NCBI RefSeq assembly: GCF_037126435.1
Contig: NZ_CP147020.1
Span: forward strand, 3,328,001-3,392,000
Direction: 5' to 3'
Origin: Bernardetia sp. ABR2-2B
GTDB lineage: Bacteria; Bacteroidota; Bacteroidia; Cytophagales; Bernardetiaceae
Length of the DNA: 64,000 nt
Made by a program: the position numbers and the translations under genes. The notes under the pieces are model-generated. The model made no database searches and was not told where the DNA came from. It saw nothing but the letters and a program-made list of their open reading frames with translations. Shown piece by piece: positions 1 to 64,000 of this stretch. Each line of letters begins with the position of its first letter. Position 1 is the stretch's first letter.

Positions 1-371
1 CTGGAATTCAGCAAGTTCGTCGTTTTTATGCAAATGGGGAATGTATTGGAGATGCTATTTTTGATGAAGAAAATAAGCCGACAAATGATAATTGGACGAT
101 TATTGACCCAATGGATATGACTCGTCGTAAGAAAATGACAAGCGTAGAAGGAGAATACAAAGACCTTTTAAAGCCTATTTTTAAAGATGGAAAATGTGTT
201 TATGAGAAGCCAGACCTTCAAACCATTCAAGCAAAAGTAAAAGATGAATTAAAGACATTACATAGAAGTATCAAACGTTTTACAAATCCACACTCTTATC
301 CTGTTGGCTTAGAAAAAGGATTATACGACTTGAAAACTGACCTTATCTTGAAGTTGAGAGAAGTAGAATGA
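1..371 (+). CDS. pncB: Nicotinate phosphoribosyltransferase, C-terminal fragment (cut by window edge)
   Basis: Only the last ~122 codons are inside the window; the open frame runs from base 3 without an upstream stop, so the gene starts outside. The visible protein begins GIQQVRRFYANGE and ends with a PVGLEKGLYDLKTDLILK tail, both typical of the C-terminal part of bacterial nicotinate phosphoribosyltransferase. The family converts nicotinate, PRPP and ATP to nicotinate mononucleotide in the NAD salvage (Preiss-Handler) pathway in the cytosol. The active-site region lies upstream and is not visible. Identification rests on tail motifs only; operon context cannot be judged. Confidence 0.8.
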   Translation, partial: GIQQVRRFYANGECIGDAIFDEENKPTNDNWTIIDPMDMTRRKKMTSVEGEYKDLLKPIFKDGKCVYEKPDLQTIQAKVKDELKTLHRSIKRFTNPHSYPVGLEKGLYDLKTDLILKLREVE

Positions 372-380
372 ATGCAATGA

Positions 381-510
381 GGAGTAGTAGGAATTGGGAC
401 ATGAGAGTTAGGAATTAGGAAATGAGTTAATGCGAATTAAATTATTTTTTCACTTTTAATTCTCGTTCACTTTCCAATTCCCATGTCCTAGTTCCCAATT
501 ACTAATTATT
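381..510. repeat. Imperfect inverted repeat of GGAATT/AATTCC words
   Basis: The spacer after pncB holds repeated words of the type GGAATTGGGACATGA and TTAGGAATTAGGAA (388-426), answered by TTCCAATTCCCATGTCCTAG and TTCCCAATT (471-507). The two arms could fold into an imperfect stem. Similar words recur at about 60712-60755 next to another gene end, so this looks like a dispersed low-complexity intergenic element rather than a simple terminator. Confidence 0.5.
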
Positions 511-973
511 ATTTAAAAAAGTAATTCTTCAATTCTCTTGCTGAATCTATATCAAATTGGGTAGTAATATAGGAAAGTATTGCTGCCCATAAGATAGCAC
601 TCCAAAACATGTGAAAAAAGATGCGTTTCTTGTCTTCTCCAAATGAGACAGCAATAAGAGTTCCTGCAATGGGAGAAAAAAGTATAGGTGTCAGAAATGC
701 AACTCCAATAATTCCGTATTTACGCCATATTTTTACTATCCTACGACTATTTTTTGAAAATATTTTTCGTTTTTTGCGAAAATTACTATAAAACCATTTT
801 CGTATTGCTATTCCAAAGAAAGTAAAAATAACTACGCTTGTCATCATTCCCAAAACAGTAATGAGTACAGTTTCCAAGTACGAAAAACCACGCACAGCAC
901 CACCCACACAGCCAAAAATAAATTTGAACATGCTCATCGCAAAAACCACCAAATAATCTATAAAGCGTTGCAT
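509..973 (-). CDS. Small integral membrane protein, function unknown
   Basis: A protein of about 154 residues with four or so hydrophobic segments and a strongly basic loop in the middle (RKWFYSNFRKKRKIFSK). A GVAFLTPILFSPIAGTLIA segment followed by SFGEDKKR resembles the re-entrant proline/glycine-rich parts of DedA/small-multidrug-export type membrane proteins, but the match is too loose to name a family. I place the start at the ATG at 973; the longer frame to 1006 needs a TTG. It stands alone, convergent with pncB and divergent from the M28 peptidase. No substrate can be inferred. Confidence 0.6.
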   Translation of the reverse strand: MQRFIDYLVVFAMSMFKFIFGCVGGAVRGFSYLETVLITVLGMMTSVVIFTFFGIAIRKWFYSNFRKKRKIFSKNSRRIVKIWRKYGIIGVAFLTPILFSPIAGTLIAVSFGEDKKRIFFHMFWSAILWAAILSYITTQFDIDSARELKNYFFK

Positions 974-1119
974 AATGAATAGTACAGAATTAAAAATCAA
1001 AACCAAAAATTCTAGTAGGCTTTTCCTCTAAGTTCTACAAAAAAAATGATTTCTTCGGCTATTATTAGGTAAAGGATTGATATTTTACGCTCTATATCCC
1101 TTTTTTGAAATAATGGACA

Positions 1120-1188
1120 AAATGAGTTTGTAATAATTGATTAAATTGCGCTACTGATTTTTCAGAATAATTTAATCAAAACTCATTT
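1120..1188. repeat. Interrupted inverted repeat upstream of the M28 peptidase
   Basis: AAATGAGTTT (1120-1129) plus TTGATTAAATT (1137-1147) is answered by AATTTAATCAAAACTCATTT (1169-1188), with a 7-base insertion in the left arm only. It lies about 30 bases before the peptidase start, so it could be an operator or a 5' leader structure. Confidence 0.4.
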
Positions 1189-1218
1189 CTAAACTTTATT
1201 AATTCTAAATTTATATTT

Positions 1219-2823
1219 ATGTTTAAAACTACTACACACAAAATTGCACTTTCAGTTTTGTTTATTATCTTTTCTTCTTCTGTTCTTCAAGCCCAACAAA
1301 AGGCTCAACAGCAAGATAGTTTGCTGACCAGTTATCTAAAATATATAGATGAAGCAGACATGAAAAAACACCTTTCTGTTTTGGCTTCTGATGAATACGA
1401 AGGAAGAGAAACAGGCGAAAAAGGACAAAAAATGGCTGCCGAATACATAGCAAATCGCTTTAAAGAACTTGGACTTACTGCACCAGTAAATGGTTCTTAC
1501 TTTCAAAAATTCGAACTCAATAAGACCTCATTAGCAGAGTTTAGAATCGAAACACTGACAGGTGAAATCGAATTATCACAAAATGAAATCATTGTAGTAA
1601 ATCCTCTTCAAGGAGATAGAAACGATGAAGAACACGATATTATCTTTGCAGGTTATGGATTAGAAGAAGAAGGTGGTAATGGATATTCTTCTTATAAATC
1701 TATTGATGTGAAAAATAAGATTGCTGTAATTATGATAGGAACGCCAAAAGGTAAAGAGAGCCTAATTCCTAATAAAGAAGCTAGAAAATCTGTTTATTTA
1801 CAAATGGGTTTTAAGAGCAAACTAGCAAAAGAAAAAGGTGCAAAAGGAATTATTTTTGTTTCTAAAAAGTCAGATTTTAAAGATTTTGACTATAACTACG
1901 GACACTATTTCAAAGATCCAAAATGGAGTGTTCCTTCTTCAGAAAGTAAAGAAAAAGAGGATAAGTCAGAGTTTTTAATGGCACTTTCTACAACTGATAA
2001 ATTACCAAACCTTTTAGGTTATACAGACAAAAAATGGAAGAAGGTATTCAAAAAGTGGAATAAAAAAGGCAAAGGAGTTCAAGAAGCACAAGCAAAAATT
2101 TCTTCTGAAACCAAAATTGAAAAAGTAGATACTGAAAACGTATTGGGCTTTTTGGAAGGAACAGATAAAAAAGAAGAACTTATCGTAATTACGGCACACT
2201 ACGACCACATCGGAATTATTGATGGCAAAATCTATAATGGAGCAGATGATGACGGTTCTGGAACAACAGCAGTTTTAGAACTAGCTGAGGCTTTTGCACT
2301 TGCCAAAAAGCAAGGAAATCCTTCAAGAAGAAGTATCTTATTTATGCTAGTTACTGGTGAAGAAAAAGGACTTTTAGGTTCTAGTTATTATTCTGAAAAC
2401 CCTGTTTTTCCTCTCAAAAATACAGTTTCAAATCTTAATATTGATATGATTGGAAGAATGGATAAAGACCACAAAGATGACCCAAATTATGTCTATATAA
2501 TCGGTTCGACAATGCTTTCAACAGAATTACATAATCTTAGTGAAGCAAGTGCCAAAATGTATGCACCAAATGTAAAATTAGATTATACTTACAACGACAA
2601 AGATGATCCAAATCGTTATTATTACCGTTCAGACCACTATAATTTTGCAAAACATGATATTCCTGTTATTTTTTATTTTAATGGAGTTCATGCAGATTAC
2701 CACCAACATACCGACGAAGTAGATAAAATTCACTTTGGCAAAATGCAAGAAATTACTCGTTTGGTCTTTGCGACTGCTTGGAATTTAGTAAATAGGGAAG
2801 AGCGAATTAAAAACGATAATTAA
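1219..2823 (+). CDS. Exported M28-family zinc aminopeptidase
   Basis: A 534-residue secreted metallopeptidase. A signal peptide (residues 1-25, cleavage after the SSSVLQAQ region) precedes a linker, a PA-like insert (roughly 120-290) and the M28 catalytic domain (about 305-525). Metal ligands can be read in order: H327 in HYDHIG, D344 area in GADDDGSG, the catalytic Glu pair E381/E382 in TGEEKG, D409 in NIDMIGR, and H497 in YHQHTDEVD. Family members are two-zinc aminopeptidases acting on peptides in the periplasm or outside the cell. A perfect hairpin terminator follows directly, and the gene appears monocistronic. The exact substrate preference cannot be told. Confidence 0.9.
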   Translation: MFKTTTHKIALSVLFIIFSSSVLQAQQKAQQQDSLLTSYLKYIDEADMKKHLSVLASDEYEGRETGEKGQKMAAEYIANRFKELGLTAPVNGSYFQKFELNKTSLAEFRIETLTGEIELSQNEIIVVNPLQGDRNDEEHDIIFAGYGLEEEGGNGYSSYKSIDVKNKIAVIMIGTPKGKESLIPNKEARKSVYLQMGFKSKLAKEKGAKGIIFVSKKSDFKDFDYNYGHYFKDPKWSVPSSESKEKEDKSEFLMALSTTDKLPNLLGYTDKKWKKVFKKWNKKGKGVQEAQAKISSETKIEKVDTENVLGFLEGTDKKEELIVITAHYDHIGIIDGKIYNGADDDGSGTTAVLELAEAFALAKKQGNPSRRSILFMLVTGEEKGLLGSSYYSENPVFPLKNTVSNLNIDMIGRMDKDHKDDPNYVYIIGSTMLSTELHNLSEASAKMYAPNVKLDYTYNDKDDPNRYYYRSDHYNFAKHDIPVIFYFNGVHADYHQHTDEVDKIHFGKMQEITRLVFATAWNLVNREERIKNDN

Positions 2824-2849
2824 TTGACTTTTAATAGTTTAGCTGTAAA

Positions 2850-2898
2850 ATAAAGAAAAAGGTTTTGAAAAGGAGGTTTTCAAAACCTTTTTCTTTAT
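2850..2898 (+). terminator. Strong intrinsic terminator after the M28 peptidase
   Basis: A perfect 22 bp stem (ATAAAGAAAAAGG... at 2850-2871 with its complement at 2877-2898) closes on the five-base loop GGAGG. The right arm itself contains a T-rich run. The loop region reads AAGGAGGT but is not a ribosome site because no reading frame follows it. Confidence 0.85.
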
Positions 2899-3052
2899 CG
2901 AATTTTTCTGTGTTTTTATAGAGAGTTGTTTTATAGTAGTAGATTTTTTTTTATATTGAAATTGAAAAAAAGATAGTAATACTTTTACATACTAAAATTA
3001 CTCTTTTTCAAAGACAAAATAACTTAAGCACTTACCATTATTATTACTTTTT

Positions 3053-3457
3053 ATGAACGTATATCAAAGCGATTATCTGCAAATAGATTCTTCTGATGAG
3101 CAAAAATTATTAGAACTAACATGGCTACCAACAACAGCAGACATGACTTCTGAAGAATATAAAAACGAGCATGTAGAACTTCTCAAGTTCATGTTAGAGC
3201 AAAAAACTGAAAAAGTGTTAGGTAATATAAAAGAGTTGGGTTTTGTAGTAAGTCCAGAAGTACAAGAGTGGATGAACATCAATATATTTGCTCCAGCTAT
3301 GGAAGTAGGTTTTGATAAATTGGCTGTCGTGATGAGTTCAGAGTTTTTAGCACAACTTTCTATCGAACAAGCAATGGAAGAAGAGGTTGGACAACAAATC
3401 ACAACGAAGTACTTTGATAATGTCAAAGAGGCAAAAGAATGGATATTAAATATCTAA
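3053..3457 (+). CDS. Small STAS/SEC14-like protein upstream of the Sia-type cassette
   Basis: A soluble 134-residue acidic protein with alternating strands and helices: NVYQSDYLQID, LLELTWLPTTADMTSEEYKNE, an AVVMSSEFLAQLSIEQ stretch and a final FDNVKEAKEWIL helix. The LLELTWLP opening and the DxxEAKEWI end are features of SpoIIAA-like/STAS-SEC14-type small proteins. It sits 48 bp before the PP2C phosphatase gene on the same strand, so a role as a partner or substrate of the phosphatase is an attractive inference. No classical SpoIIAA phospho-serine motif was recognised, so the family call is tentative. Confidence 0.55.
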   Translation: MNVYQSDYLQIDSSDEQKLLELTWLPTTADMTSEEYKNEHVELLKFMLEQKTEKVLGNIKELGFVVSPEVQEWMNINIFAPAMEVGFDKLAVVMSSEFLAQLSIEQAMEEEVGQQITTKYFDNVKEAKEWILNI

Positions 3458-3505
3458 AATTATAAAATATCCACTTGTGTTATACTACTACTATACTTTA
3501 TTTTT

Positions 3506-6091
3506 ATGAATCAAAATATAACAGGAAACGAATTACAGCTATATAAATCTTTTTATAAAACTTATCCAGATGCAATTCTTGTTTTACAAGAAGGAGTTAT
3601 CCTTATGTGTAATGAATTAGCTCAAGTGCTATTTCAAGTAAACGATAAAAAAGAAATTCTAAATAAGAGTATAGTAGGTTTTTTGTCAAATCACTCTCAA
3701 AAAGAATTTCAAAGCACTGAAATAACTCATCATTTGGATAAATGTCTATTAGAGGGTAAAGACGTATTTGATTTAGTTTTCCAAAATATAAAAGGAGAAT
3801 ATATAGATTTAAAAGTGTTTTTATCTAAAATTAAAATAGATGGAAAAAACTTGATACAGGTTGTATTACGTGATGATACAGAAGAAAAACAACAGCTAAA
3901 GTCTATTATAGGAGCATTAGATAAGAGTGCAATTATTTCCATTGCAGACAAAGAAGGGAAAATTACGAAGGTAAATGAAGAGTTTTGTCGTATCTCCAAA
4001 TACAATGAAAAAGAACTTTTAGGCAAAGACCATAGAATAGTAAATTCGGGTTATCACCCTAAAGAGTTTTGGCAAGAGATGTGGCAAACTATTGCAAGAA
4101 GAAAAACATGGCGTAAGGAAGTGAAAAATAAAGCGAAAGATGGTTCTTTTTATTGGGTAGATACTGTTATTAATCCTATGTTGAATAGTGAAGGTAAAAT
4201 TATTAGTTATTTATCTATTCGTTATTTAATTACAGATAGAAAAGAGCAAGAATTACAAATTCAAATAAATCAAGAACAATTACAAACTACCGAAGAAGAA
4301 CTTCGCCAAAACTTAGAAGAGTTAGAAGCACAGCGAGATTATATTCAAGAGATTAATAAGGAAATTAAAGAAAAAAGTGAAATTTCAGAAAGAAATAGTC
4401 AAGCTCTGCTAAAACTAAATAAAAGCAAAGATATTCATAAAGGTAACCTAGATATAGCCTTCGAGGAAATAACTACATCAGTTGCCAAAAACCTAAATAT
4501 AGAGCGTGTAGGTATTTGGAAATATGATACTACTAATGAAGCCAAAATTATTGCTCAGAAACAATATGAAACCACTAAAGATGCAGCTACCTTTTCTAAA
4601 GGTGTAGAAATAATGCAGAAAGATGTTCCTACTTACTTTGCTGATTTAGTTGCTGAAAAAGATATTGTTGCTGACTTTTCTCAAAATCATCCTGCATTAG
4701 TTGAGTTTGTGGATACTTATCTTATTCCTCTTAAAATAAATTCTATGCTAGATGTTCCTTATTTTGTAGATGGAGAATTTGCAGGTGTTATTTGTTGTGA
4801 GACACAGGGGAAATATAAGAACTGGACAGATGAAGATATTGCATTTGTCAAAGGAATAGGAGACATTATCACTATTACCATCAAACAGCAGCAGCAATTA
4901 AAAGAACAATATCGTGTAAAAAAACAAAATGAAAAATTAGCTGCCAATGAAGAAGTGCTAAAAAAGACTTTCCATAAAATGAAGGAGCAAGAGCTTCAGT
5001 TGAAAGAAAGTGTTAATTCTTTACAAACTCAAGAAGAAGAGTTACGCCAAAATATGGAAGAGTTAGAGACTATACAAGAAGCCATGGAGCAAAAACAGTT
5101 GCAGATAGAAGCATCAAAAACAGCTTTAGAAAAACAAAATGAAAAACTTGCCTCTAATGAGGCTGTACTCAAAAAAGCTTTTCAAAAAATGAAAACGCAA
5201 GACATAAAGTTAAGAGAAAGTTATGATGCCTTGCAAACACAAGAGGAAGAACTTCGTCAAAACATGGAAGAGCTACAAACCACACAAGAAGCAGTAGAAT
5301 ATCAAAAAAATATTTTAGAAGTTAGTAATAGACAAATCACAAAAAGTATTAGTTATGCTGAAACAATACAAAAAGCAATATTGCCTTCAGAAACATTAAT
5401 CCAAGAAGTTCTGCCTGAGAGTTTTGTTATTTATAAGCCAAAAGACATCGTTTCGGGAGATTTTTATTGGGTTTCTAAACATGAAAACAAAACACTTGTT
5501 GGTGTAATTGATTGTACAGGACATGGCGTTCCAGGGGCATTTATGAGTTTAGTTGCTTCTAATATTTTGAGTGAGATTATTAATCAAAGAGGAATTTTAC
5601 AACCGAATATTATACTTCAAGATTTACATAAAGGAGTAGTCAAGAAGCTCAATCAAAAAGAAGGTGCAAATAATGATGGAATGGATTTAACACTTTGTCT
5701 ATTAGAGGAAACATCAGATAACCAAACTCAACTAACCTTTGGTGGTGTCAAACAGAATTTATACATCATTAGAAGTAAAGAACTCATCGAACTCAAGGGC
5801 AATAGACGTTCCGTTGGTGGAGGTAGGAGAGGTGATGACAATAGAAGTTATAATCAAGAAAGTGTTATACTCAAAAAAAATGATACTGTCTTTTTAGCTA
5901 CCGACGGATACGCAGATCAAGCTAACAAGGAAAGAAAGAGCTTTTCAAAGAAAAGGTTTAGAGAGCTCATGATAGAAGTAGGAAGTTTATCAGCAAAGGA
6001 ACAAAGAAACATTCTCGAAAAACGTCTAGCTCAACATCAGCAAACAACAGAACAGCGAGATGATATTACTGTATTGGGCTTTAAAATTTAA
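3506..6091 (+). CDS. PAS-PAS-GAF-PP2C (SpoIIE-type) serine phosphatase, SiaA-like role
   Basis: An 861-residue cytosolic multidomain protein. PAS domains lie at about 8-128 and 130-250 (the second ends in a PAC-like YLSIRYLITDRKEQE), followed by a coiled-coil linker, a GAF domain (about 305-460), a long coiled coil (470-620) and a PP2C/SpoIIE domain (about 630-861). PP2C metal-binding motifs are present: SGDFYW (D652), DCTGHGVPGAF, DGMDLTL, ATDGYADQ and the terminal RDDITVLGF. The family dephosphorylates Ser/Thr on STAS or SiaC-like proteins. Genes for a SiaB-type kinase and SiaC-type protein follow, so this is the likely phosphatase of that switch, although Pseudomonas SiaA is membrane bound and this one has no membrane segment. 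The coiled coil contains an internal 70-residue tandem duplication. Confidence 0.9.
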   Translation: MNQNITGNELQLYKSFYKTYPDAILVLQEGVILMCNELAQVLFQVNDKKEILNKSIVGFLSNHSQKEFQSTEITHHLDKCLLEGKDVFDLVFQNIKGEYIDLKVFLSKIKIDGKNLIQVVLRDDTEEKQQLKSIIGALDKSAIISIADKEGKITKVNEEFCRISKYNEKELLGKDHRIVNSGYHPKEFWQEMWQTIARRKTWRKEVKNKAKDGSFYWVDTVINPMLNSEGKIISYLSIRYLITDRKEQELQIQINQEQLQTTEEELRQNLEELEAQRDYIQEINKEIKEKSEISERNSQALLKLNKSKDIHKGNLDIAFEEITTSVAKNLNIERVGIWKYDTTNEAKIIAQKQYETTKDAATFSKGVEIMQKDVPTYFADLVAEKDIVADFSQNHPALVEFVDTYLIPLKINSMLDVPYFVDGEFAGVICCETQGKYKNWTDEDIAFVKGIGDIITITIKQQQQLKEQYRVKKQNEKLAANEEVLKKTFHKMKEQELQLKESVNSLQTQEEELRQNMEELETIQEAMEQKQLQIEASKTALEKQNEKLASNEAVLKKAFQKMKTQDIKLRESYDALQTQEEELRQNMEELQTTQEAVEYQKNILEVSNRQITKSISYAETIQKAILPSETLIQEVLPESFVIYKPKDIVSGDFYWVSKHENKTLVGVIDCTGHGVPGAFMSLVASNILSEIINQRGILQPNIILQDLHKGVVKKLNQKEGANNDGMDLTLCLLEETSDNQTQLTFGGVKQNLYIIRSKELIELKGNRRSVGGGRRGDDNRSYNQESVILKKNDTVFLATDGYADQANKERKSFSKKRFRELMIEVGSLSAKEQRNILEKRLAQHQQTTEQRDDITVLGFKI
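4922..5341 (+). repeat. Two-copy 210 bp tandem duplication inside the phosphatase coiled coil
   Basis: The segment starting KQNEKLAANEEVLKK (from 4922) is repeated as KQNEKLASNEAVLKK (from 5132), each running through an EEELRQNMEEL motif. The period is 210 bases, or 70 residues, which is exactly ten heptads, so the duplication keeps the coiled-coil register. Confidence 0.8.
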
Positions 6092-6159
6092 AACTAAATA
6101 CTTACTAAGCAACCTGTTTTATTAATAATCTATTTTTTTATATAATAAGTGCATCCACT

Positions 6160-6726
6160 ATGATCGATTATCATACACGTTTAGATTCTCAAAGTGCCGT
6201 ACTCTACTACAAAGGACCTTTTGATAAAGATATTTTAGCAAATATAAGCTTACAGCTACGTCTTAGGTTTACTGAAAATCCACGTATGAGTGCAAAACTT
6301 TTTTCTGTTTTTATTGAGTTGGCACAAAATATTTCTTATTACTCTGCTGAGTCTAACTTCTTTTATGATCAAGACACAAAAAAAGACATTAAAAACTTAC
6401 AACAAGAGAAAAAAAATAATGGTGTAGGGACAGTCGTTATTCATAATAATGAAACCGAAGTCATTTTGAGTGCTGGTAACCTTGTTCCGACAGCAAAAGT
6501 AAAAGAGATTATTACTAAGTGTGAAGAGATAAACAGACTTAGTACGGAGCAGTTGAGGGCTTTAAAAAAAGAGGTCAGAAGTTTAGAACGCAACAAAGCA
6601 CACAAAGGTGGTAATATTGGGCTTATACAAGTAGCACTCAAATCAGAGCACCCTTTACAAGTAGAGTCAAAGAAAATAGACGAGGAGAATTCATACTTTA
6701 TAATCTCTTCAACTATTGAAAAATAA
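6160..6726 (+). CDS. siaB: SiaB-family protein kinase (DUF6272 type)
   Basis: A 188-residue soluble protein that begins MIDYHTRLDS and carries an ATPase N-box-like helix FIELAQNISYYS (E53, N57), then a GTVVIHNNETEVILSAGN strand pair and a late GGNIGLIQVALKS glycine motif. This layout matches SiaB-type GHKL-fold kinases, which phosphorylate the small protein SiaC and so counteract a PP2C phosphatase. It lies 68 bp after the phosphatase gene and 27 bp before the siaC-like gene, all on the same strand. Substrate and direction of the switch are inferred from the known Pseudomonas system. Confidence 0.8.
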   Translation: MIDYHTRLDSQSAVLYYKGPFDKDILANISLQLRLRFTENPRMSAKLFSVFIELAQNISYYSAESNFFYDQDTKKDIKNLQQEKKNNGVGTVVIHNNETEVILSAGNLVPTAKVKEIITKCEEINRLSTEQLRALKKEVRSLERNKAHKGGNIGLIQVALKSEHPLQVESKKIDEENSYFIISSTIEK

Positions 6727-6753
6727 AATATTTCACAATTTAAAATATAAACT

Positions 6754-7152
6754 ATGTTCACAGAAAATGGTAAAAATTTAGTAGTAGAGAGTAAAAAAGA
6801 TGCTTACTTTGTGCCTCATATTAATTTTAATGCCGATACAGAGCACTGTCTCATTGAAGGAGAGTCTTATTTAGAAGATGCTTTTGAGTTTTATGATAAT
6901 ATGATGAATTGGTTTAAAGAGTATTTTAAAACTCATCAAAAAGTCGTTTTAGATTGTAAACTTTCTTATTTTAATACAAGTTCTTCAAGAGCTTTATTAG
7001 ATTTGTTTCGTTTGCTTAAAGAATTTCAAGATGAGGGAAAAGAAATAACGATTAATTGGTATTATCCTAAGGAAGACCATGATGATATGAGAATAGAAGG
7101 AGAGGATTTTATGGATGAAAGTGATATGCACTTGAATATTATTAGCTACTAG
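6754..7152 (+). CDS. siaC: SiaC-family regulatory phosphoprotein (DUF1987)
   Basis: A 132-residue protein with the DUF1987 hallmark LSYFNTSSSRALLDLF at residues 70-85. In Pseudomonas SiaC the regulatory phosphothreonine sits in this stretch; T75 (or S76-S78) is the equivalent here. SiaC-type proteins are phosphorylated by SiaB, dephosphorylated by SiaA, and in the unphosphorylated form activate a diguanylate cyclase. No GGDEF gene occurs in this window, so the downstream effector is unknown. It is the last gene of the cassette and is followed by an intrinsic terminator. Confidence 0.85.
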   Translation: MFTENGKNLVVESKKDAYFVPHINFNADTEHCLIEGESYLEDAFEFYDNMMNWFKEYFKTHQKVVLDCKLSYFNTSSSRALLDLFRLLKEFQDEGKEITINWYYPKEDHDDMRIEGEDFMDESDMHLNIISY

Positions 7153-7170
7153 GACATTGTATTAAAAATG

Positions 7171-7208
7171 AAAAAGGCTTCAGAAATACTATTTTTAAAG
7201 CCTTTTTT
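7171..7208 (+). terminator. Intrinsic terminator between siaC and rnc
   Basis: AAAAAGGCTT (7171-7180) pairs with AAAGCCTTTTTT (7197-7208), leaving a loop of about 16 bases. The T-run favours the plus strand, but the A-run on the left arm would also serve the convergent rnc transcript. Confidence 0.7.
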
Positions 7209-7240
7209 GCTAAAAGAAATTATTATATAAAACAAAAATG

Positions 7241-7987
7241 CTACTCAATATCTAATTCTTCACAAGCTCTTCTTGCTGCATCTTGTTGAGCATTTTTCTT
7301 AGTATAACCATTTCCTGTTGAGATGGGGTTTTCATCTAATAAAACTTGTGCTACAAACTGACGAGTATTATTTTCAGATTTATCTTTCGAAATAGAAAAC
7401 TGTACATTTCTATTTTCTTTCTGCGCCCATTCTATAAGTTTTGATTTGTAGTTTTTGTCAGTTTCTATAATGGTTTGTAAGTCCAGATGAGTAAGCAAAA
7501 TTCTTCTTACAATAAATTTTTGACAAAAATGAAATCCTTTATCTAAATAAACAGCTCCAATAAATGCTTCAATGGCATCTCCATAAAGAGATTTATGAGA
7601 ATAAGCATTTTTTCGTTTGTTATCTACTTCAATAATTTGGTCTAGTCCCATTTTCTTGGCAAGGTCGCCCAAAGAAGCTCTACTAACAATTCTAGAACGA
7701 ATATCTGTTAAGAAACCTTCATTTTTATAAGGATAGCGTTTGAACAAAAAATGTGCTACAATACTTCCCAAAACAGCATCTCCCAAATACTCTAAACGCT
7801 CATTACTTTCCTTAAAACCGTCTTTATTTTCTTTTGCAACTGAAGTGTGTTGCATCGCAAGTTTGTATATAGAAAGATTGGTAGGCGATGTTCCGATAAT
7901 ACGTGTGATTGCATTATAGAGCCTTTTATCTGATTCATTAAGAGAAAATTTGCTAACTTTTGTAGCTATTTTACCAATCCAACTCAT
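7241..7987 (-). CDS. rnc: Ribonuclease III
   Basis: A 248-residue enzyme that cleaves double-stranded RNA in rRNA and mRNA processing. The RNase III signature NERLEYLGDAVLG (residues 62-74, including metal ligands E66 and D70) is present, with the second acidic cluster in GDAIEAFIGAVYLD. A double-stranded RNA binding domain occupies about 175-245, ending KKNAQQDAARRACEEL. It follows fabF and acpP on the minus strand, the usual Bacteroidota order. Length is normal; the start is the ATG at 7987. Confidence 0.96.
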   Translation of the reverse strand: MSWIGKIATKVSKFSLNESDKRLYNAITRIIGTSPTNLSIYKLAMQHTSVAKENKDGFKESNERLEYLGDAVLGSIVAHFLFKRYPYKNEGFLTDIRSRIVSRASLGDLAKKMGLDQIIEVDNKRKNAYSHKSLYGDAIEAFIGAVYLDKGFHFCQKFIVRRILLTHLDLQTIIETDKNYKSKLIEWAQKENRNVQFSISKDKSENNTRQFVAQVLLDENPISTGNGYTKKNAQQDAARRACEELDIE

Positions 7988-8046
7988 AGTTTAATATTAT
8001 AAACCTATAAGGTTTCGAAAATCCTTATAGACTTGCTATACCTTTT

Positions 8047-9306
8047 TTAATCATTCGTATAACGACGCATTACGATTGAAGCATTGTGTCCACCAAAACC
8101 AAACGTATTACTCAAAACGACATCAATTTTTCTTTTTTCTGCTTTATTGAGTGTAAGATTCAATTTTTGGTCAATGGCTTCATCAGGTGTTTCGAAGTTA
8201 ATTGTAGGAGGAACAACTTGTCTTTCTAGTGCCATTACACACGCCAAAGCTTCTATTGCACCTGCTGCACCTAATAAGTGTCCTGTCATAGATTTGGTTG
8301 AGCTAATATTTAATTTATAAGCATGTTCTCCAAAAATAGTCGTAATTGCTTTTAGTTCTTGTGGGTCGCCTAGAGGTGTAGAAGTTCCGTGTACATTTAC
8401 ATAATCTACATCTTCTGGACTAATCTCTGCATCTTTGAGAGCATTTTTCATAACGTTGGCAGCTCCCAAACCTTCTGGGTGTGGTGCTGTCATGTGGTGT
8501 GCATCTGCCGACATTCCACCACCTATTATTTCTCCGTATATTTTTGCTCCTCGTGCTTTTGCGTGTTCTAATTCTTCTAAAACAAGAGAAATTCCACCTT
8601 CTCCCATCACAAAACCATCACGATTTTTGTCAAAAGGTCTTGAAGCTGTTTGTGGAGAATCATTTCTTTCAGAAAGGGCTTTCATAGCATTAAAACCACC
8701 TACTCCAGATTCGATAACTGCTGCCTCACTTCCTCCCGAAACAATTACGTCTGCTTGTCCCAAACGAATATAATTGAATGAATCAATAATCGCATTGGTA
8801 GAAGAAGCACACGCTGAAACGGTTACAAAATTAGGCCCTCGTAAACCGTATTTGATAGAAATATGTCCTGAAACAATATCTACAATCATTTTAGGGATAA
8901 AGAAAGGATTAAAGCGAGGAATGCCTGTTCCTTTATTAAAATCTGTTACTTCTTTTTGGAACGTATGTATTCCACCGATTCCAGACCCCCAAATTACACC
9001 TGCACGGTCTGCATCTACATTTTTCCCTACTTCTAATCCAGAGTCGTCCATGGCTTGAGAAGCTGCACCCATTCCATATTGAGCAAACAAATCAAGCCTT
9101 CTTGATTCTTTTTTGTCCATGTATTTTGTAATATCAAAGTCTTTGACCTCACAAGCAAATTTTGTTTTGAAATTAGTAGTGTCGAAATGAGTAATCATAT
9201 CGCAACCACTTTTTCCTGCTTCTAGTGCGTCCCAAAACGTTTTGACATCGTTTCCTAATGGTGTAATAGCTCCTAGTCCTGTAATTACGACTCGTTTAAG
9301 TTGCAT
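8047..9306 (-). CDS. fabF: 3-oxoacyl-[acyl-carrier-protein] synthase II
   Basis: A 419-residue condensing enzyme of type II fatty acid synthesis, elongating acyl-ACP with malonyl-ACP in the cytosol. The Cys-His-His triad is complete: C166 in VSACASS, H306 in VNVHGTSTPLGDP and H343 in SMTGHLLGAAG. A glycine-rich GFGGHNA motif lies near the C-terminus as expected. It lies 59 bp upstream of rnc and 388 bp downstream of acpP. A terminator in that gap implies that fabF can be transcribed from its own promoter. Confidence 0.97.
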   Translation of the reverse strand: MQLKRVVITGLGAITPLGNDVKTFWDALEAGKSGCDMITHFDTTNFKTKFACEVKDFDITKYMDKKESRRLDLFAQYGMGAASQAMDDSGLEVGKNVDADRAGVIWGSGIGGIHTFQKEVTDFNKGTGIPRFNPFFIPKMIVDIVSGHISIKYGLRGPNFVTVSACASSTNAIIDSFNYIRLGQADVIVSGGSEAAVIESGVGGFNAMKALSERNDSPQTASRPFDKNRDGFVMGEGGISLVLEELEHAKARGAKIYGEIIGGGMSADAHHMTAPHPEGLGAANVMKNALKDAEISPEDVDYVNVHGTSTPLGDPQELKAITTIFGEHAYKLNISSTKSMTGHLLGAAGAIEALACVMALERQVVPPTINFETPDEAIDQKLNLTLNKAEKRKIDVVLSNTFGFGGHNASIVMRRYTND

Positions 9307-9694
9307 AAAGATTATAGTTTGGGTAGAATGTGTGTATGTAAATTTAGAAGTTATATTTTATAGAAATCAGAAATAATTGACTATAAATATCTAATTATTT
9401 CTCATACATCTTTTAAAGGATTTTCTATTTCTTATTTTTTCTCAGTAGTATTTTTGAAGTAAATGCAAATACTAACTTTCAAATATACTCATTTATAAAA
9501 AAACAAACCTACCGAGTAATACAAATTTACTCCGTAGGTTCGTACAAATCCAAATCAAAAAAGACTTTTTTTGATAAAAGAAAAGAAAAAATATTTCATT
9601 TCTCGTTTTACTTTTTCTAAAATCTAATCTCTCATTGATTCAAAACGTAGTTTTGATAGATTGTATTCAAAAAATATCTAAACAAGTAAATTGC
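9307..9694. other. 388 bp spacer between acpP and fabF
   Basis: No reading frame is convincing here. The spacer contains the minus-strand terminator of acpP (9493-9540) and, between that and fabF, an AT-rich stretch that must hold the fabF promoter and leader. I could not identify a clear TAnnTTTG element. Confidence 0.5.
9493..9540 (-). terminator. Intrinsic terminator of acpP
   Basis: Read on the minus strand, AACCTACGGAGTAA pairs with TTACTCGGTAGGTT (14 bp with one mismatch, plus-strand arms 9506-9519 and 9527-9540) and is followed at once by TGTTTTTTTA. This is a textbook hairpin plus U-run lying downstream of acpP and upstream of fabF. Confidence 0.85.
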
Positions 9695-9937
9695 TTATGC
9701 TTTTGCTGAATGTTCTTCCAAATACTTAATTGCTTGTCCTACAGTAGAAATATGTTCTGCTTGGTCATCTGGAATAGAAACATTAAATTCTTTCTCAAAT
9801 TCCATAATAAGTTCTACTGTATCAAGAGAATCTGCTCCTAAGTCGTTTGTAAAACTTGCTTCAGGAGTTACTTCTGAAGGCTCAACTGCTAATTTCTCAA
9901 CAATGATATTTTGTACGCGTGCTGAAATATCTGACAT
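9695..9937 (-). CDS. acpP: Acyl carrier protein
   Basis: An 80-residue acidic protein with the phosphopantetheine attachment motif [13 protein letters not shown]37 carries the prosthetic group. It shuttles acyl chains in fatty acid and lipid A synthesis, so it also supplies the LpxA encoded at 58685-59482. Length is standard. It is followed by its own terminator, which fits the high expression expected of this gene. Confidence 0.97.
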
Positions 9938-10102
9938 AATGTTTTTGTCTTTTTTAGTTTTGTAATGAGTAAACTGAATGCAAAGAAAAAGATTTATCTC
10001 AATAAAATCAAATCCTTAGACAAACTTTAAGAGAAAGTTGAGGTCTTCATCTGTTTTTATGCGAAAATAAAGGAAATAGAAGACATTAGAGGAACTTTTT
10101 TA

Positions 10103-10423
10103 TTAATCTACTTCTCCTAATTCAGTTTCGCCCACCTTAAAACCTAATTTTTGAGTTGCTATTTTCTTTATTGCTAATTTCCATTGTTCCCATTCATCGT
10201 CCTTCATCAATCCTGCAAATAATAATCCACTAGGTTCGATAGAAGCCCAAATATGCTTTTGTGTTTCATCGATACCAAACCAATAAGGAATACCGTCATT
10301 TTGGTCATTCTTGCCAAATCCTATCCAGCCTTCCATGGATTCATAGATTGCAGAAATAATAGTTTCCCAAATTTCGTCTGACAAATCACACTTTACATTC
10401 AAATTCATTGATTGCTGTTTCAT
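10103..10423 (-). CDS. Hypothetical protein, tryptophan-rich
   Basis: A soluble 106-residue protein with unusually many Trp residues (IWETI, GWIGFG, YWFGID, HIWASIE, EWEQWK) and no signal peptide or membrane segment. It follows the DUF4291 gene by 25 bp on the same strand and is probably co-transcribed. The compact alpha/beta pattern with an amphipathic EWEQWKLAIKKIATQK helix resembles small stand-alone domains found beside unrelated genes. I do not recognise the family. Confidence 0.6.
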   Translation of the reverse strand: MKQQSMNLNVKCDLSDEIWETIISAIYESMEGWIGFGKNDQNDGIPYWFGIDETQKHIWASIEPSGLLFAGLMKDDEWEQWKLAIKKIATQKLGFKVGETELGEVD

Positions 10424-10448
10424 TCTAGTAACTTTTCTGCTTCTAAGT

Positions 10449-10994
10449 TTATACTACTTTATATTCCTTTATTTTGGGCAATAGTTGTTTTGATTTATCA
10501 AATTTCCCATTCTGATTTAAAGAATACATTTTTTTGACTTTTTCTGTTACATCAATAATTTTTTCAATATTTTCATTGTATTCGTTTATCATATCTCGGC
10601 TTATTCCAATTTGAATACTCCGAATATTCAGTTTTGCTCCTCTAAGTGTGCGTTCTGGGTCCCATTGAACCAAAATTTGAGCATCTTTTACATTTCCATT
10701 TGATTTACTACTATCTGTATCTATAGCTAATCTAAGACATGTGTTCCAAAAATCTCTTTTGAGGTGAATTTCCAATATTCGATTTTGATTGACTTTATTT
10801 GCCCAGTTACTCCGTTCCATAAGCCATAAAAAAGAAGGTTTTATCCACGTCATTCGATTGAATGAAAACTCGCTTCCAAACTTTTGTAACTCAATCGCTT
10901 CATCAGCAATTTTATCATTATAGGCTTGATAGACAATGATTGTATCTTTATTAAAAGTAGCACGAATGGTTTTGTAGTTGTTGATGTTAGACAT
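10449..10994 (-). CDS. DUF4291 family protein
   Basis: A 181-residue soluble protein with the features of DUF4291: an opening IIVYQAYNDKIADEAIE, the strongly conserved RMTWIKPSFLWLMERSNWA block (residues ~47-65), NRILEIHLKRDFW, and QWDPERTLRG. The family is widespread in bacteria and fungi, and its biochemical role is not established to my knowledge. It is divergent from the SDR-type gene across a 190 bp intergenic region. Confidence is high for the family and nil for function. Confidence 0.85.
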   Translation of the reverse strand: MSNINNYKTIRATFNKDTIIVYQAYNDKIADEAIELQKFGSEFSFNRMTWIKPSFLWLMERSNWANKVNQNRILEIHLKRDFWNTCLRLAIDTDSSKSNGNVKDAQILVQWDPERTLRGAKLNIRSIQIGISRDMINEYNENIEKIIDVTEKVKKMYSLNQNGKFDKSKQLLPKIKEYKVV

Positions 10995-11184
10995 TTTTGA
11001 TTTTTTTAGAATAATTGGCTTTTAATCAAAACTATATTTTCTTCTTTTTAATTCAGAAAATTTAAAAAAAACTTCTTAAACTATTTTGGATTGAAAATAA
11101 GATTCATAAAAAACAAAACTATACCCTCTAAGAACTGTTTGTTTTATTGTACACATTTTTTAATCAAAGAAACATCATACTAAA

Positions 11185-11820
11185 ATGAAGACATTAGTTA
11201 TTGGAGCAAGTGGAAGAGTAGGAAATTCACTCACAGAAAAACTTTTAGCAAAAGACCATCACGTAGTGGGAACAACACGAAAAGACAAAAAACTTTTTGA
11301 TAACAAAAACTATTCGCAGATAGAACTGAACTTGAGTTCTTCTGTGGAAGAGATGGAAAAACAGTTTCCAAGCGATATAGATGCCGTATTTTTTGTTTCT
11401 GGCTCTAGGGGAGAAGACCTTTTGCAAACAGACTTGCATGGCGCAATAAAGACTATGGAAGTTGCTGAAAAAAAGAACGCCAAGCGTTATATTATGCTTA
11501 GTACCGTCTTTGCAACAGATACAGAGAAATGGAGCGAAATCCCAGAAAATATGGTAGATTATTATGTATCAAAACATTATGCTGACAAATGGTTGATGAA
11601 AAACACAAACTTAGATTACACTATTTTGCAACCAAGTGCATTAAAGGAAGAAAAGGGAACAGGCAAAATAGAGATAAATATTGATAGCGCAGGCGAAAAT
11701 TCTATCGAAGATGTGGCTGATACGCTTATAGAATTACTCAATAATCATTCTACCTCTAAGAAAGTAATTACGATGCATAGTGGAGAAAAGAAAATCAAAG
11801 AAGCATTAGCTGAATTTTAG
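11185..11820 (+). CDS. NAD(P)-binding atypical SDR-type protein
   Basis: A 211-residue Rossmann-fold protein. The dinucleotide-binding motif VIGASGRVGNSLTEKLL (residues 5-21; GxxGxxG) is followed by an Arg-containing second strand (VGTTRKDKK). A YYVSKHYADKWL segment (around residue 130-141) resembles the YxxxK pair of SDR enzymes. Members of this group are NAD(P)H-binding reductases or redox sensors, and the substrate cannot be read from the sequence. It is flanked downstream by a terminator and stands alone. Confidence 0.8.
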   Translation: MKTLVIGASGRVGNSLTEKLLAKDHHVVGTTRKDKKLFDNKNYSQIELNLSSSVEEMEKQFPSDIDAVFFVSGSRGEDLLQTDLHGAIKTMEVAEKKNAKRYIMLSTVFATDTEKWSEIPENMVDYYVSKHYADKWLMKNTNLDYTILQPSALKEEKGTGKIEINIDSAGENSIEDVADTLIELLNNHSTSKKVITMHSGEKKIKEALAEF

Positions 11821-11834
11821 AGAAAGGTTTTTAT

Positions 11835-11881
11835 AAAAAAAAGAGGTTTTAGAATAAGTACAATCTAAAGCCTCTTTTTTT
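11835..11881 (+). terminator. Intrinsic terminator after the SDR-type gene
   Basis: AAAAAAGAGGTTTTAGA (11835-11851) pairs with TCTAAAGCCTCTTTTTT (11864-11880), 17 bp with a single G-U type pair, and ends in a T-run. Confidence 0.85.
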
Positions 11882-11961
11882 GTTTACTAATGAAATGGAC
11901 TTATTTTTAATCAAGGTCAGGTTAAAATATGAGTATCAACAAATACGATTATTTTCCATAT

Positions 11962-12600
11962 TTAAGAATGCAGAGTAATAAATTTATCTATATTCTCATC
12001 AGTTAGTAAGGTTATGTTTTCTGTGATTTTTTCAATATTCCAGTCCCACCATTTTATCTTTAATAATTCCTCAATTTGATTTTCTGAAAATCGTTTTCGG
12101 ATAACTTTTGCAGGATTTCCTCCCACAATACTATACGGTTCTACATCGCTAGTTACAGTCGAATTAGCTGCTATAATTGCTCCATTTCCTATTTTTATTC
12201 CTGCCATAATAGTTGCATTATAACCAATCCAAACATCGTTCTGAATTTCTAAATTTCCTTTGTAGGGATACTTTTTTCCGTCCATTGCACCAGTCCAATC
12301 TTTTCCAAAAATAGCAAAAGGATAAGAAGTGATTGCTTTTGTGAGATGATTTGCACCATTCATAATAAATTTTGCATCAGAGGCAATCATACAAAACTTT
12401 CCGATAATGAGCTTATCGCCACTAAAGTCAAACAAATATTTTACATTTTTCTCAAAGTTATTGACATCTTCAAAATCATCATAATACGTATAGTCTCCAA
12501 CTATGATATTTGGATTTTTGATTACATTTTTCAAAAAGCAAAGTCTTTCGTAGCTTTCTAAAGGAAAAACAGTATTTTTATTTGGTATATTTGATTTCAT
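11962..12600 (-). CDS. Vat-like xenobiotic acyltransferase (left-handed beta-helix)
   Basis: A 212-residue hexapeptide-repeat acetyltransferase close to the Vat/CatB xenobiotic acyltransferases. Visible hallmarks are IVGDYTYYDD near residue 33, the catalytic His in NGANH (H85), SYPFAIFGKDW, the repeats EIQNDVWIGYNATIMAGIKIGNGAIIAANS, SIVGGNPAKVIRKRF, and the C-terminal KWWDW segment. Characterised relatives use acetyl-CoA to modify streptogramin A or chloramphenicol. Many chromosomal homologues in environmental bacteria have no proven drug substrate, so resistance is possible but not shown. It stands alone, divergent from the EEP gene. Confidence 0.85.
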   Translation of the reverse strand: MKSNIPNKNTVFPLESYERLCFLKNVIKNPNIIVGDYTYYDDFEDVNNFEKNVKYLFDFSGDKLIIGKFCMIASDAKFIMNGANHLTKAITSYPFAIFGKDWTGAMDGKKYPYKGNLEIQNDVWIGYNATIMAGIKIGNGAIIAANSTVTSDVEPYSIVGGNPAKVIRKRFSENQIEELLKIKWWDWNIEKITENITLLTDENIDKFITLHS

Positions 12601-12645
12601 ATGATAAAGTATAGTTAGTTTATAATTTTAAAATAATACGCTAAA

Positions 12646-13716
12646 ATGTCTAAAAATGCAATCTTATTTCTTACCCCTCTCCTATTTTTTTTGGCAAGTC
12701 TTTTAAGTCTTTTTCCTTTTTGGTTGGGAGATTTATTTTCTCATTTTAGAATATTTTGGACGGTTTTAAGTGTGGTTCTGATGATTGTTTATAGTGTTTT
12801 TGTTTATCAAAAAAAGATAAATCAATTATTTTTAGTATTTCCATTAGCTACATTATTAATCAATTGGAACAACTCTCCTCAGTTTTTGTATAACTCTTCT
12901 TCTTATTGGAAACAATCGCAGACTTATCAGTATCTGTTTTTAGGAAGCCCAAGTGAGGTTGAATATGCTGAGGAAATAGAAAGCGATAAGACTATCAAAA
13001 AATTACTTTTGATGAATATTTTGAGTTCGAATACAAATTATGAAGATGTAAAGAGAACAATCAAAAATGCAAATGCTGATTTTGTAGTAATTATAGAGTT
13101 AGATAAAAAATGGAAGACTAAATTAGAAGAAATAGAAAAGCAGTATTCCTATCAGTATATGAAAGTAAGAGAAGATAATTTTGGAATGGGCATTTATTCA
13201 AAAACAAATTTTATTGAAGCTATTTCGTTGGATTCTGTTCATAATAAATCTAAGAGTTTAGAAGCTAATAAATATTCAATGAACGATCCTAATTTGAATT
13301 ATTATATCAATCAAAAGAAAATGAGACAGCCCTGTATTGAGGTAAAAAATACAAATCAAATCTCAATTGTGATAGCTCACCCAACTCCTCCAATTACTTC
13401 AAAAGCGTATGATAGACGAAATAATTACTTACAAGAAGTTTCGCTGATGGTTAATAAAAAACCTAAAACACTCTTAGTAGGTGATCTAAATTGCTCTCCT
13501 TTTTCTGCCGATTACCAAAAGTTTTTAAAAAGGTCAGGTTTAAAAGATTCACAAGAAAGTTTTGGCTTTCAACCGACTTGGAATACTTCTTTTCCTTTTT
13601 TGATGCAGACACCAATAGACCACGTTTGGCATTCAGATGATATTGAGATTCTACACAGACAGACACTTCCCATTAAAGGTTCTGACCACAAAGCTGTTTT
13701 GGTATCTTTTAGGTAA
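12646..13716 (+). CDS. Membrane-anchored endonuclease/exonuclease/phosphatase family protein
   Basis: A 356-residue protein with two or three N-terminal membrane helices (residues 5-70) and a C-terminal EEP domain. EEP signposts are LLMNILSSN at the domain start, DFVVIIELD (metal-binding Glu), the VIAHPTPP strand with His, VGDLNCSPFSADYQ, PIDHVWHS and the terminal GSDHKAVLVSF. The fold hydrolyses phosphodiester bonds in nucleic acids or lipids; the membrane anchor suggests an envelope location with the domain outside the cytosol. The substrate is unknown. Confidence 0.85.
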   Translation: MSKNAILFLTPLLFFLASLLSLFPFWLGDLFSHFRIFWTVLSVVLMIVYSVFVYQKKINQLFLVFPLATLLINWNNSPQFLYNSSSYWKQSQTYQYLFLGSPSEVEYAEEIESDKTIKKLLLMNILSSNTNYEDVKRTIKNANADFVVIIELDKKWKTKLEEIEKQYSYQYMKVREDNFGMGIYSKTNFIEAISLDSVHNKSKSLEANKYSMNDPNLNYYINQKKMRQPCIEVKNTNQISIVIAHPTPPITSKAYDRRNNYLQEVSLMVNKKPKTLLVGDLNCSPFSADYQKFLKRSGLKDSQESFGFQPTWNTSFPFLMQTPIDHVWHSDDIEILHRQTLPIKGSDHKAVLVSFR

Positions 13717-13801
13717 TTGTCTTTTAGCTGTATTTTGTTTTTTGTTAGGCGAAGCTCTAAACTTATGGTGTCATTTCAAAAACATTTTTAGAAAATAATC
13801 T

Positions 13802-15034
13802 CTAAACCAATCCAGAAACCACACCATTCACAACTACAAGTCGTTTTTTGGGATTTCCTATATTTTCAAAAGCTAAGTTTGGGTTGCTCTCTAGTTCTAT
13901 TTTTTTGTCTTGCATAATGATTCTGTAATCCTCCAAATTGTGTTCTTCGTGTCCATAAAAAGTCGATAAATCTCCCATATCGACTATCTGACTTTTAAAA
14001 AGATATTGATGTTCTTTTGTATCAAACTTGGTTTCTCTCTCAAAAGCAATATCAGCTCTAAACTTCACAAATTGTGGAAACTCTATTTCTACATTTCTAA
14101 GAATGACATCATAAAATTGCGTTCCATTAAACGGTAATTTTTCGTAGGTTTCTATGGATTTATCTTTATGTAAATCATTTGCAACAGATAAAAGACCATT
14201 CAAAATAGCCACATAATTATACTTTCTGACTTCTTGCTTTTCCCAGTCGTTTGGATAATGACCCGATTCTATCAGAATTGTTCCGTAGCCAAGTTTTTGA
14301 AAATTATCTCCAAAGGCACGAGGTTCAAATTCATCATCATATTTTGCCATCTTCCCTCCTAGTTCTTTTTCTAGTCCTTCTGCCATCAAAGAAATTACTT
14401 GCATTGCTTCAAGTCGTCTCATTCCTTCTTTTTTAATAGTTGTTTCTTTATCAAAAGCAGGAGCAAGGAAAGCAAGGGTAGTTGGAATAGGTTCTTTTCC
14501 AACAGAGTATTTTGAGCGTTGGTCGTGCAGATTAAAACTAAAATGAGGTTTTATTTTGGCAGCCAAATCAATAAGCAGCCTTGCTTCTGGCGTTTGTCTT
14601 TCCACAAAATCTCTATTCATATCAATTCCCTGTGCTGTCCTACGAGTAAAAAGTGCTGTTCCGTCTGGATTCAGAATAGGGATAAAATGCAAGGTAAAGG
14701 AGTTTTTGAGTGTTTCTACTAGCTTTTTGTCTTCTTCTGAAAACGGGTTTTCTAAAAAGTGAAAAATATCCAAAAGTGCTAGTGTTGCTGTCGGTTCATT
14801 TCCGTGCATTTGCGACCAAAGCAAAACAGGTGTTTTTCCAGTTCCAAAAGTAAGATGATAAATAGGTCTTTTTTGAGCTGACTCTCCTAGTTTTGTTGTG
14901 ACGAAATTAGAGTTTTGTTTTTTAATTATATCCTCTAAAATATCATTGAATTCTTCAGGTTGGAAGTGTCGGTAGACAAGTAGTTTTTCTTTATAAAAAG
15001 AATAGTTTTCTAAAAGTTGTGATGTAAAATTCAT
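13802..15034 (-). CDS. M14-family zinc carboxypeptidase, no signal peptide
   Basis: A 410-residue metallocarboxypeptidase. The zinc ligands are H77 and E80 in SQMHGNEPT and H170 in FNLHDQR. A substrate-binding NPDG...DMNRDF stretch (residues 122-143) and the catalytic Glu (E256 in ILIESGHYPNDW) are present. M14 enzymes remove C-terminal residues from peptides, or cleave murein peptides in some subfamilies. No signal peptide is visible, so a cytosolic role in peptide turnover is likely. It is convergent with the EEP gene. Confidence 0.88.
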   Translation of the reverse strand: MNFTSQLLENYSFYKEKLLVYRHFQPEEFNDILEDIIKKQNSNFVTTKLGESAQKRPIYHLTFGTGKTPVLLWSQMHGNEPTATLALLDIFHFLENPFSEEDKKLVETLKNSFTLHFIPILNPDGTALFTRRTAQGIDMNRDFVERQTPEARLLIDLAAKIKPHFSFNLHDQRSKYSVGKEPIPTTLAFLAPAFDKETTIKKEGMRRLEAMQVISLMAEGLEKELGGKMAKYDDEFEPRAFGDNFQKLGYGTILIESGHYPNDWEKQEVRKYNYVAILNGLLSVANDLHKDKSIETYEKLPFNGTQFYDVILRNVEIEFPQFVKFRADIAFERETKFDTKEHQYLFKSQIVDMGDLSTFYGHEEHNLEDYRIIMQDKKIELESNPNLAFENIGNPKKRLVVVNGVVSGLV

Positions 15035-15116
15035 TAAATTGATTTTATTGTAGGATTATAAATGATTGTTTATATTGTTTGAAATTACTTTGAAGTTTAC
15101 AGAGAATCTACTCATT

Positions 15117-15254
15117 ATGAAAAACAACAAAAAATCATTTCAAAGATGGTATCAGAAATACAAAAAATATCTTTACGTAGAACCACTTATGTACGGAACA
15201 ATGATTTTAATAATCATTATTAGCATAATTCTAGTAAAGATATTTAAAGACTAA
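15117..15254 (+). CDS. Small single-pass membrane protein (45 aa)
   Basis: A short frame begins at the ATG at 15117 with a very basic head (MKNNKKSFQRWYQKYKKY) followed by one hydrophobic helix (GTMILIIIISIILVKIF). The longer frame from 15066 needs a TTG and is less likely. Such basic-head/one-helix peptides are common bacterial small membrane proteins. It is convergent with mscS, 12 bp apart. No function is known. Confidence 0.5.
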   Translation: MKNNKKSFQRWYQKYKKYLYVEPLMYGTMILIIIISIILVKIFKD

Positions 15255-15266
15255 ATGCAATTGTTA

Positions 15267-16100
15267 TTAATTATCATTTTTCATCCAAACTGTACGTTGA
15301 GGAAAAGGAATTTCGATACCTGCTTCGTCCATTTTGTATTTTAATTCTTCAATCAAATCATTATGAACAGCCCAATAATCAGGTGTTTTTGCCCACGAAC
15401 GAACAGCAATATTGACCGAACTATCTCCCAAACTAGTTACTACAATAATAGGATTTGAAGGTGCTTTTTGCTCTCCTTCTTTCAAAACAAGAGGGTGAGC
15501 ATTGGCAGATTTAGACATAATTTCTTTTGCCTTTTTTATATCATCTCCATAACCAATTCCGATAGTAATATCTACTCTTCTGATTGGTTCTCTTGAATAG
15601 TTAGTAATTGGACTGTTTGAAAGTTCTCCATTTGGAATAATAATGAGTTTGTTGTCTGTTGTGTTTAGAAGCGTATAAAAAATTTGGATTTCTTTTACCG
15701 TTCCGAGCATTCCTTTAGCCTCAATAAACTCTCCTATACGGTAAGGTTTTAGAAGAATAATCAAAACCCCTCCAGCAAAATTAGACAAACTCCCCTGCAA
15801 GGCAAGACCTATCGCCAAACCAGCAGCACCGATAATGGCAGCAAAAGAAGTAGTATCAATTCCAACAATAGAAGCCACAACAATAAATAAAAGAACCTTT
15901 AAAAGAACTCCTATTATACTTGATAAAAAGTTGGAGAGAGCTGGGTCAGGAACTCCTTTTTTTAGAGCTTTTTTGATAAGACTACTAATAAAACCAACGA
16001 TTATCCAGCCAATAATAAGGGCAACAAGAGCATAAACAACCTGTAAACCATAAGTTACTACCAGTTCTTCAATTTTAATTTTTGATAAATCAAATTCCAT
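15267..16100 (-). CDS. Small-conductance mechanosensitive channel (MscS family)
   Basis: A 277-residue protein with three membrane helices and the MscS beta/C-terminal domain. The pore helix TM3 is recognisable as a glycine/alanine-rich stretch (AAIIGAAGLAIGLALQGSLSNFAGG), followed by PYRIGEFIEA and IIIPNGELSNSPITNYSREP, the standard MscS core. Channels of this family open under membrane tension and protect against hypo-osmotic shock. Length matches the minimal E. coli MscS type. An inverted repeat sits 35 bp upstream of the start. Confidence 0.93.
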   Translation of the reverse strand: MEFDLSKIKIEELVVTYGLQVVYALVALIIGWIIVGFISSLIKKALKKGVPDPALSNFLSSIIGVLLKVLLFIVVASIVGIDTTSFAAIIGAAGLAIGLALQGSLSNFAGGVLIILLKPYRIGEFIEAKGMLGTVKEIQIFYTLLNTTDNKLIIIPNGELSNSPITNYSREPIRRVDITIGIGYGDDIKKAKEIMSKSANAHPLVLKEGEQKAPSNPIIVVTSLGDSSVNIAVRSWAKTPDYWAVHNDLIEELKYKMDEAGIEIPFPQRTVWMKNDN

Positions 16101-16541
16101 AAAGTGTTTTGTATATTAAATGAGAAATAGAATAAGACAAAACAAACTATTGCTTGTTTTGTCTGTTATAATCTATAAATTAACGGAATTGAAGGTAGTA
16201 TTCCAAATAAAAAATATTTAATCAATCAAGTTTATAGTTTGAACATTTTTTTGAACTTTATTATCTCATTTATTGGTTAGCCATTTGTAGATAGATAGTT
16301 ATAATTTTCAATTCGCAATTATTTCATGTAATTTGCAACTACTTATTTTTTAAATTTTTATTTATTTCCTATACGTATAATATAAAAAGAGAGAATAAAA
16401 CAATTATTTTTTAGACTATATATTTTAATTCAAAAAACACAATTTAAAACACTTACGAAATTAGAAGATACTGAAAAAAATCACAACAAATAGTTTTGGT
16501 TTACTTCTTAGTTTTGACTTCTAACTTCTAACTTTATTATA
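16101..16541. other. 441 bp divergent intergenic region between mscS and rnr
   Basis: This is a strongly AT-rich spacer with no convincing coding frame. It holds the inverted repeat at 16135-16164 and, close to rnr, the repeated words ACTTCTTAG/ACTTCTAACTTCTAAC (about 16503-16533). The promoters for both flanking genes must lie here, but I could not define them. Confidence 0.5.
16135..16164. promoter_or_regulatory. Perfect 11 bp inverted repeat upstream of mscS
   Basis: AGACAAAACAA (16135-16145) and TTGTTTTGTCT (16154-16164) are perfect complements separated by eight bases. It lies 35 bp before the mscS start codon, so it may be an operator or a structure in the 5' leader. No T-run follows on the minus strand. 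Confidence 0.45.
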
Positions 16542-18935
16542 ATGACAAAGAAAAAGAAAACCAAAAACGAGAAAAATCCTCGTTTGAACCGTGAAGAAAT
16601 ACAGAAATTAGCCACAGGACTCATAGAAACACTTGCTAAAAGCAAATCTGAAAGTTTTACGCTTCGTCAGCTATACAAAAGAATTGGCTTGACAGAAAAG
16701 GAACAGAAAGAAAATTTAAGAGAAATTGTAGAAACTGCCTCTGCCGAAAATAATGCTACTTCGAAAAAGGAAGTAAAAGAGGAAAAAAAACAAGAGCCTC
16801 AAAACAAAACAACTTCTACTACTCAAAAACAGCAACATCAAAATAATCAGAAGCAACCCTCAAAAGAGGTAGTCAAAGAAACTGTTAGAGAAATTCCTGT
16901 ACAGAAAAAAGTTCTTTCTAATGATGTAGATAGTAAACAAGACGTAAATAAAGCAAAATCAGCTAATGAACTACAAAAAAATGAACATATTGGAGTTGTA
17001 GATTTAGGGCGTGATTCTGCTTATATTATTTGTGATGGACTAGAAGAAGATGCTTGGGTGGGAGGACACAAAATAAAAGGAGCAATAACAGGAGACACTG
17101 TAAAGATTAGACTGACAGGAAAACAAAAAGGTAAAAATCCAGAAGCTGAAATTGTAGAAATAATAGAGCGTGGAAGAACTGAATTTGTCGGAAACGTACA
17201 ACTACTCAATCGTTTTGCTTTTGTAGTTGTAGAATCAAAAAAGCTCAAAATGGATATTTTTGTTCCTTTAGATAATCTAAATGGAGCAACCAATGATGAT
17301 AAAGTTGTTGTTAAGATTGTAAAGTGGACAGAAGAGAAAGGTAAAAATCCTGTTGGAGAAGTAACTGAAATATTAGGAAAAGCAGGAGAAAACGAAGCCG
17401 AAATTCACGCTATTATGGTAGAATTTGGTTTACCAATGGATTTTGATGAAAAGCTAATTAAGAAAGCAGAAGAAGTAAAAGATGATTTAACACCTCAAGA
17501 ATTTAAGAAACGTAGAGATTTCCGTCCTATTCTTACTTTTACAATTGACCCACACGATGCGAAAGATTTTGATGATGCCATTTCACTTTCCTATTTGCCA
17601 AACGGAAATTACGAAATAGGCGTTCATATTGCAGATGTTACGCATTATATTCGTCCGAATACCTTATTAGAAAAAGAAGCTCAAAAACGTGCAACTTCGG
17701 TTTATTTGGTAGATAGAGTTGTTCCGATGCTTCCAGAAAGAATTTCAAATAATCTATGTTCTCTGCGTCCACAAGAAGAAAAACTAGCTTTTTCGGCTGT
17801 ATTTGAATTAGACAAACACGGAAGCGTACACAAACGTTGGTATGGCAAAACAGTCATTTATTCAGACCGTCGTTTTACATATGAAGAAGCACAAGAGCGC
17901 ATCGAAACAAAAGAAGGCGACTATGCAGATGAAATAAATGTACTCAATGACCTTGCAAAAAAACTACAAGCCAAACGATTCAAACACGGAGCAATTAGTT
18001 TCGAAACACAAGAGGTAAAATTTAAGTTAGACGAGAATGGAAAGCCTTTAGGTGTCATTCCAAAAGTCAGAAAAGATGCTCATAAACTGGTAGAGGAATT
18101 TATGCTTTTAGCAAATAAAAGTGTAGCCGAATTTGTGTATCGCTATAAAAATGGAAAAGAAAAGAATACGATGATTTATCGTGTACACGACGATCCAGAC
18201 CCAGATAAATTGGCAAATTTGAAAGCAATGGCAAAAAGCTTTGGATATGATATAAACGTCGAACCCGAACACTTTGCAGCTTCTTTAGCCAAACTTGTAC
18301 AAGAAACAGAAGGCAAACCCGAATACGAAACACTTCAATCATTGGCTATTCGTTCGATGGCAAAGGCAATTTATACGACAAAGGCAACAGGACACTTCGG
18401 ACTTGCCTTTGAGCATTACTCTCACTTTACATCGCCTATTCGTCGCTATCCTGATATGATGGCGCATCGCCTGATAGAAAAATACTTGAAGAAAAATATT
18501 AAATCTGTCAATCCAGAAAAATATGAAAGTATGGCTCGTCATTCTTCAGATATGGAAAAACGTGCTTCTGATGCAGAACGTGCTTCTATTCGCTTCAAAC
18601 AAGCCGAATTTATGTCTGCTCATATCGGAGAAGTTTTCGAAGGAATGGTTACAGGCGTAACAGAATGGGGACTTTATGTAGAAATTACCTCAACAGCCTG
18701 TGAAGGAATGATTCGCTTATCAGATTTGAAAGGAGATTACTTTGAATATGAACCAAAGAATCAGCGAGTAGTTGGTCGTAAGTCTAATAAAACATATACA
18801 CTCGGAAATAAAGTAGAAGTACGAGTAAAAGGAGTAGATATGGAAAAGAGAACAATAGATTTATTGATGGAAACAGAAGAAGATAATTATGTCAGTTCAA
18901 ATAAATCTCGCAAACCCCGTAGAGGAAGAAAATAA
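16542..18935 (+). CDS. rnr: Ribonuclease R (RNB family 3'-5' exoribonuclease)
   Basis: A 797-residue processive exoribonuclease for structured RNA. Domains in order: an N-terminal winged-helix-like region (10-70), a low-complexity Lys/Gln-rich linker (70-140), cold-shock domains (150-290), the RNB catalytic domain (about 320-650) with the aspartate motif DPHDAKDFDDAIS (337-349), and a C-terminal S1 domain (about 685-780) with a basic tail KSRKPRRGRK. The lysine/glutamine linker is longer than in enterobacterial RNase R. Transcription ends at the hairpin at 18961. Confidence 0.95.
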   Translation: MTKKKKTKNEKNPRLNREEIQKLATGLIETLAKSKSESFTLRQLYKRIGLTEKEQKENLREIVETASAENNATSKKEVKEEKKQEPQNKTTSTTQKQQHQNNQKQPSKEVVKETVREIPVQKKVLSNDVDSKQDVNKAKSANELQKNEHIGVVDLGRDSAYIICDGLEEDAWVGGHKIKGAITGDTVKIRLTGKQKGKNPEAEIVEIIERGRTEFVGNVQLLNRFAFVVVESKKLKMDIFVPLDNLNGATNDDKVVVKIVKWTEEKGKNPVGEVTEILGKAGENEAEIHAIMVEFGLPMDFDEKLIKKAEEVKDDLTPQEFKKRRDFRPILTFTIDPHDAKDFDDAISLSYLPNGNYEIGVHIADVTHYIRPNTLLEKEAQKRATSVYLVDRVVPMLPERISNNLCSLRPQEEKLAFSAVFELDKHGSVHKRWYGKTVIYSDRRFTYEEAQERIETKEGDYADEINVLNDLAKKLQAKRFKHGAISFETQEVKFKLDENGKPLGVIPKVRKDAHKLVEEFMLLANKSVAEFVYRYKNGKEKNTMIYRVHDDPDPDKLANLKAMAKSFGYDINVEPEHFAASLAKLVQETEGKPEYETLQSLAIRSMAKAIYTTKATGHFGLAFEHYSHFTSPIRRYPDMMAHRLIEKYLKKNIKSVNPEKYESMARHSSDMEKRASDAERASIRFKQAEFMSAHIGEVFEGMVTGVTEWGLYVEITSTACEGMIRLSDLKGDYFEYEPKNQRVVGRKSNKTYTLGNKVEVRVKGVDMEKRTIDLLMETEEDNYVSSNKSRKPRRGRK

Positions 18936-18960
18936 CTGAATTTTGTTTTATTGTTTTAAT

Positions 18961-19000
18961 AAAAAAAAGGCTTTTATCGTATGATGAATAGCCTTTTTTT
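18961..19000 (+). terminator. Intrinsic terminator after rnr
   Basis: AAAAAAAAGGCT (18961-18972) pairs with AGCCTTTTTTT (18990-19000) around a 17-base loop. The A and T runs on both sides allow it to serve the convergent minus-strand gene too. Confidence 0.75.
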
Positions 19001-19068
19001 CATTAACAACACTATTGAAGTATGAAGCTAGAAATTTTATTTACAGATTTTTATAGAAAAGTAGAGTT

Positions 19069-19992
19069 TTAGACAACATTTGATGATGGAGGAAACAAAC
19101 TTTTAGTTAGCAACAAGCTAATATCATTTTTTATAAGCTCTAAAAGTGTTTCAGAACCTATTTCTCCTCCATCATAGGCATAATGATAAACACCAAAAGT
19201 AATTGTAAACTTATTTTTAAGGTGGTTTGAGAATTTTATTAAATCAGAAAACAAGACACAATAATCTGTATAATTCATATAATCGTTAATTCCTAAACTA
19301 AGTATCAACTTCTTTTTTTCTATATTCTTGTTCCATTGCTGATTAGAAGAATATTTATTTTTACTTTTTTCTTTCCATAAAGCAATTATACTATTCATTT
19401 CTTCATTTGAAGCTACATCTGAAAATATTAGTTGGTCATAATTACAATATTCATTAGGGATTTCTACCTGACAATCATTACTAGAAGAGTTGGTAGATAA
19501 AGATGGAAATCCTTTGTGAAGAAATAGTATTCTATCTAAAACTGTTTTGGAGAGTAAAATGCTATCATTATAATAGTTCCATAACATCAAATCTATTTCT
19601 CCGATTTCTTGAGATAAACCATATTGCTCCAACTGATTATAATTAAGAATAATCTTGTCTAAAAATTTTTCTAACTTTTGTGATAAGTTTTTACCTTCAA
19701 AATGTAACGTGATATTGATTGTAGGCAGTTCAGAATTTAATTTAGAGATATTTATTGCAAATTTTTTATCTTCTAAAAGAAAAATGAGTTTGTTTATAAA
19801 ATTTACTGCGTTCTGTGTTAGATTATCAGTATTAATAGCAGATTTCTCAATAGAGTTATAAATTTGATTTGTAATCAAACCCATTTTCTTTTTGGTACTT
19901 GTTGAATTTAAGACTTCATTTGCAACAATAAATCCTAATGTATTAGGTTCTATGTAGAAATCTATACTAATAATTAACTTGAAATCATTCAT
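19069..19992 (-). CDS. Hypothetical protein, soluble, 307 aa
   Basis: I do not recognise this gene. It encodes a soluble protein of about 307 residues with no signal peptide, rich in Asn, Ile, Leu and Lys. It opens with a strand-like MNDFKLIISIDFYIE, has a middle region of alternating amphipathic segments, and ends with a YHYAYDGGEIGSETLLELIKND segment. The start is the ATG at 19992; a longer version from 20016 requires TTG. The base composition is even more AT-rich than its neighbours, which hints at accessory origin. A hairpin repeat lies 29 bp upstream. Confidence 0.6.
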   Translation of the reverse strand: MNDFKLIISIDFYIEPNTLGFIVANEVLNSTSTKKKMGLITNQIYNSIEKSAINTDNLTQNAVNFINKLIFLLEDKKFAINISKLNSELPTINITLHFEGKNLSQKLEKFLDKIILNYNQLEQYGLSQEIGEIDLMLWNYYNDSILLSKTVLDRILFLHKGFPSLSTNSSSNDCQVEIPNEYCNYDQLIFSDVASNEEMNSIIALWKEKSKNKYSSNQQWNKNIEKKKLILSLGINDYMNYTDYCVLFSDLIKFSNHLKNKFTITFGVYHYAYDGGEIGSETLLELIKNDISLLLTKSLFPPSSNVV

Positions 19993-20020
19993 ATATTTTA
20001 TTTTAAATGTTAGCAAATAT

Positions 20021-20072
20021 AAAACTTTGTCAGTAGTTTTTGGTAATCCAAAATAACTCTGACAATAGTTTG
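20021..20072. repeat. Hairpin-forming dispersed repeat, copy 1
   Basis: This 52 bp element is identical to 61631-61682 except at one base (C at 20063, T in the other copy). Its arms AAACTTTGTCAG and CTGACAATAGTTT pair with one bulged base, and the centre TTTTGG-TAAT-CCAAAA forms a second stem. It lies between a minus-strand hypothetical gene and the PorE-like gene. Confidence 0.8.
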
Positions 20073-20191
20073 CAATAGAACTATTGACAGCCTTCTGAAA
20101 GGACTGTAAAAGTTTTAATAATTAGCAATCAAACAACTAGCATTAATTTTGAGTAATTTAGAAACAGAATCATCTAAAACACAAAATCTAT

Positions 20192-23044
20192 ATGCGTTTT
20201 TTTTTACTTGTATTTTCTTTCTGCTTATTTTTTCAGACTTCTGTATTTTCTCAAAATGAAAATACGCTAAAAAAAGGATTACAAAACCTTCAATCCAAAA
20301 ATTACCCAAAGGCGATTTCTATTTTTGATGGATTACTACAGCAAGAACCTCAAAATACGGCTTTGCTTTACAATCGTGCTTATGCTACGCTTTTACTTCA
20401 CAACTCAAATAAAGTCGTCGAAACCAAAACCGAAGATTTACGTTTCAAAAACTTTCAATCTCAACACGATACACTAAAACACGCTTATAATTTGGCTTCT
20501 CAAGCCTTAGAAAATTATAGAGCGTTGTCAGAATCAGACAAAAACAAGCTCATTTCGGAAGGAATAGGCAATTTTAAAGATGTTTTTAATCTCAAAGAAG
20601 GCATCGCAACGGCAGCCTCAAATTTGATTGTAGATGCTTTTTATTATGTTCCTTTTCAGCGTTTGCCACTTACGCCTCCTTACAATCGCCCAGAAAATGC
20701 AGATACGACACAGGCTTTGCGTCATATTTTGGTCTTACAAGCAACTGATTTTTTGGAAACTTATAAAAAAACTCGTCCGTATGAAGGAATCAGAAATGCT
20801 CGTAGAAGTCTATTGAAAGAGTTTATTACCATTCCAGATTTACGTGCTAGAGGAACAGGAAATGGCTATTTGTATGAAAAATATTGTGATTGTATTTTGG
20901 AAGATTATACCGAAAACGAACTAAGAAATATTATTCCAGAGTTTTATGGTGCAGATTGGAATTTTCCTGAATATGGCTACAAAAACAAAGAAGAATACAA
21001 AAAATTAGAAGCCTTTGCTAAGACAAAAAATATGACCGTTTTACAGCTTTTTTGTAAACTGAATCTGCATTATAAAGGAGTAATTTATGAAGACGAAACT
21101 TGCATTAATTGTGATTTATATGAAAGTTTTATAAAAGAATTTGCACCTCATCAACTTGCCTTTGTAGCTGTTCAGAAGTTGGCTAGTCCGTTGATTGCAG
21201 ATAAAAAATGGAGTGATGCAAGTGCAGTTTATCAGAAATTTAAGCCTTTATTTGTAAACAAGGATTTCGGCAAAAAAGATGATTTTGATAATATAATTGC
21301 TCTTTTGAATCAAAAAGAAGACAATCTAAACTTAAAAAATTTAGGGCAAGGTGTTAATACAGAGGGTTACGAAACTGCACCAGTTCCTTTTTTAGATGCG
21401 TATGGAAATGAAGGACTTTACTTTTGTAGAATGGATTTAGGAACAGGGCAAGATGTTTATTACTCAATGTTTGAAAACGGTAAATATTCAAAAGCTATCC
21501 GTTTGCCTAATGGTGTAAACACAAACACGCATGAAGTTCCTCAAAGTGTTAGTTTTGATGGAAATACACTTGTTTTATTTGGAAATTATGGAAGTCTGGA
21601 TGCTTATAAAATTGAGTTACGACAACAAAATAACAAATTAGGAAACGGAGATTTATTTTTTGCAGAACGAAAGACAAAAAACGATAAAAATAATTCAAAT
21701 TCTCCTACTTGGGGACGTATAAAAGCCTTTCCTTTTCCTGTCAATACGCCAAATTATGAAGCAGGTTTGAGCTTTTCGGTGGATGGAAATGCTGTTGTTT
21801 TTTCGTCGGATAGAGAGGGTGTAGTAGGAAATCATTTACCAAAAGCTCCCAAAGACCGTTTGTATTTTCATGGAAGAGAGGAGTTTAATATTGATATTTT
21901 TGTAAGCGAGAAAAATAGGGAAACTGGAGAATGGAACGAGCCGATAAATTTGGGAGAGGTTATCAATACGCCTTTTGCCGAAACACAGCCTTTTTTACAT
22001 CCAGATATGAAAACGCTTTACTTTGTTTCGGACGGACATTATGGAATTGGAAGTGGAGATATTTTTATGTCAAAACGCTTAAATCCAAATTCTTGGACAG
22101 AATGGTCTGAACCTGTAAACTTAGGAAAAAGCATCAACACACCATTTTTGGATGGTTTTTATATGGGTAGTTCTGGAGAATTTGCTTTTATTGTTTTAAA
22201 GAACACTGATAAAAATACTGAAACAGAAAGTCAAAATCAGAACAATTCTTACAAGACCAATTATGACATTTATCGTTTTGAAGTGCCAGAGCGTTTTCGC
22301 CCAGAGCCAGTTTTACCACCTACAATTATTACAGGGCAACTTGTTGATAAGAATGGAAAAGGAATTCAGACACAAATTTTTGTAGAAGATTTAGCGACAG
22401 GAAAAATTATTTCGACGACGCAAAGTAACGCAAAAGATGGTTCTTTTCAAGTTCAGATTTCAAGTAATTTATTATCAAATAATCTTTCAAACTCTGCTTC
22501 TTCTAAAATTGGAATGTATGCAAAACAAGAAGGCTCGTTCTCTACTTCTCAAAATATTTCTATCAATCAGAATGGAAACGCAAATCAAGTAGAAAATGGT
22601 AGTAGTAATGAAACGAGTAAAACAGGAATGAAAGGCAATCCAACAATTATAAACACCAGTCAAAGCCTAGAAATTTATAAAATATCTGAACTCATAAATG
22701 AGCAAACAACAGTTAGGTTAAATAATCTATTTTTTGATATTGATAGTTATGCGCTGCAAGAAACTTCTCTACCCGAAATACAACGCCTTTTCGAAATTTT
22801 GAAAGAAAACCCAACATTGAAAGTAAAAATTGAAGGACACACAGACAACACAGGAAAAGCAGATTATAATTTAGGGCTTTCAAAAAACCGAGCAAAAACT
22901 GTCTCTGAACAACTCGTTTCTTTAGGAATTGATAAAAGTAGAGTAAGTTTTGAAGGTTTTGGTTCTCAAAAACCAATTGCTGATAATTTTAATGACAAGG
23001 GAAGAGCGAAAAATCGCAGAGTCGAATTTAGGTTATCTAAATAA
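20192..23044 (+). CDS. PorE-like TPR/PD40/CRD/OmpA outer-envelope protein
   Basis: A 950-residue exported protein. It has a signal peptide (1-20, ending SVFSQ), TPR-like helices (25-120 and scattered to ~330), a PD40/WD40-like beta-propeller region with repeated VSFDGN, FSVDGNAVVFSSDREG and LHPDMKTLYFVSDG blades (about 380-690), a carboxypeptidase-regulatory-like domain (TGQLVDKNGKGI, about 710-760) and a C-terminal OmpA peptidoglycan-binding domain (about 845-950; IEGHTDNTG, NRAKTV, NRRVEF). This order is that of PorE, a type IX secretion component of Bacteroidota, but paralogues with the same layout are common. It has no lipobox, whereas PorE is a lipoprotein. A periplasmic wall-anchored role is safe; T9SS is a guess. 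Confidence 0.75.
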   Translation: MRFFLLVFSFCLFFQTSVFSQNENTLKKGLQNLQSKNYPKAISIFDGLLQQEPQNTALLYNRAYATLLLHNSNKVVETKTEDLRFKNFQSQHDTLKHAYNLASQALENYRALSESDKNKLISEGIGNFKDVFNLKEGIATAASNLIVDAFYYVPFQRLPLTPPYNRPENADTTQALRHILVLQATDFLETYKKTRPYEGIRNARRSLLKEFITIPDLRARGTGNGYLYEKYCDCILEDYTENELRNIIPEFYGADWNFPEYGYKNKEEYKKLEAFAKTKNMTVLQLFCKLNLHYKGVIYEDETCINCDLYESFIKEFAPHQLAFVAVQKLASPLIADKKWSDASAVYQKFKPLFVNKDFGKKDDFDNIIALLNQKEDNLNLKNLGQGVNTEGYETAPVPFLDAYGNEGLYFCRMDLGTGQDVYYSMFENGKYSKAIRLPNGVNTNTHEVPQSVSFDGNTLVLFGNYGSLDAYKIELRQQNNKLGNGDLFFAERKTKNDKNNSNSPTWGRIKAFPFPVNTPNYEAGLSFSVDGNAVVFSSDREGVVGNHLPKAPKDRLYFHGREEFNIDIFVSEKNRETGEWNEPINLGEVINTPFAETQPFLHPDMKTLYFVSDGHYGIGSGDIFMSKRLNPNSWTEWSEPVNLGKSINTPFLDGFYMGSSGEFAFIVLKNTDKNTETESQNQNNSYKTNYDIYRFEVPERFRPEPVLPPTIITGQLVDKNGKGIQTQIFVEDLATGKIISTTQSNAKDGSFQVQISSNLLSNNLSNSASSKIGMYAKQEGSFSTSQNISINQNGNANQVENGSSNETSKTGMKGNPTIINTSQSLEIYKISELINEQTTVRLNNLFFDIDSYALQETSLPEIQRLFEILKENPTLKVKIEGHTDNTGKADYNLGLSKNRAKTVSEQLVSLGIDKSRVSFEGFGSQKPIADNFNDKGRAKNRRVEFRLSK

Positions 23045-23055
23045 AAAATAAAACT

Positions 23056-23071
23056 CACGAATTTATTCGTG
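23056..23071. terminator. Short hairpin between two convergent genes
   Basis: CACGAAT-TT-ATTCGTG forms a 7 bp stem, extendable by two weak pairs. No T-run follows, so termination activity is doubtful. It occupies the short gap where the PorE-like and TPR genes meet. Confidence 0.3.
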
Positions 23072-23084
23072 GGGTCAAATTCAG

Positions 23085-23924
23085 TTACTTACAATATTTA
23101 GCTTTCAGTTCAGCGACTTCATTCCCATATTGATTAGCATACCCTAATTCTTTAGCTATCTTTAGATCAGCACAGGCTTTCTTTAGCTTATTTTTTTCTA
23201 TCAGAATCAAAGCTCTGATTTTATAAGCATAAGAGTTAGTAGGAAATAGTTCAATAGAATAATTAACGTCTTCTAATGCCTCTTTTATGTCTCCTATTTT
23301 GAATTTGCTATAACTTCTATTACTATATCCTAATGGCTTGTTAGGAGCTAGTTTTATAGCTTTGTCAAAAAACTTAATAGATTCTTGATACTTGCCCATA
23401 ACTTGATATTTGAATCCTATATTTACATAAGCTGGGACATAATTAGAATCAACTTTAATTACTTGATTCAGGTATTTTAGAGTTTCATTAGGTTTGTTTA
23501 CCTCATCACAAACTGCTGCTAAATTATTTAACGCATCAAGATTGGTAGAATCTGTTTCAATAGCTTGAATAAAGTCATTATATGCGCCTTCGTAATCCAT
23601 AATATAAACCTTCATTTCACCTCTATTTGATAAGAAAAAAGCTTTATTTTTTAGATTATAAGCTTTTTCTATACCTAAAGAATAATCTAAAATAGCTTTA
23701 TCATACAATTTGAAAGCTTGGAAGAGTGATCCTCTCATACTGTAAAGGTTCATAGAATCAGGCATTTCACTAATAGCAAAACTTAGTATATCTAAAGCTT
23801 CTTTATATTCCTTTTTCTCAATTTTTTCGTTTGCTTTATCAATATAACTAGTAGCACTTTCTGATTGTGCAAAACTAAAAGTAGTACACAGAGAAACTAG
23901 TAAAGCTATTACTATTATTTTCAT
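23085..23924 (-). CDS. Exported TPR-repeat protein
   Basis: A 279-residue protein with a signal peptide (MKIIVIALLVSLCTTFSFAQ) followed by six or seven tetratricopeptide repeats covering residues 25-270. Typical TPR positions are visible in KEYKEALDILSFAI, KLYDKAILDYSLGIE, YEGAYNDFIQAIE and KYQESIKFFDKAIK. TPR domains mediate protein-protein contacts; its place beside a PorE-like protein and two small paralogous envelope proteins suggests periplasmic scaffolding. No catalytic domain is present. Confidence 0.85.
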   Translation of the reverse strand: MKIIVIALLVSLCTTFSFAQSESATSYIDKANEKIEKKEYKEALDILSFAISEMPDSMNLYSMRGSLFQAFKLYDKAILDYSLGIEKAYNLKNKAFFLSNRGEMKVYIMDYEGAYNDFIQAIETDSTNLDALNNLAAVCDEVNKPNETLKYLNQVIKVDSNYVPAYVNIGFKYQVMGKYQESIKFFDKAIKLAPNKPLGYSNRSYSKFKIGDIKEALEDVNYSIELFPTNSYAYKIRALILIEKNKLKKACADLKIAKELGYANQYGNEVAELKAKYCK

Positions 23925-23953
23925 TTTGTAGTCTTAGAGTATGACATAAAATT

Positions 23954-24433
23954 TTACAACTGCTTAAATGATTTTGCAATATCAAGCATCTGTTTCTGAA
24001 AAAGAGCCTTTTGGTTTTTGGCAGTCCATTGAGCAATTTGATAATAATTATCTTTTCCTTTTATGATTGTAAAGCTATAATAAACAGCTATTTTGTCTGC
24101 TGTTTGTCCTTCGATAGTAAAATTTTTGGCAGCTAAACCATTGATTTCTAAATCTTCAATTTCGGTACGTGCGCTAATTTTTATCGTTTCTCCAATAGAA
24201 TGATTGATAATATCTGTATAGCCTTTCAAGTTGGGAGGATAGACTTCTTCTGCATTATTTTCTACTATTTTTCTAGTAAACTCTTTCTTATCTTCTTCTA
24301 TCACAATTACAAAAAACTCTTTATTGATATTTTGATATTGTAAAGAGGCATTTGGATTGAGTGAATCTGTGGTAGTCAGAAAGTTAGGCAGTTCTAAAGA
24401 ATAATCATTTTTTATTTCTATAACTTGGTTCAT
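23954..24433 (-). CDS. Leaderless paralogue of the adjacent lipoprotein
   Basis: A 159-residue protein whose whole length aligns by eye with the next gene (24478-25032): both have YSL(E/D)LP near the start, then LNxxASLQYQN, KEFFVIVIEEDKKEF, a conserved KDxYYQxxQWT and a terminal SFKQL/SFKEL. Unlike its neighbour, it has no signal peptide or lipobox and starts directly at the conserved domain, so it is probably cytosolic. The pair is best explained by tandem duplication. Function unknown. Confidence 0.7.
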   Translation of the reverse strand: MNQVIEIKNDYSLELPNFLTTTDSLNPNASLQYQNINKEFFVIVIEEDKKEFTRKIVENNAEEVYPPNLKGYTDIINHSIGETIKISARTEIEDLEINGLAAKNFTIEGQTADKIAVYYSFTIIKGKDNYYQIAQWTAKNQKALFQKQMLDIAKSFKQL

Positions 24434-24477
24434 AATTCAGTTTTTTGTTAGATTTTATGTACACAAAGTTAGTCATT

Positions 24478-25032
24478 TTATAGTTCTTTAAATGACTTTA
24501 TAATTTTATCCATTTCGCCTTTATAAGATTCTTTTCTACCAGCAAGTGTCCATTGCAAAACTTGATAATAAGTATCTTTTCCGTCTATAAGTGTAAAATG
24601 ATAATAAATTTCTGATTCTTCTAATGTTCCAGTCATACTAAATGTTTTGGCAGAAAGGCTTCCTATTTTGAAGTCTGTGGGATTTTTATCTATTGTTAGA
24701 TTGAGGTTTTGCTCATAACTATCTGAAAATAATTTAGAAAAGCTTTCAAATTTATTAGAATTTGTTCCTGTTGTATCGGACATTTCAAGCATTTGATTGT
24801 AGTCCTCTTTACTGTCTTCTATGACTACTACATAAAATTCTTTTATCAAATTTTGATACTGAAGTGTGGCATCATCATTCAAATCATTTGCTGGTTGTAG
24901 GTAGGTAGGCAAATCAAGAGAATATTTTTGGTCAGTTTTGATAGTTTCATAAGTAGTTTTAGTGTTACAAGCACTAAAGGAAAGTACAATAGAAAGTAGA
25001 GCAATTATATAAAACGCAGATATTATTTTCAC
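24478..25032 (-). CDS. Lipoprotein of unknown function
   Basis: A 184-residue lipoprotein: an N-terminal hydrophobic segment ends in the lipobox LSFSAC, with lipidation at C22. The mature part has the same fold pattern as the adjacent 159-residue paralogue, including YYQVLQWT and the final IIKSFKEL. The start is a GTG at 25032; no ATG gives the signal peptide. It may form a unit with the paralogue and the TPR gene (gaps of 44 and 29 bp). Function is not recognisable. Confidence 0.7.
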   Translation of the reverse strand: MKIISAFYIIALLSIVLSFSACNTKTTYETIKTDQKYSLDLPTYLQPANDLNDDATLQYQNLIKEFYVVVIEDSKEDYNQMLEMSDTTGTNSNKFESFSKLFSDSYEQNLNLTIDKNPTDFKIGSLSAKTFSMTGTLEESEIYYHFTLIDGKDTYYQVLQWTLAGRKESYKGEMDKIIKSFKEL

Positions 25033-25120
25033 TATGTAATAAAAAATTAGCTATTGGAATGATTTATTTTTTATCAAAAAAACAAAAAATAAATTAAAAA
25101 AATAAATTTCTAAGCTCTTT

Positions 25121-25981
25121 TTACTGCATTTTATTTTTTGCTAAGCGAAGCTCTATACTTTTTACATCACTTGTATCTGTTTTGCTATCATAATCAAAAA
25201 TCACATTATGAAGACCTAACTCCAAAACATCTGACATATTTTCATTATTGACACCATAAACAATTCGGTTATTGAGCAAATCATTATTTTTTAAAAATAA
25301 CATATGACTTTTATCAACGTGTCTTATAAAACTAGAATAAAAATCAGGTTTGAAGTTTTTGGGTAACAAATAATATAACCACTCTTTCCCTTTATTAAAC
25401 CCTTCCAGTCCAGTTATTAGCTTTGGATTTTTCGTTTCTAAATAAATAAGGAAAAAGATATTTGCATCAGCAATGATGATATTTTTATTGTCTTTATATT
25501 TCTCCATCAAAAAAAGAATACTATCTGCCACTACTTTTGAAGATTCTTTTATGTCCAAATACAAGATAGTAGATTCATCGATTCTACTTAAAAACTGCTC
25601 TAATGACAGTACCTTATTTTTTGTTTCCTTTCCATTGTAATACAAATATTTGTCTTTTACTTCTTCCCAATATAATTCATTTATGTTTTTATCGATGTTC
25701 AGAAGTCGTTTGGTTTTGTCATCATGAAAAATAATTAATTTCCCATCTTTTGTACGACTTATATCCGTTTCGATGGCACTAAAACCCAATGCTTTACTTT
25801 TATCAAAGGCATCAACGCTATTTTCTATGTTGGATTCTGTAACCCCACGATGAGCAAATAAAATGGGGTTTCCATTATTCATTACTATTTTTTCTTTATC
25901 TCCAAAGCCTCCTCCTAAAAGGATTATAGTTACAAGTATTGCTACTATGATAACTACAATATATTTCGCTACTTTTTTCAT
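25121..25981 (-). CDS. Membrane-anchored glycerophosphodiester phosphodiesterase family protein
   Basis: A 286-residue protein with an N-terminal membrane helix (residues 6-24) and a GDPD domain. Catalytic and metal residues are visible: H44-R45 in FAHRG, E71 and D73 in AIETDIS, and H86 in IIFHDD. A late NVIFDYDSK segment closes the barrel. Family members hydrolyse glycerophosphodiesters to glycerol-3-phosphate and an alcohol; here the active site would face the periplasm. It is divergent from an LTA-synthase-like gene, whose product also deals with glycerophosphate head groups. Confidence 0.85.
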   Translation of the reverse strand: MKKVAKYIVVIIVAILVTIILLGGGFGDKEKIVMNNGNPILFAHRGVTESNIENSVDAFDKSKALGFSAIETDISRTKDGKLIIFHDDKTKRLLNIDKNINELYWEEVKDKYLYYNGKETKNKVLSLEQFLSRIDESTILYLDIKESSKVVADSILFLMEKYKDNKNIIIADANIFFLIYLETKNPKLITGLEGFNKGKEWLYYLLPKNFKPDFYSSFIRHVDKSHMLFLKNNDLLNNRIVYGVNNENMSDVLELGLHNVIFDYDSKTDTSDVKSIELRLAKNKMQ

Positions 25982-26066
25982 TTCAAAGTGTGTATTTAAT
26001 AATCTTGAAAATTCTATTTCTTATCCGAACTAGTATGTAAAATTAACACAAGTTTTTATATATCTC

Positions 26067-26099
26067 TTGTACAACTATGTTGCTTAAAACGTAACTTTG
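26067..26099 (+). promoter_or_regulatory. Bacteroidota-type promoter of the LTA-synthase-like gene
   Basis: An exact TAnnTTTG -7 box (TAACTTTG, 26092-26099) lies 35 bases before the start codon, with a TTG (-33) element at 26067-26069, 22 bases upstream. The match is to the known Bacteroidota consensus; the -33 spacing is slightly long. Confidence 0.5.
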
Positions 26100-26134
26100 T
26101 AGCTTACTTTTATATTACTGATTTTTTCTAAGAA

Positions 26135-28069
26135 ATGAATACAAATAAACGCCTTCCTGTACTGATACAATTTTTCAAGCTCTACACCATTGTTCTATTA
26201 TTTTTTAGTGCTTTTAGAGTTATGTTATTTTTTACTGAATTAGACAGAATAGATTCTACTGTTCCTTTTCAAGATATATTGTCTTCGTTTTTTATGGGAT
26301 TGCGATTTGATATTGTGATAGCGAGTTATATTCTTATTTTACCTTATTTTATTTTAGCAGTAGCATCTTTATTTAAGAAGGAATATAAAATTATTCATCG
26401 TATAGTTTTTTATTTTATTGTCTTTTTGTTCATCATTGCTTTTCTGATTTGTGCAGTAGATATTCCTTATTTCAACCAATTTTTTGCTCGTTTTTCTATT
26501 ACAGCCTTTGAGTGGTTTGATAGTCCTGTTTTTGTTTTGAAAATGGTAGCTCAAGAGCCTCGTTATTGGTCTATTTTGATTCCTTTTCTTATTTTGATGT
26601 ATATTTTTATTCGTTTGGTAAAAAAGGTTTTTTCTAGCTTTTCTTATACTTCTAATGACAATGTTTATCTAAAAATAGGTGTTTATATTTTCTTTTTAGC
26701 AGTTATATTTTTGGGAATACGTGGAAGGCTAGAACACAAATCGCCTATACGTGTCGGAACGGCTTATTTTTCGAATAATGCTTTTTTGAATCAATTGGGA
26801 CTTAATCCAAACTTTACACTCATTCGTAGTTATTTGGATAGCAAAAAAGCTGAAAACAAAAGTATTCAATTGATGGATAATAAAGTCGCTATTTCTAATG
26901 TTCAAAGCTATTTTGATATTGAAAATCCGAATAAAGAAAAACCTTTAGCCAGAAATATTACATTTGACAGCACATTAAACCAAAAATACAATGTCGTTTT
27001 GGTAATTATGGAAAGTATGAGCGCAGCCAAAATGCAAAGACATGGAAATGAAAAAAATCTAACTCCTTTCTTGGACAGTATTTCTAATAAAGGCTATTAT
27101 TTTGATAATACTTATACGGCAGGAATCCATACAATGAACGGTATTTTTAGTACGCTTACTTCTTACCCTTCTCTGTTCAGACAACACCCTATGAAGGAAA
27201 CAATTATGCCACAATATAGTGGAGGAATTTATCCTACTTTGTTAGAAAAAGGCTATTCTACTATTTATTTCACTACTCACGATGGGCAGTTTGATAATGT
27301 AGAAGGGTTTTTGAAGGCTAATACATGCGAGCGAGTAGTTTCGAAGCCAGATTATCCAGCCGAAGAAGTAAAGACTACTTTGGGAGTTCCAGATGATGTT
27401 ATGTTTGACTTTTCTTTACCTATCTTAGATGATTTGAGTAAGAAAGAGAAGCCATTTTTTGCAACTCTGATGACAACTAGCGACCACGGACCTTATTATA
27501 TTCCTGATTATTTTACACCAAAAAGTGAAGATATAAAAGACCAAATTGTAGAGTATGCTGATTATTCTTTACGAAAATTCATAACACAAGCCTCTAAAAA
27601 AGACTGGTTTGAAAATACTTTGTTTGTTTTTGTGGCAGACCACGGCACACCAATAGACGGACTTTATGATATGTCTATTGATTATAATCACTCTCCGTTA
27701 CTTTTTTATGCTCCTAATTTCATTACAGAACACAAAACTTTTGATAAAATAGCAGGACAAATTGATGTTTTTCCAAGTATTATGGGACTGCTCAAACTGC
27801 CTTATCAAAACAATACATTAGGAATAGATTTATTTTCTAAAGAAAGACCCTATATCTATTTTAATGCTGATGACAAATACGGAGTAATGGATAATGAATG
27901 GTTTCTCATTGTAAGAGCTGAAGATAATGTAAAAAGTCTTTTCAAGTATAAGCAAAAAGATACCAAAAACTATGCTTCTGAAAATAAAGATATTGTTGAA
28001 AAAATGGATGAATATGCTAAATCAAATATGCAAAGCTTTCAGTATATCAAAAATAACAATGGGTTATAA
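26135..28069 (+). CDS. LTA synthase family membrane sulfatase-fold transferase
   Basis: A 644-residue protein with five N-terminal membrane helices (residues 8-200) and a large alkaline-phosphatase-fold domain outside the membrane. Metal and nucleophile motifs are present: E293 in VIMESM, the nucleophile T333 in GIHTMNG, TTSDHGPY, and FVADHGTPIDG. The family moves phosphoglycerol or phosphoethanolamine head groups from lipids to polymers or glycans. Gram-negative bacteria lack true lipoteichoic acid, so the acceptor is probably a periplasmic or surface glycan or lipid A. It is divergent from the GDPD gene with a recognisable promoter. Confidence 0.85.
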   Translation: MNTNKRLPVLIQFFKLYTIVLLFFSAFRVMLFFTELDRIDSTVPFQDILSSFFMGLRFDIVIASYILILPYFILAVASLFKKEYKIIHRIVFYFIVFLFIIAFLICAVDIPYFNQFFARFSITAFEWFDSPVFVLKMVAQEPRYWSILIPFLILMYIFIRLVKKVFSSFSYTSNDNVYLKIGVYIFFLAVIFLGIRGRLEHKSPIRVGTAYFSNNAFLNQLGLNPNFTLIRSYLDSKKAENKSIQLMDNKVAISNVQSYFDIENPNKEKPLARNITFDSTLNQKYNVVLVIMESMSAAKMQRHGNEKNLTPFLDSISNKGYYFDNTYTAGIHTMNGIFSTLTSYPSLFRQHPMKETIMPQYSGGIYPTLLEKGYSTIYFTTHDGQFDNVEGFLKANTCERVVSKPDYPAEEVKTTLGVPDDVMFDFSLPILDDLSKKEKPFFATLMTTSDHGPYYIPDYFTPKSEDIKDQIVEYADYSLRKFITQASKKDWFENTLFVFVADHGTPIDGLYDMSIDYNHSPLLFYAPNFITEHKTFDKIAGQIDVFPSIMGLLKLPYQNNTLGIDLFSKERPYIYFNADDKYGVMDNEWFLIVRAEDNVKSLFKYKQKDTKNYASENKDIVEKMDEYAKSNMQSFQYIKNNNGL

Positions 28070-28148
28070 AATTGTAACATTCTCGTAATAGACTAACAGT
28101 CTTAGAAATCGTAATTTCGTGTTTTGTTTTATTCAGTCAAAAAACAAC

Positions 28149-28179
28149 TTGATTGATACATAGTTTTTTTTGTAATTTG
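28149..28179 (+). promoter_or_regulatory. Possible promoter of ppk
   Basis: TTG at 28149-28151 and TAATTTG at 28173-28179 (one base short of TAnnTTTG), with 21 bases between, lie about 50 bases before the ppk start. The match is imperfect. Confidence 0.3.
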
Positions 28180-28230
28180 TGTAAAAGTCAATCTGCAAAA
28201 AAACTGAAAGTAATCTAAGAAGAATATAAT

Positions 28231-30432
28231 ATGATTTCGCCAGAAAAAATAGAAGAAGTAATCGAACAAAGCCAGTACCTAAGTCGTGATTTGAGTTGGG
28301 TGCAGTTTAATTATAGAGTTTTAGACCAAGTAACGGCAGAGCGTCGTACCATTTTGGAGAAATTCAAGTTTTTGGCGATTACAGCTTCTAATTTGGACGA
28401 GTTTTTTATGATTCGGGTAGGTAGTTTGTATAATTATATGGATTATAACAAACAACGCCTAGATTATTCGGGTTTGCGTGAGCTTCCATTTCGTCAAAAA
28501 TTATTACACGAAAGTCAAGAGTTTGTACAGAAACAGTATCAATACTTGCACGATTTACTTCCTAATTGTGGTGAAAATAATTTTAGAATTATTGATGGCG
28601 AAGAAATTCTGAAAGAAGAAGAGCAAGAAGTAGCCGACTATTTTCAGAATACCATCTTTCCGATGCTTACGCCAATGGTGTATGACAACTACCATACATT
28701 TCCAATTTTGATGAATAAATTGCTTGTCTTTGGTGTAGTTACCAATATTAAAGGAGCAAGTAAGGCAAGTAGAAAAGTATCTTTTATTCAGATTCCTCAA
28801 AACCTTCCTCGTTTTTTCGAAATGAACAGAGGAGAAACAGTCATTTTCCTTCCTATTGAAGAAATTATCAGAAAATACATCGATAAATTTTTTAGAAACG
28901 TAGATATTTTGGGAGTAAGTCTGCTTCGCATTACTAGAAATGGCGATTTTACGCTAGATGAAAGTGATGATATGGAAGTTGATTTTGTGCAAGAAGTAAA
29001 ACAGAAGCTCAAAACTAGAAAGACAGGGAGGGTAGTTCGTCTTGAAATAGAGAAAAACTATTCAACATGGATGCTTAGTCTTTTGAAATCTCGTTGGGAT
29101 ATTGAAGAAGATAATGTTTTTGAAGTAGAAAAATTAATTGACCTTACTAGTCTTTGGCAAATCGTGGGGCATAAAGATTTATCTGAATTTCTGCCTCTTC
29201 CTCAAGAACCTGTCAAGCCATTGGCATTTTTGCGTCAAGAAGAAAGCACACAGAAAAAACGCAATGATGATAGTATTTTCGATAGAATAAAGAAAGAGGA
29301 TATTGTTCTTCATCATCCATATAATAGTATGGAACCTGTTTTGGAAATGATAGAAGAGGCTGCCGAAGATCCAAATGTACTGGCAATCAAGACGACCATT
29401 TACAGACTAGCAAAAGATTCAAGAATTACATCGGCACTCTTACGTGCTGCTGAAAATGGAAAACACGTCTCTGTTTTGTTCGAAGTAACAGCTCGTTTTG
29501 ATGAAGAAAATAATATCAGAGAAGCCAAGAAACTGCAACAGGCAGGTTGTTTTGTGATTTATGGAGTTACACAACTCAAAACGCATACAAAGATAATGTT
29601 AGTTGTCCGAAAAGAAGGACAAAACGTAGTGCGTTATGTTCATATGTCTAGTGGAAATTATAACGAATCTACTGCAAAGCTCTATACAGATATTGGGCTT
29701 CTGACAACCAATGAAATATATGCAAGAGATGTTTCAGAGTTTTTCAATGCCATTACAGGACACTCCGACCCAGACCGTTATGAGCAACTTCTGACTGCAC
29801 CAAACTTTATGCGTCATCAACTTATTGCGCTCATTCAAAATGAAACTCGCAATGCACTAGATGGACTTCCAGCAGGAATTTGTGTAAAAGTAAATTCGTT
29901 ACAAGACAAACTCTTTATCGATGCACTGTATGAGGCCTCCCAAGCAGGTGTTCCGATTGAGCTAATTGTAAGAGGAATCTGCTGTATTCGTCCAAAAAGA
30001 GCTGGACTTAGTGAAAATATTAATGTTCGTTCGATTGTGGGAGACTTTTTGGAGCATTCACGTATTTTTTATTTTCATAATAATGGCAATCCAAAAATTT
30101 ATAGTGGAAGTGCTGATGCGATGGTGCGTAGTTTTGATAGAAGAATCGAATCTTTGTTTTTACTATTAAATGAAAATGCAATTCAACAGGCTACTAATTT
30201 ATTGTGTTATAATTTGAGAGATACAATGAATAGCTATATTTTACATGAAGACAGCAATTACTACAAATACAAGCGTTCAGAAGGTGAGCCTATTTTCAAT
30301 CAGCACGAAGAGTTCTTTTTGATTACACCAGAGTCTGTCAGCAAAGCAAATTTGTATGAAGAATTTTTGAAACCTAATCAGAAGTTGATTACCCCTCAAA
30401 GTCAGATTCAGAATAATGAAGTGGAAAATTAA
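28231..30432 (+). CDS. ppk: Polyphosphate kinase 1
   Basis: A 733-residue enzyme that reversibly polymerises the gamma-phosphate of ATP into polyphosphate. The N-terminal LSRDLSWVQFNYRVLDQ and TASNLDEFFMIRVG are family hallmarks. The autophosphorylated His is H471 in VHMSSGNYNEST, and the second active-site His is H616 in FYFHNNG; the ATP-site Arg-rich RSFDRRIESL follows. Length is normal for PPK1. Downstream is a convergent phosphoesterase gene 12 bp away. Polyphosphate supports stress survival and motility in many bacteria. Confidence 0.96.
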   Translation: MISPEKIEEVIEQSQYLSRDLSWVQFNYRVLDQVTAERRTILEKFKFLAITASNLDEFFMIRVGSLYNYMDYNKQRLDYSGLRELPFRQKLLHESQEFVQKQYQYLHDLLPNCGENNFRIIDGEEILKEEEQEVADYFQNTIFPMLTPMVYDNYHTFPILMNKLLVFGVVTNIKGASKASRKVSFIQIPQNLPRFFEMNRGETVIFLPIEEIIRKYIDKFFRNVDILGVSLLRITRNGDFTLDESDDMEVDFVQEVKQKLKTRKTGRVVRLEIEKNYSTWMLSLLKSRWDIEEDNVFEVEKLIDLTSLWQIVGHKDLSEFLPLPQEPVKPLAFLRQEESTQKKRNDDSIFDRIKKEDIVLHHPYNSMEPVLEMIEEAAEDPNVLAIKTTIYRLAKDSRITSALLRAAENGKHVSVLFEVTARFDEENNIREAKKLQQAGCFVIYGVTQLKTHTKIMLVVRKEGQNVVRYVHMSSGNYNESTAKLYTDIGLLTTNEIYARDVSEFFNAITGHSDPDRYEQLLTAPNFMRHQLIALIQNETRNALDGLPAGICVKVNSLQDKLFIDALYEASQAGVPIELIVRGICCIRPKRAGLSENINVRSIVGDFLEHSRIFYFHNNGNPKIYSGSADAMVRSFDRRIESLFLLLNENAIQQATNLLCYNLRDTMNSYILHEDSNYYKYKRSEGEPIFNQHEEFFLITPESVSKANLYEEFLKPNQKLITPQSQIQNNEVEN

Positions 30433-30444
30433 TTTTTATCAAAA

Positions 30445-31089
30445 TCATAATTTCTTCCAATCAATCAAAATAGGCTGATTGACAAGCTTGTAACGAATAT
30501 CCAATACACTTACATTAATGAATGTGGTGTCGGATTTTTGAATCATTCCATAGGCTTCATGAATATGTCCGAAGGCATGTATTTTGGGTTTTACTTTTTC
30601 TACTACTTGTATTAATTCTTCACAGCCTACTTTTAAGCCTTGTATTGTTTGGTCTAAAATCCCATAAGCAGGACCATGAGTTAGTAAAATGTCTGTATCA
30701 AGTGGGATTTGTTGCCAATAGTTTCTTATTTTTTCTCCTCTATCACAATTAAAAGCCCAATCGTAGAAACGTGGTGTGATGGGCGAACCCCAAATTTTGA
30801 TTCCTTCAACCTCCACAGAAGAGTTATTCAGGTAAATAATATTTTCAGGAATAAATGATTCAGCCAAAGAAGGGTTGGTTTCAAACAAAAAATCGTGATT
30901 TCCTGCTATGAAAATCTTGTAGGTATAATCTTGAACTTCGAACCACTCCAAAAAATCTTTTATCTCATCTTCTTTTCCTCTTTTGCTAATATCACCTGTA
31001 TGAATAAGCATTGTTTTTCTGCCTTCTAGCTTAGGTAGATGAAGGTTTTTGTGCTGTCCATGTGTATCTGAAATAAAAATGATTTGCAT
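30445..31089 (-). CDS. Calcineurin-like metallophosphoesterase
   Basis: A 214-residue binuclear metallophosphoesterase. All motifs of the fold are present in order: ISDTHGQH (D8, H10), HTGDISKRG, AGNHDFLFE, LLTHGPAYGILD and FGHIHEAYG. This small single-domain form resembles the MPPED/239FB subgroup, whose bacterial members hydrolyse phosphodiesters or nucleotides. It follows the ABC ATPase gene by 27 bp on the same strand, though a functional link is not obvious. Confidence 0.9.
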   Translation of the reverse strand: MQIIFISDTHGQHKNLHLPKLEGRKTMLIHTGDISKRGKEDEIKDFLEWFEVQDYTYKIFIAGNHDFLFETNPSLAESFIPENIIYLNNSSVEVEGIKIWGSPITPRFYDWAFNCDRGEKIRNYWQQIPLDTDILLTHGPAYGILDQTIQGLKVGCEELIQVVEKVKPKIHAFGHIHEAYGMIQKSDTTFINVSVLDIRYKLVNQPILIDWKKL

Positions 31090-31116
31090 GATTTTTATGG
31101 GTTTGAAAGAATTGAG

Positions 31117-31905
31117 TTAATCTTCTCTTGATGGAAACTGAGCCTTTTTTAATAAATCTCCTACTGCTGACAAAACCGTCAATCTACCTCCGTATGTTTC
31201 CTCTAAAAGAGTTTTTGTAAGTGTTGTTTTTGTTTCTCCACTTGCTACTAATCTCATATTTAGAAGCACTACCCAGTCGAAATACTCTGCTGCTGATTGC
31301 AAATCGTGATGAACTACAATAACTGTTTTTCCTGCTTCTCTCATCTCTCTCAAAAGTGTAATAATAGCTGATTCGGTAGCTGCATCAACCCCCACAAAAG
31401 GCTCATCCATTAAATACAAATCGGCTTCTTGTGCCAATGCTCTAGCCAAAAAAACACGCTGTTGTTGCCCTCCAGAGAGTTGTGAAATCTGACGAGAAGC
31501 AAAAGCACTCATTCCAACTTGTTCCAAAGATTGTAAGGCAACTTCTTTATCCTTTTTGGAAGGGCGACGCATCAAACCCATTTTTCCATACCTTCCCATC
31601 AAAACCACTTCAAAAACAGAAATCGGAAAGTCCCAATCTACTGATTCTCTTTGAGGAACATAACTTACTTTGTCTCTTACCTCATCAAGATTTTTGTCCA
31701 TTAGTTTTACATAGCCACTACTCAATGGCAAAAGTCCCATAATAGCTTTTATAAGCGTTGATTTTCCTGCGCCATTAGGACCAATTATTCCTACCAAAGA
31801 ACCTTTTGGAAGCGATAAATCTATATCCCAAAGAACAGGCTTACGTTCATAGCTAACTGTAAGGTCGTGTGTTTCCAAAACTGGATTTTCTACTTGTGTT
31901 ATCAA
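31117..31905 (-). CDS. Metal-type ABC transporter ATP-binding protein (ZnuC/TroB-like)
   Basis: A 262-residue ABC ATPase with Walker A GPNGAGKST (42-50), Q-loop YVPQRES, signature LSGGQQQR, Walker B LYLMDEP and the switch HHDLQSA. The QRESVDWDFP stretch and overall length fit the Mn/Zn/Fe ABC family (TroB, MntB, ZnuC). No permease or solute-binding gene lies beside it, so the partner must be elsewhere or the annotation is too narrow. The TTG at 31905 is forced as start, because an in-frame TAA lies six bases upstream and no ATG precedes the domain. Confidence 0.85.
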   Translation of the reverse strand: MITQVENPVLETHDLTVSYERKPVLWDIDLSLPKGSLVGIIGPNGAGKSTLIKAIMGLLPLSSGYVKLMDKNLDEVRDKVSYVPQRESVDWDFPISVFEVVLMGRYGKMGLMRRPSKKDKEVALQSLEQVGMSAFASRQISQLSGGQQQRVFLARALAQEADLYLMDEPFVGVDAATESAIITLLREMREAGKTVIVVHHDLQSAAEYFDWVVLLNMRLVASGETKTTLTKTLLEETYGGRLTVLSAVGDLLKKAQFPSRED

Positions 31906-31956
31906 TTCTTATAGTGATTAGTTTTTAGTGATTAATTATAAATGAATTTCTATACT

Positions 31957-32526
31957 CTAATACTTCCCAAAGAACCAATTTCCTAACGCATTTTCATCAT
32001 TACTTTCATAAAATTCTCTCCAATAGTTTGTTATTTGTTCTTCTGTCAAATATCCTTTTTTCTCTACATCTAACTTTTCGAAAACCTGTTTGGCTAATTC
32101 TTTGTTTATGCCATACGCTGAATAAAATTTTTCAAAAACAGATATATCTATCTTGAAATCTTCTTTTTTGTTTTGGTCTGCAAAAAGACGAATTACATAA
32201 CACGTAATTGGTAAAATGTCTTCTTCATACGAATTTTTTTCTATCAATGAGTTGCAATAAAAAATCCATTCTTGAATACTAATTTTTTCATCTTTTTCAT
32301 TATCAATAGTTCCATCAGCAAAGAAAAGCATTTTTTTCCAACGGTTTTGATAAAGATAATTTAGCCCACGATAAGTTTCAGATTGTTTTGAAAAGGGAAC
32401 AACTTCAGAAAGCTTATCTAAGATTATTGTAAAATCATTTCTCTCAATAGTTCCATCATTATTTATATCAAAAATTTCAAACATGCGTCTGGCCTTTCGT
32501 TCTTGAAGAGGGGTAAGTGTATTCAT
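31957..32526 (-). CDS. EF-hand calcium-binding protein
   Basis: A 189-residue soluble protein with a canonical first EF-hand (FEIFDINNDGTIERNDF, loop 20-31) and degenerate loops near 75-86 (DNEKDEKISIQE) and 153-164 (DVEKKGYLTEEQ). The layout resembles calexcitin-like sarcoplasmic calcium-binding proteins rather than the short bacterial EF-hand proteins. No signal peptide is seen, so it may buffer or sense Ca2+ in the cytosol. It is upstream of the ABC gene on the same strand (51 bp). Confidence 0.8.
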   Translation of the reverse strand: MNTLTPLQERKARRMFEIFDINNDGTIERNDFTIILDKLSEVVPFSKQSETYRGLNYLYQNRWKKMLFFADGTIDNEKDEKISIQEWIFYCNSLIEKNSYEEDILPITCYVIRLFADQNKKEDFKIDISVFEKFYSAYGINKELAKQVFEKLDVEKKGYLTEEQITNYWREFYESNDENALGNWFFGKY

Positions 32527-32787
32527 TCTGTATTGTGATTAGGGTTTAGAGATTCTATAAAAAGCTTCATGGAGCATAAGGCAAGTTACTCAAAAAATAA
32601 AAGTCTATTCAAAAAAGCATAATTTTATCTTGAATAAAAAACACAAAAACTTCAAAAAAATGTTAGAAACCAAAATCATTAGCTCTACTTTCTAACTTTT
32701 TATCTGTTTTTTTCGTAAATTATACCATACATTGTTAAGTATAAAATAATAAAACTACTTTTCTAAATTTCCTTATAAAATAAATAC

Positions 32788-33522
32788 ATGAAAAATTCTG
32801 CTTTAGATAGAGATTATAATTCATTAGCTTCCAAAAAATCACAGGCTGTTCAACACAGCTCTCTTACAGGACTTTTAATTGCTGCTGTCATTACGGTAGT
32901 TCTTTTTAATGTTCCTTATGGACGTTATGTTAGTTATCCTTTTTTGATTTTAGGAACATGGTTTCACGAAATGGGACATGGACTGATGGCACTTCTTTGG
33001 GGAGGAAATTTTAATAACCTAGAAATGTTCTCTAATGGTTCTGGTTTTGCTCGTATTACTTATGGAGGAAGTATTGCAGGTGCTTTTGTATCTGCTGCTG
33101 GGCTTATGTCTCCTCCAATAATAGGTGCAATATTGATTATGGCTGGACGGACTCAAAAAGGCTCAAAAATAGCGATGGGTATTTTGGGAGCAGCATTACT
33201 TCTTTCTGTTGTGATTTGGGTACGTTCTGTTTTTGGAGTTGTGGCTGTTGGGCTTTGGGGAGCTGCTATTATGACGTGTGCTTTCAAATTGCCAACATCT
33301 TACAAACCTTTCTTAGTTCAATTTTTAGGCATTCAAGCTTGGGCTAGTGCTTTTGTTAGTTTAGATTATATGTTTAGTGATAATGCTGGTTCATTAGGTG
33401 TTTCGGATACACAATCGATTGCAAACCACCTTTTCTTACCCTATTGGTTTTGGGGAGGAGTGATAGCTCTTTTTGCTGTTTTTATGCTTTTGGTAAGTCT
33501 AAAGATAGCTTTTAAGAAATAA
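32788..33522 (+). CDS. M50-type membrane metallopeptidase
   Basis: A 244-residue polytopic membrane protein with the zinc motif HEMGH (H60, E61, H64) at the end of the second membrane helix, followed by GLMALLWGG and a glycine-rich FARITYGGSIAGAFVSAAG segment typical of M50B-like proteins. Such enzymes cleave inside membranes or act as scaffolds; the substrate is unknown. It stands alone with a strong terminator, and its 260 bp upstream region is shared with the divergent EF-hand gene. Confidence 0.85.
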   Translation: MKNSALDRDYNSLASKKSQAVQHSSLTGLLIAAVITVVLFNVPYGRYVSYPFLILGTWFHEMGHGLMALLWGGNFNNLEMFSNGSGFARITYGGSIAGAFVSAAGLMSPPIIGAILIMAGRTQKGSKIAMGILGAALLLSVVIWVRSVFGVVAVGLWGAAIMTCAFKLPTSYKPFLVQFLGIQAWASAFVSLDYMFSDNAGSLGVSDTQSIANHLFLPYWFWGGVIALFAVFMLLVSLKIAFKK

Positions 33523-33542
33523 TTTTTTAGTTAGAAATAAGT

Positions 33543-33586
33543 AAGCCTTTTTATTATTTATAAGAATAATAAAAAGGCTTTTTTCT
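33543..33586. terminator. Bidirectional intrinsic terminator
   Basis: A perfect 16 bp stem AAGCCTTTTTATTATT (33543-33558) / AATAATAAAAAGGCTT (33565-33580) is followed by TTTTC on the plus strand and preceded by few bases on the minus side. It lies exactly between the convergent M50 and rffA-like genes. Confidence 0.8.
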
Positions 33587-33604
33587 TCAGAAAAACAAGG
33601 CTTT

Positions 33605-34735
33605 CTAAGCGTAAAATTCTGATATTGTATTGATTACTTTTTCTATTTCTTTTTCTTCTAGCTCATAATAAAAAGGCAAACGAACTAAGCAATTTGCATA
33701 CTTATCACAGCTTGGGAGTTCTCTTCCATCATGCTTATCTGTATAGAAAGGAGATTTATGTAAAGATAAATAGTGAAAGACTGCATTTATATCATTCTCT
33801 TTTAGCTTTGAAATTAGTGCAGAACGCTCTTCAATAGTATTGCAAACCAAATAAAACATGTGTGCATTATTGGTTGCATATTTGGGGATTTTTGGAAGGT
33901 TTACTGATTTTTCTTCATCTAGCTTTTTTAGCCCTTCATAATATTTATTCCAAATATCTTTTCTGCGATTTTGTATGTCTTCTAAGTTTTCTAATTGGGC
34001 ATATAAAAAAGCTGCAATAATATCAGAAGGCAAAAAAGAAGAACCAATATCTACCCAACCGTATTTATCTATTTCGCCTCTAAAAAAAGCTGAACGATTT
34101 GTTCCTTTTTCTCTAATTATTTCAGCTCGTTTTATGAATCTATCATCATTAATCACTAACATTCCACCTTCTCCAGAAATAATATTTTTGGTTTCATGAA
34201 ATGAAAAAGCAGCCAAATGTCCGATACTTCCAAGTGGTTTTCCATTATAAAAACTATCAACAGCCTGTGCTGCATCTTCAATAACAAAAAGTTCGTGTTT
34301 GTCAGCAATAGCCATAATTTTGTCCATATCACAAGCCATTCCTGCATAATGAACTACTACAATTGCCTTTGTTTTGGTAGTAATAAGTTCTTCTATTTTA
34401 TCAGCATCTATATTTGGTGTATCTTTTTCACTATCTGCAAAGATAATTTTTGCACCACGCAAGACAAAAGCATTCGAAGTAGAAACAAATGTATAGGAAG
34501 GCATAATGACTTCATCTCCTTCTTGTAAATTTATGAGAAGAGCAGTCATTTCCAAAGCATCTGTACAGGAAGTAGTCAATAGACATTTTTTGAAATTATA
34601 TTTCTCTTCAAAAAAATGATGGCATTTTTTGGTAAATATACCATCACCAGATATTTTTTTACTTTCGACAGATTGACGAATATACTCCGTTTCTTTACCT
34701 GTCATATAAGGTTTATTGAAAGTGATAGGGTTCAT
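33605..34735 (-). CDS. rffA: dTDP-4-amino-4,6-dideoxygalactose transaminase-like (DegT/DnrJ family)
   Basis: A 376-residue PLP-dependent sugar aminotransferase. The PLP lysine is K183 in SFHETKNIISGEGG, a sequence typical of RffA/WecE rather than of other DegT subfamilies; SCTDALEM, MPSYTFVSTSNAFV and EDAAQAVDS are also in place. RffA converts dTDP-4-keto-6-deoxyglucose to dTDP-4-amino-4,6-dideoxygalactose (Fuc4N). It is the last gene of the glycan operon, 91 bp after the acyltransferase. With the NeuD/PglD-like enzyme upstream, an N-acetylated 4-amino sugar is the likely product. Confidence 0.88.
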   Translation of the reverse strand: MNPITFNKPYMTGKETEYIRQSVESKKISGDGIFTKKCHHFFEEKYNFKKCLLTTSCTDALEMTALLINLQEGDEVIMPSYTFVSTSNAFVLRGAKIIFADSEKDTPNIDADKIEELITTKTKAIVVVHYAGMACDMDKIMAIADKHELFVIEDAAQAVDSFYNGKPLGSIGHLAAFSFHETKNIISGEGGMLVINDDRFIKRAEIIREKGTNRSAFFRGEIDKYGWVDIGSSFLPSDIIAAFLYAQLENLEDIQNRRKDIWNKYYEGLKKLDEEKSVNLPKIPKYATNNAHMFYLVCNTIEERSALISKLKENDINAVFHYLSLHKSPFYTDKHDGRELPSCDKYANCLVRLPFYYELEEKEIEKVINTISEFYA

Positions 34736-34826
34736 GGTTATAAGGTATTACAGACAAATAAGTTTACTGACGCTATATTATGTAAACTTATAAACTTTGT
34801 TTCAAAAAAGACAATAAACTTATTTT

Positions 34827-36005
34827 TTAATTATTTCCACTTTTAACTTTAGAGAATTTGTGTTTGAAGTTTAAAAAATATTTTTCGAAATAAGTGTAAG
34901 ATAAATAACTAATGCCAATAGTTAGAGATAAAATTGAAAAATAAATTAGAATATTATATACGAGTAAATTTTGAATATCTAACGAATTTATAAAACCAAA
35001 ACATAAAAACATTATGATAGGATGATACATATAAATACCATAAGAAATTTTGCCCAAAAAATTCAAACTTGTTTTTTGATTCTCTAATACTCCTTTTGCT
35101 GTGATTACATGAAGTATTATTCCTCCAAATAAGACAGGAAGTCCATGGTGTAGAATGCGAATAGGATAAAAAAGCAATACAACTGTCGATACATAGAGTC
35201 CAAAAATGATAATTTTATAGCTGAATAGTCTAAGGACAAGTTCTTTATGATAATAAAATAGATAGGCAAATAAAGCCCCTATACACATAAAGTGAACTGG
35301 AAACGTTTGAAAATAAATTAGTAAATACCGAAATAGTTTGAAATCAAATATGGGGTAATGGTTTATTAAATAATTTAAAGATTTAACTCCTAATGGTCTA
35401 AAGATAATAATACATATGGCTACATAGATTATGTTTTTCTTGAAAACTTTCAATAAAATAGGCCAAAAAAGATAAAATTGCTCTTCTACACTTACTGACC
35501 ACGTTTGAGATGCACCTGCTATATAATAGCCAAATGATAGAGCAATATGAGAAAAGAACACTAAAAAAAGACCTAACTTGAAATAAAAAGAATCAGAAAT
35601 AACATTTATTCTACTCATATAACTTGTTTCTCCATTTAAGAAGGGAAGCAAATCAGGAAGCAGAGGTACAATAAAAAAAGAAAGAAAAACAATCATATAA
35701 TAAAGAGGCCAAATACGAAGAACTCTTCGTACATAAAAATCTTTTACATTTATTTTATTGTATTTCTCTTGTTCTGCGAATAATAAGTAGGTAATCAAAA
35801 AACCACTCAATACAAAGAATAAATATACTCCATTCTTACCTATTGTAGATATAAAATAAGAAAAGTAAGAAATATCTAAAAGGGATGATAATTCTCCCAT
35901 TCGCTTATAAAGTTCTATATGATGAAAAACAACAGCTAAAGCAGCGATGGCTCTCAGTTCATTTAGTCCTTTAAAAAAAATTCGTTTTTCTTTTTTTTGT
36001 TCCAT
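34827..36005 (-). CDS. OafA/YrhL-type membrane acyltransferase
   Basis: A 392-residue protein with about ten membrane helices. It opens with the family motif GLNELRAIAALAVVFHHIELY (His in the fourth position from the end is catalytic in the family) and shows VLSGFLITYLLF, FYVRRVLRIWPLYY and SWSVEEQFYLFWP-like SVSVEEQFYLFWP segments. These enzymes transfer acyl groups onto sugars of LPS O-antigen or capsule across the inner membrane. Its start codon shares one base with the stop of the NeuD-like gene, showing translational coupling. Confidence 0.9.
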   Translation of the reverse strand: MEQKKEKRIFFKGLNELRAIAALAVVFHHIELYKRMGELSSLLDISYFSYFISTIGKNGVYLFFVLSGFLITYLLFAEQEKYNKINVKDFYVRRVLRIWPLYYMIVFLSFFIVPLLPDLLPFLNGETSYMSRINVISDSFYFKLGLFLVFFSHIALSFGYYIAGASQTWSVSVEEQFYLFWPILLKVFKKNIIYVAICIIIFRPLGVKSLNYLINHYPIFDFKLFRYLLIYFQTFPVHFMCIGALFAYLFYYHKELVLRLFSYKIIIFGLYVSTVVLLFYPIRILHHGLPVLFGGIILHVITAKGVLENQKTSLNFLGKISYGIYMYHPIIMFLCFGFINSLDIQNLLVYNILIYFSILSLTIGISYLSYTYFEKYFLNFKHKFSKVKSGNN

Positions 36006-36649
36006 TATTTTAGTGATTTGATTTTTTTTGCAGGAATACCTACATACAATCCTTTCTCTGTAATAGATTTAGTAACTACTGCCCCAGCTCCAATTTTAGT
36101 ATCTTGACAAATAGAAATATTATCTATAATGGTACTATTAATTCCTATAAAACACCTCTTTTCTATTTTGATAAAACCAGCCAAAGCAGCAGCAGGAGCA
36201 ATAAAACAACAGGTTTTTATTTTAGTATCATGTGCAATACAAACGCCTGTATTGAGTAAAACCCCATCTTCAATTTCACAACCAGCATCAACAGTAGTGT
36301 GAGGCAAAACAGTAACTCCTTTTCCTATTTTGGCACTAGAGTCTATGTAAGCAGAAGGGTGAATAATTGAGGCTAATGGAATATTTTGAGCAAGTAGTAT
36401 TTGAATAATTTGTTCTTTAAACTCAAGATGTTTGTAGCCTATGGCAATACTAATCTCATCAAATTTATTTACTTCAAAGTCATTTTCTATATCAGAAACT
36501 TTACCTAATAGTGTGAATTTATTAGCAGCACTTTCTTGTGTTTGAAAGTCATCATAAAAACCAACTATTTCAAAATTGCATGATTTTGCATGGTGTGCTA
36601 TAAGTTGTCCCAAATCTCCTGAACCAATGATGGCTAATTTCTTTTTCAT
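36005..36649 (-). CDS. NeuD/PglD-like sugar acetyltransferase
   Basis: A 214-residue protein of two parts: an N-terminal nucleotide-sugar binding Rossmann-like half (AIIGSGDLGQLIAHHAK) and a C-terminal left-handed beta-helix with hexapeptides such as IGKGVTVLPHTTVDAGCEIEDG and a catalytic-type His in GVCIAHDTKI. NeuD/PglD enzymes acetylate amino groups of UDP- or dTDP-amino sugars, or hydroxyls of sialic acid. In this operon the product of the RffA-like aminotransferase is the natural acceptor. It overlaps the glycosyltransferase gene by four bases. Confidence 0.87.
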   Translation of the reverse strand: MKKKLAIIGSGDLGQLIAHHAKSCNFEIVGFYDDFQTQESAANKFTLLGKVSDIENDFEVNKFDEISIAIGYKHLEFKEQIIQILLAQNIPLASIIHPSAYIDSSAKIGKGVTVLPHTTVDAGCEIEDGVLLNTGVCIAHDTKIKTCCFIAPAAALAGFIKIEKRCFIGINSTIIDNISICQDTKIGAGAVVTKSITEKGLYVGIPAKKIKSLK

Positions 36650-37587
36650 TTGTCTGCTAAATTAGTAATTGTCTTGACTGAATAAAGTGGTCTCTGTTTT
36701 ACTTGTTTGTATATTTTACCTACATAAACTCCCACAATTCCCATCATTATTAGTTGAATACCAAAACCAATAAGCATAGAAACCATAATAGAAGCCCAAC
36801 CCATTTGAAAATCAATAAGAAGAAGTTTGGCAATGACAATAAAAAAAGCAGCAAAGAAACCAAAAGCAACCATATAAGAACCTATACGAATAATATTTTT
36901 GAGAGGAAGGTCTGAAAAATCTAAAATAGCGTCAAAGGCTAGATTGAGTTTACGACTAAAATTAAATTTACTGACTCCTGCAAAGCGTTCTCTTTGTTCG
37001 ATGGTAATCGTAGCTTGTTTCATTCCCACATGCATAAACATTCCTTCTATAAATCTACTGGACTCATTATATTTTAGAAACTGATTTGTAAAGCGACGAT
37101 TAAAAATACGCATAACAGCTAAACCTCTAGGTAAATTAAGTCCTGTAAAACGCTCTAAAATCCACCAAAAAAGTTTAGAAAAAATCACATTTATAATATT
37201 GTCTTTTTTCTCCTTACGTACACCAAATACCAAATCATATCCCTCTTCAATCTTTCTTATAAAGCTAGGAATTTCTATAGGAGGGTCTTGTAAATCTGGA
37301 TCCATCATTAGCAAATAATCTCCTTCAGCATAGGTTATTCCTGCTGTAAGTGCTGCTTGTTTGCCATGGTTATATGAAAACTCTATTAATTTAAGGTTTT
37401 TATTATTTAGAGCTTGTGCTTTTATTAATTCTACTGTATTGTCTTTACTTCCATCATCAATAAAAATGATTTCGTAATTGATAGAATGCTCTTCTAATAC
37501 TTTCGTAGTTTCGGTAATAAATTGTTCGATACATTCTTCTTCAAAATATACTGGAACAATTAAAGAAAGTAACTTGTCTTTTAACAT
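36646..37587 (-). CDS. GT2 polyprenyl-phosphate-type glycosyltransferase (DPM1/GtrB-like)
   Basis: A 313-residue glycosyltransferase with an N-terminal GT-A domain (SLIVPVYFEEECIEQF, FIDDGSKDNT, MMDPDLQDPPIEIP) and two C-terminal membrane helices (about 235-255 and 268-292). This form, like GtrB and ArnC, loads a sugar from a nucleotide donor onto undecaprenyl phosphate for use in the periplasm. It overlaps the NeuD-like gene and follows the HAD gene by 14 bp. Confidence 0.9.
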   Translation of the reverse strand: MLKDKLLSLIVPVYFEEECIEQFITETTKVLEEHSINYEIIFIDDGSKDNTVELIKAQALNNKNLKLIEFSYNHGKQAALTAGITYAEGDYLLMMDPDLQDPPIEIPSFIRKIEEGYDLVFGVRKEKKDNIINVIFSKLFWWILERFTGLNLPRGLAVMRIFNRRFTNQFLKYNESSRFIEGMFMHVGMKQATITIEQRERFAGVSKFNFSRKLNLAFDAILDFSDLPLKNIIRIGSYMVAFGFFAAFFIVIAKLLLIDFQMGWASIMVSMLIGFGIQLIMMGIVGVYVGKIYKQVKQRPLYSVKTITNLADK

Positions 37588-37601
37588 AATCTAAAAATGA
37601 A

Positions 37602-38246
37602 TCAGTCTAAAAATGTAGAAAGTTGATGTAATGAATTAATTTTAGGTTCTTTATAATATGGAAATACGTTTTCTCTATCAATCAGAATGGCTTCTATTCC
37701 TAGTTTACGAGCAGGTTGAGTATCTAATTTTATAGAATCTCCTACATAAAGAATTTGGTTAGTAGGGCAATCTAGTTTTTTGATAGCTCTTTTATAAAAA
37801 TCTAAAGCTGGTTTTTTAACTCCTTCTTTTTGTGAACCATAAATTTCAAAAAAATCACAAGTAAAATAAGATTTTAATTTAGATTCTAAAGATGTATCCC
37901 AATTTGAAATAATCCCTGTTGGGATAGTAATTTGATTGAGATAATCTGTATCATCAAACGGTTGCCATTCCATATAAGTACAGGCAGCAAAAATATCTTC
38001 TAAGAGTTCAGAATTAGGTAAAATACCGATAGCATACAATAACTCTGCATTAAAATGATGGTAAAACTCCTTAGAAGTTTTGTCAGGAAAAGCAATAGTT
38101 TCGCTAAGTAGTTTATGAATACGTTTTAGATAATGAATCTCTACTTCATAACCGTATTCTACCAATACTTTATGTATTTTTATAAATAATTGAGGTTTTT
38201 GAAGTAGCGTATTAGCAACATCAAAAAATATATATTTGTAAGGCAT
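37602..38246 (-). CDS. HAD-superfamily phosphatase
   Basis: A 214-residue HAD-IA hydrolase. Motif I is atypical: FFDVANTLL has the nucleophile Asp but Ala-Asn instead of the usual D-x-D, so the acid/base Asp is missing. Motif II is ISNWDTSL, motif III KKPALDFYKRA and motif IV YVGDSIKLDTQPA. The altered motif I (DVAN) recalls HAD proteins such as HDHD3, and catalysis may be weak or different. It lies two bases from the ATP-grasp gene, so the pair probably acts together. Confidence 0.85.
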   Translation of the reverse strand: MPYKYIFFDVANTLLQKPQLFIKIHKVLVEYGYEVEIHYLKRIHKLLSETIAFPDKTSKEFYHHFNAELLYAIGILPNSELLEDIFAACTYMEWQPFDDTDYLNQITIPTGIISNWDTSLESKLKSYFTCDFFEIYGSQKEGVKKPALDFYKRAIKKLDCPTNQILYVGDSIKLDTQPARKLGIEAILIDRENVFPYYKEPKINSLHQLSTFLD

Positions 38247-38248
38247 TT

Positions 38249-39241
38249 TTAATAAATAAAATGGTCTGTTTGAGTATTTTTAGGCTCTTTTAGTTCAGAG
38301 TTAGGATAAATAACGTCCATCAAAATACGTATTGCGCTTCCTTTTGTAATTTTGGGAACAGTAGGTTCTTTATCAAAAACATATTCTTCTAGTATATATT
38401 CTATATCTTTAAATCCAAATTGTGAGCGTATAGAGTTTGTTCCTGATATTCTTCCATTGATTTCGAAAGGCATAATTTTTCCTTCCTTGGTAACAATAGC
38501 TTGAATATTACAAGAGCCTACAATTTTTAAATGAAGCATCATTTTTTGAATGATTTTCTCCAATTCTGAATCATATTTTTGTATTACTTCACAAAAAGCA
38601 GTTGCTCCACTTTGCAACTCTCGCTCAAAGGTAATAAATCCATGCAATTTTTGTTGGCGAGTAACATAGAATGCACAAGTAATTTCTTTCCCTGTCCATA
38701 ATTCCTGAACCATATAGTCATCGCTAAAGTCTTTTATATTCTTAGGATTAATATGTATTCCTCTTGAACCTCTTCCTTCTTTTGGCTTGAGAATATAGGA
38801 TTGAAAAGCATTTTCTGGATAGGTAGAAGGTAAATAGGAATGAGCAAAAGGAATTTGATATTTGGAGAAAAACTCCCACGTTTTATATTTATCTAAAAAA
38901 ACTTCATTTGTTTCTGTGGGAGAAACAGCCATTTTAGGTAATTTGTGAGCATTTTTGCTCAAATAATAAACTTCATAATCTGTACTGGGAAAAATAACGT
39001 CTATTTTTTCAGTCTTACAAATAGACATAATTGAAGGAATATAATTTTCATCATAAGCGTATTCTACTTCATAGGTTTTATCACAGAGATGATTTCCAGC
39101 CGAAATGGGTGTTACGTTTAGACCTACAATACGAAACATAAATTGCTCATTTTCTTTTGCATAAGCCTGTATATTTCTCAGAATACCTTGTCCAACATTC
39201 CCCCCTATTCCAGTAACTAGTATATTAATTGTTCTTTTCAT
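38249..39241 (-). CDS. ATP-grasp ligase (CarB-like), glycan operon
   Basis: A 330-residue ATP-grasp protein with a pre-ATP-grasp Rossmann half (ILVTGIGGNVGQGILRNI) and an ATP-grasp half (YILKPKEGRGSRGIHI, PFEINGRISGTNSIRS). The lysine/glutamate and the EINGR metal ligands are intact. Such enzymes ligate a carboxylate to an amine or thiol via an acyl-phosphate. In a surface-glycan operon it may attach an amino acid or other acyl group to an amino sugar or make an activated building block; this is inference. I chose ATG at 39241 over the TTG one codon earlier. It is the first gene of the operon. Confidence 0.87.
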   Translation of the reverse strand: MKRTINILVTGIGGNVGQGILRNIQAYAKENEQFMFRIVGLNVTPISAGNHLCDKTYEVEYAYDENYIPSIMSICKTEKIDVIFPSTDYEVYYLSKNAHKLPKMAVSPTETNEVFLDKYKTWEFFSKYQIPFAHSYLPSTYPENAFQSYILKPKEGRGSRGIHINPKNIKDFSDDYMVQELWTGKEITCAFYVTRQQKLHGFITFERELQSGATAFCEVIQKYDSELEKIIQKMMLHLKIVGSCNIQAIVTKEGKIMPFEINGRISGTNSIRSQFGFKDIEYILEEYVFDKEPTVPKITKGSAIRILMDVIYPNSELKEPKNTQTDHFIY

Positions 39242-39318
39242 CAACTATAAGGTTCTTTATTTGAATTTTAGATTGTTTTGGCATAAAGTTAAGTTTTCTG
39301 TAAGCAACAACAGAGATT

Positions 39319-39351
39319 AATAAAAATACCTTATCAGTATGATAAGGTATT
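39319..39351 (-). terminator. Intrinsic terminator of the HTTM/DoxX unit
   Basis: AATACCTTATCA (39325-39336) pairs perfectly with TGATAAGGTATT (39340-39351). On the minus strand it is followed by TTTTTATTA, as expected for a terminator after the HTTM gene and before the glycan operon. Confidence 0.75.
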
Positions 39352-39383
39352 ACTCCTATTGTTAAGGTACTTTTATTGCTTTC

Positions 39384-40904
39384 TTATAGAGATTCTATAT
39401 CTGGAAGGGTAAGAAAAAACTCTCCATTTATCCACTTTGCTTCACTTACGTCTTGCCATGGCTTATTCATTTGCTTTTTGAGAAAGTCTTTTTCCCATTC
39501 CATCGGAATATCCACTTTTTTGACTTTGACTTTGAAGGTAGCATCCTCTAAATCAATATCATTTTTTACAGCATAAAACTCTGTAAAGCGTTTTATACCA
39601 CCAGCAAGTGCTGTTGAATCTATATTAGGTCCTACTGTTCTGAAACCAATTTTTGCCCAATTTCTACCTGTATTATACCAAGATGACTGTCCTCTAGGAG
39701 TTGCAATAGGCAGCCAGGTTTCTGTTTTATCCTTCTCTACATAAGTTACTGCAACTAAATGATTATATCCAGTATAATGAAAATCTAAAAACACACTATG
39801 AGGTACTATCCCAAAGAAAATACGACCTGTTGGAGCTAAACTCTTAGAGACTTTTGTAAAAACTTTATTAGGAAAAGAAGCCCCTAACTCATTATCTGTT
39901 ATAATTTTATTGATGAGAGGAGATCTATAAGTTGCGCCAAACTGTAGAAGTATCATGAATGCAAAACATATCATGATAAGATAAATATGAACCTTTTTGA
40001 ATAAAGGAAAAGAAGGGGTACTATTTTTATCAACATTTTCCTTAATAATTTTCCTCAATAATTTAATATAATATTGATTGATACCTTTTATAAAATGTAG
40101 AGGGATAAGCAATATATATAAAGCTATCATAGTAAGAGCAAACCAAGGAATAGGAAATGCAATTAATATCCCAATATGTAGTCCCAAACCAACAATGAAA
40201 ATAGGTAAACGTGCTTTTTTATGCCAAAAAATAAAAACAAAAATAAATTCCAAGAATAATGTCAAATAACTAGCAAAAATCATCAAGTATTTCTGATTCA
40301 TGAGCCAGTTTAAATCTAAAAATGTCAATTGAGGCAGAGAAGCTGGTTTCCAAACCCCTAAACCATTTGCCCATGTTGTAGAAACAGATTTATGAAAGAC
40401 AGAGTCAAAATAGACTAAACCTATTCCAACAAATAAAATAGCAAAATAATTTAGAACTGAAACATTATTTATTTGAATAGGTCTTCCTTTTGTCTTGTTT
40501 TTATAAGCTTTTATCAAGCTATCTAATGATAAGGTTTCAGATATAGATGTAAAAACAAGTACAAAACCCACTCCCATGTATATATAATCTACATGATACT
40601 CCCAAGTGGAAGAAGTTCCAAATATAAGCACAGAATACACATAGTTAATAATAGTTACATAGCGAGTAAATAAACCCACAATGAAAAAGCAAATACTGAT
40701 AAACCAAACTAATAAAAATCCATTAAAACTGAATTCGTATCCTATGCTCATCGCTTGTGGCTGAAATATCAATCCTTTAAAATAAAACAGTTGTAATATT
40801 TCTCCCAAAAGAACCAAACCAAAAAATATACGAAATAGAGCTAATCCAGTAGGATCTATCTTCTTATCATAGAGTTTTTCAAAAAAATTATATATTTTTT
40901 TCAT
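39384..40904 (-). CDS. HTTM-domain membrane protein (vitamin K-dependent carboxylase-like)
   Basis: A 506-residue polytopic protein. The N-terminal half has the HTTM pattern, with DPTGLALFRIFFGLVLLGEIL at the start, a VDYIYMGVGFVLVF helix and further helices to about residue 300; a soluble C-terminal part ends in a LEDATFKVKVKKVDIP strand region. HTTM proteins are related to vitamin K-dependent gamma-carboxylase, but bacterial roles are mostly unknown. The start is taken at ATG 40904, leaving 13 bp after the DoxX gene; the longer frame would need a TTG and overlap it. Confidence 0.75.
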   Translation of the reverse strand: MKKIYNFFEKLYDKKIDPTGLALFRIFFGLVLLGEILQLFYFKGLIFQPQAMSIGYEFSFNGFLLVWFISICFFIVGLFTRYVTIINYVYSVLIFGTSSTWEYHVDYIYMGVGFVLVFTSISETLSLDSLIKAYKNKTKGRPIQINNVSVLNYFAILFVGIGLVYFDSVFHKSVSTTWANGLGVWKPASLPQLTFLDLNWLMNQKYLMIFASYLTLFLEFIFVFIFWHKKARLPIFIVGLGLHIGILIAFPIPWFALTMIALYILLIPLHFIKGINQYYIKLLRKIIKENVDKNSTPSFPLFKKVHIYLIMICFAFMILLQFGATYRSPLINKIITDNELGASFPNKVFTKVSKSLAPTGRIFFGIVPHSVFLDFHYTGYNHLVAVTYVEKDKTETWLPIATPRGQSSWYNTGRNWAKIGFRTVGPNIDSTALAGGIKRFTEFYAVKNDIDLEDATFKVKVKKVDIPMEWEKDFLKKQMNKPWQDVSEAKWINGEFFLTLPDIESL

Positions 40905-40917
40905 GTAAATAAAGTAT

Positions 40918-42033
40918 TTATTCAAATAATGTTAATACTTCTTTCGACTTAGGAATTTCATTAGGAGAATATTTTCCTATGACAGTTCCCTCATTGAGTA
41001 TCCAAAGAGCAGGGTTTGAACGAGCAATAGTTTTTATAACTGTTGCGTCTATATAATAAAAAGGAAAATTAAAGTTCTGACTAGTTTTGAAAGAACTAAT
41101 AGCTTCTTGAGTATCAGAAGTAAGAATTGCTACTTTTATATTTGCATTCTTTGCTGTTACTTCGCTAATCAATTTCTTAATTTTTTCAAAGGTAGTAAAA
41201 TTTGCCTTTTCTACATTCTGAATTAAAATAAAAATACGTTTTTCTGTTAAAGATTCTTGTGTAAAATCTCCCTCATCATTCCAAAGACTATAATCTGTAA
41301 TTTTGGGTTGAATAGCTTCTTCATTCAGAAGAATCATGCTATCGTATTTATAAGTAGGGTCTGTTGGATATTCTTTCATTTCGTATTTTTTTCCATCCTT
41401 TTCCATAATATAAAGATAACGAGCAGGTTCAGGAGCTTTCATTTGTTCAGAAATATTTTCACCAACTGCATAGGCTCTAAAATCGATAGGAGCTTCGTAT
41501 CTAATGGCATGAAAACATAGAAAACCTGAAAGAAGCATTGTCGAAATCATTACGACAAAAGTAAAAAAATTAGACTTGTTTGTTAATTTCTTTACTTGAA
41601 CTAATAAAATTGTAATTAAAACAAAAAGAACGACATCTTTCGTAAACGACTCCCAAGGTTTGAGAGGAAGAAAATCTCCAAAACACCCACAATCAGTTAC
41701 TTTATTAAAATAGGCTGAATAAAAAGTAAGGAACGTAAAAAAGGTAATCATCAGAAACAAAAGCCAAACCGTGACTTTACGTTTGAAGCCAATCAAAAGA
41801 GCTATTCCTAATACGATTTCCGAAACCACAAAAACAACAGCTAAAACGAGTGCATTTTGCTCTTGACTTAGAAAATGAAAAAAGTCGTGTAAAGAAGGAA
41901 CATCAGTCGCAAAAACTTCAAAGTATTCACCTAACTTAATAGCCGTTCCGACAGGATCAATAGCTTTGACCACACCTGAAAAAATAAATAATGCACCTAC
42001 AAGAAAACAGATAACTTGATTTAGGAATTTCAT
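40918..42033 (-). CDS. BT_3928-type DoxX protein with thioredoxin-like C-terminus
   Basis: A 371-residue protein: four membrane helices of DoxX/MauE type (residues 5-180; GALFIFSGVVKAIDPVGTAIKLGEYF and a TDCGCFGDF cysteine motif) followed by a soluble region (220-371) with a thioredoxin-like strand order (RIFILIQNVEKANF, KVAILTSDTQEAI). DoxX/MauE proteins act in membrane disulfide or quinone-linked redox chemistry. No CxxC is visible in the soluble part. It forms a minus-strand unit with the HTTM and DUF1599 genes. Confidence 0.85.
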   Translation of the reverse strand: MKFLNQVICFLVGALFIFSGVVKAIDPVGTAIKLGEYFEVFATDVPSLHDFFHFLSQEQNALVLAVVFVVSEIVLGIALLIGFKRKVTVWLLFLMITFFTFLTFYSAYFNKVTDCGCFGDFLPLKPWESFTKDVVLFVLITILLVQVKKLTNKSNFFTFVVMISTMLLSGFLCFHAIRYEAPIDFRAYAVGENISEQMKAPEPARYLYIMEKDGKKYEMKEYPTDPTYKYDSMILLNEEAIQPKITDYSLWNDEGDFTQESLTEKRIFILIQNVEKANFTTFEKIKKLISEVTAKNANIKVAILTSDTQEAISSFKTSQNFNFPFYYIDATVIKTIARSNPALWILNEGTVIGKYSPNEIPKSKEVLTLFE

Positions 42034-42072
42034 AATGATTGTATAAATTTTAATTCTTTTAGGAAGATAGTT

Positions 42073-42720
42073 TTATTGTTCTTGTAATTTTTTATCTGTT
42101 TTTTGCTCATTATTTCCTTGATTTTGATTTTGTTCCATCATCAAAATAAGTGCAAATACAGAGTAGTTTATCATATCTTTATAACCAGCGTCAATACCTT
42201 CTGAAACTAAAGTTTTGCCTTGATTATCCTCAATACGTTTGATACGAAGCAGTTTCATCAAAATAATATCTGTGATACTTGTAATTCGCATAACACGCCA
42301 TGCTTCTCCGTAATCGTGATTTTTACGATTCAAGAGCTGTTGTGAAACTTCTGAATGTTTTTGGTAATATTCTGTTACTTCTCTAAGTGGAAGTTCTAAA
42401 CGAGTATCATTTCGAAGCTGAATCTGAATCAGAGCCATTAATGAATAATTTATGATTCCAATAAACTCTGAGGCAATATCATCGCCTACCATCTGCGAAC
42501 CTTTATCTTGAATCGTTCGAATACGTTGTGCTTTGATATAAATTTGGTCTGTAATACTTGGAAGACGCAAAATTCGCCACGAAGTACCATAATCTTTATT
42601 TTTTTGGTCGAATAGTTGCCTACACGTACCCATTACTTGTCGATATTGAGCCAATGTTTTGTCAGTCAATGGATTACAATTTTTTAATGAATAGTTTTGA
42701 TTCTGTCCACAAAAATACAT
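42073..42720 (-). CDS. DUF1599 protein (two tandem repeats)
   Basis: A 215-residue soluble protein made of two similar halves: QLFDQKNKDYGTSWRILRLPSITDQIYIKAQRI and LLNRKNHDYGEAWRVMRITSITDIILMKLLRI, each followed by an INYSLMALIQ/INYSVFALIL helix. This is the DUF1599 pattern, common in Bacteroidota and next to BT_3928-type genes in other genomes as I recall. The repeated K(N/K)xDYG(T/E)xWR motif suggests a nucleotide-binding or structural role, but no activity is established. Confidence 0.9.
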   Translation of the reverse strand: MYFCGQNQNYSLKNCNPLTDKTLAQYRQVMGTCRQLFDQKNKDYGTSWRILRLPSITDQIYIKAQRIRTIQDKGSQMVGDDIASEFIGIINYSLMALIQIQLRNDTRLELPLREVTEYYQKHSEVSQQLLNRKNHDYGEAWRVMRITSITDIILMKLLRIKRIEDNQGKTLVSEGIDAGYKDMINYSVFALILMMEQNQNQGNNEQKTDKKLQEQ

Positions 42721-43152
42721 AATCTATATTATTTATTCGAATTTGAAACAATTACTATTTCAAACACGAATACTAGGGCAAATGCACAAAGTTTTGTAAA
42801 GCAAACCAAGCTGATTCATTTATTTCATAAGGTAAAAATTTGTTTGTTATGACCCCAAACATATCTCAAGTGATATTTTTTTTATTGTAAAAACAATTTT
42901 ATAAAAAGGAGTTAGTGTTAGGTAATTTTTATTTTTAAATAAGGCATCAGCTATTGAATAGAATTGTTAGAGAAGAAAAAAATGTTTCTCTTAAAAAACT
43001 CTTATTTTAATCGAATAAATTGACTAATAAGCTTGTTTTTATTTAAAAAAATGTTAATTTGGTTATATAATTGATAATGAATTTATCAAACAATATTTAA
43101 AGTAAACTGGTTGCTAATAAACAGGTTACCCATTTTTTAAACTCTACCTCAT
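42721..43152. other. 432 bp divergent intergenic region
   Basis: There is no coding frame. It contains an inverted repeat next to the DUF1599 start (42735-42771) and AT-rich sequence leading to the redoxin gene. Promoters for both the minus-strand DoxX unit and the plus-strand signalling array must lie here; I could not define a clear TAnnTTTG box. Confidence 0.5.
42735..42771. promoter_or_regulatory. Inverted repeat upstream of the DUF1599 gene
   Basis: ATTCGAATTTGAAA (42735-42748) and TTTCAAACACGAAT (42758-42771) pair at 12 of 14 positions around a nine-base loop, 15 bases before the DUF1599 start codon. It may be an operator or a leader hairpin. Confidence 0.4.
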
Positions 43153-43857
43153 TTGAACCTCTCTTCTATACAAAATTTGAAAAAAATTAAGAATACAAAA
43201 TGGTTTCAACGCTTTGCTCTTGCAGCTTGTTTTGGACTTATAGGAGCTGTGTTTGCTGTCTTTTGGTGGCAAGAATGGCAATATTTACTTCCTACACCAG
43301 TTCCAGAAGGCTATCAAGAAGTTTTTGTAGGAAAACAGATTCCTAAAGATATAATCTCAGAAATTACTGAACGTCAGAAAAATAAAAGTTCTATATCCTC
43401 TGTATCAAACGGCAAACAAAAGCCTATTTTTCTTCATTTTTTTAGTCCTTTTTGCCCATGTTCGAAGTTTAATATCGCACATATTAATTATCTTGTAGAA
43501 AGATATGGTGATGAAATAGATTTTTATGCCATTATATTCAATGACTCAGAGTACGAAATGGAGTTTATTGATTTTTCAGAGAAATATGATATTCCTATAC
43601 CTACTATTTTAGATAAAAACAATACCATTGCTTCTTCTTGTGGTATTTACGCAACGCCTCAAGCAGCTATTATCACAAGTGAAGGAAAATTATTTTATAA
43701 AGGAAATTATAATATCAGTAGATATTGTAATAATAGAGATACAAATTTTGCCGAACAAGCCTTGGGTGCATTATTGGAAGGAAAAAATCCTCCAGATTTC
43801 GGAGAGTTAGCCAACAAAGCGTATGGCTGTGAGCTTCCTGAAGACTACTTCCAATAA
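43153..43857 (+). CDS. Membrane-anchored thioredoxin-fold protein (DUF6436 type, CxC motif)
   Basis: A 234-residue protein with one N-terminal membrane helix (residues 20-40) and a periplasmic thioredoxin-like domain. The redox motif is SPFCPCSKF (C101, C103), a CxC arrangement, not the common CxxC, and the cis-Pro region is GIYATPQAAII. DUF6436 proteins share the CPCS(R/K)F motif. The only usable start is TTG at 43153: an in-frame stop lies at 43138 and no ATG precedes the membrane helix. It is 50 bp before the first kinase of the array. Confidence 0.75.
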   Translation: MNLSSIQNLKKIKNTKWFQRFALAACFGLIGAVFAVFWWQEWQYLLPTPVPEGYQEVFVGKQIPKDIISEITERQKNKSSISSVSNGKQKPIFLHFFSPFCPCSKFNIAHINYLVERYGDEIDFYAIIFNDSEYEMEFIDFSEKYDIPIPTILDKNNTIASSCGIYATPQAAIITSEGKLFYKGNYNISRYCNNRDTNFAEQALGALLEGKNPPDFGELANKAYGCELPEDYFQ

Positions 43858-43907
43858 ATAAAAACGAACCGAAAATATAACTTTCTGCCAAAAGATAAAA
43901 TCAAGAT

Positions 43908-46900
43908 ATGAAACATACAGATATTGCCCTAGACCCTAGCATAAAAAAATCAAAGGTCTATAACTTAGAGTTAAATACCTATTTAGAGCAAGTACAAGAA
44001 AAAGCAGATAAAATTTCTGATAAGTTTGTCGCTATGTTTTTTGTTTTGGGCTTGTGTCTTATGCCTGTTTATGAAACGTGGGCATTTACGATTGCTAATA
44101 GTGTTATAATAGCAGGACTTTATGGAATGGCTCGTTTAGTCATACAGAATAAGTTTAGAGCTCGTATGATTATTAGCTTAGTCTATGCGATTTTTATGCT
44201 TCAATTTATTGGACAGATGCACGGAATGGCAGAAATTCACTTTTTCTTTTTTATAAATATTGCCCTTCTTATTATTTATCAAGATTGGCGTATTATGATT
44301 CCTTATACTGTTTTTGCGATTGGGCATCATAGTGTTTTGGCAGTTCTTCAAGCCAATGCAGCAAATATTGATGTTTTACAAGGTGTAAATCTAGGAAATT
44401 ACTTCATAGGCTTTCAAGGAAGAACGATTGAAGGGGCAACAGTAGATTATATTACTACTTTTCAGTTGATGTTTCATTTTGGCTTGGCTGCAATGATGGC
44501 ATTTATTTGTGGTTGGTGGGCTGTTATTTTTAGAAATAATAGTATTAATTTGATGGAAAAGCAGTTTGAAGCACAAGCACAAAATGAAGAGTTGCGCTCA
44601 TCAGAAGAAGAGTTAAGACAAAATACAGAAGAACTACAAAGCACTAATGACCAAATGTATGTCATTCAGAGAGAAATAGAGGAGAAACAAAAACTTCTTA
44701 ATAAAGCTGAGAAGTTAGTAAACTTGGCAAGTTATGAGATTGACTTGGCTACTCAAAAACTGACACATTCTGATAACTTACCTACCATTTATGGAGAAAA
44801 TAAGTTAGATGATATGCAGAAAGTCATCGAAATTGCTCATCCAGAAGATACTCACAAAGTAGTAGATACAATATCACAATCAGCAGCAGGAAAAATAGAA
44901 GATTATGATATTTCGTATCGCTCAAAAGGAAATAATTTTGACGATTACAAGTATTATAGAGCCGTTGGGGAGCTTGTCAGAGATGGCATGAATAACCCAG
45001 AAAAACTTGTCGGAACAGTACAAGATATTACAGACGAGGTTAAGCAAAAACAAAAAATAGAAGAAGCCTATCAGAAAGTACAAAGCTCAGAAGAAGAATT
45101 ACAACAAAACTATGAAGAGTTACAGGCTATACAAGAGCAACTACTTCTGATACAATATCTAATAGACAATTCACAAGATGCTATACAAGCGTCAAAGGCA
45201 GATGGGCAGTTTGTTTATATGAATAAAGTAGCAGGAGAAAGGTTTGGAATCCGTTCTGAGGAGTGTTCTAATTATTACGTGCATCAAGTAGAGGCTGTTT
45301 TCAACAATCAAGAAGATTGGAAAGCACACGTAGAAGAAGTCAAACAAATAGGAGGAATTACTATTGAGAGTCAAGTTACAAACGAAGTTACAAAAGAGAC
45401 ATTTCCTGTAGAAGTAGGTGTACGCTATGTAGATATTAATGGAGAAGGGTATATGATGGCTTCTTCTAGGAATATAACTGAGCGTAAAAAAGCAGAACAA
45501 GAATTACAAACATCAGAAGAAGAGCTACGTCAAAATTATGAAGAGCTACAAACTACACAAGAGCTTGTAAATAATGCCTTTTCAGAAATTGATGCTCAAC
45601 TTACTGCTATCAGCACCACACTTGGTTATGTAGAAATGAATACTGACCGAAAAGTAGAACGAGTGAATCAACTCTTTGCTGATTGGACGGGATATTCTAT
45701 CGACGAACTTCAAGGTGCAAAACATATTGATTTTGTTCCAAATACAGAAGAAGACAAACAAAAATACGAACAGCTTTGGGAAAAGCTTAATGCAGGAGAA
45801 ACAGTATCCGAAGTATTCAAACGAAAAGCAAAAGACGGAACAGAAGTTTGGCTCTATGGAGCATATTGTCCTGTAAAAGATAAAGAAGGTAAAGTAGTAA
45901 AGATAATAAAAGTAGCTTCTAATTATAATGCACATAAAGAATTTGAAGAACAAATAAAATCTACCAACGACAGACTACAAAACCTTATTGAAAATGTAGG
46001 TGATTTGGTGTTTTTATTGGATACAGATTTAGTTTTTAAGCAGTATTATGCTTCTTCTGATAAAGATTTGGTACTCAAGCCAGAATCTTTTTTACACAGA
46101 AAAATAACAGAAGTAGGATTTCCAAATAAACCTTTGAAAAATATTGTAGCAGCATTACAGAAAGCAATTCTAAATAAGGAAAAAGCTACGGCAGAATATA
46201 AATTAGAACTTCCACATGGAAACGAGTGGTTTAGTTTGATTGCTTCTCCTATTTTAAATGGACAAACGGAAGTTGAGGACATCCTTTGCGTAACACGTAA
46301 CATTACTTACATAAAAGAAACTGAAATTGCTGTTCAAGAACAAAATGAAATGCTCTCTCAACAGAAAGAGAATATCGAAACAGCATTTAATGAACTCAAA
46401 ACTACTCAAGACCAGCTCATACAGTCTGAAAAAATGGCTAGTTTGGGGCAGCTTGTTGCTAATATTGCACATGAGATAAATACACCGTTGGGAGCAATTC
46501 GTTCGTCTGCTTTGAGTATTGATGAAATTTTGGAAAATACATTGCCAACACTGCCACCGATAATGAAAAGTTTGGATGATGCTACATTAGATAGCTTCAA
46601 TAGATTTGTGCAGCAATCTTCTCAAAAGACAGATATGCTTTCTAGCCGAGAAAAACGTAGAATAAAATACAATTTGATAGGTGAACTGGAAGCAGAAAAT
46701 GTCGATAAAGCAGAAGAATATGCTGATTGGATTGTAGATATGAATATGCACGAAGAAAAAGAATTGTATTTTTCATTTCTGAAGACTCAAAATTCAAGAG
46801 AAATCTTGCATACAGCATATCAATTATCGACAGTAGTTCGAAGCAACCGAACCGTCAAAACAGCCACGGATAGAGCTGCCAAAATTGTCTTTGCATTAAA

Positions 46901-47381
46901 GAATTATGCTCGTCAAGACCAAACAGGCGAAAAATCCACGGTAAATATCAATGAGAGCCTAGAAACAACACTTACACTCTATCACAACCAAATCAAACAC
47001 GGAGTTGATGTTACTAGAGATTTTGGAGGTATTCCAGAGTTTATGGGCTACCCAGACGAACTCGTGCAGGTTTGGACAAACATTATTCATAATGCACTTC
47101 AAGCCATGAAACACAAAGGTCGTTTATTTCTCCAAACAAGTACAAATGATGATAAAGTCTTAGTCAGCATTCAAGACACAGGTGGAGGAATCCCTAAAGA
47201 AGTCCAAGACAAAATCTTTGATGCTTTCTTTACCACGAAGTCTGCTGGAGAAGGAAGTGGCTTAGGCTTAGATATTACCAAAAAAATTATAGAAAAACAC
47301 GATGGAAAAATTTGGTTTGATTCTTTAGATGGGGTCGGAACTACATTTTTTATTGAACTTCCTATAAAAAATGAAAATTAA
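43908..47381 (+). CDS. Membrane multi-PAS histidine kinase 1 of the array
   Basis: A 1157-residue sensor kinase. Residues 35-215 form about six membrane helices with a conserved-looking IHFFFFINIALLIIYQDW and GHHSVLAVL, a His-rich membrane sensor also seen in other kinases and diguanylate cyclases. PAS domains follow at about 264-381, 418-534, 551-683 and 688-806, joined by EEELRQN-type coiled coils. The phospho-His is H855 in NIAHEINTPLGAI; then a long insertion, the ALKNYARQDQ helix (~1000), and an ATPase domain with N-box (~1060), DTGGGIP and GEGSGLGL. No receiver is fused. Its transmitter is nearly the same as that of the kinase at 48292. Confidence 0.92.
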   Translation: MKHTDIALDPSIKKSKVYNLELNTYLEQVQEKADKISDKFVAMFFVLGLCLMPVYETWAFTIANSVIIAGLYGMARLVIQNKFRARMIISLVYAIFMLQFIGQMHGMAEIHFFFFINIALLIIYQDWRIMIPYTVFAIGHHSVLAVLQANAANIDVLQGVNLGNYFIGFQGRTIEGATVDYITTFQLMFHFGLAAMMAFICGWWAVIFRNNSINLMEKQFEAQAQNEELRSSEEELRQNTEELQSTNDQMYVIQREIEEKQKLLNKAEKLVNLASYEIDLATQKLTHSDNLPTIYGENKLDDMQKVIEIAHPEDTHKVVDTISQSAAGKIEDYDISYRSKGNNFDDYKYYRAVGELVRDGMNNPEKLVGTVQDITDEVKQKQKIEEAYQKVQSSEEELQQNYEELQAIQEQLLLIQYLIDNSQDAIQASKADGQFVYMNKVAGERFGIRSEECSNYYVHQVEAVFNNQEDWKAHVEEVKQIGGITIESQVTNEVTKETFPVEVGVRYVDINGEGYMMASSRNITERKKAEQELQTSEEELRQNYEELQTTQELVNNAFSEIDAQLTAISTTLGYVEMNTDRKVERVNQLFADWTGYSIDELQGAKHIDFVPNTEEDKQKYEQLWEKLNAGETVSEVFKRKAKDGTEVWLYGAYCPVKDKEGKVVKIIKVASNYNAHKEFEEQIKSTNDRLQNLIENVGDLVFLLDTDLVFKQYYASSDKDLVLKPESFLHRKITEVGFPNKPLKNIVAALQKAILNKEKATAEYKLELPHGNEWFSLIASPILNGQTEVEDILCVTRNITYIKETEIAVQEQNEMLSQQKENIETAFNELKTTQDQLIQSEKMASLGQLVANIAHEINTPLGAIRSSALSIDEILENTLPTLPPIMKSLDDATLDSFNRFVQQSSQKTDMLSSREKRRIKYNLIGELEAENVDKAEEYADWIVDMNMHEEKELYFSFLKTQNSREILHTAYQLSTVVRSNRTVKTATDRAAKIVFALKNYARQDQTGEKSTVNINESLETTLTLYHNQIKHGVDVTRDFGGIPEFMGYPDELVQVWTNIIHNALQAMKHKGRLFLQTSTNDDKVLVSIQDTGGGIPKEVQDKIFDAFFTTKSAGEGSGLGLDITKKIIEKHDGKIWFDSLDGVGTTFFIELPIKNEN

Positions 47382-47485
47382 AAGAAAATTCTGTTGTTAG
47401 TGTTTTAATATAGCAACTACAAGGAATTAACTATTTCAAATTATGACAACAAAAATTAAAATCACTTTTTGACTAAAAAAACACT

Positions 47486-48289
47486 ATGAATGTACTAAAA
47501 AGAAACAATGTTGTCGTCAAAGGAAATGGTCAGCAACCTATCCTATTTGTGCATGGGTATGGTTGCGACCAAAACATGTGGCGTTTTGTTGCTCCACAGT
47601 TTGAAGAAACTCACAAAGTCGTACTACTTGATTTGGTAGGTTCGGGGAAGTCAGACTGGAACGCCTATAACAACGAGAAGTACAGCACTCTAAATCAATA
47701 TGCCTCTGATTTGTTAGAAGTAGTTGAAGCACTCAAATTGCAAAACATTACTCTAGTTGTGCATTCTGTCAGTGCCATAATAGGTGCTTTAGCTGCCATA
47801 GAAGCTCCACATCTTTTTAAAAAAATTATAATGGTATGTCCTTCTCCTTGTTATCTCAATGATGGTAACTATCAAGGTGGTTTTGAGAAAGAGGATATTG
47901 ACGATATGATTGATACCTTGAGTAGTAATTATTTGGGTTGGGCGAGTAGCATTACTTCTGTAATTATGGGCAATGCTGATAAGCCTGAACTTACCGAAGA
48001 ACTTACCAATAGTTTCTGCCAACACGACCCCACTATTGCTAAAAACTTTGCTAAAGTTACCTTTACTAGCGACCATCGTAAGGAATTACCAAAGATAAAA
48101 ACGCCAACGCTTATTTTACAAGTTTCGCAAGATTTGATAGCTCCCATGTCAGTAGGAGAGTATGTTCAAGCACACATAAAAAATAGTGAGTTGGTAGTAA
48201 TAGATGGAACAGGACACTGCCCTCATCTAAGCAACCCAACAGAAACAATTGCACATCTCAAAAATTATTTGCTGAATACTGCTAATTAA
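47486..48289 (+). CDS. rsbQ: RsbQ-like alpha/beta hydrolase
   Basis: A 267-residue protein similar along its length to Bacillus RsbQ: KRNNVVVKGNGQ, FVHGYGCDQNMW, LLDLVGSGKSDW, the CPSPCYLND block, NYLGWAS and GHCPHLSNPTETI. The catalytic triad is S94, D216 and H244, at almost the same positions as in RsbQ (S96, D219, H247). The nucleophile elbow is VHSVSA in place of GxSxG. RsbQ makes or handles a small ligand for the PAS domain of the RsbP phosphatase; the fold is also that of the KAI2/D14 plant receptors. Here the next gene, 2 bp away, encodes a PAS histidine kinase. Confidence 0.9.
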   Translation: MNVLKRNNVVVKGNGQQPILFVHGYGCDQNMWRFVAPQFEETHKVVLLDLVGSGKSDWNAYNNEKYSTLNQYASDLLEVVEALKLQNITLVVHSVSAIIGALAAIEAPHLFKKIIMVCPSPCYLNDGNYQGGFEKEDIDDMIDTLSSNYLGWASSITSVIMGNADKPELTEELTNSFCQHDPTIAKNFAKVTFTSDHRKELPKIKTPTLILQVSQDLIAPMSVGEYVQAHIKNSELVVIDGTGHCPHLSNPTETIAHLKNYLLNTAN

Positions 48290-48291
48290 AT

Positions 48292-49806
48292 ATGTTACAA
48301 AATACCGAAGAGGGGACAGGAATATATAACTTTGCCCCTTGTGGACTTTTTCAAACCTCTGGAAATGAGATAATACAAAAGGTCAATTCAACACTCTTGA
48401 ATTGGCTCGGTTATACGCAGGAAGAGGTGTTGAAGAAAAAAAAATGGACTGATTTCTTGACTATGGGTAGTAAGATTTATCATAATACTCACTTTACCCC
48501 TTTGCTCAATATGCAAGACAAAATAGAGGAGATAAACTTTGAGATGCGTAAAAAAAATGGAGAAAAACTTTCTGTGTTAGTAAATGCACACCTAACTAGA
48601 AAAGAAAACGACTCTTTAAAGGTTATTTATTATTCAGTTTATCGCTTCACGCAGCGCAAACAGTATGAAATAGAATTATTAAAAGCAAAAGAAAAAATAA
48701 AGACTCAAAATGAAGAACTGACTGCATCACAAGAAGAATTAAAAATGAATGTTGAGGAAATGCAAGTCATACAAAATACTTTATCAGAACAAAATGCAGA
48801 GCTAGAAAAAACGCTACATACTTTGGTCGAAACTCAAGATCAACTTATTCAGTCAGAAAAAATGGCTAGTTTGGGGCAGCTTGTTGCCAATATTGCACAC
48901 GAAATCAATACTCCTTTGGGCGCAATTCGTTCTTCTGCTGTCAGTATTGAAAATACCTTGATAAAAGTCCTTCCTTCTCTTTTTTCTTTATTGAAAAAAT
49001 TAGATGATACAACTCTTCAAAACTTCAATGAGTTTGTGCAAGTATCTTCTGAAAAAATAAGTAATCTCTCTAGCCGAGAAAAACGTGCAATAAAATATGA
49101 GTTGATAGAAGAATTAGAAGCACTCAAAATTCAAAATGCAGAGCAATACGCCAACTGGATTGTAGATATGAATATGTATGATGAAAAAGATTTATTTCTA
49201 CTTCTTGCCAAACATCAAAATGCAAAAGAAGTTTTTCATGCTGCCTACCAACTTTCTACTATTGTGCGAAGTAATATAACAGTCAAAACAGCTACGGATA
49301 GAGCAGCCAAAATTATCTTTGCGCTTAAAAACTATGCTCGTCAAGACCAAACAGGCGAAAAGTCTACGGTCAATATCAATGAGAGCCTAGAAACAACGCT
49401 TACACTCTATCACAACCAAATCAAGCACGGAATTGATGTTACTAGAGATTTTGGAGAAATTCCAGAGTTTATGGGTTACCCAGACGAACTGGTACAGGTT
49501 TGGACAAACATTATTCATAATGCCATTCAAGCCATGAAAAATAAAGGTCGTTTGTTTATTCAGACAACTGTAGAAGAGAATAAAGCGTTAATCTGTATCC
49601 AAGACACAGGTGGAGGAATCCCCAACGAAATACAAGACAAAGTTTTTGATGCTTTCTTTACAACTAAAGGAGTAGGCGAAGGAAGTGGCTTAGGTTTAGA
49701 TATTACCAAAAAAATTATAGAAAAACACAATGGAAAAATATGGTTTGATTCTTTAGATGGGGTCGGAACTACATTTTTTATTGAAATTCCTTTTATAAAC
49801 AATTAA
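48292..49806 (+). CDS. PAS histidine kinase 2, probable RsbQ partner
   Basis: A 504-residue cytosolic kinase without membrane segments. One PAS domain (about 8-125) opens FAPCGLFQTSGNEIIQKVN and has NWLGYTQEE, DFLTMGSKIYHNTHF and LLNMQDKIEEINFE, a type I associate with RsbP-like PAS-phosphatases encoded beside RsbQ homologues. A coiled coil (126-190) leads to H203 (NIAHEINTP), the long insertion, NYARQDQ (~346) and the ATPase domain (N-box ~410, DTGGGIP, GEGSGLGL). It follows rsbQ by 2 bp and precedes a receiver gene by 46 bp. Its transmitter DNA is very close to that at 46429-47378. Confidence 0.92.
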   Translation: MLQNTEEGTGIYNFAPCGLFQTSGNEIIQKVNSTLLNWLGYTQEEVLKKKKWTDFLTMGSKIYHNTHFTPLLNMQDKIEEINFEMRKKNGEKLSVLVNAHLTRKENDSLKVIYYSVYRFTQRKQYEIELLKAKEKIKTQNEELTASQEELKMNVEEMQVIQNTLSEQNAELEKTLHTLVETQDQLIQSEKMASLGQLVANIAHEINTPLGAIRSSAVSIENTLIKVLPSLFSLLKKLDDTTLQNFNEFVQVSSEKISNLSSREKRAIKYELIEELEALKIQNAEQYANWIVDMNMYDEKDLFLLLAKHQNAKEVFHAAYQLSTIVRSNITVKTATDRAAKIIFALKNYARQDQTGEKSTVNINESLETTLTLYHNQIKHGIDVTRDFGEIPEFMGYPDELVQVWTNIIHNAIQAMKNKGRLFIQTTVEENKALICIQDTGGGIPNEIQDKVFDAFFTTKGVGEGSGLGLDITKKIIEKHNGKIWFDSLDGVGTTFFIEIPFINN

Positions 49807-49852
49807 AAATTACTTACTATTTATTTACTAAAAAACTAATTACAATAACATT

Positions 49853-50251
49853 ATGAGCAAAAAAAATAGAGCAATCTTGTGTGTGGATGATGATCCAATG
49901 ATACTTATGAGTTTGAAACTGCAACTTACTCAGAGCTTTGATGGGCAGTTTGTCATCGAAACGGCTGAAAGTGGTGAGGAAGCATTAGAACTTATAGAGT
50001 TTTTGGTAGATAGAGACATTGATACGCTTCTTATTATTAGTGACTGGCTAATGCCAAAGATGAAAGGTGATGAGCTTTTGGTTCATGTTAAAAACAAGTT
50101 TCCAAAAGTAGCTCAAATTATGCTTTCTGGACAAGCTGAAAATGAGGCTGTCGAAAATGCCTTCAAAAACTCAAACCTAAAATATTTTATTTCTAAACCT
50201 TGGAATAAAACAGACTTGCTCAAAAAAGTAAACGAAGCATTACAAAATTAA
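49853..50251 (+). CDS. Single-domain response regulator
   Basis: A 132-residue CheY-like receiver. The acidic pocket is D12-D13 in CVDDDPM, the phospho-Asp is D64 in ISDWLMPKMKGDELL, the Ser/Thr switch is in MLSGQAE, and the conserved lysine in FISKPW. There is no output domain, so it must act through protein contact. The WLMP motif with KPW is typical of receivers linked to RpfG- or HD-GYP-type systems, but no such partner is in the window. It is flanked by kinases 2 and 3 and is the only receiver in the array. Confidence 0.93.
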   Translation: MSKKNRAILCVDDDPMILMSLKLQLTQSFDGQFVIETAESGEEALELIEFLVDRDIDTLLIISDWLMPKMKGDELLVHVKNKFPKVAQIMLSGQAENEAVENAFKNSNLKYFISKPWNKTDLLKKVNEALQN

Positions 50252-50264
50252 CTCTTCCCTTATT

Positions 50265-53200
50265 ATGTCTGACACCATCAATAAAAAAGTATTACAAACT
50301 ACTTCTTATTTACAATATGGCTATATTACAGCAATTAGTATGATTGCCATAGCTCTTATTGTGAGCCAGTTTGTTGTACAAGGATTTCTCAAAAATCAAC
50401 AAGATGATGCCAAGGTTATCAATATTTCTGGGAGGCAACGTATGCTTAGTCAGAAGATAACAAAGGAAGCCCTCGTAGTTTCTAATCAAAATACAGAAGA
50501 AAATCGTAAGCAATTACAAAAAACATTTGAGTTATTCGAAGAGTCGCATCTCAACCTCACTCAAAAATCTAACTCGCTCAACTTTACTTCTCAGTATCAA
50601 CTTTCTGATAGTATAAATTCTTTTTATGAAGAAATAACGCCACTTTACAATCAAATCAAAGAAGGAGTAGAGGCTTTAATAAAAAATAATGATACACTAC
50701 AAAGTAATAACGGTTTGAGTAGAACACTGACTGCTGAAAAAAAGTTTTTACCTCTTATGAATCGAATTGTTTTTGCTTATGAAAGTGAGGCAAAACAAAA
50801 GCTGAAACAGCTAAAAAACATAGAGTTAGGAATTGTTATTTTCTCATTACTGATTCTAGTGTTGGAAGCTCTGTTTATTTTTCGTCCAATTGTGAAATAC
50901 ACTAAAGAATCAATTTATCAGACCCTAGAATCAAATAAAGAACTTGCTACAACCAATGAAGAATTAACATCAACAGAAGAAGAACTCAAACAGAATATAG
51001 AAGAACTAGAAACAATACAAGGTAATCTAGTAAAAGCACAAGCCGAACAACAAAATTTTGTTCGTTTGGTAGAGCATGTAGATTCTTTTATTGCCATTAC
51101 AGATTTAGAGGGCAACCTACAGTACCTCAATAAGGCAGGGCAAAAAATGTCTGGTTTTGATGACGATTATAAAGGTAAAACTATATCTGTATTTCATAAT
51201 GAAGAGATTAGCAAAAGAGCGAAAGAGGTAATTATTCCTACTATTATGCAAAAGGGCGAATGGAAAGGAGAACATCAATTTCAAAACCATATTACTAATG
51301 AAATATTTGATACCCTTGCTAATGTTTTTCTATTAAAAGACCCACATACAGAAGAGCCTATTGCTAGAGCAATCGTTCAAGCAGATATTACAGAACGTAA
51401 AAAAAGAGAAGAACACAACATTTTATTACAAACGCTGATTAATAATACTTCAGATGCCGTGCAAGTTTCTGATACAGAAGGAAAGTTTGTGTATATGAAT
51501 GAAGTAGGACTAAATCGTTTGGGACTGCAAGGAGAGGATATTACCAACTATACCACTGCAGATGTAGAATCTATGTTTAAGGAGGAAGGCATTTGGCAAA
51601 AACACGTAGAGGAAGTAAAAGCCGTGGATACATTTATTGTAAAAAGTACCAATATTAATAAAACAACAGGAAGAGAGTTTCCAGTAGAAGTTTCTATTAA
51701 ATACACAGAAATTAATGGAAAAGGTTTTATGGTGGCTGTTTCTAGAGATGTAACCGAGCAGCACAAAAGAGAACAAGAAATTCAGTATCAAAATGAAAAA
51801 TTACAAACCTCTGAAGAAAAACTCAAACAAAATATAGAACAACTACAAACCACAAAAGAAGAGTTAGAAAAACAAAAAATAAAGGTAGAAAGACAAAGTG
51901 CTTATCAAAAAGCAATTTTAGATAATGCAGCTCTTATGGTCATTGCTACAGATACAAATGGAATCATTACTTCTTTTAATCCTGCTGCTGAAAATACATT
52001 AGGATATTCAGCTCAAGATGTAATTGGTGTAGAATCTCCTGCTTTATTTCATGATATAGGTGAAGTTGTCCAACAAGCAGAAGAGCTAAGTCAAGAATTT
52101 AATGAAAAAATTGAAGTAGGTTTTGATGTGTTTATCTATAGAACTCTAAAAGACTTACCAAATATGTATGAATGGACATACGTCAAAAAAAATCAAGAAA
52201 AAATTACTGTTAATTTGACAATTAGTGCTATTCGCCAAAATGAAGAAATAATTGGTTTCTTAGGAATTGCTGAAGATATTACAGAAAGAAAAAAGAATGA
52301 GATAAAGATAGAAAAACATGCTAGAGAGTTGGAGAGTATGCACAAACATCTTACACATGTCCAAGAGCTACTAGAGACTTCTAATCAAGTAGCTCAAATA
52401 GGTGTATGGGAGCTAAACTTAAACGACTACACAACAAAGTGGGATAGCATACTAAAAAAAATACATGAAGTAGATGACAACTTTATTTCTGATGCTCAGA
52501 GTGGAATCCTTTTTTATAAAAAAGGGTATAGCAGAGACAGAATAACAAAAGTGTTTACAAAAGCCTTAGAAAAAGGAGTTCCTTTTGATGAAGAGCTTGA
52601 AATTATTACAGCAAAAGGAAAGGAGAAGTGGGTAAGAGCCATTGGAATACCAACGCTCAAAGATGGTAAGTGTACAGAAATGTATGGTACATTTCAAGAC
52701 ATTACGCAAAGAAAGCAGAGTGAAATAAAAGTAAACTCTAGTAATAAAAGATTACAAAATCTTATTGAAAATGTAGGTGATTTGGTATTTCTATTGGATA
52801 AGGACTTCATCTTTAAAGAATATTATGCTTTATCAAGCAAAGATTTGGTAGTGCAACCTGAGCATTTTTTAGGTAATAAAGTAACAGAAGTTGGCTTTCC
52901 TAATGAGACACTTCAAATCATCCTTGCTGCTTTACGAAAGTCTATAAATGAGAAAGAAAAATCAACTACTGAGTACAAATTTGATTTGCCACATGGAACA
53001 CAATGGTTTAGTTTAATTACTTCTCCTATTCTAAATAATGATAATGAAGTTGAAGAGCTTTTGTGTGTAAGTCGTAATATTACCTATATCAAACAAACTG
53101 AAATTGAAGTTCAAGAACAGAATATTAAACTTGCTGAACAAAAAGAAGAAGTTGAGAAGTCATTACTAGACCTTCAAACTACTCAACAGCAACTCATTCA

Positions 53201-54167
53201 ATCCGAAAAAATGGCGAGTTTGGGGCAGCTTGTAGCTAATATTGCTCACGAAATAAATACACCCTTGGGAGCTATTCGTTCTTCGGCAAATAGTATCGAA
53301 ACACTCTTATTACAAGCCTTACCTACTCTTCCTGCTTTTAGCAAAAATCTTGATGAAGCAACACTTTCTATTTTTAATGATTTTTTAACGCAATCAATTC
53401 AAAAAACAGATACACTCACACGAAAAGAAAAGCGTAAAATAAAATATGCTTTGATAGAAGACTTTGAAGAATTAGAATTGGGAAATAATGAATATTATGC
53501 TGACTTGGTTGTAGATATGAATATGTATGAAGAAAAAGAACTTTTAATGAACCTTCTTCAATCTGATAACTCAGAAACTACCAAAAAAGAAATTTTTGAT
53601 ATGGCTTATCAACTCTCTGCTATTATAAGAAGTAACAGAACCATAACAGTAGCTACCAAACGAGCAGCTAAAACAGTTTTTGCATTAAAGAATTATGCTC
53701 GTCAAGACCATTCAGAAGAAAAAACAGAGGTAAACCTAAAACAAACCCTAGAAACAACACTGACACTTTATCGCAATCAAATCAAACAGGGAGTAGATGT
53801 AGAAAGAGACTATGATGAGATTTCTAATTTTTTGGGTTATCCAGATGAACTAATGCAAGTCTGGACAAATCTTATTCATAATGGAATCCAAGCCATGAAA
53901 GGAAAAGGAAAACTAATTGTTTCTACCCAAAAACAAGAAAATAAAGTGGTTGTTTCTATTCAAGATACAGGAACAGGAATTCCAAAAAATATTCAAGATA
54001 AAGTATTTGATGCTTTCTTTACCACCAAACCTATCGGAGAGGGAAGTGGCTTAGGTTTAGATATTACTAAAAAAATTATAGAAAAACACGACGGCAAAAT
54101 TTGGTTTGAAACCGAAGAAGGAGTTGGAACTACGTTTTTCGTCGAAATCCCTATCAAAATAAATTAA
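50265..54167 (+). CDS. NIT/PilJ-type multi-PAS histidine kinase 3
   Basis: A 1300-residue kinase. Two membrane helices (about 18-40 and 186-207) enclose a periplasmic domain of PilJ/NIT type with VINISGRQRMLSQKITKEAL near its start. Five PAS domains follow at about 265-383, 385-505, 545-675, 700-818 and 826-948. H995 (NIAHEINTP) starts the transmitter, then the insertion, NYARQDH (~1142) and the ATPase domain. In one place the G1 box reads DTGTGIP where the siblings have DTGGGIP. PAS 2 and PAS 5 resemble PAS domains of kinase 1. It starts 13 bp after the receiver gene. Confidence 0.92.
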   Translation: MSDTINKKVLQTTSYLQYGYITAISMIAIALIVSQFVVQGFLKNQQDDAKVINISGRQRMLSQKITKEALVVSNQNTEENRKQLQKTFELFEESHLNLTQKSNSLNFTSQYQLSDSINSFYEEITPLYNQIKEGVEALIKNNDTLQSNNGLSRTLTAEKKFLPLMNRIVFAYESEAKQKLKQLKNIELGIVIFSLLILVLEALFIFRPIVKYTKESIYQTLESNKELATTNEELTSTEEELKQNIEELETIQGNLVKAQAEQQNFVRLVEHVDSFIAITDLEGNLQYLNKAGQKMSGFDDDYKGKTISVFHNEEISKRAKEVIIPTIMQKGEWKGEHQFQNHITNEIFDTLANVFLLKDPHTEEPIARAIVQADITERKKREEHNILLQTLINNTSDAVQVSDTEGKFVYMNEVGLNRLGLQGEDITNYTTADVESMFKEEGIWQKHVEEVKAVDTFIVKSTNINKTTGREFPVEVSIKYTEINGKGFMVAVSRDVTEQHKREQEIQYQNEKLQTSEEKLKQNIEQLQTTKEELEKQKIKVERQSAYQKAILDNAALMVIATDTNGIITSFNPAAENTLGYSAQDVIGVESPALFHDIGEVVQQAEELSQEFNEKIEVGFDVFIYRTLKDLPNMYEWTYVKKNQEKITVNLTISAIRQNEEIIGFLGIAEDITERKKNEIKIEKHARELESMHKHLTHVQELLETSNQVAQIGVWELNLNDYTTKWDSILKKIHEVDDNFISDAQSGILFYKKGYSRDRITKVFTKALEKGVPFDEELEIITAKGKEKWVRAIGIPTLKDGKCTEMYGTFQDITQRKQSEIKVNSSNKRLQNLIENVGDLVFLLDKDFIFKEYYALSSKDLVVQPEHFLGNKVTEVGFPNETLQIILAALRKSINEKEKSTTEYKFDLPHGTQWFSLITSPILNNDNEVEELLCVSRNITYIKQTEIEVQEQNIKLAEQKEEVEKSLLDLQTTQQQLIQSEKMASLGQLVANIAHEINTPLGAIRSSANSIETLLLQALPTLPAFSKNLDEATLSIFNDFLTQSIQKTDTLTRKEKRKIKYALIEDFEELELGNNEYYADLVVDMNMYEEKELLMNLLQSDNSETTKKEIFDMAYQLSAIIRSNRTITVATKRAAKTVFALKNYARQDHSEEKTEVNLKQTLETTLTLYRNQIKQGVDVERDYDEISNFLGYPDELMQVWTNLIHNGIQAMKGKGKLIVSTQKQENKVVVSIQDTGTGIPKNIQDKVFDAFFTTKPIGEGSGLGLDITKKIIEKHDGKIWFETEEGVGTTFFVEIPIKIN

Positions 54168-54203
54168 ATTTTTTTATCTTACATGTCTGAAAGTTAAAAC
54201 TTT

Positions 54204-54953
54204 ATGAAAAAACTATTTACGCTACTTACTTTATTATTTGTCTCCTTTTCAGCTTTAGCTCAAACAGATTCACTACAAAATCAAGCTGCTGACAGCACCA
54301 ACAAAGGCGAAGTCATTATTTCAGCAAGTATTTATAATCGATATATTTGGAGAGGTGTAAACTTTGCAGATGCTCCTTCTATACAAGCACTTTTTGCTTA
54401 TTCAAAAGGTGGTTTTGAAATCGGAACGTATGGCGCAACTACTCTAAATGGCGACAAACGAGGCTACGGAAATACCATTGAAGTATATGCCACTTATAAG
54501 TACAAAAACTTTTCGATTACGATAGATGATTATTTTTTCTATGAATCAATAGATTCTTTAAATAATTATTTTGAGTATGGAAAAAACACCACTCATTTTG
54601 TAGAGGGAAGACTGCGCTACGACCACGATAAGTTTTATCTTATGACAGGTTATGTTCTTTATACAAGAGAAATTGATGATACAAAAGGGCTTTACTTAGA
54701 GGCAGGATATTATCTCAATGACTATATCAAAGTTGTTGCTGGAGGAGTAACGAGTAGTAGTTTTCTCAATTTTCAAGATACAGGAGGAATTACAAATATT
54801 GGAATTTATGGAAACAGAACGCTCAATATTACGCCTTCATTTAGTTTAGATTTACAGACGGCTCTTATTGCAAGTCCTAATTATAAAAATGTAGCTGATA
54901 TAACAGGAGTAGCACGTAACCCAATACATTTTCTAATTGGCATTACATTTTAG
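54204..54953 (+). CDS. TorF-type putative outer membrane porin
   Basis: A 249-residue exported protein with a signal peptide ending ALAQ (residue 20) and repeated amphipathic beta strands. IISASIYNRYIWRGVNFADAPSIQ at the mature N-terminus and GFEIGTYGATTL are typical of the TorF (Gcw_chp) porin family, and it ends in a strand with terminal Phe (FLIGITF), as outer membrane barrels do. It sits 36 bp after kinase 3 and 90 bp before kinase 4 on the same strand, probably co-transcribed. The substrate is unknown. Confidence 0.82.
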   Translation: MKKLFTLLTLLFVSFSALAQTDSLQNQAADSTNKGEVIISASIYNRYIWRGVNFADAPSIQALFAYSKGGFEIGTYGATTLNGDKRGYGNTIEVYATYKYKNFSITIDDYFFYESIDSLNNYFEYGKNTTHFVEGRLRYDHDKFYLMTGYVLYTREIDDTKGLYLEAGYYLNDYIKVVAGGVTSSSFLNFQDTGGITNIGIYGNRTLNITPSFSLDLQTALIASPNYKNVADITGVARNPIHFLIGITF

Positions 54954-55043
54954 AGAGAGTAAAATATTCAATCAAAAATAATACATCAGCAAAACTGATT
55001 TTAACTAACAAGAACCTTTTACACTCTTTATTTTATATAAAAA

Positions 55044-56891
55044 ATGAATAGCACAAAAGAACTTTATCGTAATAGAGCGATACAACTTTTTATTTTTTCG
55101 TTTATTCTGACCACTATCGCTTTTGCTTTTATTGGTATGATGTTTTGGAATCATTACGAGTCTAGCAAAAAAATAACAGAGCAAATAGTAGAAGTAGAAA
55201 ATATAGAAGGTGAGATACTTCTCTACGATGAAATGCTGACTATGTCTGCTCGTATGTACACCTCTACGGCAAATACAATGTGGGAGGAAAGGTATAACCA
55301 AACTGTTCCTCTCTTGGATTCTGCTCTGCTTCATGCTGAAAAAGTAGCTCCAAAAGCCTTCGAAAAAGCTATTCAAAAAACAGATAAAGCCAATCAAGCA
55401 CTTATTCAAAAAGAAACAAAGGCTTTCGAACTTACAAAAGAAGGAAATAAAGAACTTGCTTATTCTATCATTTCAGATGTTTCTTATCAAGAGTATAAGA
55501 AAACCTATGCAAGTGGAATGCAAGAGCTAACACAAGCTATGAAGGAAGAGGTAGTCAAGCTACAACAAAAAAATGAAAATAGAGCAACACTTGCCAGCAC
55601 TATTACACTCATTATTGTTCCTTTTTTACTTTTCGTATGGTACAATACACTCAGACTTATCAGAAAATACATCACTACACAAAGTCAGTTACAATTAGAA
55701 ATAACAAAACAAAATGAAGGGTTAGAACAAAAAGTAATTGCTAGAACGTCAGAAATTCAAGAAAAAAATGAAGAGCTGCAAGCCTCCGAAGAAGAGCTAA
55801 GGCAAAATTTGGAAGAATTACAAACGACACAAGAGCAGTTGCAAAATCAAAAAGAAGAAATAGAAAATGCTTACAAACAATTACAATCGACTCAACAGCA
55901 GCTTATTCAATCCGAAAAAATGGCGAGTTTGGGACAGCTTGTTGCTAATATTGCACACGAAATAAATACACCTTTGGGAGCAATTCGTTCCTCGGCAGAT
56001 AGTATAGAAACTATTTTACTCAAAACGCTTTCTGATTTTTCTGATTTTATTAAAAAATTAGACACCCAAACACTTTCTTATTTTGATGAATTTGTGGCTC
56101 TTTCTACTCAAAAAATAGATATATTCTCCAGCAAACAAAAAAGACGAGCAAAATATGCTTTGATAGATAAACTAGAAGAGTTAGAAATAGAAAATGATGA
56201 GTTCTATGCTGATGTAATTATGGAAATGAACATGCAAGATGAAAAAGAACTATTCATGAAATTGCTTCAATCCAATAATTCAGAAGAACTCAAAACAGAA
56301 GTTTTTGATACAGCCTTACGTTTGTCTAATATCATAAAAAGCAACCAAACCATAAAAGAAGCTACCAACCGAGCAGCCAAAACTGTTTTTGCTCTTAAAA
56401 ACTTTGCTCGTCAAGACCATTCAGAAGAAAAAACAGAGGTAAACCTAAATCAAACATTAGAAACCACCCTTACACTTTATTATAACCAAACTAAAGTAGG
56501 TATTGATGTAATACGAAACCTTGAAGAAATGCCTAGTTTTTTGGGCTATCCAGATGAACTCATGCAAGTCTGGACAAACCTTATTCATAATGCCATTCAA
56601 GCAATGAAAGGAAAAGGAGAGTTGAGTATTGCTACTCAAAATAAGCAAGACAAAGTAGTAGTTTCTATACAAGATACAGGAGGAGGCATTCCGATAGAAA
56701 TTCAAGATAAAATATTTGATGCTTTCTTTACTACTAAAGTAGTAGGTGAAGGAAGTGGTTTAGGTTTAGATATTACACGGAAAATTATAGAAAAACATAA
56801 TGGAAAGATTTGGTTTGAAACTCAAGAAGGAGTTGGAACTACTTTTTTTGTAGAAATTCCTATTCAAATTGAATCAAAAATAAAGAAATAA
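55044..56891 (+). CDS. Histidine kinase 4 with four-helix-type periplasmic sensor
   Basis: A 615-residue kinase. Membrane helices at about 13-35 and 182-205 enclose an all-helical periplasmic domain of 4HB type (YDEMLTMSARMYTSTANTMWEERYN...). No PAS domain is present: an EEELRQNLEELQTTQEQL coiled coil leads directly to the transmitter, with H305 (NIAHEINTP), the insertion, NFARQDH (~452), the N-box and GEGSGLGL. The start of kinase 5 is 4 bp after its stop. The receptor half is like methyl-accepting chemotaxis receptors, so small-molecule sensing is likely. Confidence 0.92.
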   Translation: MNSTKELYRNRAIQLFIFSFILTTIAFAFIGMMFWNHYESSKKITEQIVEVENIEGEILLYDEMLTMSARMYTSTANTMWEERYNQTVPLLDSALLHAEKVAPKAFEKAIQKTDKANQALIQKETKAFELTKEGNKELAYSIISDVSYQEYKKTYASGMQELTQAMKEEVVKLQQKNENRATLASTITLIIVPFLLFVWYNTLRLIRKYITTQSQLQLEITKQNEGLEQKVIARTSEIQEKNEELQASEEELRQNLEELQTTQEQLQNQKEEIENAYKQLQSTQQQLIQSEKMASLGQLVANIAHEINTPLGAIRSSADSIETILLKTLSDFSDFIKKLDTQTLSYFDEFVALSTQKIDIFSSKQKRRAKYALIDKLEELEIENDEFYADVIMEMNMQDEKELFMKLLQSNNSEELKTEVFDTALRLSNIIKSNQTIKEATNRAAKTVFALKNFARQDHSEEKTEVNLNQTLETTLTLYYNQTKVGIDVIRNLEEMPSFLGYPDELMQVWTNLIHNAIQAMKGKGELSIATQNKQDKVVVSIQDTGGGIPIEIQDKIFDAFFTTKVVGEGSGLGLDITRKIIEKHNGKIWFETQEGVGTTFFVEIPIQIESKIKK

Positions 56892-56895
56892 ATAT

Positions 56896-58674
56896 ATGAG
56901 CTTTTTAAAAGGCATGATAGAAATTGGCTTTCAACATACTGAGAGCCCTCAACAAAGAAGAGCAACAAAAGTAACAAATATAATAGGTTGGCTTTTAATA
57001 ACACTATGTGTTTTGTTTCTTTTCTTAATGCTTACTGTTCTTACTTCTAATATAGAACAAGGCTTACCTACTCTGATGATTTTTTTGACGCAAGGTATCT
57101 TGACTATCATTCTCAACCATTTTGGTAAGCTACTACTCAGCAAGGCTTTTTTTGTGATTGTAATAAACATAGTCATATTTTATAGTATAAATTCCTCACA
57201 GTTAGAAACCTTAAATATTGTAAGCTATTTTATACTCGTACCTATTGCAGCCCTTTTATTTACTACAAAAGAAAAGGTTTGGCGTGTTGTTTTTTGTGTA
57301 CTTCCTTTTGTGTTTTACCTTATTTCAGAGTTTACAGACTTTCATGCCTTTCCTACTAATGTAGTTAGTCAAGAAGAACTCAAAATGGTAAGAGTAATAT
57401 CACTAAGCTTCAATATGATTCTTCTTTGGGCGATTATGTATTCTTTCACTTCTGATTCAGAAAGAAGCGAGAAAGAACTACAAGAAAGTATAACTGAACT
57501 CCAAAAAACACGAGCTAGTTTGGAGGTACAAGAAGAACTTATAGAATCAAAAAAGGAAATTGAAGCTGCCAATGAAGAACTAAGAGCCTCCGAAGAAGAA
57601 CTAAAGCAAAACTTAGAGGAATTACAAGCTACACAAGAACTATTACAAAGTCAGAAAAAGAATATAGAAAGTGCCTTTGATGAACTTCAATCTACTCAAA
57701 AGCAGCTTATTCAGTCTGAAAAAATGGCGAGTTTGGGACAGCTTGTTGCCAACATTGCCCATGAGATAAATACACCTTTGGGAGCAATTCGTTCGTCTGC
57801 TGATAGTATTGAAGTTATTTTATCAGAAACACTACCTAATTTTTCTGATTTTACTAAGAAGCTAGATGAAAATATACTATCTAATTTTAATCAGTTTGTG
57901 TCTTTGGCAATTCAAAAAACAGATACACTCACACGAAAAGAAAAGCGTAAAATAAAATATGCTTTGATAGAAGAATTTGAGCAAATGGAACTGGAAGAAG
58001 ATGAGTTGTATGCCGATTTGATTGTAGATATGAATATGTATGAAGAAAAAGAACTCTTTATGAATCTTCTTCAATCTGATAACTCAGAAACAACTAAAAA
58101 AGAAATATTTGATACAGCTTACAAGTTATCTACCGTTATTAGAAGCAATCAAACCATAAAAGAAGCCACCAGCCGAGCAGCCAAAACAGTTTTTGCATTA
58201 AAGAATTTTGCTCGTCAAGACCATACAGAAGAAAAAATAGAGGTCAATCTAAATCAAACACTAGAAACAACACTTACACTCTATCACAATCAAATCAAAC
58301 AGGGAGTAGATGTAGAAAGACACTATGATGAGATTTCCAATTTTTTGGGTTATCCAGATGAACTGATGCAAGTTTGGACAAACCTTATTCATAATGCTAT
58401 CCAAGCAATGAAAAATAAGGGACAGCTTTATGTTTCTACTAAAAAGAAAGAAAGTAGTATTTTGGTTTCTATCAAAGATACAGGAGGAGGAATTCCAAAA
58501 GAAATTCAAGATAAAATATTTGATGCTTTCTTTACTACTAAAGTGGTAGGTGAAGGAAGTGGCTTAGGATTAGATATTACAAAGAAAATTATAGAAAAAC
58601 ACGATGGCAAAATTTGGTTTGAAACTGAAGAGGGAATTGGAACTACGTTTTTTGTAGAAATTCCAATTAACTAG
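56896..58674 (+). CDS. Histidine kinase 5 with polytopic membrane sensor
   Basis: A 592-residue kinase with six membrane helices (residues 25-190) and no periplasmic domain or PAS. A coiled coil with EEELKQNLEELQATQEL precedes the transmitter: H289 (NIAHEINTP), the insertion with LTRKEKRKIKYALIEEFE, NFARQDH (~436), DTGGGIP and GEGSGLGL. Its coding end is only 10 bp from that of the convergent lpxA, and no terminator is visible between them. The membrane part may sense a membrane property or hydrophobic ligand; this is a guess. Confidence 0.92.
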   Translation: MSFLKGMIEIGFQHTESPQQRRATKVTNIIGWLLITLCVLFLFLMLTVLTSNIEQGLPTLMIFLTQGILTIILNHFGKLLLSKAFFVIVINIVIFYSINSSQLETLNIVSYFILVPIAALLFTTKEKVWRVVFCVLPFVFYLISEFTDFHAFPTNVVSQEELKMVRVISLSFNMILLWAIMYSFTSDSERSEKELQESITELQKTRASLEVQEELIESKKEIEAANEELRASEEELKQNLEELQATQELLQSQKKNIESAFDELQSTQKQLIQSEKMASLGQLVANIAHEINTPLGAIRSSADSIEVILSETLPNFSDFTKKLDENILSNFNQFVSLAIQKTDTLTRKEKRKIKYALIEEFEQMELEEDELYADLIVDMNMYEEKELFMNLLQSDNSETTKKEIFDTAYKLSTVIRSNQTIKEATSRAAKTVFALKNFARQDHTEEKIEVNLNQTLETTLTLYHNQIKQGVDVERHYDEISNFLGYPDELMQVWTNLIHNAIQAMKNKGQLYVSTKKKESSILVSIKDTGGGIPKEIQDKIFDAFFTTKVVGEGSGLGLDITKKIIEKHDGKIWFETEEGIGTTFFVEIPIN

Positions 58675-58684
58675 TAATTGAAAA

Positions 58685-59482
58685 TTAAATTCCAATACTA
58701 GCATCTTCATTACCACTTTTGATAATTCCTTTTTTTGCATTTTGTATAAACTCTACAATTTGATTTTTTTCCTTTGAAGAAGGCTCTAAAGCTTCTATTT
58801 GTTTGAGGGCTTCTTTTGTGTTTAGTCCTGCTGTATAAATCAGACGATAAATTTCTCTAAGTTCAGCAGTTTTATTAGCATCAAAACCACGCCTACGAAG
58901 TCCTACAATATTGATTCCTGCATAAGAAAGAGGCTCACGTCCTGCACGAATATAAGGAGGAACATCTTTTCTTACCAACGAGCCACCTGCAATCATGGCA
59001 TGTGCGCCAATCTTTACAAACTGCAAAACAGCACTTGTACCTCCAATAATTGCAAATTCTTCTACCTCTACATGACCTGCCAGTTGAACTCCATTTACCA
59101 AAACACAATTGTCTCCAACAATACAGTCGTGTGCAATATGTACATAGGCCATTACTAATACATTATTCCCAACACTCGTTTGCATTTTATCATCTGTACC
59201 TTTATTTATTGTAGCAAACTCTCTGATTGTAGTATTATCACCAATAATAGTAAGTGTTTTTTCACCTTTATATTTCAAATCTTGAGGGTCTCCTGAAATA
59301 ACTGCCCCTGGATAAATCTTACAGTTTTTTCCTATTCTTGCACCATCCATAATGACTACATTTGCAGCAATCCAAGTTCCTTCTCCTATTTCTACATCGC
59401 CATAAATAGTTGCAAAAGGTTCGATAGTTACATTTTTTGCAATTTTAGCATCAGGGTGTATGTTAGTGTTTGGATATTTCAT
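58685..59482 (-). CDS. lpxA: UDP-N-acetylglucosamine acyltransferase
   Basis: A 265-residue left-handed beta-helix enzyme that moves a 3-hydroxyacyl chain from ACP to UDP-GlcNAc, the first step of lipid A synthesis in the cytosol. Hexapeptide repeats run from residue 8 to 190, and the catalytic His is H118 in YVHIAHDCIVGD. The GDPQDLKYKGE loop and IREFATINKG are LpxA hallmarks; the C-terminal helical part contains NIVGLRRRGF. It proves an outer membrane with lipid A. In many Bacteroidota it is near other lpx genes, but here it stands alone. Confidence 0.95.
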   Translation of the reverse strand: MKYPNTNIHPDAKIAKNVTIEPFATIYGDVEIGEGTWIAANVVIMDGARIGKNCKIYPGAVISGDPQDLKYKGEKTLTIIGDNTTIREFATINKGTDDKMQTSVGNNVLVMAYVHIAHDCIVGDNCVLVNGVQLAGHVEVEEFAIIGGTSAVLQFVKIGAHAMIAGGSLVRKDVPPYIRAGREPLSYAGINIVGLRRRGFDANKTAELREIYRLIYTAGLNTKEALKQIEALEPSSKEKNQIVEFIQNAKKGIIKSGNEDASIGI

Positions 59483-59720
59483 GTGAGTAGGCTGTGGTTG
59501 AGTGAGTGCAGTTAAGTAATTATAGTTTTGCTTTAAATTATTTTTTGTCTAAAAGGTTATTTCAACTTTACTGCATAATTGTAGCAAAGTTAAGCCATTA
59601 TCAACAATTTAACTAAAAAAATAAGAGGAAGACAAAACAATAAACATAAATTTACAAATTTGTTTAGTTGCTTATCTATTTTATTTAACTTTTAACGAAG
59701 TAATAGAATGAGAAGATAAA

Positions 59721-60527
59721 TCACAACAAGGAAACTATCTGTTCGCTTATAAAATCATAAATCCCCAAAAACCGAATAATAGCAATAATAATAATTCCTA
59801 TCAAAATAGCACGAATCCAATAATTTGCTTTTGGGTGTCCGATGGCAAACTTAGCAGCCCACATTGCTCCTAACATTTGGGAAACTGAAAGCGTCAGACC
59901 AGCAATCCACTCTACTTGCCCGTTCCAAATAAAAATAGTAAAAGCAGGAATAGTCAGAAGAAGAGTAAGCAAGAGCTTAACAGCATTGGCATTTGTTAGG
60001 TTATAACTTGTTACGGACATCAAAACTACGAGCATAATCACACCCACACCAGCCTGTATAAAACCTCCATAAAAACCAACAGCTAAAAAAATTGGGAATA
60101 GCCAAGGTAGCCCTAATTCTTTACGGTTTTTGTTTTCTTCTACCCATTTTTTTGGGTTATTTAGAACTAAAAAAAGCATAAAAATCATTACACCACCAAT
60201 AGCTCGGCTTAACCAAATATCATTTGATTTACCAACTTCTACGGCTACATAAGCACCAAAAGCAGAACCTATAACGGTAGGAATAGCAATTTTCCAGACA
60301 CCTTTAAAATCTGTTTTTCCACTTTTCAGAAATGCACGAAGCCCTACCAAAGTCTGAAATGTTACGCCTACTCTATTTGTTCCATTTGCCATTCCGACAG
60401 GCAGACCAACAGCAACAGAAAGAGCTGTTATTGTTAGAATAGAACCATTTCCTGCCAATGTATTTATTATTCCTGCCAAAAAACCAGCAGCCAACAAGAC
60501 CAAATAGACCCAAATTGTATATTCCAT
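59721..60527 (-). CDS. TauE/SafE (TSUP) family membrane transporter
   Basis: A 268-residue protein with eight membrane helices. It shows the paired glycine/proline motifs of the family: GFLAGIINTLAGNGSILT near residue 16 and FLAVGFYGGFIQAGVGVIML near residue 148. TSUP proteins export sulfite, sulfoacetate or related organic anions; the substrate here is unknown. It stands apart from both neighbours, with 238 and 226 bp spacers. Confidence 0.88.
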   Translation of the reverse strand: MEYTIWVYLVLLAAGFLAGIINTLAGNGSILTITALSVAVGLPVGMANGTNRVGVTFQTLVGLRAFLKSGKTDFKGVWKIAIPTVIGSAFGAYVAVEVGKSNDIWLSRAIGGVMIFMLFLVLNNPKKWVEENKNRKELGLPWLFPIFLAVGFYGGFIQAGVGVIMLVVLMSVTSYNLTNANAVKLLLTLLLTIPAFTIFIWNGQVEWIAGLTLSVSQMLGAMWAAKFAIGHPKANYWIRAILIGIIIIAIIRFLGIYDFISEQIVSLL

Positions 60528-60599
60528 AATAATCAGTTACCAGTAAAATAGTTACTAGCAATCAGTAAATAATGATTGGTAATAATGAACAGTTAGTTA

Positions 60600-60753
60600 T
60601 TGATTTTATCTGTCTTTCTTATTTCTTTAGGAGTAGAAATTAAACAAACTTACACTTTTTTGTAATTGACTGATAGTTAGGTGTTCAGGGTTCGTAATCC
60701 GTAATTATTCCTTAGTCTCTAATTCCTCATTCCCATTTCCTAGTTCCTAATCA
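60600..60753. repeat. Intergenic element with repeated ATTCCTCATTCCCATTTCC words
   Basis: The spacer before the exonuclease end contains GTAATCCGTAATTATTCC and then CTAATTCCTCATTCCC, ATTTCCTAGTTCCTAATCAC words (about 60692-60755). These closely resemble the right arm at 471-507. At 63046-63085 a related ATTACGAATT/ATTACGGATTACG stretch occurs. Confidence 0.45.
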
Positions 60754-61563
60754 CTACTTATTCAGCATACTCATTTTTAGTTTTATTCTTGTGAGTTCTT
60801 GTTTGGTGTTTAGAGGAAAATTATTTTTCATTATCCAATCATAATAGGAAGGTTCTTTTGTCAAGACATCTTCAATTTTTTTGTCTTTGTGTTTACCAAA
60901 AGCAAAAACAGCTTCCTTCTTATCATTATAAATCATGCGCCCAGCCAAATCAACACGGTTCGAAAAACTTAATTGATGTAAGGCTTCCATATCGTTTTTT
61001 ACAGGAACAGTAACTTTTCCAAAAGTATCTTTATGTTCTTGGTTTTCATATCTTTTTACCTGCTCTTCCAAAATCCCAACACACGCCATCGTATCTACTT
61101 CTGCACTATGCGCTCCTTCTAATTCCTTATCACAATAAAACTTGTAAGCAGCCGAAAGCGTACGAGGTTCCATCATATGATAGATTCTTTGCAAATCGAC
61201 TAGTTTACGATTTGAAATATCAAAATCTACTCCTGCTCTCAAAAACTCCTCTACAAGCATCGGAACATCAAAACGCATAATATTGAAACCTGCCAAATCA
61301 CAACCTTTTAGAATACTTGCAAACGTCTTTGCCATTTGCTTAAAAGTGGGTGCTTCTTTGACATCTTCATCACTAATTCCGTGTATTTTTGTAGTAATTT
61401 CTGGAATCGGAATCGTTGGATTTATTTTGTGTGTATGAACTTCTTTTTCGCCATTAGGCATTAGTTTTACAATAGAAATTTCTACAATACGGTCATTGAT
61501 AGTATCTATTCCTGTTGCTTCTAAGTCAAAGAAAGCTAGTGGGTTTTTGAGATTGAGATTCAT
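60754..61563 (-). CDS. DnaQ-like 3'-5' exonuclease (DEDDh)
   Basis: A 269-residue nuclease. Exo I is FFDLEATGID (D13, E15), Exo II is in LAGFNIMRFDVPML and Exo III is GAHSAEVDTM (H, D), so it is of the DEDDh class. A C-terminal segment FAFGKHKDKKIEDVLTKEPSYYDWIMKN is the ExoX-like extension seen in many stand-alone Bacteroidota exonucleases. It removes nucleotides from 3' ends in DNA repair or proofreading. It is preceded upstream by the second hairpin repeat. Confidence 0.9.
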   Translation of the reverse strand: MNLNLKNPLAFFDLEATGIDTINDRIVEISIVKLMPNGEKEVHTHKINPTIPIPEITTKIHGISDEDVKEAPTFKQMAKTFASILKGCDLAGFNIMRFDVPMLVEEFLRAGVDFDISNRKLVDLQRIYHMMEPRTLSAAYKFYCDKELEGAHSAEVDTMACVGILEEQVKRYENQEHKDTFGKVTVPVKNDMEALHQLSFSNRVDLAGRMIYNDKKEAVFAFGKHKDKKIEDVLTKEPSYYDWIMKNNFPLNTKQELTRIKLKMSMLNK

Positions 61564-61630
61564 AATTAAATTATAAGGCTAAGTTTTTTAATAATTAGAC
61601 AAAAGTAACAAATTACAAGGCATGTTCATA

Positions 61631-61682
61631 AAAACTTTGTCAGTAGTTTTTGGTAATCCAAAATAACTCTGATAATAGTTTG
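61631..61682. repeat. Hairpin-forming dispersed repeat, copy 2
   Basis: This is the second copy of the 52 bp element at 20021-20072, with a single C-to-T difference that turns a G-C pair into a G-U-compatible one. It lies between the exonuclease start (61563) and the end of the TPR lipoprotein gene (61728), 68 bases upstream of the exonuclease start. Confidence 0.8.
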
Positions 61683-61727
61683 AGTACATATTTGACTAAA
61701 ATATTAAAAACCACATATAATTGTTAT

Positions 61728-63002
61728 CTACTTTTCATTCAATCGCTTTTCAATTTGCTTTACTGTTTTTTTATCTGCTTCTTGCCCTGTTTGAGTTATT
61801 ATTTCTTTGTATTTTTGATAGGCATCTTGGCTGTCTTTTAGGCGTTCTAAGTTATAGTAGGCGTTGCCAAGTTGTAGGTAAGCAAGGGCAGAGGTTGGTG
61901 TAATTTGAGTAAGTTTTTTGTGTATTTCTACAGCATCGATATATTTTTTGGATTGAAGAAGAAGGTTGCCATACTTTTCCAACATCTGAATATATTCTCT
62001 TTGAGAAAGTTCAAAATTATTGCTTTTAAAAAGCTCTTGTAATTGTTGTGGCGTTTCGATATTCAACAAAAATTCTGTTCCCCAAAAATCAAAAATACTT
62101 TCTAAAACAAGCAGTACAGAATCCTGTTTTTGTTCTTTCTCTAATCTTTGCAAAACAGAATATGTTTTTTTAAGTAACTGAATTGTTTCAGTTTCTACTT
62201 GCATATAATTATGAGGGTAAGCAACTTGCTCATAGAAGTTTACAGCTTCGATAATATTACCCTCTTTGACTGCTTTTTGTGCTTTTGCAATAGATTCTAA
62301 CGAAAAATCAGTTGCTGTCTGGTATTCAAAATTGAGCATGTTTTTGGCTAAATCAAAATCGAATATCCCACAAATAACGGTCGCCTTATAACTCTGCTCC
62401 GAACAAATAAAAATTTTTCCATCTTTATAATATGATTCTATTTTCTTATAGGGATTAAATAGAAAGTCTGTCGGGATTTTAGCTAGTTTTTTGAGGTTTC
62501 CCTCATTACTAAGTCCGTATAAATACTGTTCTTCATCTTCTTTTTCTGCTCCTACATACAGATTTTTGGTGTTTTTGGGCAATAAATTTGTAGGGAAAGA
62601 ATCTACTTTCATATATAAGTAGGTACTCAAGTTTTTAGGCAATTCTTTTTGAAAAGTTTTTAAACCTCTATTTCCTTCTTGATTTGGATTGCTTTTTTGA
62701 AGACTTTTTGCTTCATTTATCATTTTACTCATCGTTTCAGAAAGCTCTTGAGCCTGTGCTTCACTTACTTCTAAGTTATTAAGAACGTTTTCGACAGAAT
62801 CGTTATACGCAGCAAAATAAGCACTATCAGCTTCTTTTACAGTAATCAAAGTAGAGTTATTGAGTTTTGGTAAGGTCAGAAGCGTATCAGAAGGTGTTTT
62901 TATCGTTATATCTTCTTTATATTTTGTCTCATCTGTACTACAAGACGTACAGAAAACAACTAGCAAAATTGCAATCACTGCTTTATCAAAAAGTAGTTCC
63001 AT
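61728..63002 (-). CDS. TPR-containing lipoprotein
   Basis: A 424-residue lipoprotein beginning MELLFDKAVIAILLVVFCTSC, with lipidation at C21 of the CTSC box. I chose ATG 63002 over 63026 and the TTG at 63038 because it places the signal peptide at the N-terminus. A long middle region without known domain is followed by C-terminal TPR repeats (QREYIQMLEKYGNLLLQSKKYIDAV, ALAYLQLGNAYYNLERLKDSQDAYQKYKEI). It is probably anchored in the outer membrane facing the periplasm. No more precise function can be read. Confidence 0.8.
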   Translation of the reverse strand: MELLFDKAVIAILLVVFCTSCSTDETKYKEDITIKTPSDTLLTLPKLNNSTLITVKEADSAYFAAYNDSVENVLNNLEVSEAQAQELSETMSKMINEAKSLQKSNPNQEGNRGLKTFQKELPKNLSTYLYMKVDSFPTNLLPKNTKNLYVGAEKEDEEQYLYGLSNEGNLKKLAKIPTDFLFNPYKKIESYYKDGKIFICSEQSYKATVICGIFDFDLAKNMLNFEYQTATDFSLESIAKAQKAVKEGNIIEAVNFYEQVAYPHNYMQVETETIQLLKKTYSVLQRLEKEQKQDSVLLVLESIFDFWGTEFLLNIETPQQLQELFKSNNFELSQREYIQMLEKYGNLLLQSKKYIDAVEIHKKLTQITPTSALAYLQLGNAYYNLERLKDSQDAYQKYKEIITQTGQEADKKTVKQIEKRLNEK

Positions 63003-63451
63003 TATATTATTTGTATTACTAATCATGCTATGTATCAAAATCTAGGGAACAATTACGAATTAAAAATTACGGATTACGAAATGAAAATTCAGTATATCTA
63101 ATTTAAATAACTATCAATCAATTTATTTAAAATCTATTCCTTAGGGTAAACACACGAAAATAAAATACGTGATTTTATACTGACTTATTTTTTTAATTTT
63201 AAAACTCAAGTGAGGATGCTTGAATTAGACAAAAACTGGTTTAAGTGTCCTCGCTTGAATCAGTTTTAAAAAAATAGTGAGTTTGCCCTTGTTTCTAATT
63301 GATTTATAACAATTTTCGAGCAATTTTGTGTAATAACTACATTTTTGAGCTATAAATGCTATCAAATTCTATTAGTAAGGTCTTTTTTACGACAAATTTT
63401 ATAATTTTATAGTCAATAATTACCCCAAATTAATCATAAATTAATAGCAAA
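63003..63451. other. 449 bp divergent intergenic region before rnhA
   Basis: There is no coding frame. It contains an ATTACGAATT-type repeat patch at 63046-63085 and a long inverted repeat at 63195-63270. The rnhA promoter must lie between 63270 and 63451; I could not fix its -7 box. Confidence 0.5.
63195..63270. repeat. Long imperfect inverted repeat upstream of rnhA
   Basis: AAAACTCAAGTGAGGATGCT (63201-63220) is answered on the other side by AAGTGTCCTCGCTTGAATCAG and TTTTAA (63243-63268). When reversed it reads AAAACTGATTCAAGCGAGGACACTT, i.e. the same word with a four-base insertion and a few changes. The result is a stem of about 25 pairs around a loop of about 18 bases. Confidence 0.55.
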
Positions 63452-63928
63452 ATGATAGAAATGTACACTGATGGAGCAGCACAAGGAAACCCAGGAAGGG
63501 GAGGATACGGAACCGTTTTGATGGCAAAATCATTAGGACTAAGAAAAGAGTTTTCAGCAGGTTTTCGCTGTACAACCAACAACAGAATGGAGCTTTTGGC
63601 TGTAATTATCGGATTAGAAGCACTCAAAAAGCCAAATATGAAAGTAAAAGTCTATTCAGATTCAAAGTATGTAGTTGATGCAGTAGAAAAAAAATGGGTC
63701 TTGGGTTGGGAGAAAAAAAAGTTCATCAATAAAGGCGAACCACGATTAAATGCAGACCTTTGGAAACGGTTTTTAGAAATTTATAGAAAACATCAAGTAA
63801 CTTTTCAATGGGTAAAAGGACACGCAGGAATACCAGAAAATGAGCGTTGTGATGAATTAGCTGTGGCTGCTGCCTCCAACTCAAATCTACCAGCAGATGA
63901 ATATTATGAAAAATATCAAATGAAATAG
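63452..63928 (+). CDS. rnhA: Ribonuclease HI
   Basis: A 158-residue enzyme that cuts the RNA strand of RNA-DNA hybrids during replication and repair. The four catalytic acids are in place: D7 (YTDGAAQGNPG), E47 (NNRMELLAVI), D70 (VYSDSKYV) and D134 (ENERCDELA), with the H124 of KGHAGIPEN as the catalytic His loop. Length and the basic protrusion WEKKKFINKGEPR match the E. coli type. It starts at ATG 63452 and ends 72 bases before the window edge. Confidence 0.96.
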   Translation: MIEMYTDGAAQGNPGRGGYGTVLMAKSLGLRKEFSAGFRCTTNNRMELLAVIIGLEALKKPNMKVKVYSDSKYVVDAVEKKWVLGWEKKKFINKGEPRLNADLWKRFLEIYRKHQVTFQWVKGHAGIPENERCDELAVAAASNSNLPADEYYEKYQMK

Positions 63929-64000
63929 AGAGAAATAAGTTTTTTCGAATCTTGTAGCATTATAGAACAAAAAAAATGGATATGCTAAAAGAGTTTTAGA

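Follow-up and report, generated by a model that had tools for sequence, protein, structure and literature searches.

An RsbQ/RsbP-PAS module with histidine-kinase output in a kinase array of Bernardetia sp. ABR2-2B

Introduction

In the sigma-B energy-stress system of Bacillus subtilis, RsbQ contacts the PAS domain of RsbP, with F55 of this domain being needed, and the genetics of the module showed that the catalytic triad of RsbQ is needed as well (Nadezhdin, Brody and Price, PLoS One 2011, PMC3183031). The same paper reports 45 cases in which RsbQ adjoins an RsbP-PAS protein with a PPM phosphatase, a histidine kinase or a diguanylate cyclase as output, and it assigns the histidine-kinase outputs to Gram-negative bacteria. 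It also names nine residues of the RsbP-PAS class, namely C10, L13, L48, Q53, F55, C56, Y59, E72 and P86. The pairing of RsbQ with kinases and cyclases has been restated more recently (eLife 2025, PMC12143880). Control of sigma-B through a histidine kinase and a receiver-PP2C protein is known from the RsbK-RsbY system of Bacillus cereus (PMC4574943).

Here, we describe an rsbQ locus of Bernardetia sp. ABR2-2B. The window that was analyzed is a stretch of 64,000 nucleotides (NCBI RefSeq assembly GCF_037126435.1, contig NZ_CP147020.1, positions 3,328,001 to 3,392,000 of the forward strand), and positions below are counted from its first letter.

Results and Discussion

Gene content of the locus

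On the plus strand, rsbQ, a PAS histidine kinase and a lone receiver follow one another head to tail. Five kinases of the same catalytic type, the rsbQ-linked one among them, occupy 43908-58674. The features of the locus are as follows:

43153..43857, plus strand: redoxin-like gene (named from sequence reading alone), left of K1 in all six genus loci
43908..47381, plus strand: K1, large multi-PAS kinase, its catalytic half sharing 76% identity with the one of the rsbQ-linked kinase
46404..47086, plus strand: left direct DNA repeat, in the catalytic half of K1, with the right copy 2428 bp on
47486..48289, plus strand: rsbQ homologue, alpha/beta hydrolase of 267 aa (open reading frame, match to 1WOM, triad S94/D216/H244)
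48292..49806, plus strand: rsbQ-linked PAS histidine kinase of 504 aa (open reading frame, 2 bp after rsbQ)
48292..48666, plus strand: RsbP-type PAS, kinase residues 1-125 (PAS_9 at residues 17-111, class residues)
48667..48861, plus strand: helical linker, residues 126-190, within one predicted continuous helix 119-236 (AlphaFold2)
48832..49514, plus strand: right direct DNA repeat, in the catalytic half of the rsbQ-linked kinase, 74-87% identical to the left copy in three blocks
48862..49806, plus strand: catalytic half with DHp (H203), helical insert at about 239-306 and HATPase domain (profiles, AlphaFold2, motifs)
49853..50251, plus strand: single-domain receiver of 132 aa, phospho-acceptor D64 (open reading frame, Response_reg), conserved in the genus whether or not rsbQ is present
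50265..54167, plus strand: K3, PilJ/multi-PAS kinase of the same catalytic type (open reading frame, profiles, similarity)
55044..56891, plus strand: K4, kinase of the same catalytic type (sequence similarity)
56896..58674, plus strand: K5, kinase of the same catalytic type (sequence similarity)

B. subtilis RsbQ (1WOM) matches the window RsbQ with an E-value of 2e-87 over residues 2-262, and the triad is unchanged in 89 of 89 aligned RsbQ rows, the window included (two rows, L009 and L090, are one locus). The PAS is the most N-terminal domain of the kinase, and a second copy of it was not found in the window genome at an E-value of 0.001. Besides PAS_9, the kinase matches HATPase_c (E 2e-24); HisKA is marginally below its cut-off (26.7 bits vs 26.9). 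H203 lies within an H-box, and N and G boxes are present. A Foldseek search with the kinase returned chiefly sensor kinases and phytochromes among the 50 matches listed. The receiver, 46 bp downstream, matches Response_reg (E 5e-19) with D12, D64, S92 and K115 all in place. A first-pass annotation of the sequence had read this locus as an RsbQ homologue with a full triad, followed by a kinase with an RsbP-type PAS in which a histidine kinase replaces the phosphatase output; these assignments are borne out. Scanning the locus for promoters and terminators gave no excess over shuffles, an Rfam search of 43000-59500 gave no match and no usable inverted repeats were found at the locus.

The window pair belongs to a described class

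In order to place the pair, species genomes were searched for RsbQ relatives; of the 223 stretches found, the best 80 were retained. An RsbP-PAS gene lies directly downstream of rsbQ in 67 of these 80 loci, which come from several phyla. Together with the window this gives 68 partner proteins, all of which match PAS_9, 53 HATPase_c and 49 HisKA, while 30 carry a fused receiver and 11 a SpoIIE domain. GGDEF is absent from the 22 families of these 68 partners, two of which match a cyclase-linked sensor domain. The search for rsbQ beside PAS kinases that the first-pass annotation had proposed thus found such neighbors widely among the best 80 of 223, with mostly kinases as partners. Its view of the RsbQ-kinase pair as unprecedented is rejected, as such pairs are already in the 2011 paper (PMC3183031) and again in that of 2025 (PMC12143880). 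The 2 bp gap is real in the window, where rsbQ ends at 48289 and the kinase starts at 48292; as a conserved mark it fails, with 93 bp in the only homologue found in the same genus and a range from overlap to 93 bp across the 67 surveyed pairs (start codons picked mechanically).

The numbering of the nine class residues was transferred from the text of PMC3183031 via the hPhG and P62 anchors. At these positions the window PAS has C17, F20, L56, K61, Y63, H64, H67, E80 and S94, and seven of the nine fit the paper's classes as we assigned them. Of the other two, F20 is a hydrophobic replacement for L13, and S94 of the PAS differs from P86. This position is P in 51 and S in 5 of 71 rows (L004, which repeats the window, was omitted, and L090 duplicates L009). 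The DIT motif at the end of the PAS is absent from the window, which reads RFT. Absence of this motif is not a strict feature: 13 of 72 PAS rows read DIT and 11 of 72 are gapped there.

The AlphaFold2 model of the kinase, a monomer with a mean pLDDT of 84.6 and a pTM of 0.48, places in order the PAS, one helix (119-236), the helical insert at about 239-306 in the DHp and the ATPase domain, so that the insert sits between both DHp helices. Along the helix, pLDDT by block is 86-94 in 131-180 and 66-74 in 121-130 and 181-210. Simple motifs located both H-box and G-box in 15 surveyed partners; the two boxes are separated by 266 residues in the window, by 275 in L009 and by 185-187 in the 13 others. 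Being absent from 13 of 15 partners, the DHp insert looks to be a local feature.

The window pair is an ordinary member of the described RsbQ/RsbP-PAS module. It shares with RsbQ-RsbP of B. subtilis an RsbQ directly upstream of an N-terminal RsbP-type PAS with a helical linker, and differs from it in having a histidine kinase in place of a PPM phosphatase as output. STAS and HATPase_c_2 have 4 and 6 matches in the window genome, none of them within the window. With the Gram-negative RsbQ/PAS kinase pairs (PMC3183031) the window has in common the gene order, most of the PAS class residues, the type of output and a helical linker. Unlike these, it has a catalytic half of a local type with a helical insert in the DHp, and its kinase is a member of an array in which sister kinases are accompanied by a single lone receiver.

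The lone receiver is part of the kinase array

Seven genomes of the genus were compared, with the window genome as G000. At an E-value of 1e-40, rsbQ was detected in two of them, G000 and G005, and it adjoins the kinase in both, which speaks for the adjacency that the first-pass annotation had made a test of its reading. The rsbQ locus of G005 has the same genes as survey locus L009 (MAG Flexibacter sp. CG_4_10_14_3_um_filter_32_15).

An orthologue of the lone receiver is present in six of the seven genomes, the exception being G006, which is 84% complete. In the five other receiver-bearing genomes the orthologue (84-90% identity) directly follows K1, in the order redoxin-like gene, K1, receiver and then at least one kinase; in G005, rsbQ precedes these kinases. 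The K1-receiver order thus occurs in four genomes where rsbQ was not found. A receiver dedicated to RsbQ was considered and is rejected, as the orthologue is retained in these four genomes. The first-pass annotation had tied a lone receiver to the RsbQ kinase, and this stands in part: the receiver is there with its phosphorylation residues intact, but it is not specific to RsbQ.

In the window, rsbQ and its kinase are flanked by K1 and the receiver, but in G005 they come after the receiver; gene order thus indicates that the receiver is part of the kinase array rather than RsbQ's own. At C1:4296113, a receiver paralogue with 60% identity likewise stands behind a kinase of this catalytic type, which supports a pairing of this kinase type with this receiver type. 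As the receiver is also present where rsbQ was not found, its partners may be limited to K1 or other kinases.

Different kinase halves stand behind one RsbQ-PAS module

Between G000 and G005, identity is 85% for rsbQ, 83% for PAS and linker and 63% for kinase residues 216-504. In steps of 40 residues, the two kinases are 72-92% identical to about residue 220, a stretch that takes in PAS, linker and H-box, and 42-82% beyond it. The catalytic half of the window kinase shares 76% identity with the K1 counterpart and 66% with the counterpart in the rsbQ-linked kinase of G005. A first tree contained 22 kinases found by motif; four missed ones were then added, giving 26, and the first tree had been seen before the AU test was run. 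In the tree of 26 kinases the two rsbQ-linked kinases fall into different supported groups, that of the window with K1, and a single clade for both is rejected (AU test, p-AU 0.0001). In G005, which has the only other rsbQ found in the genus, the same RsbQ-PAS-linker half is followed by another resident kinase half. The RsbQ-PAS module seems to have exchanged outputs locally. We found no report of such an exchange between RsbQ-PAS and kinase halves in this genus within the portions of the literature that our search covered. Two things go beyond PMC3183031: the receiver is common to the array, and within one genus a single RsbQ-PAS module seems to have had its kinase half exchanged.

The swapped halves could reflect either two separate grafts or a single fusion with later gene conversion. 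We give about an even chance to the latter course, in which a neighboring kinase would have overwritten the catalytic half of a single ancestral fusion, be it in one lineage or in both. In its favor, the catalytic half of K1 forms a direct repeat with that of the rsbQ-linked kinase at a distance of 2428 bp (74-87% identity), with rsbQ, the PAS and most of the linker between them, and the drop in identity near residue 220 also points this way. So does a decayed kinase 3' end just before rsbQ in G005, of 24 residues (E about 2e-10 against seven kinases), which is 83% identical to the end of the rsbQ-linked kinase of G005 itself and 79% to that of K4. The position of the genes differs between G000 and G005, as two grafts would likewise yield.

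In the RsbQ tree, a quick one, the window and its genus-mate stand beside two Leptospiraceae MAGs with an SH-aLRT of 94 against a mark of 95 (L090 omitted), so that a transfer of rsbQ across phyla is possible. As a test for recent transfer of rsbQ-PAS between the two lineages, four-fold-site identity between G000 and G005 was compared (standard errors 5 to 9 points). It is 67% for rsbQ and 61% for PAS and linker, 49-58% for the receiver, the K1 catalytic half, the redoxin-like gene, the receiver-SpoIIE and a glycosyltransferase-like gene (label from sequence reading), and reaches 70% in the K1 N-terminus. Bootstrap dS intervals overlap.

A possible mode of action

We consider it fairly likely that the locus is a bipartite RsbQ/RsbP-PAS module with histidine-kinase output, in which RsbQ gates the kinase, the phosphate passes to the shared receiver, and the input cartridge has been joined to a resident kinase. 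The observations behind this reading are the gene content, the class signature, the conserved order and the two catalytic halves behind the same module. RsbQ would bind, and probably convert, a small hydrophobic molecule, a ligand that we infer. It would then contact the F-alpha helix of the N-terminal PAS of the kinase, by analogy with B. subtilis, from which both this contact and the need for the triad are taken. A change in the PAS may travel along the one long helix to the DHp bundle and set the autophosphorylation of H203, and the phosphate would pass from H203 to D64 of the neighboring receiver, which other array kinases may share. Both the direction of control and this phosphotransfer are our proposals, and RsbQ probably switches the adjacent kinase on. 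RsbQ-PAS would accordingly be an exchangeable input cartridge, joined to a resident kinase of the array.

The continuous helix 119-236 of the AlphaFold2 monomer counts in favor of signaling from PAS to DHp. Several points weigh against the reading as a whole: the model is a monomer with a pTM of 0.48, the receiver is also present in genomes where rsbQ was not found, gene order and spacing differ between G000 and G005, and the window has S in place of P86, a position at which substitution made the B. subtilis response weaker (PMC3183031).

A variant with somewhat less than even chances takes RsbQ as a receptor and not an enzyme. Occupancy of the pocket would alter a stable contact with the PAS, and hydrolysis would only reset the switch, as in Model 2 of Nadezhdin et al. 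(PMC3183031), which resembles D14/KAI2. The plant karrikin and strigolactone receptors KAI2 and D14 are related alpha/beta hydrolases that match the window RsbQ with E-values of about 1e-55 to 1e-52; bacterial RsbQ is nearer, and the partner of the window RsbQ is a PAS kinase. The nucleophile elbow of the window, V-H-S-V-S, is also unusual, its first position being G in 80 of 89 rows. The invariant triad, however, is equally compatible with catalysis.

Rather unlikely, in our view, is a third course, in which the rsbQ-linked kinase bypasses the lone receiver and phosphorylates a distant receiver-SpoIIE protein, so that RsbQ would control a PPM phosphatase via a His-Asp step as RsbK-RsbY does. 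The receivers of two receiver-SpoIIE proteins share 43 and 49% identity with the lone one, ranking next after the 60% paralogue in the window genome. One or two such genes lie just past the redoxin-like gene in G001, G003, G004 and G005, adjoining the block of redoxin-like gene, K1 and receiver in four of the five further genomes that carry the locus, and the histidine-kinase route to a PP2C protein has its precedent in B. cereus (PMC4574943). Against this, the receiver-SpoIIE genes lie elsewhere in G002 and in the window genome, about 540 kb off in the latter, where SpoIIE has 75 matches, which makes their nearness in relatives weak evidence. A phmmer search for further PPM genes in the flanks of other rsbQ-kinase loci had matches in 11 loci only, equal to the number of SpoIIE partners; its sensitivity was low, as the SpoIIE queries from the genus matched none of the 11 and the first profile matched nothing. 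Routing of the kinase to a SpoIIE-type phosphatase is possible. The likeness to RsbK-RsbY, as that system is described in PMC4574943, would lie in a histidine kinase feeding receiver-PPM phosphatases, and the difference in the RsbQ-PAS input of the window; the link rests on the gene neighborhood in relatives and on receiver similarity.

That rsbQ is a mere neighbor, a free-standing metabolic hydrolase unconnected to the kinase, is highly improbable: generic esterase profiles match it too, far under their cut-offs in all 25 matches listed, but an RsbP-PAS gene follows rsbQ in 67 of the best 80 of 223 loci across several phyla, and RsbQ and PAS stayed linked in G000 and G005 when the kinase half did not.

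More speculative still than the routing to SpoIIE, and improbable to us, is a combined picture in which the RsbQ-PAS cassette passes from one sister kinase to another by recombining via the repeated catalytic halves, and all kinases converge on the shared receiver and, through cross-talk, on the receiver-SpoIIE proteins. If true, a PPM phosphatase would once more be under the control of RsbQ, like in Bacillus, with a His-Asp phosphorelay inserted.

Implications

In the preferred reading, that of RsbQ gating its adjacent kinase, the window pair is a further system in which to seek the ligand of RsbQ, with the kinase as readout. The two kinases of the same genus form a natural domain swap, with one RsbQ-PAS-linker half and two kinase halves. 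This swap supports the published view that the sensing module is interchangeable, and it provides two proteins for testing it.

Loci in which rsbQ lacks a PAS partner

Among the best 80 of 223 relatives, 13 of the 80 rsbQ loci lack a PAS partner, that is, an RsbP-PAS gene directly downstream, and all 13 come from Pontibacter, Adhaeribacter or Rufibacter. Pontibacter and Adhaeribacter also include loci that do have the partner (L013-L015, L018). The PAS-less loci are as follows:

L024, L025, L032, L034, L041, L057, L058, L059, L062, L067, L069, L083, L086

Just downstream of rsbQ, every one of them (13/13) encodes a conserved protein some 140 aa long; 11 were included in the alignment, and the two outside it share 65-69% identity with the L067 protein. 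Of five AlphaFold2 models the best reached a pLDDT of 80.5, while three reached only 49-56. Structurally, the best model comes closest to anti-sigma antagonists of the SpoIIAA type (1TID, E 5e-4, 14% identity); RsbS ranks lower. Pfam returned a SpoIIAA-like match, sub-threshold, for one of the 11 proteins searched. In the PAS-less loci, RsbQ may have a STAS-like protein as its direct target. The paper describing RsbQ/RsbP-PAS pairs (Nadezhdin, Brody and Price, 2011; PMC3183031) nowhere uses the term STAS.

Sequence features of RsbQ and its linked PAS domain

The nucleophile elbow of the window RsbQ is located as follows:

47756-47776, RsbQ residues 91-97, nucleophile elbow V-H-S-V-S

Its first position, usually Gly, is Val in 3 and Ala in 6 of 89 RsbQ rows, the three Val rows being the window and the same-genus genome G005, which was counted in two copies. 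DIT stands at the PAS end in 13 of 72 RsbQ-linked PAS rows, including L029, L038 and L053, in contrast to the 2011 set, none of which ends in DIT according to that paper (PMC3183031).

Kinases and phosphatases in the genome and genus

One catalytic type is common to five kinases at window positions 43908-58674; genome-wide it has 11 matches at E 1e-30, and for nine the E-value falls below 1e-100. In the model of the rsbQ-linked kinase, the DHp helices are separated by a helical insert roughly 70 residues long. The N-terminal domain of K1, the large multi-PAS kinase upstream of rsbQ, also occurs on a SpoIIE phosphatase (L112:7751-9361; G000 C1:1167750-1169360; phmmer E 1e-80), and this genome places two kinds of output, kinase and SpoIIE phosphatase, behind a single input domain.

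The 5.4 Mb genome holds 75 matches to SpoIIE-type PPM phosphatase, four to STAS and six to HATPase_c_2, two of them strong; at E 1e-9, all seven genus genomes contain 47-73 SpoIIE-type matches each. Phosphatase signalling looks expanded, with no comparable complement of proteins for partner switching.
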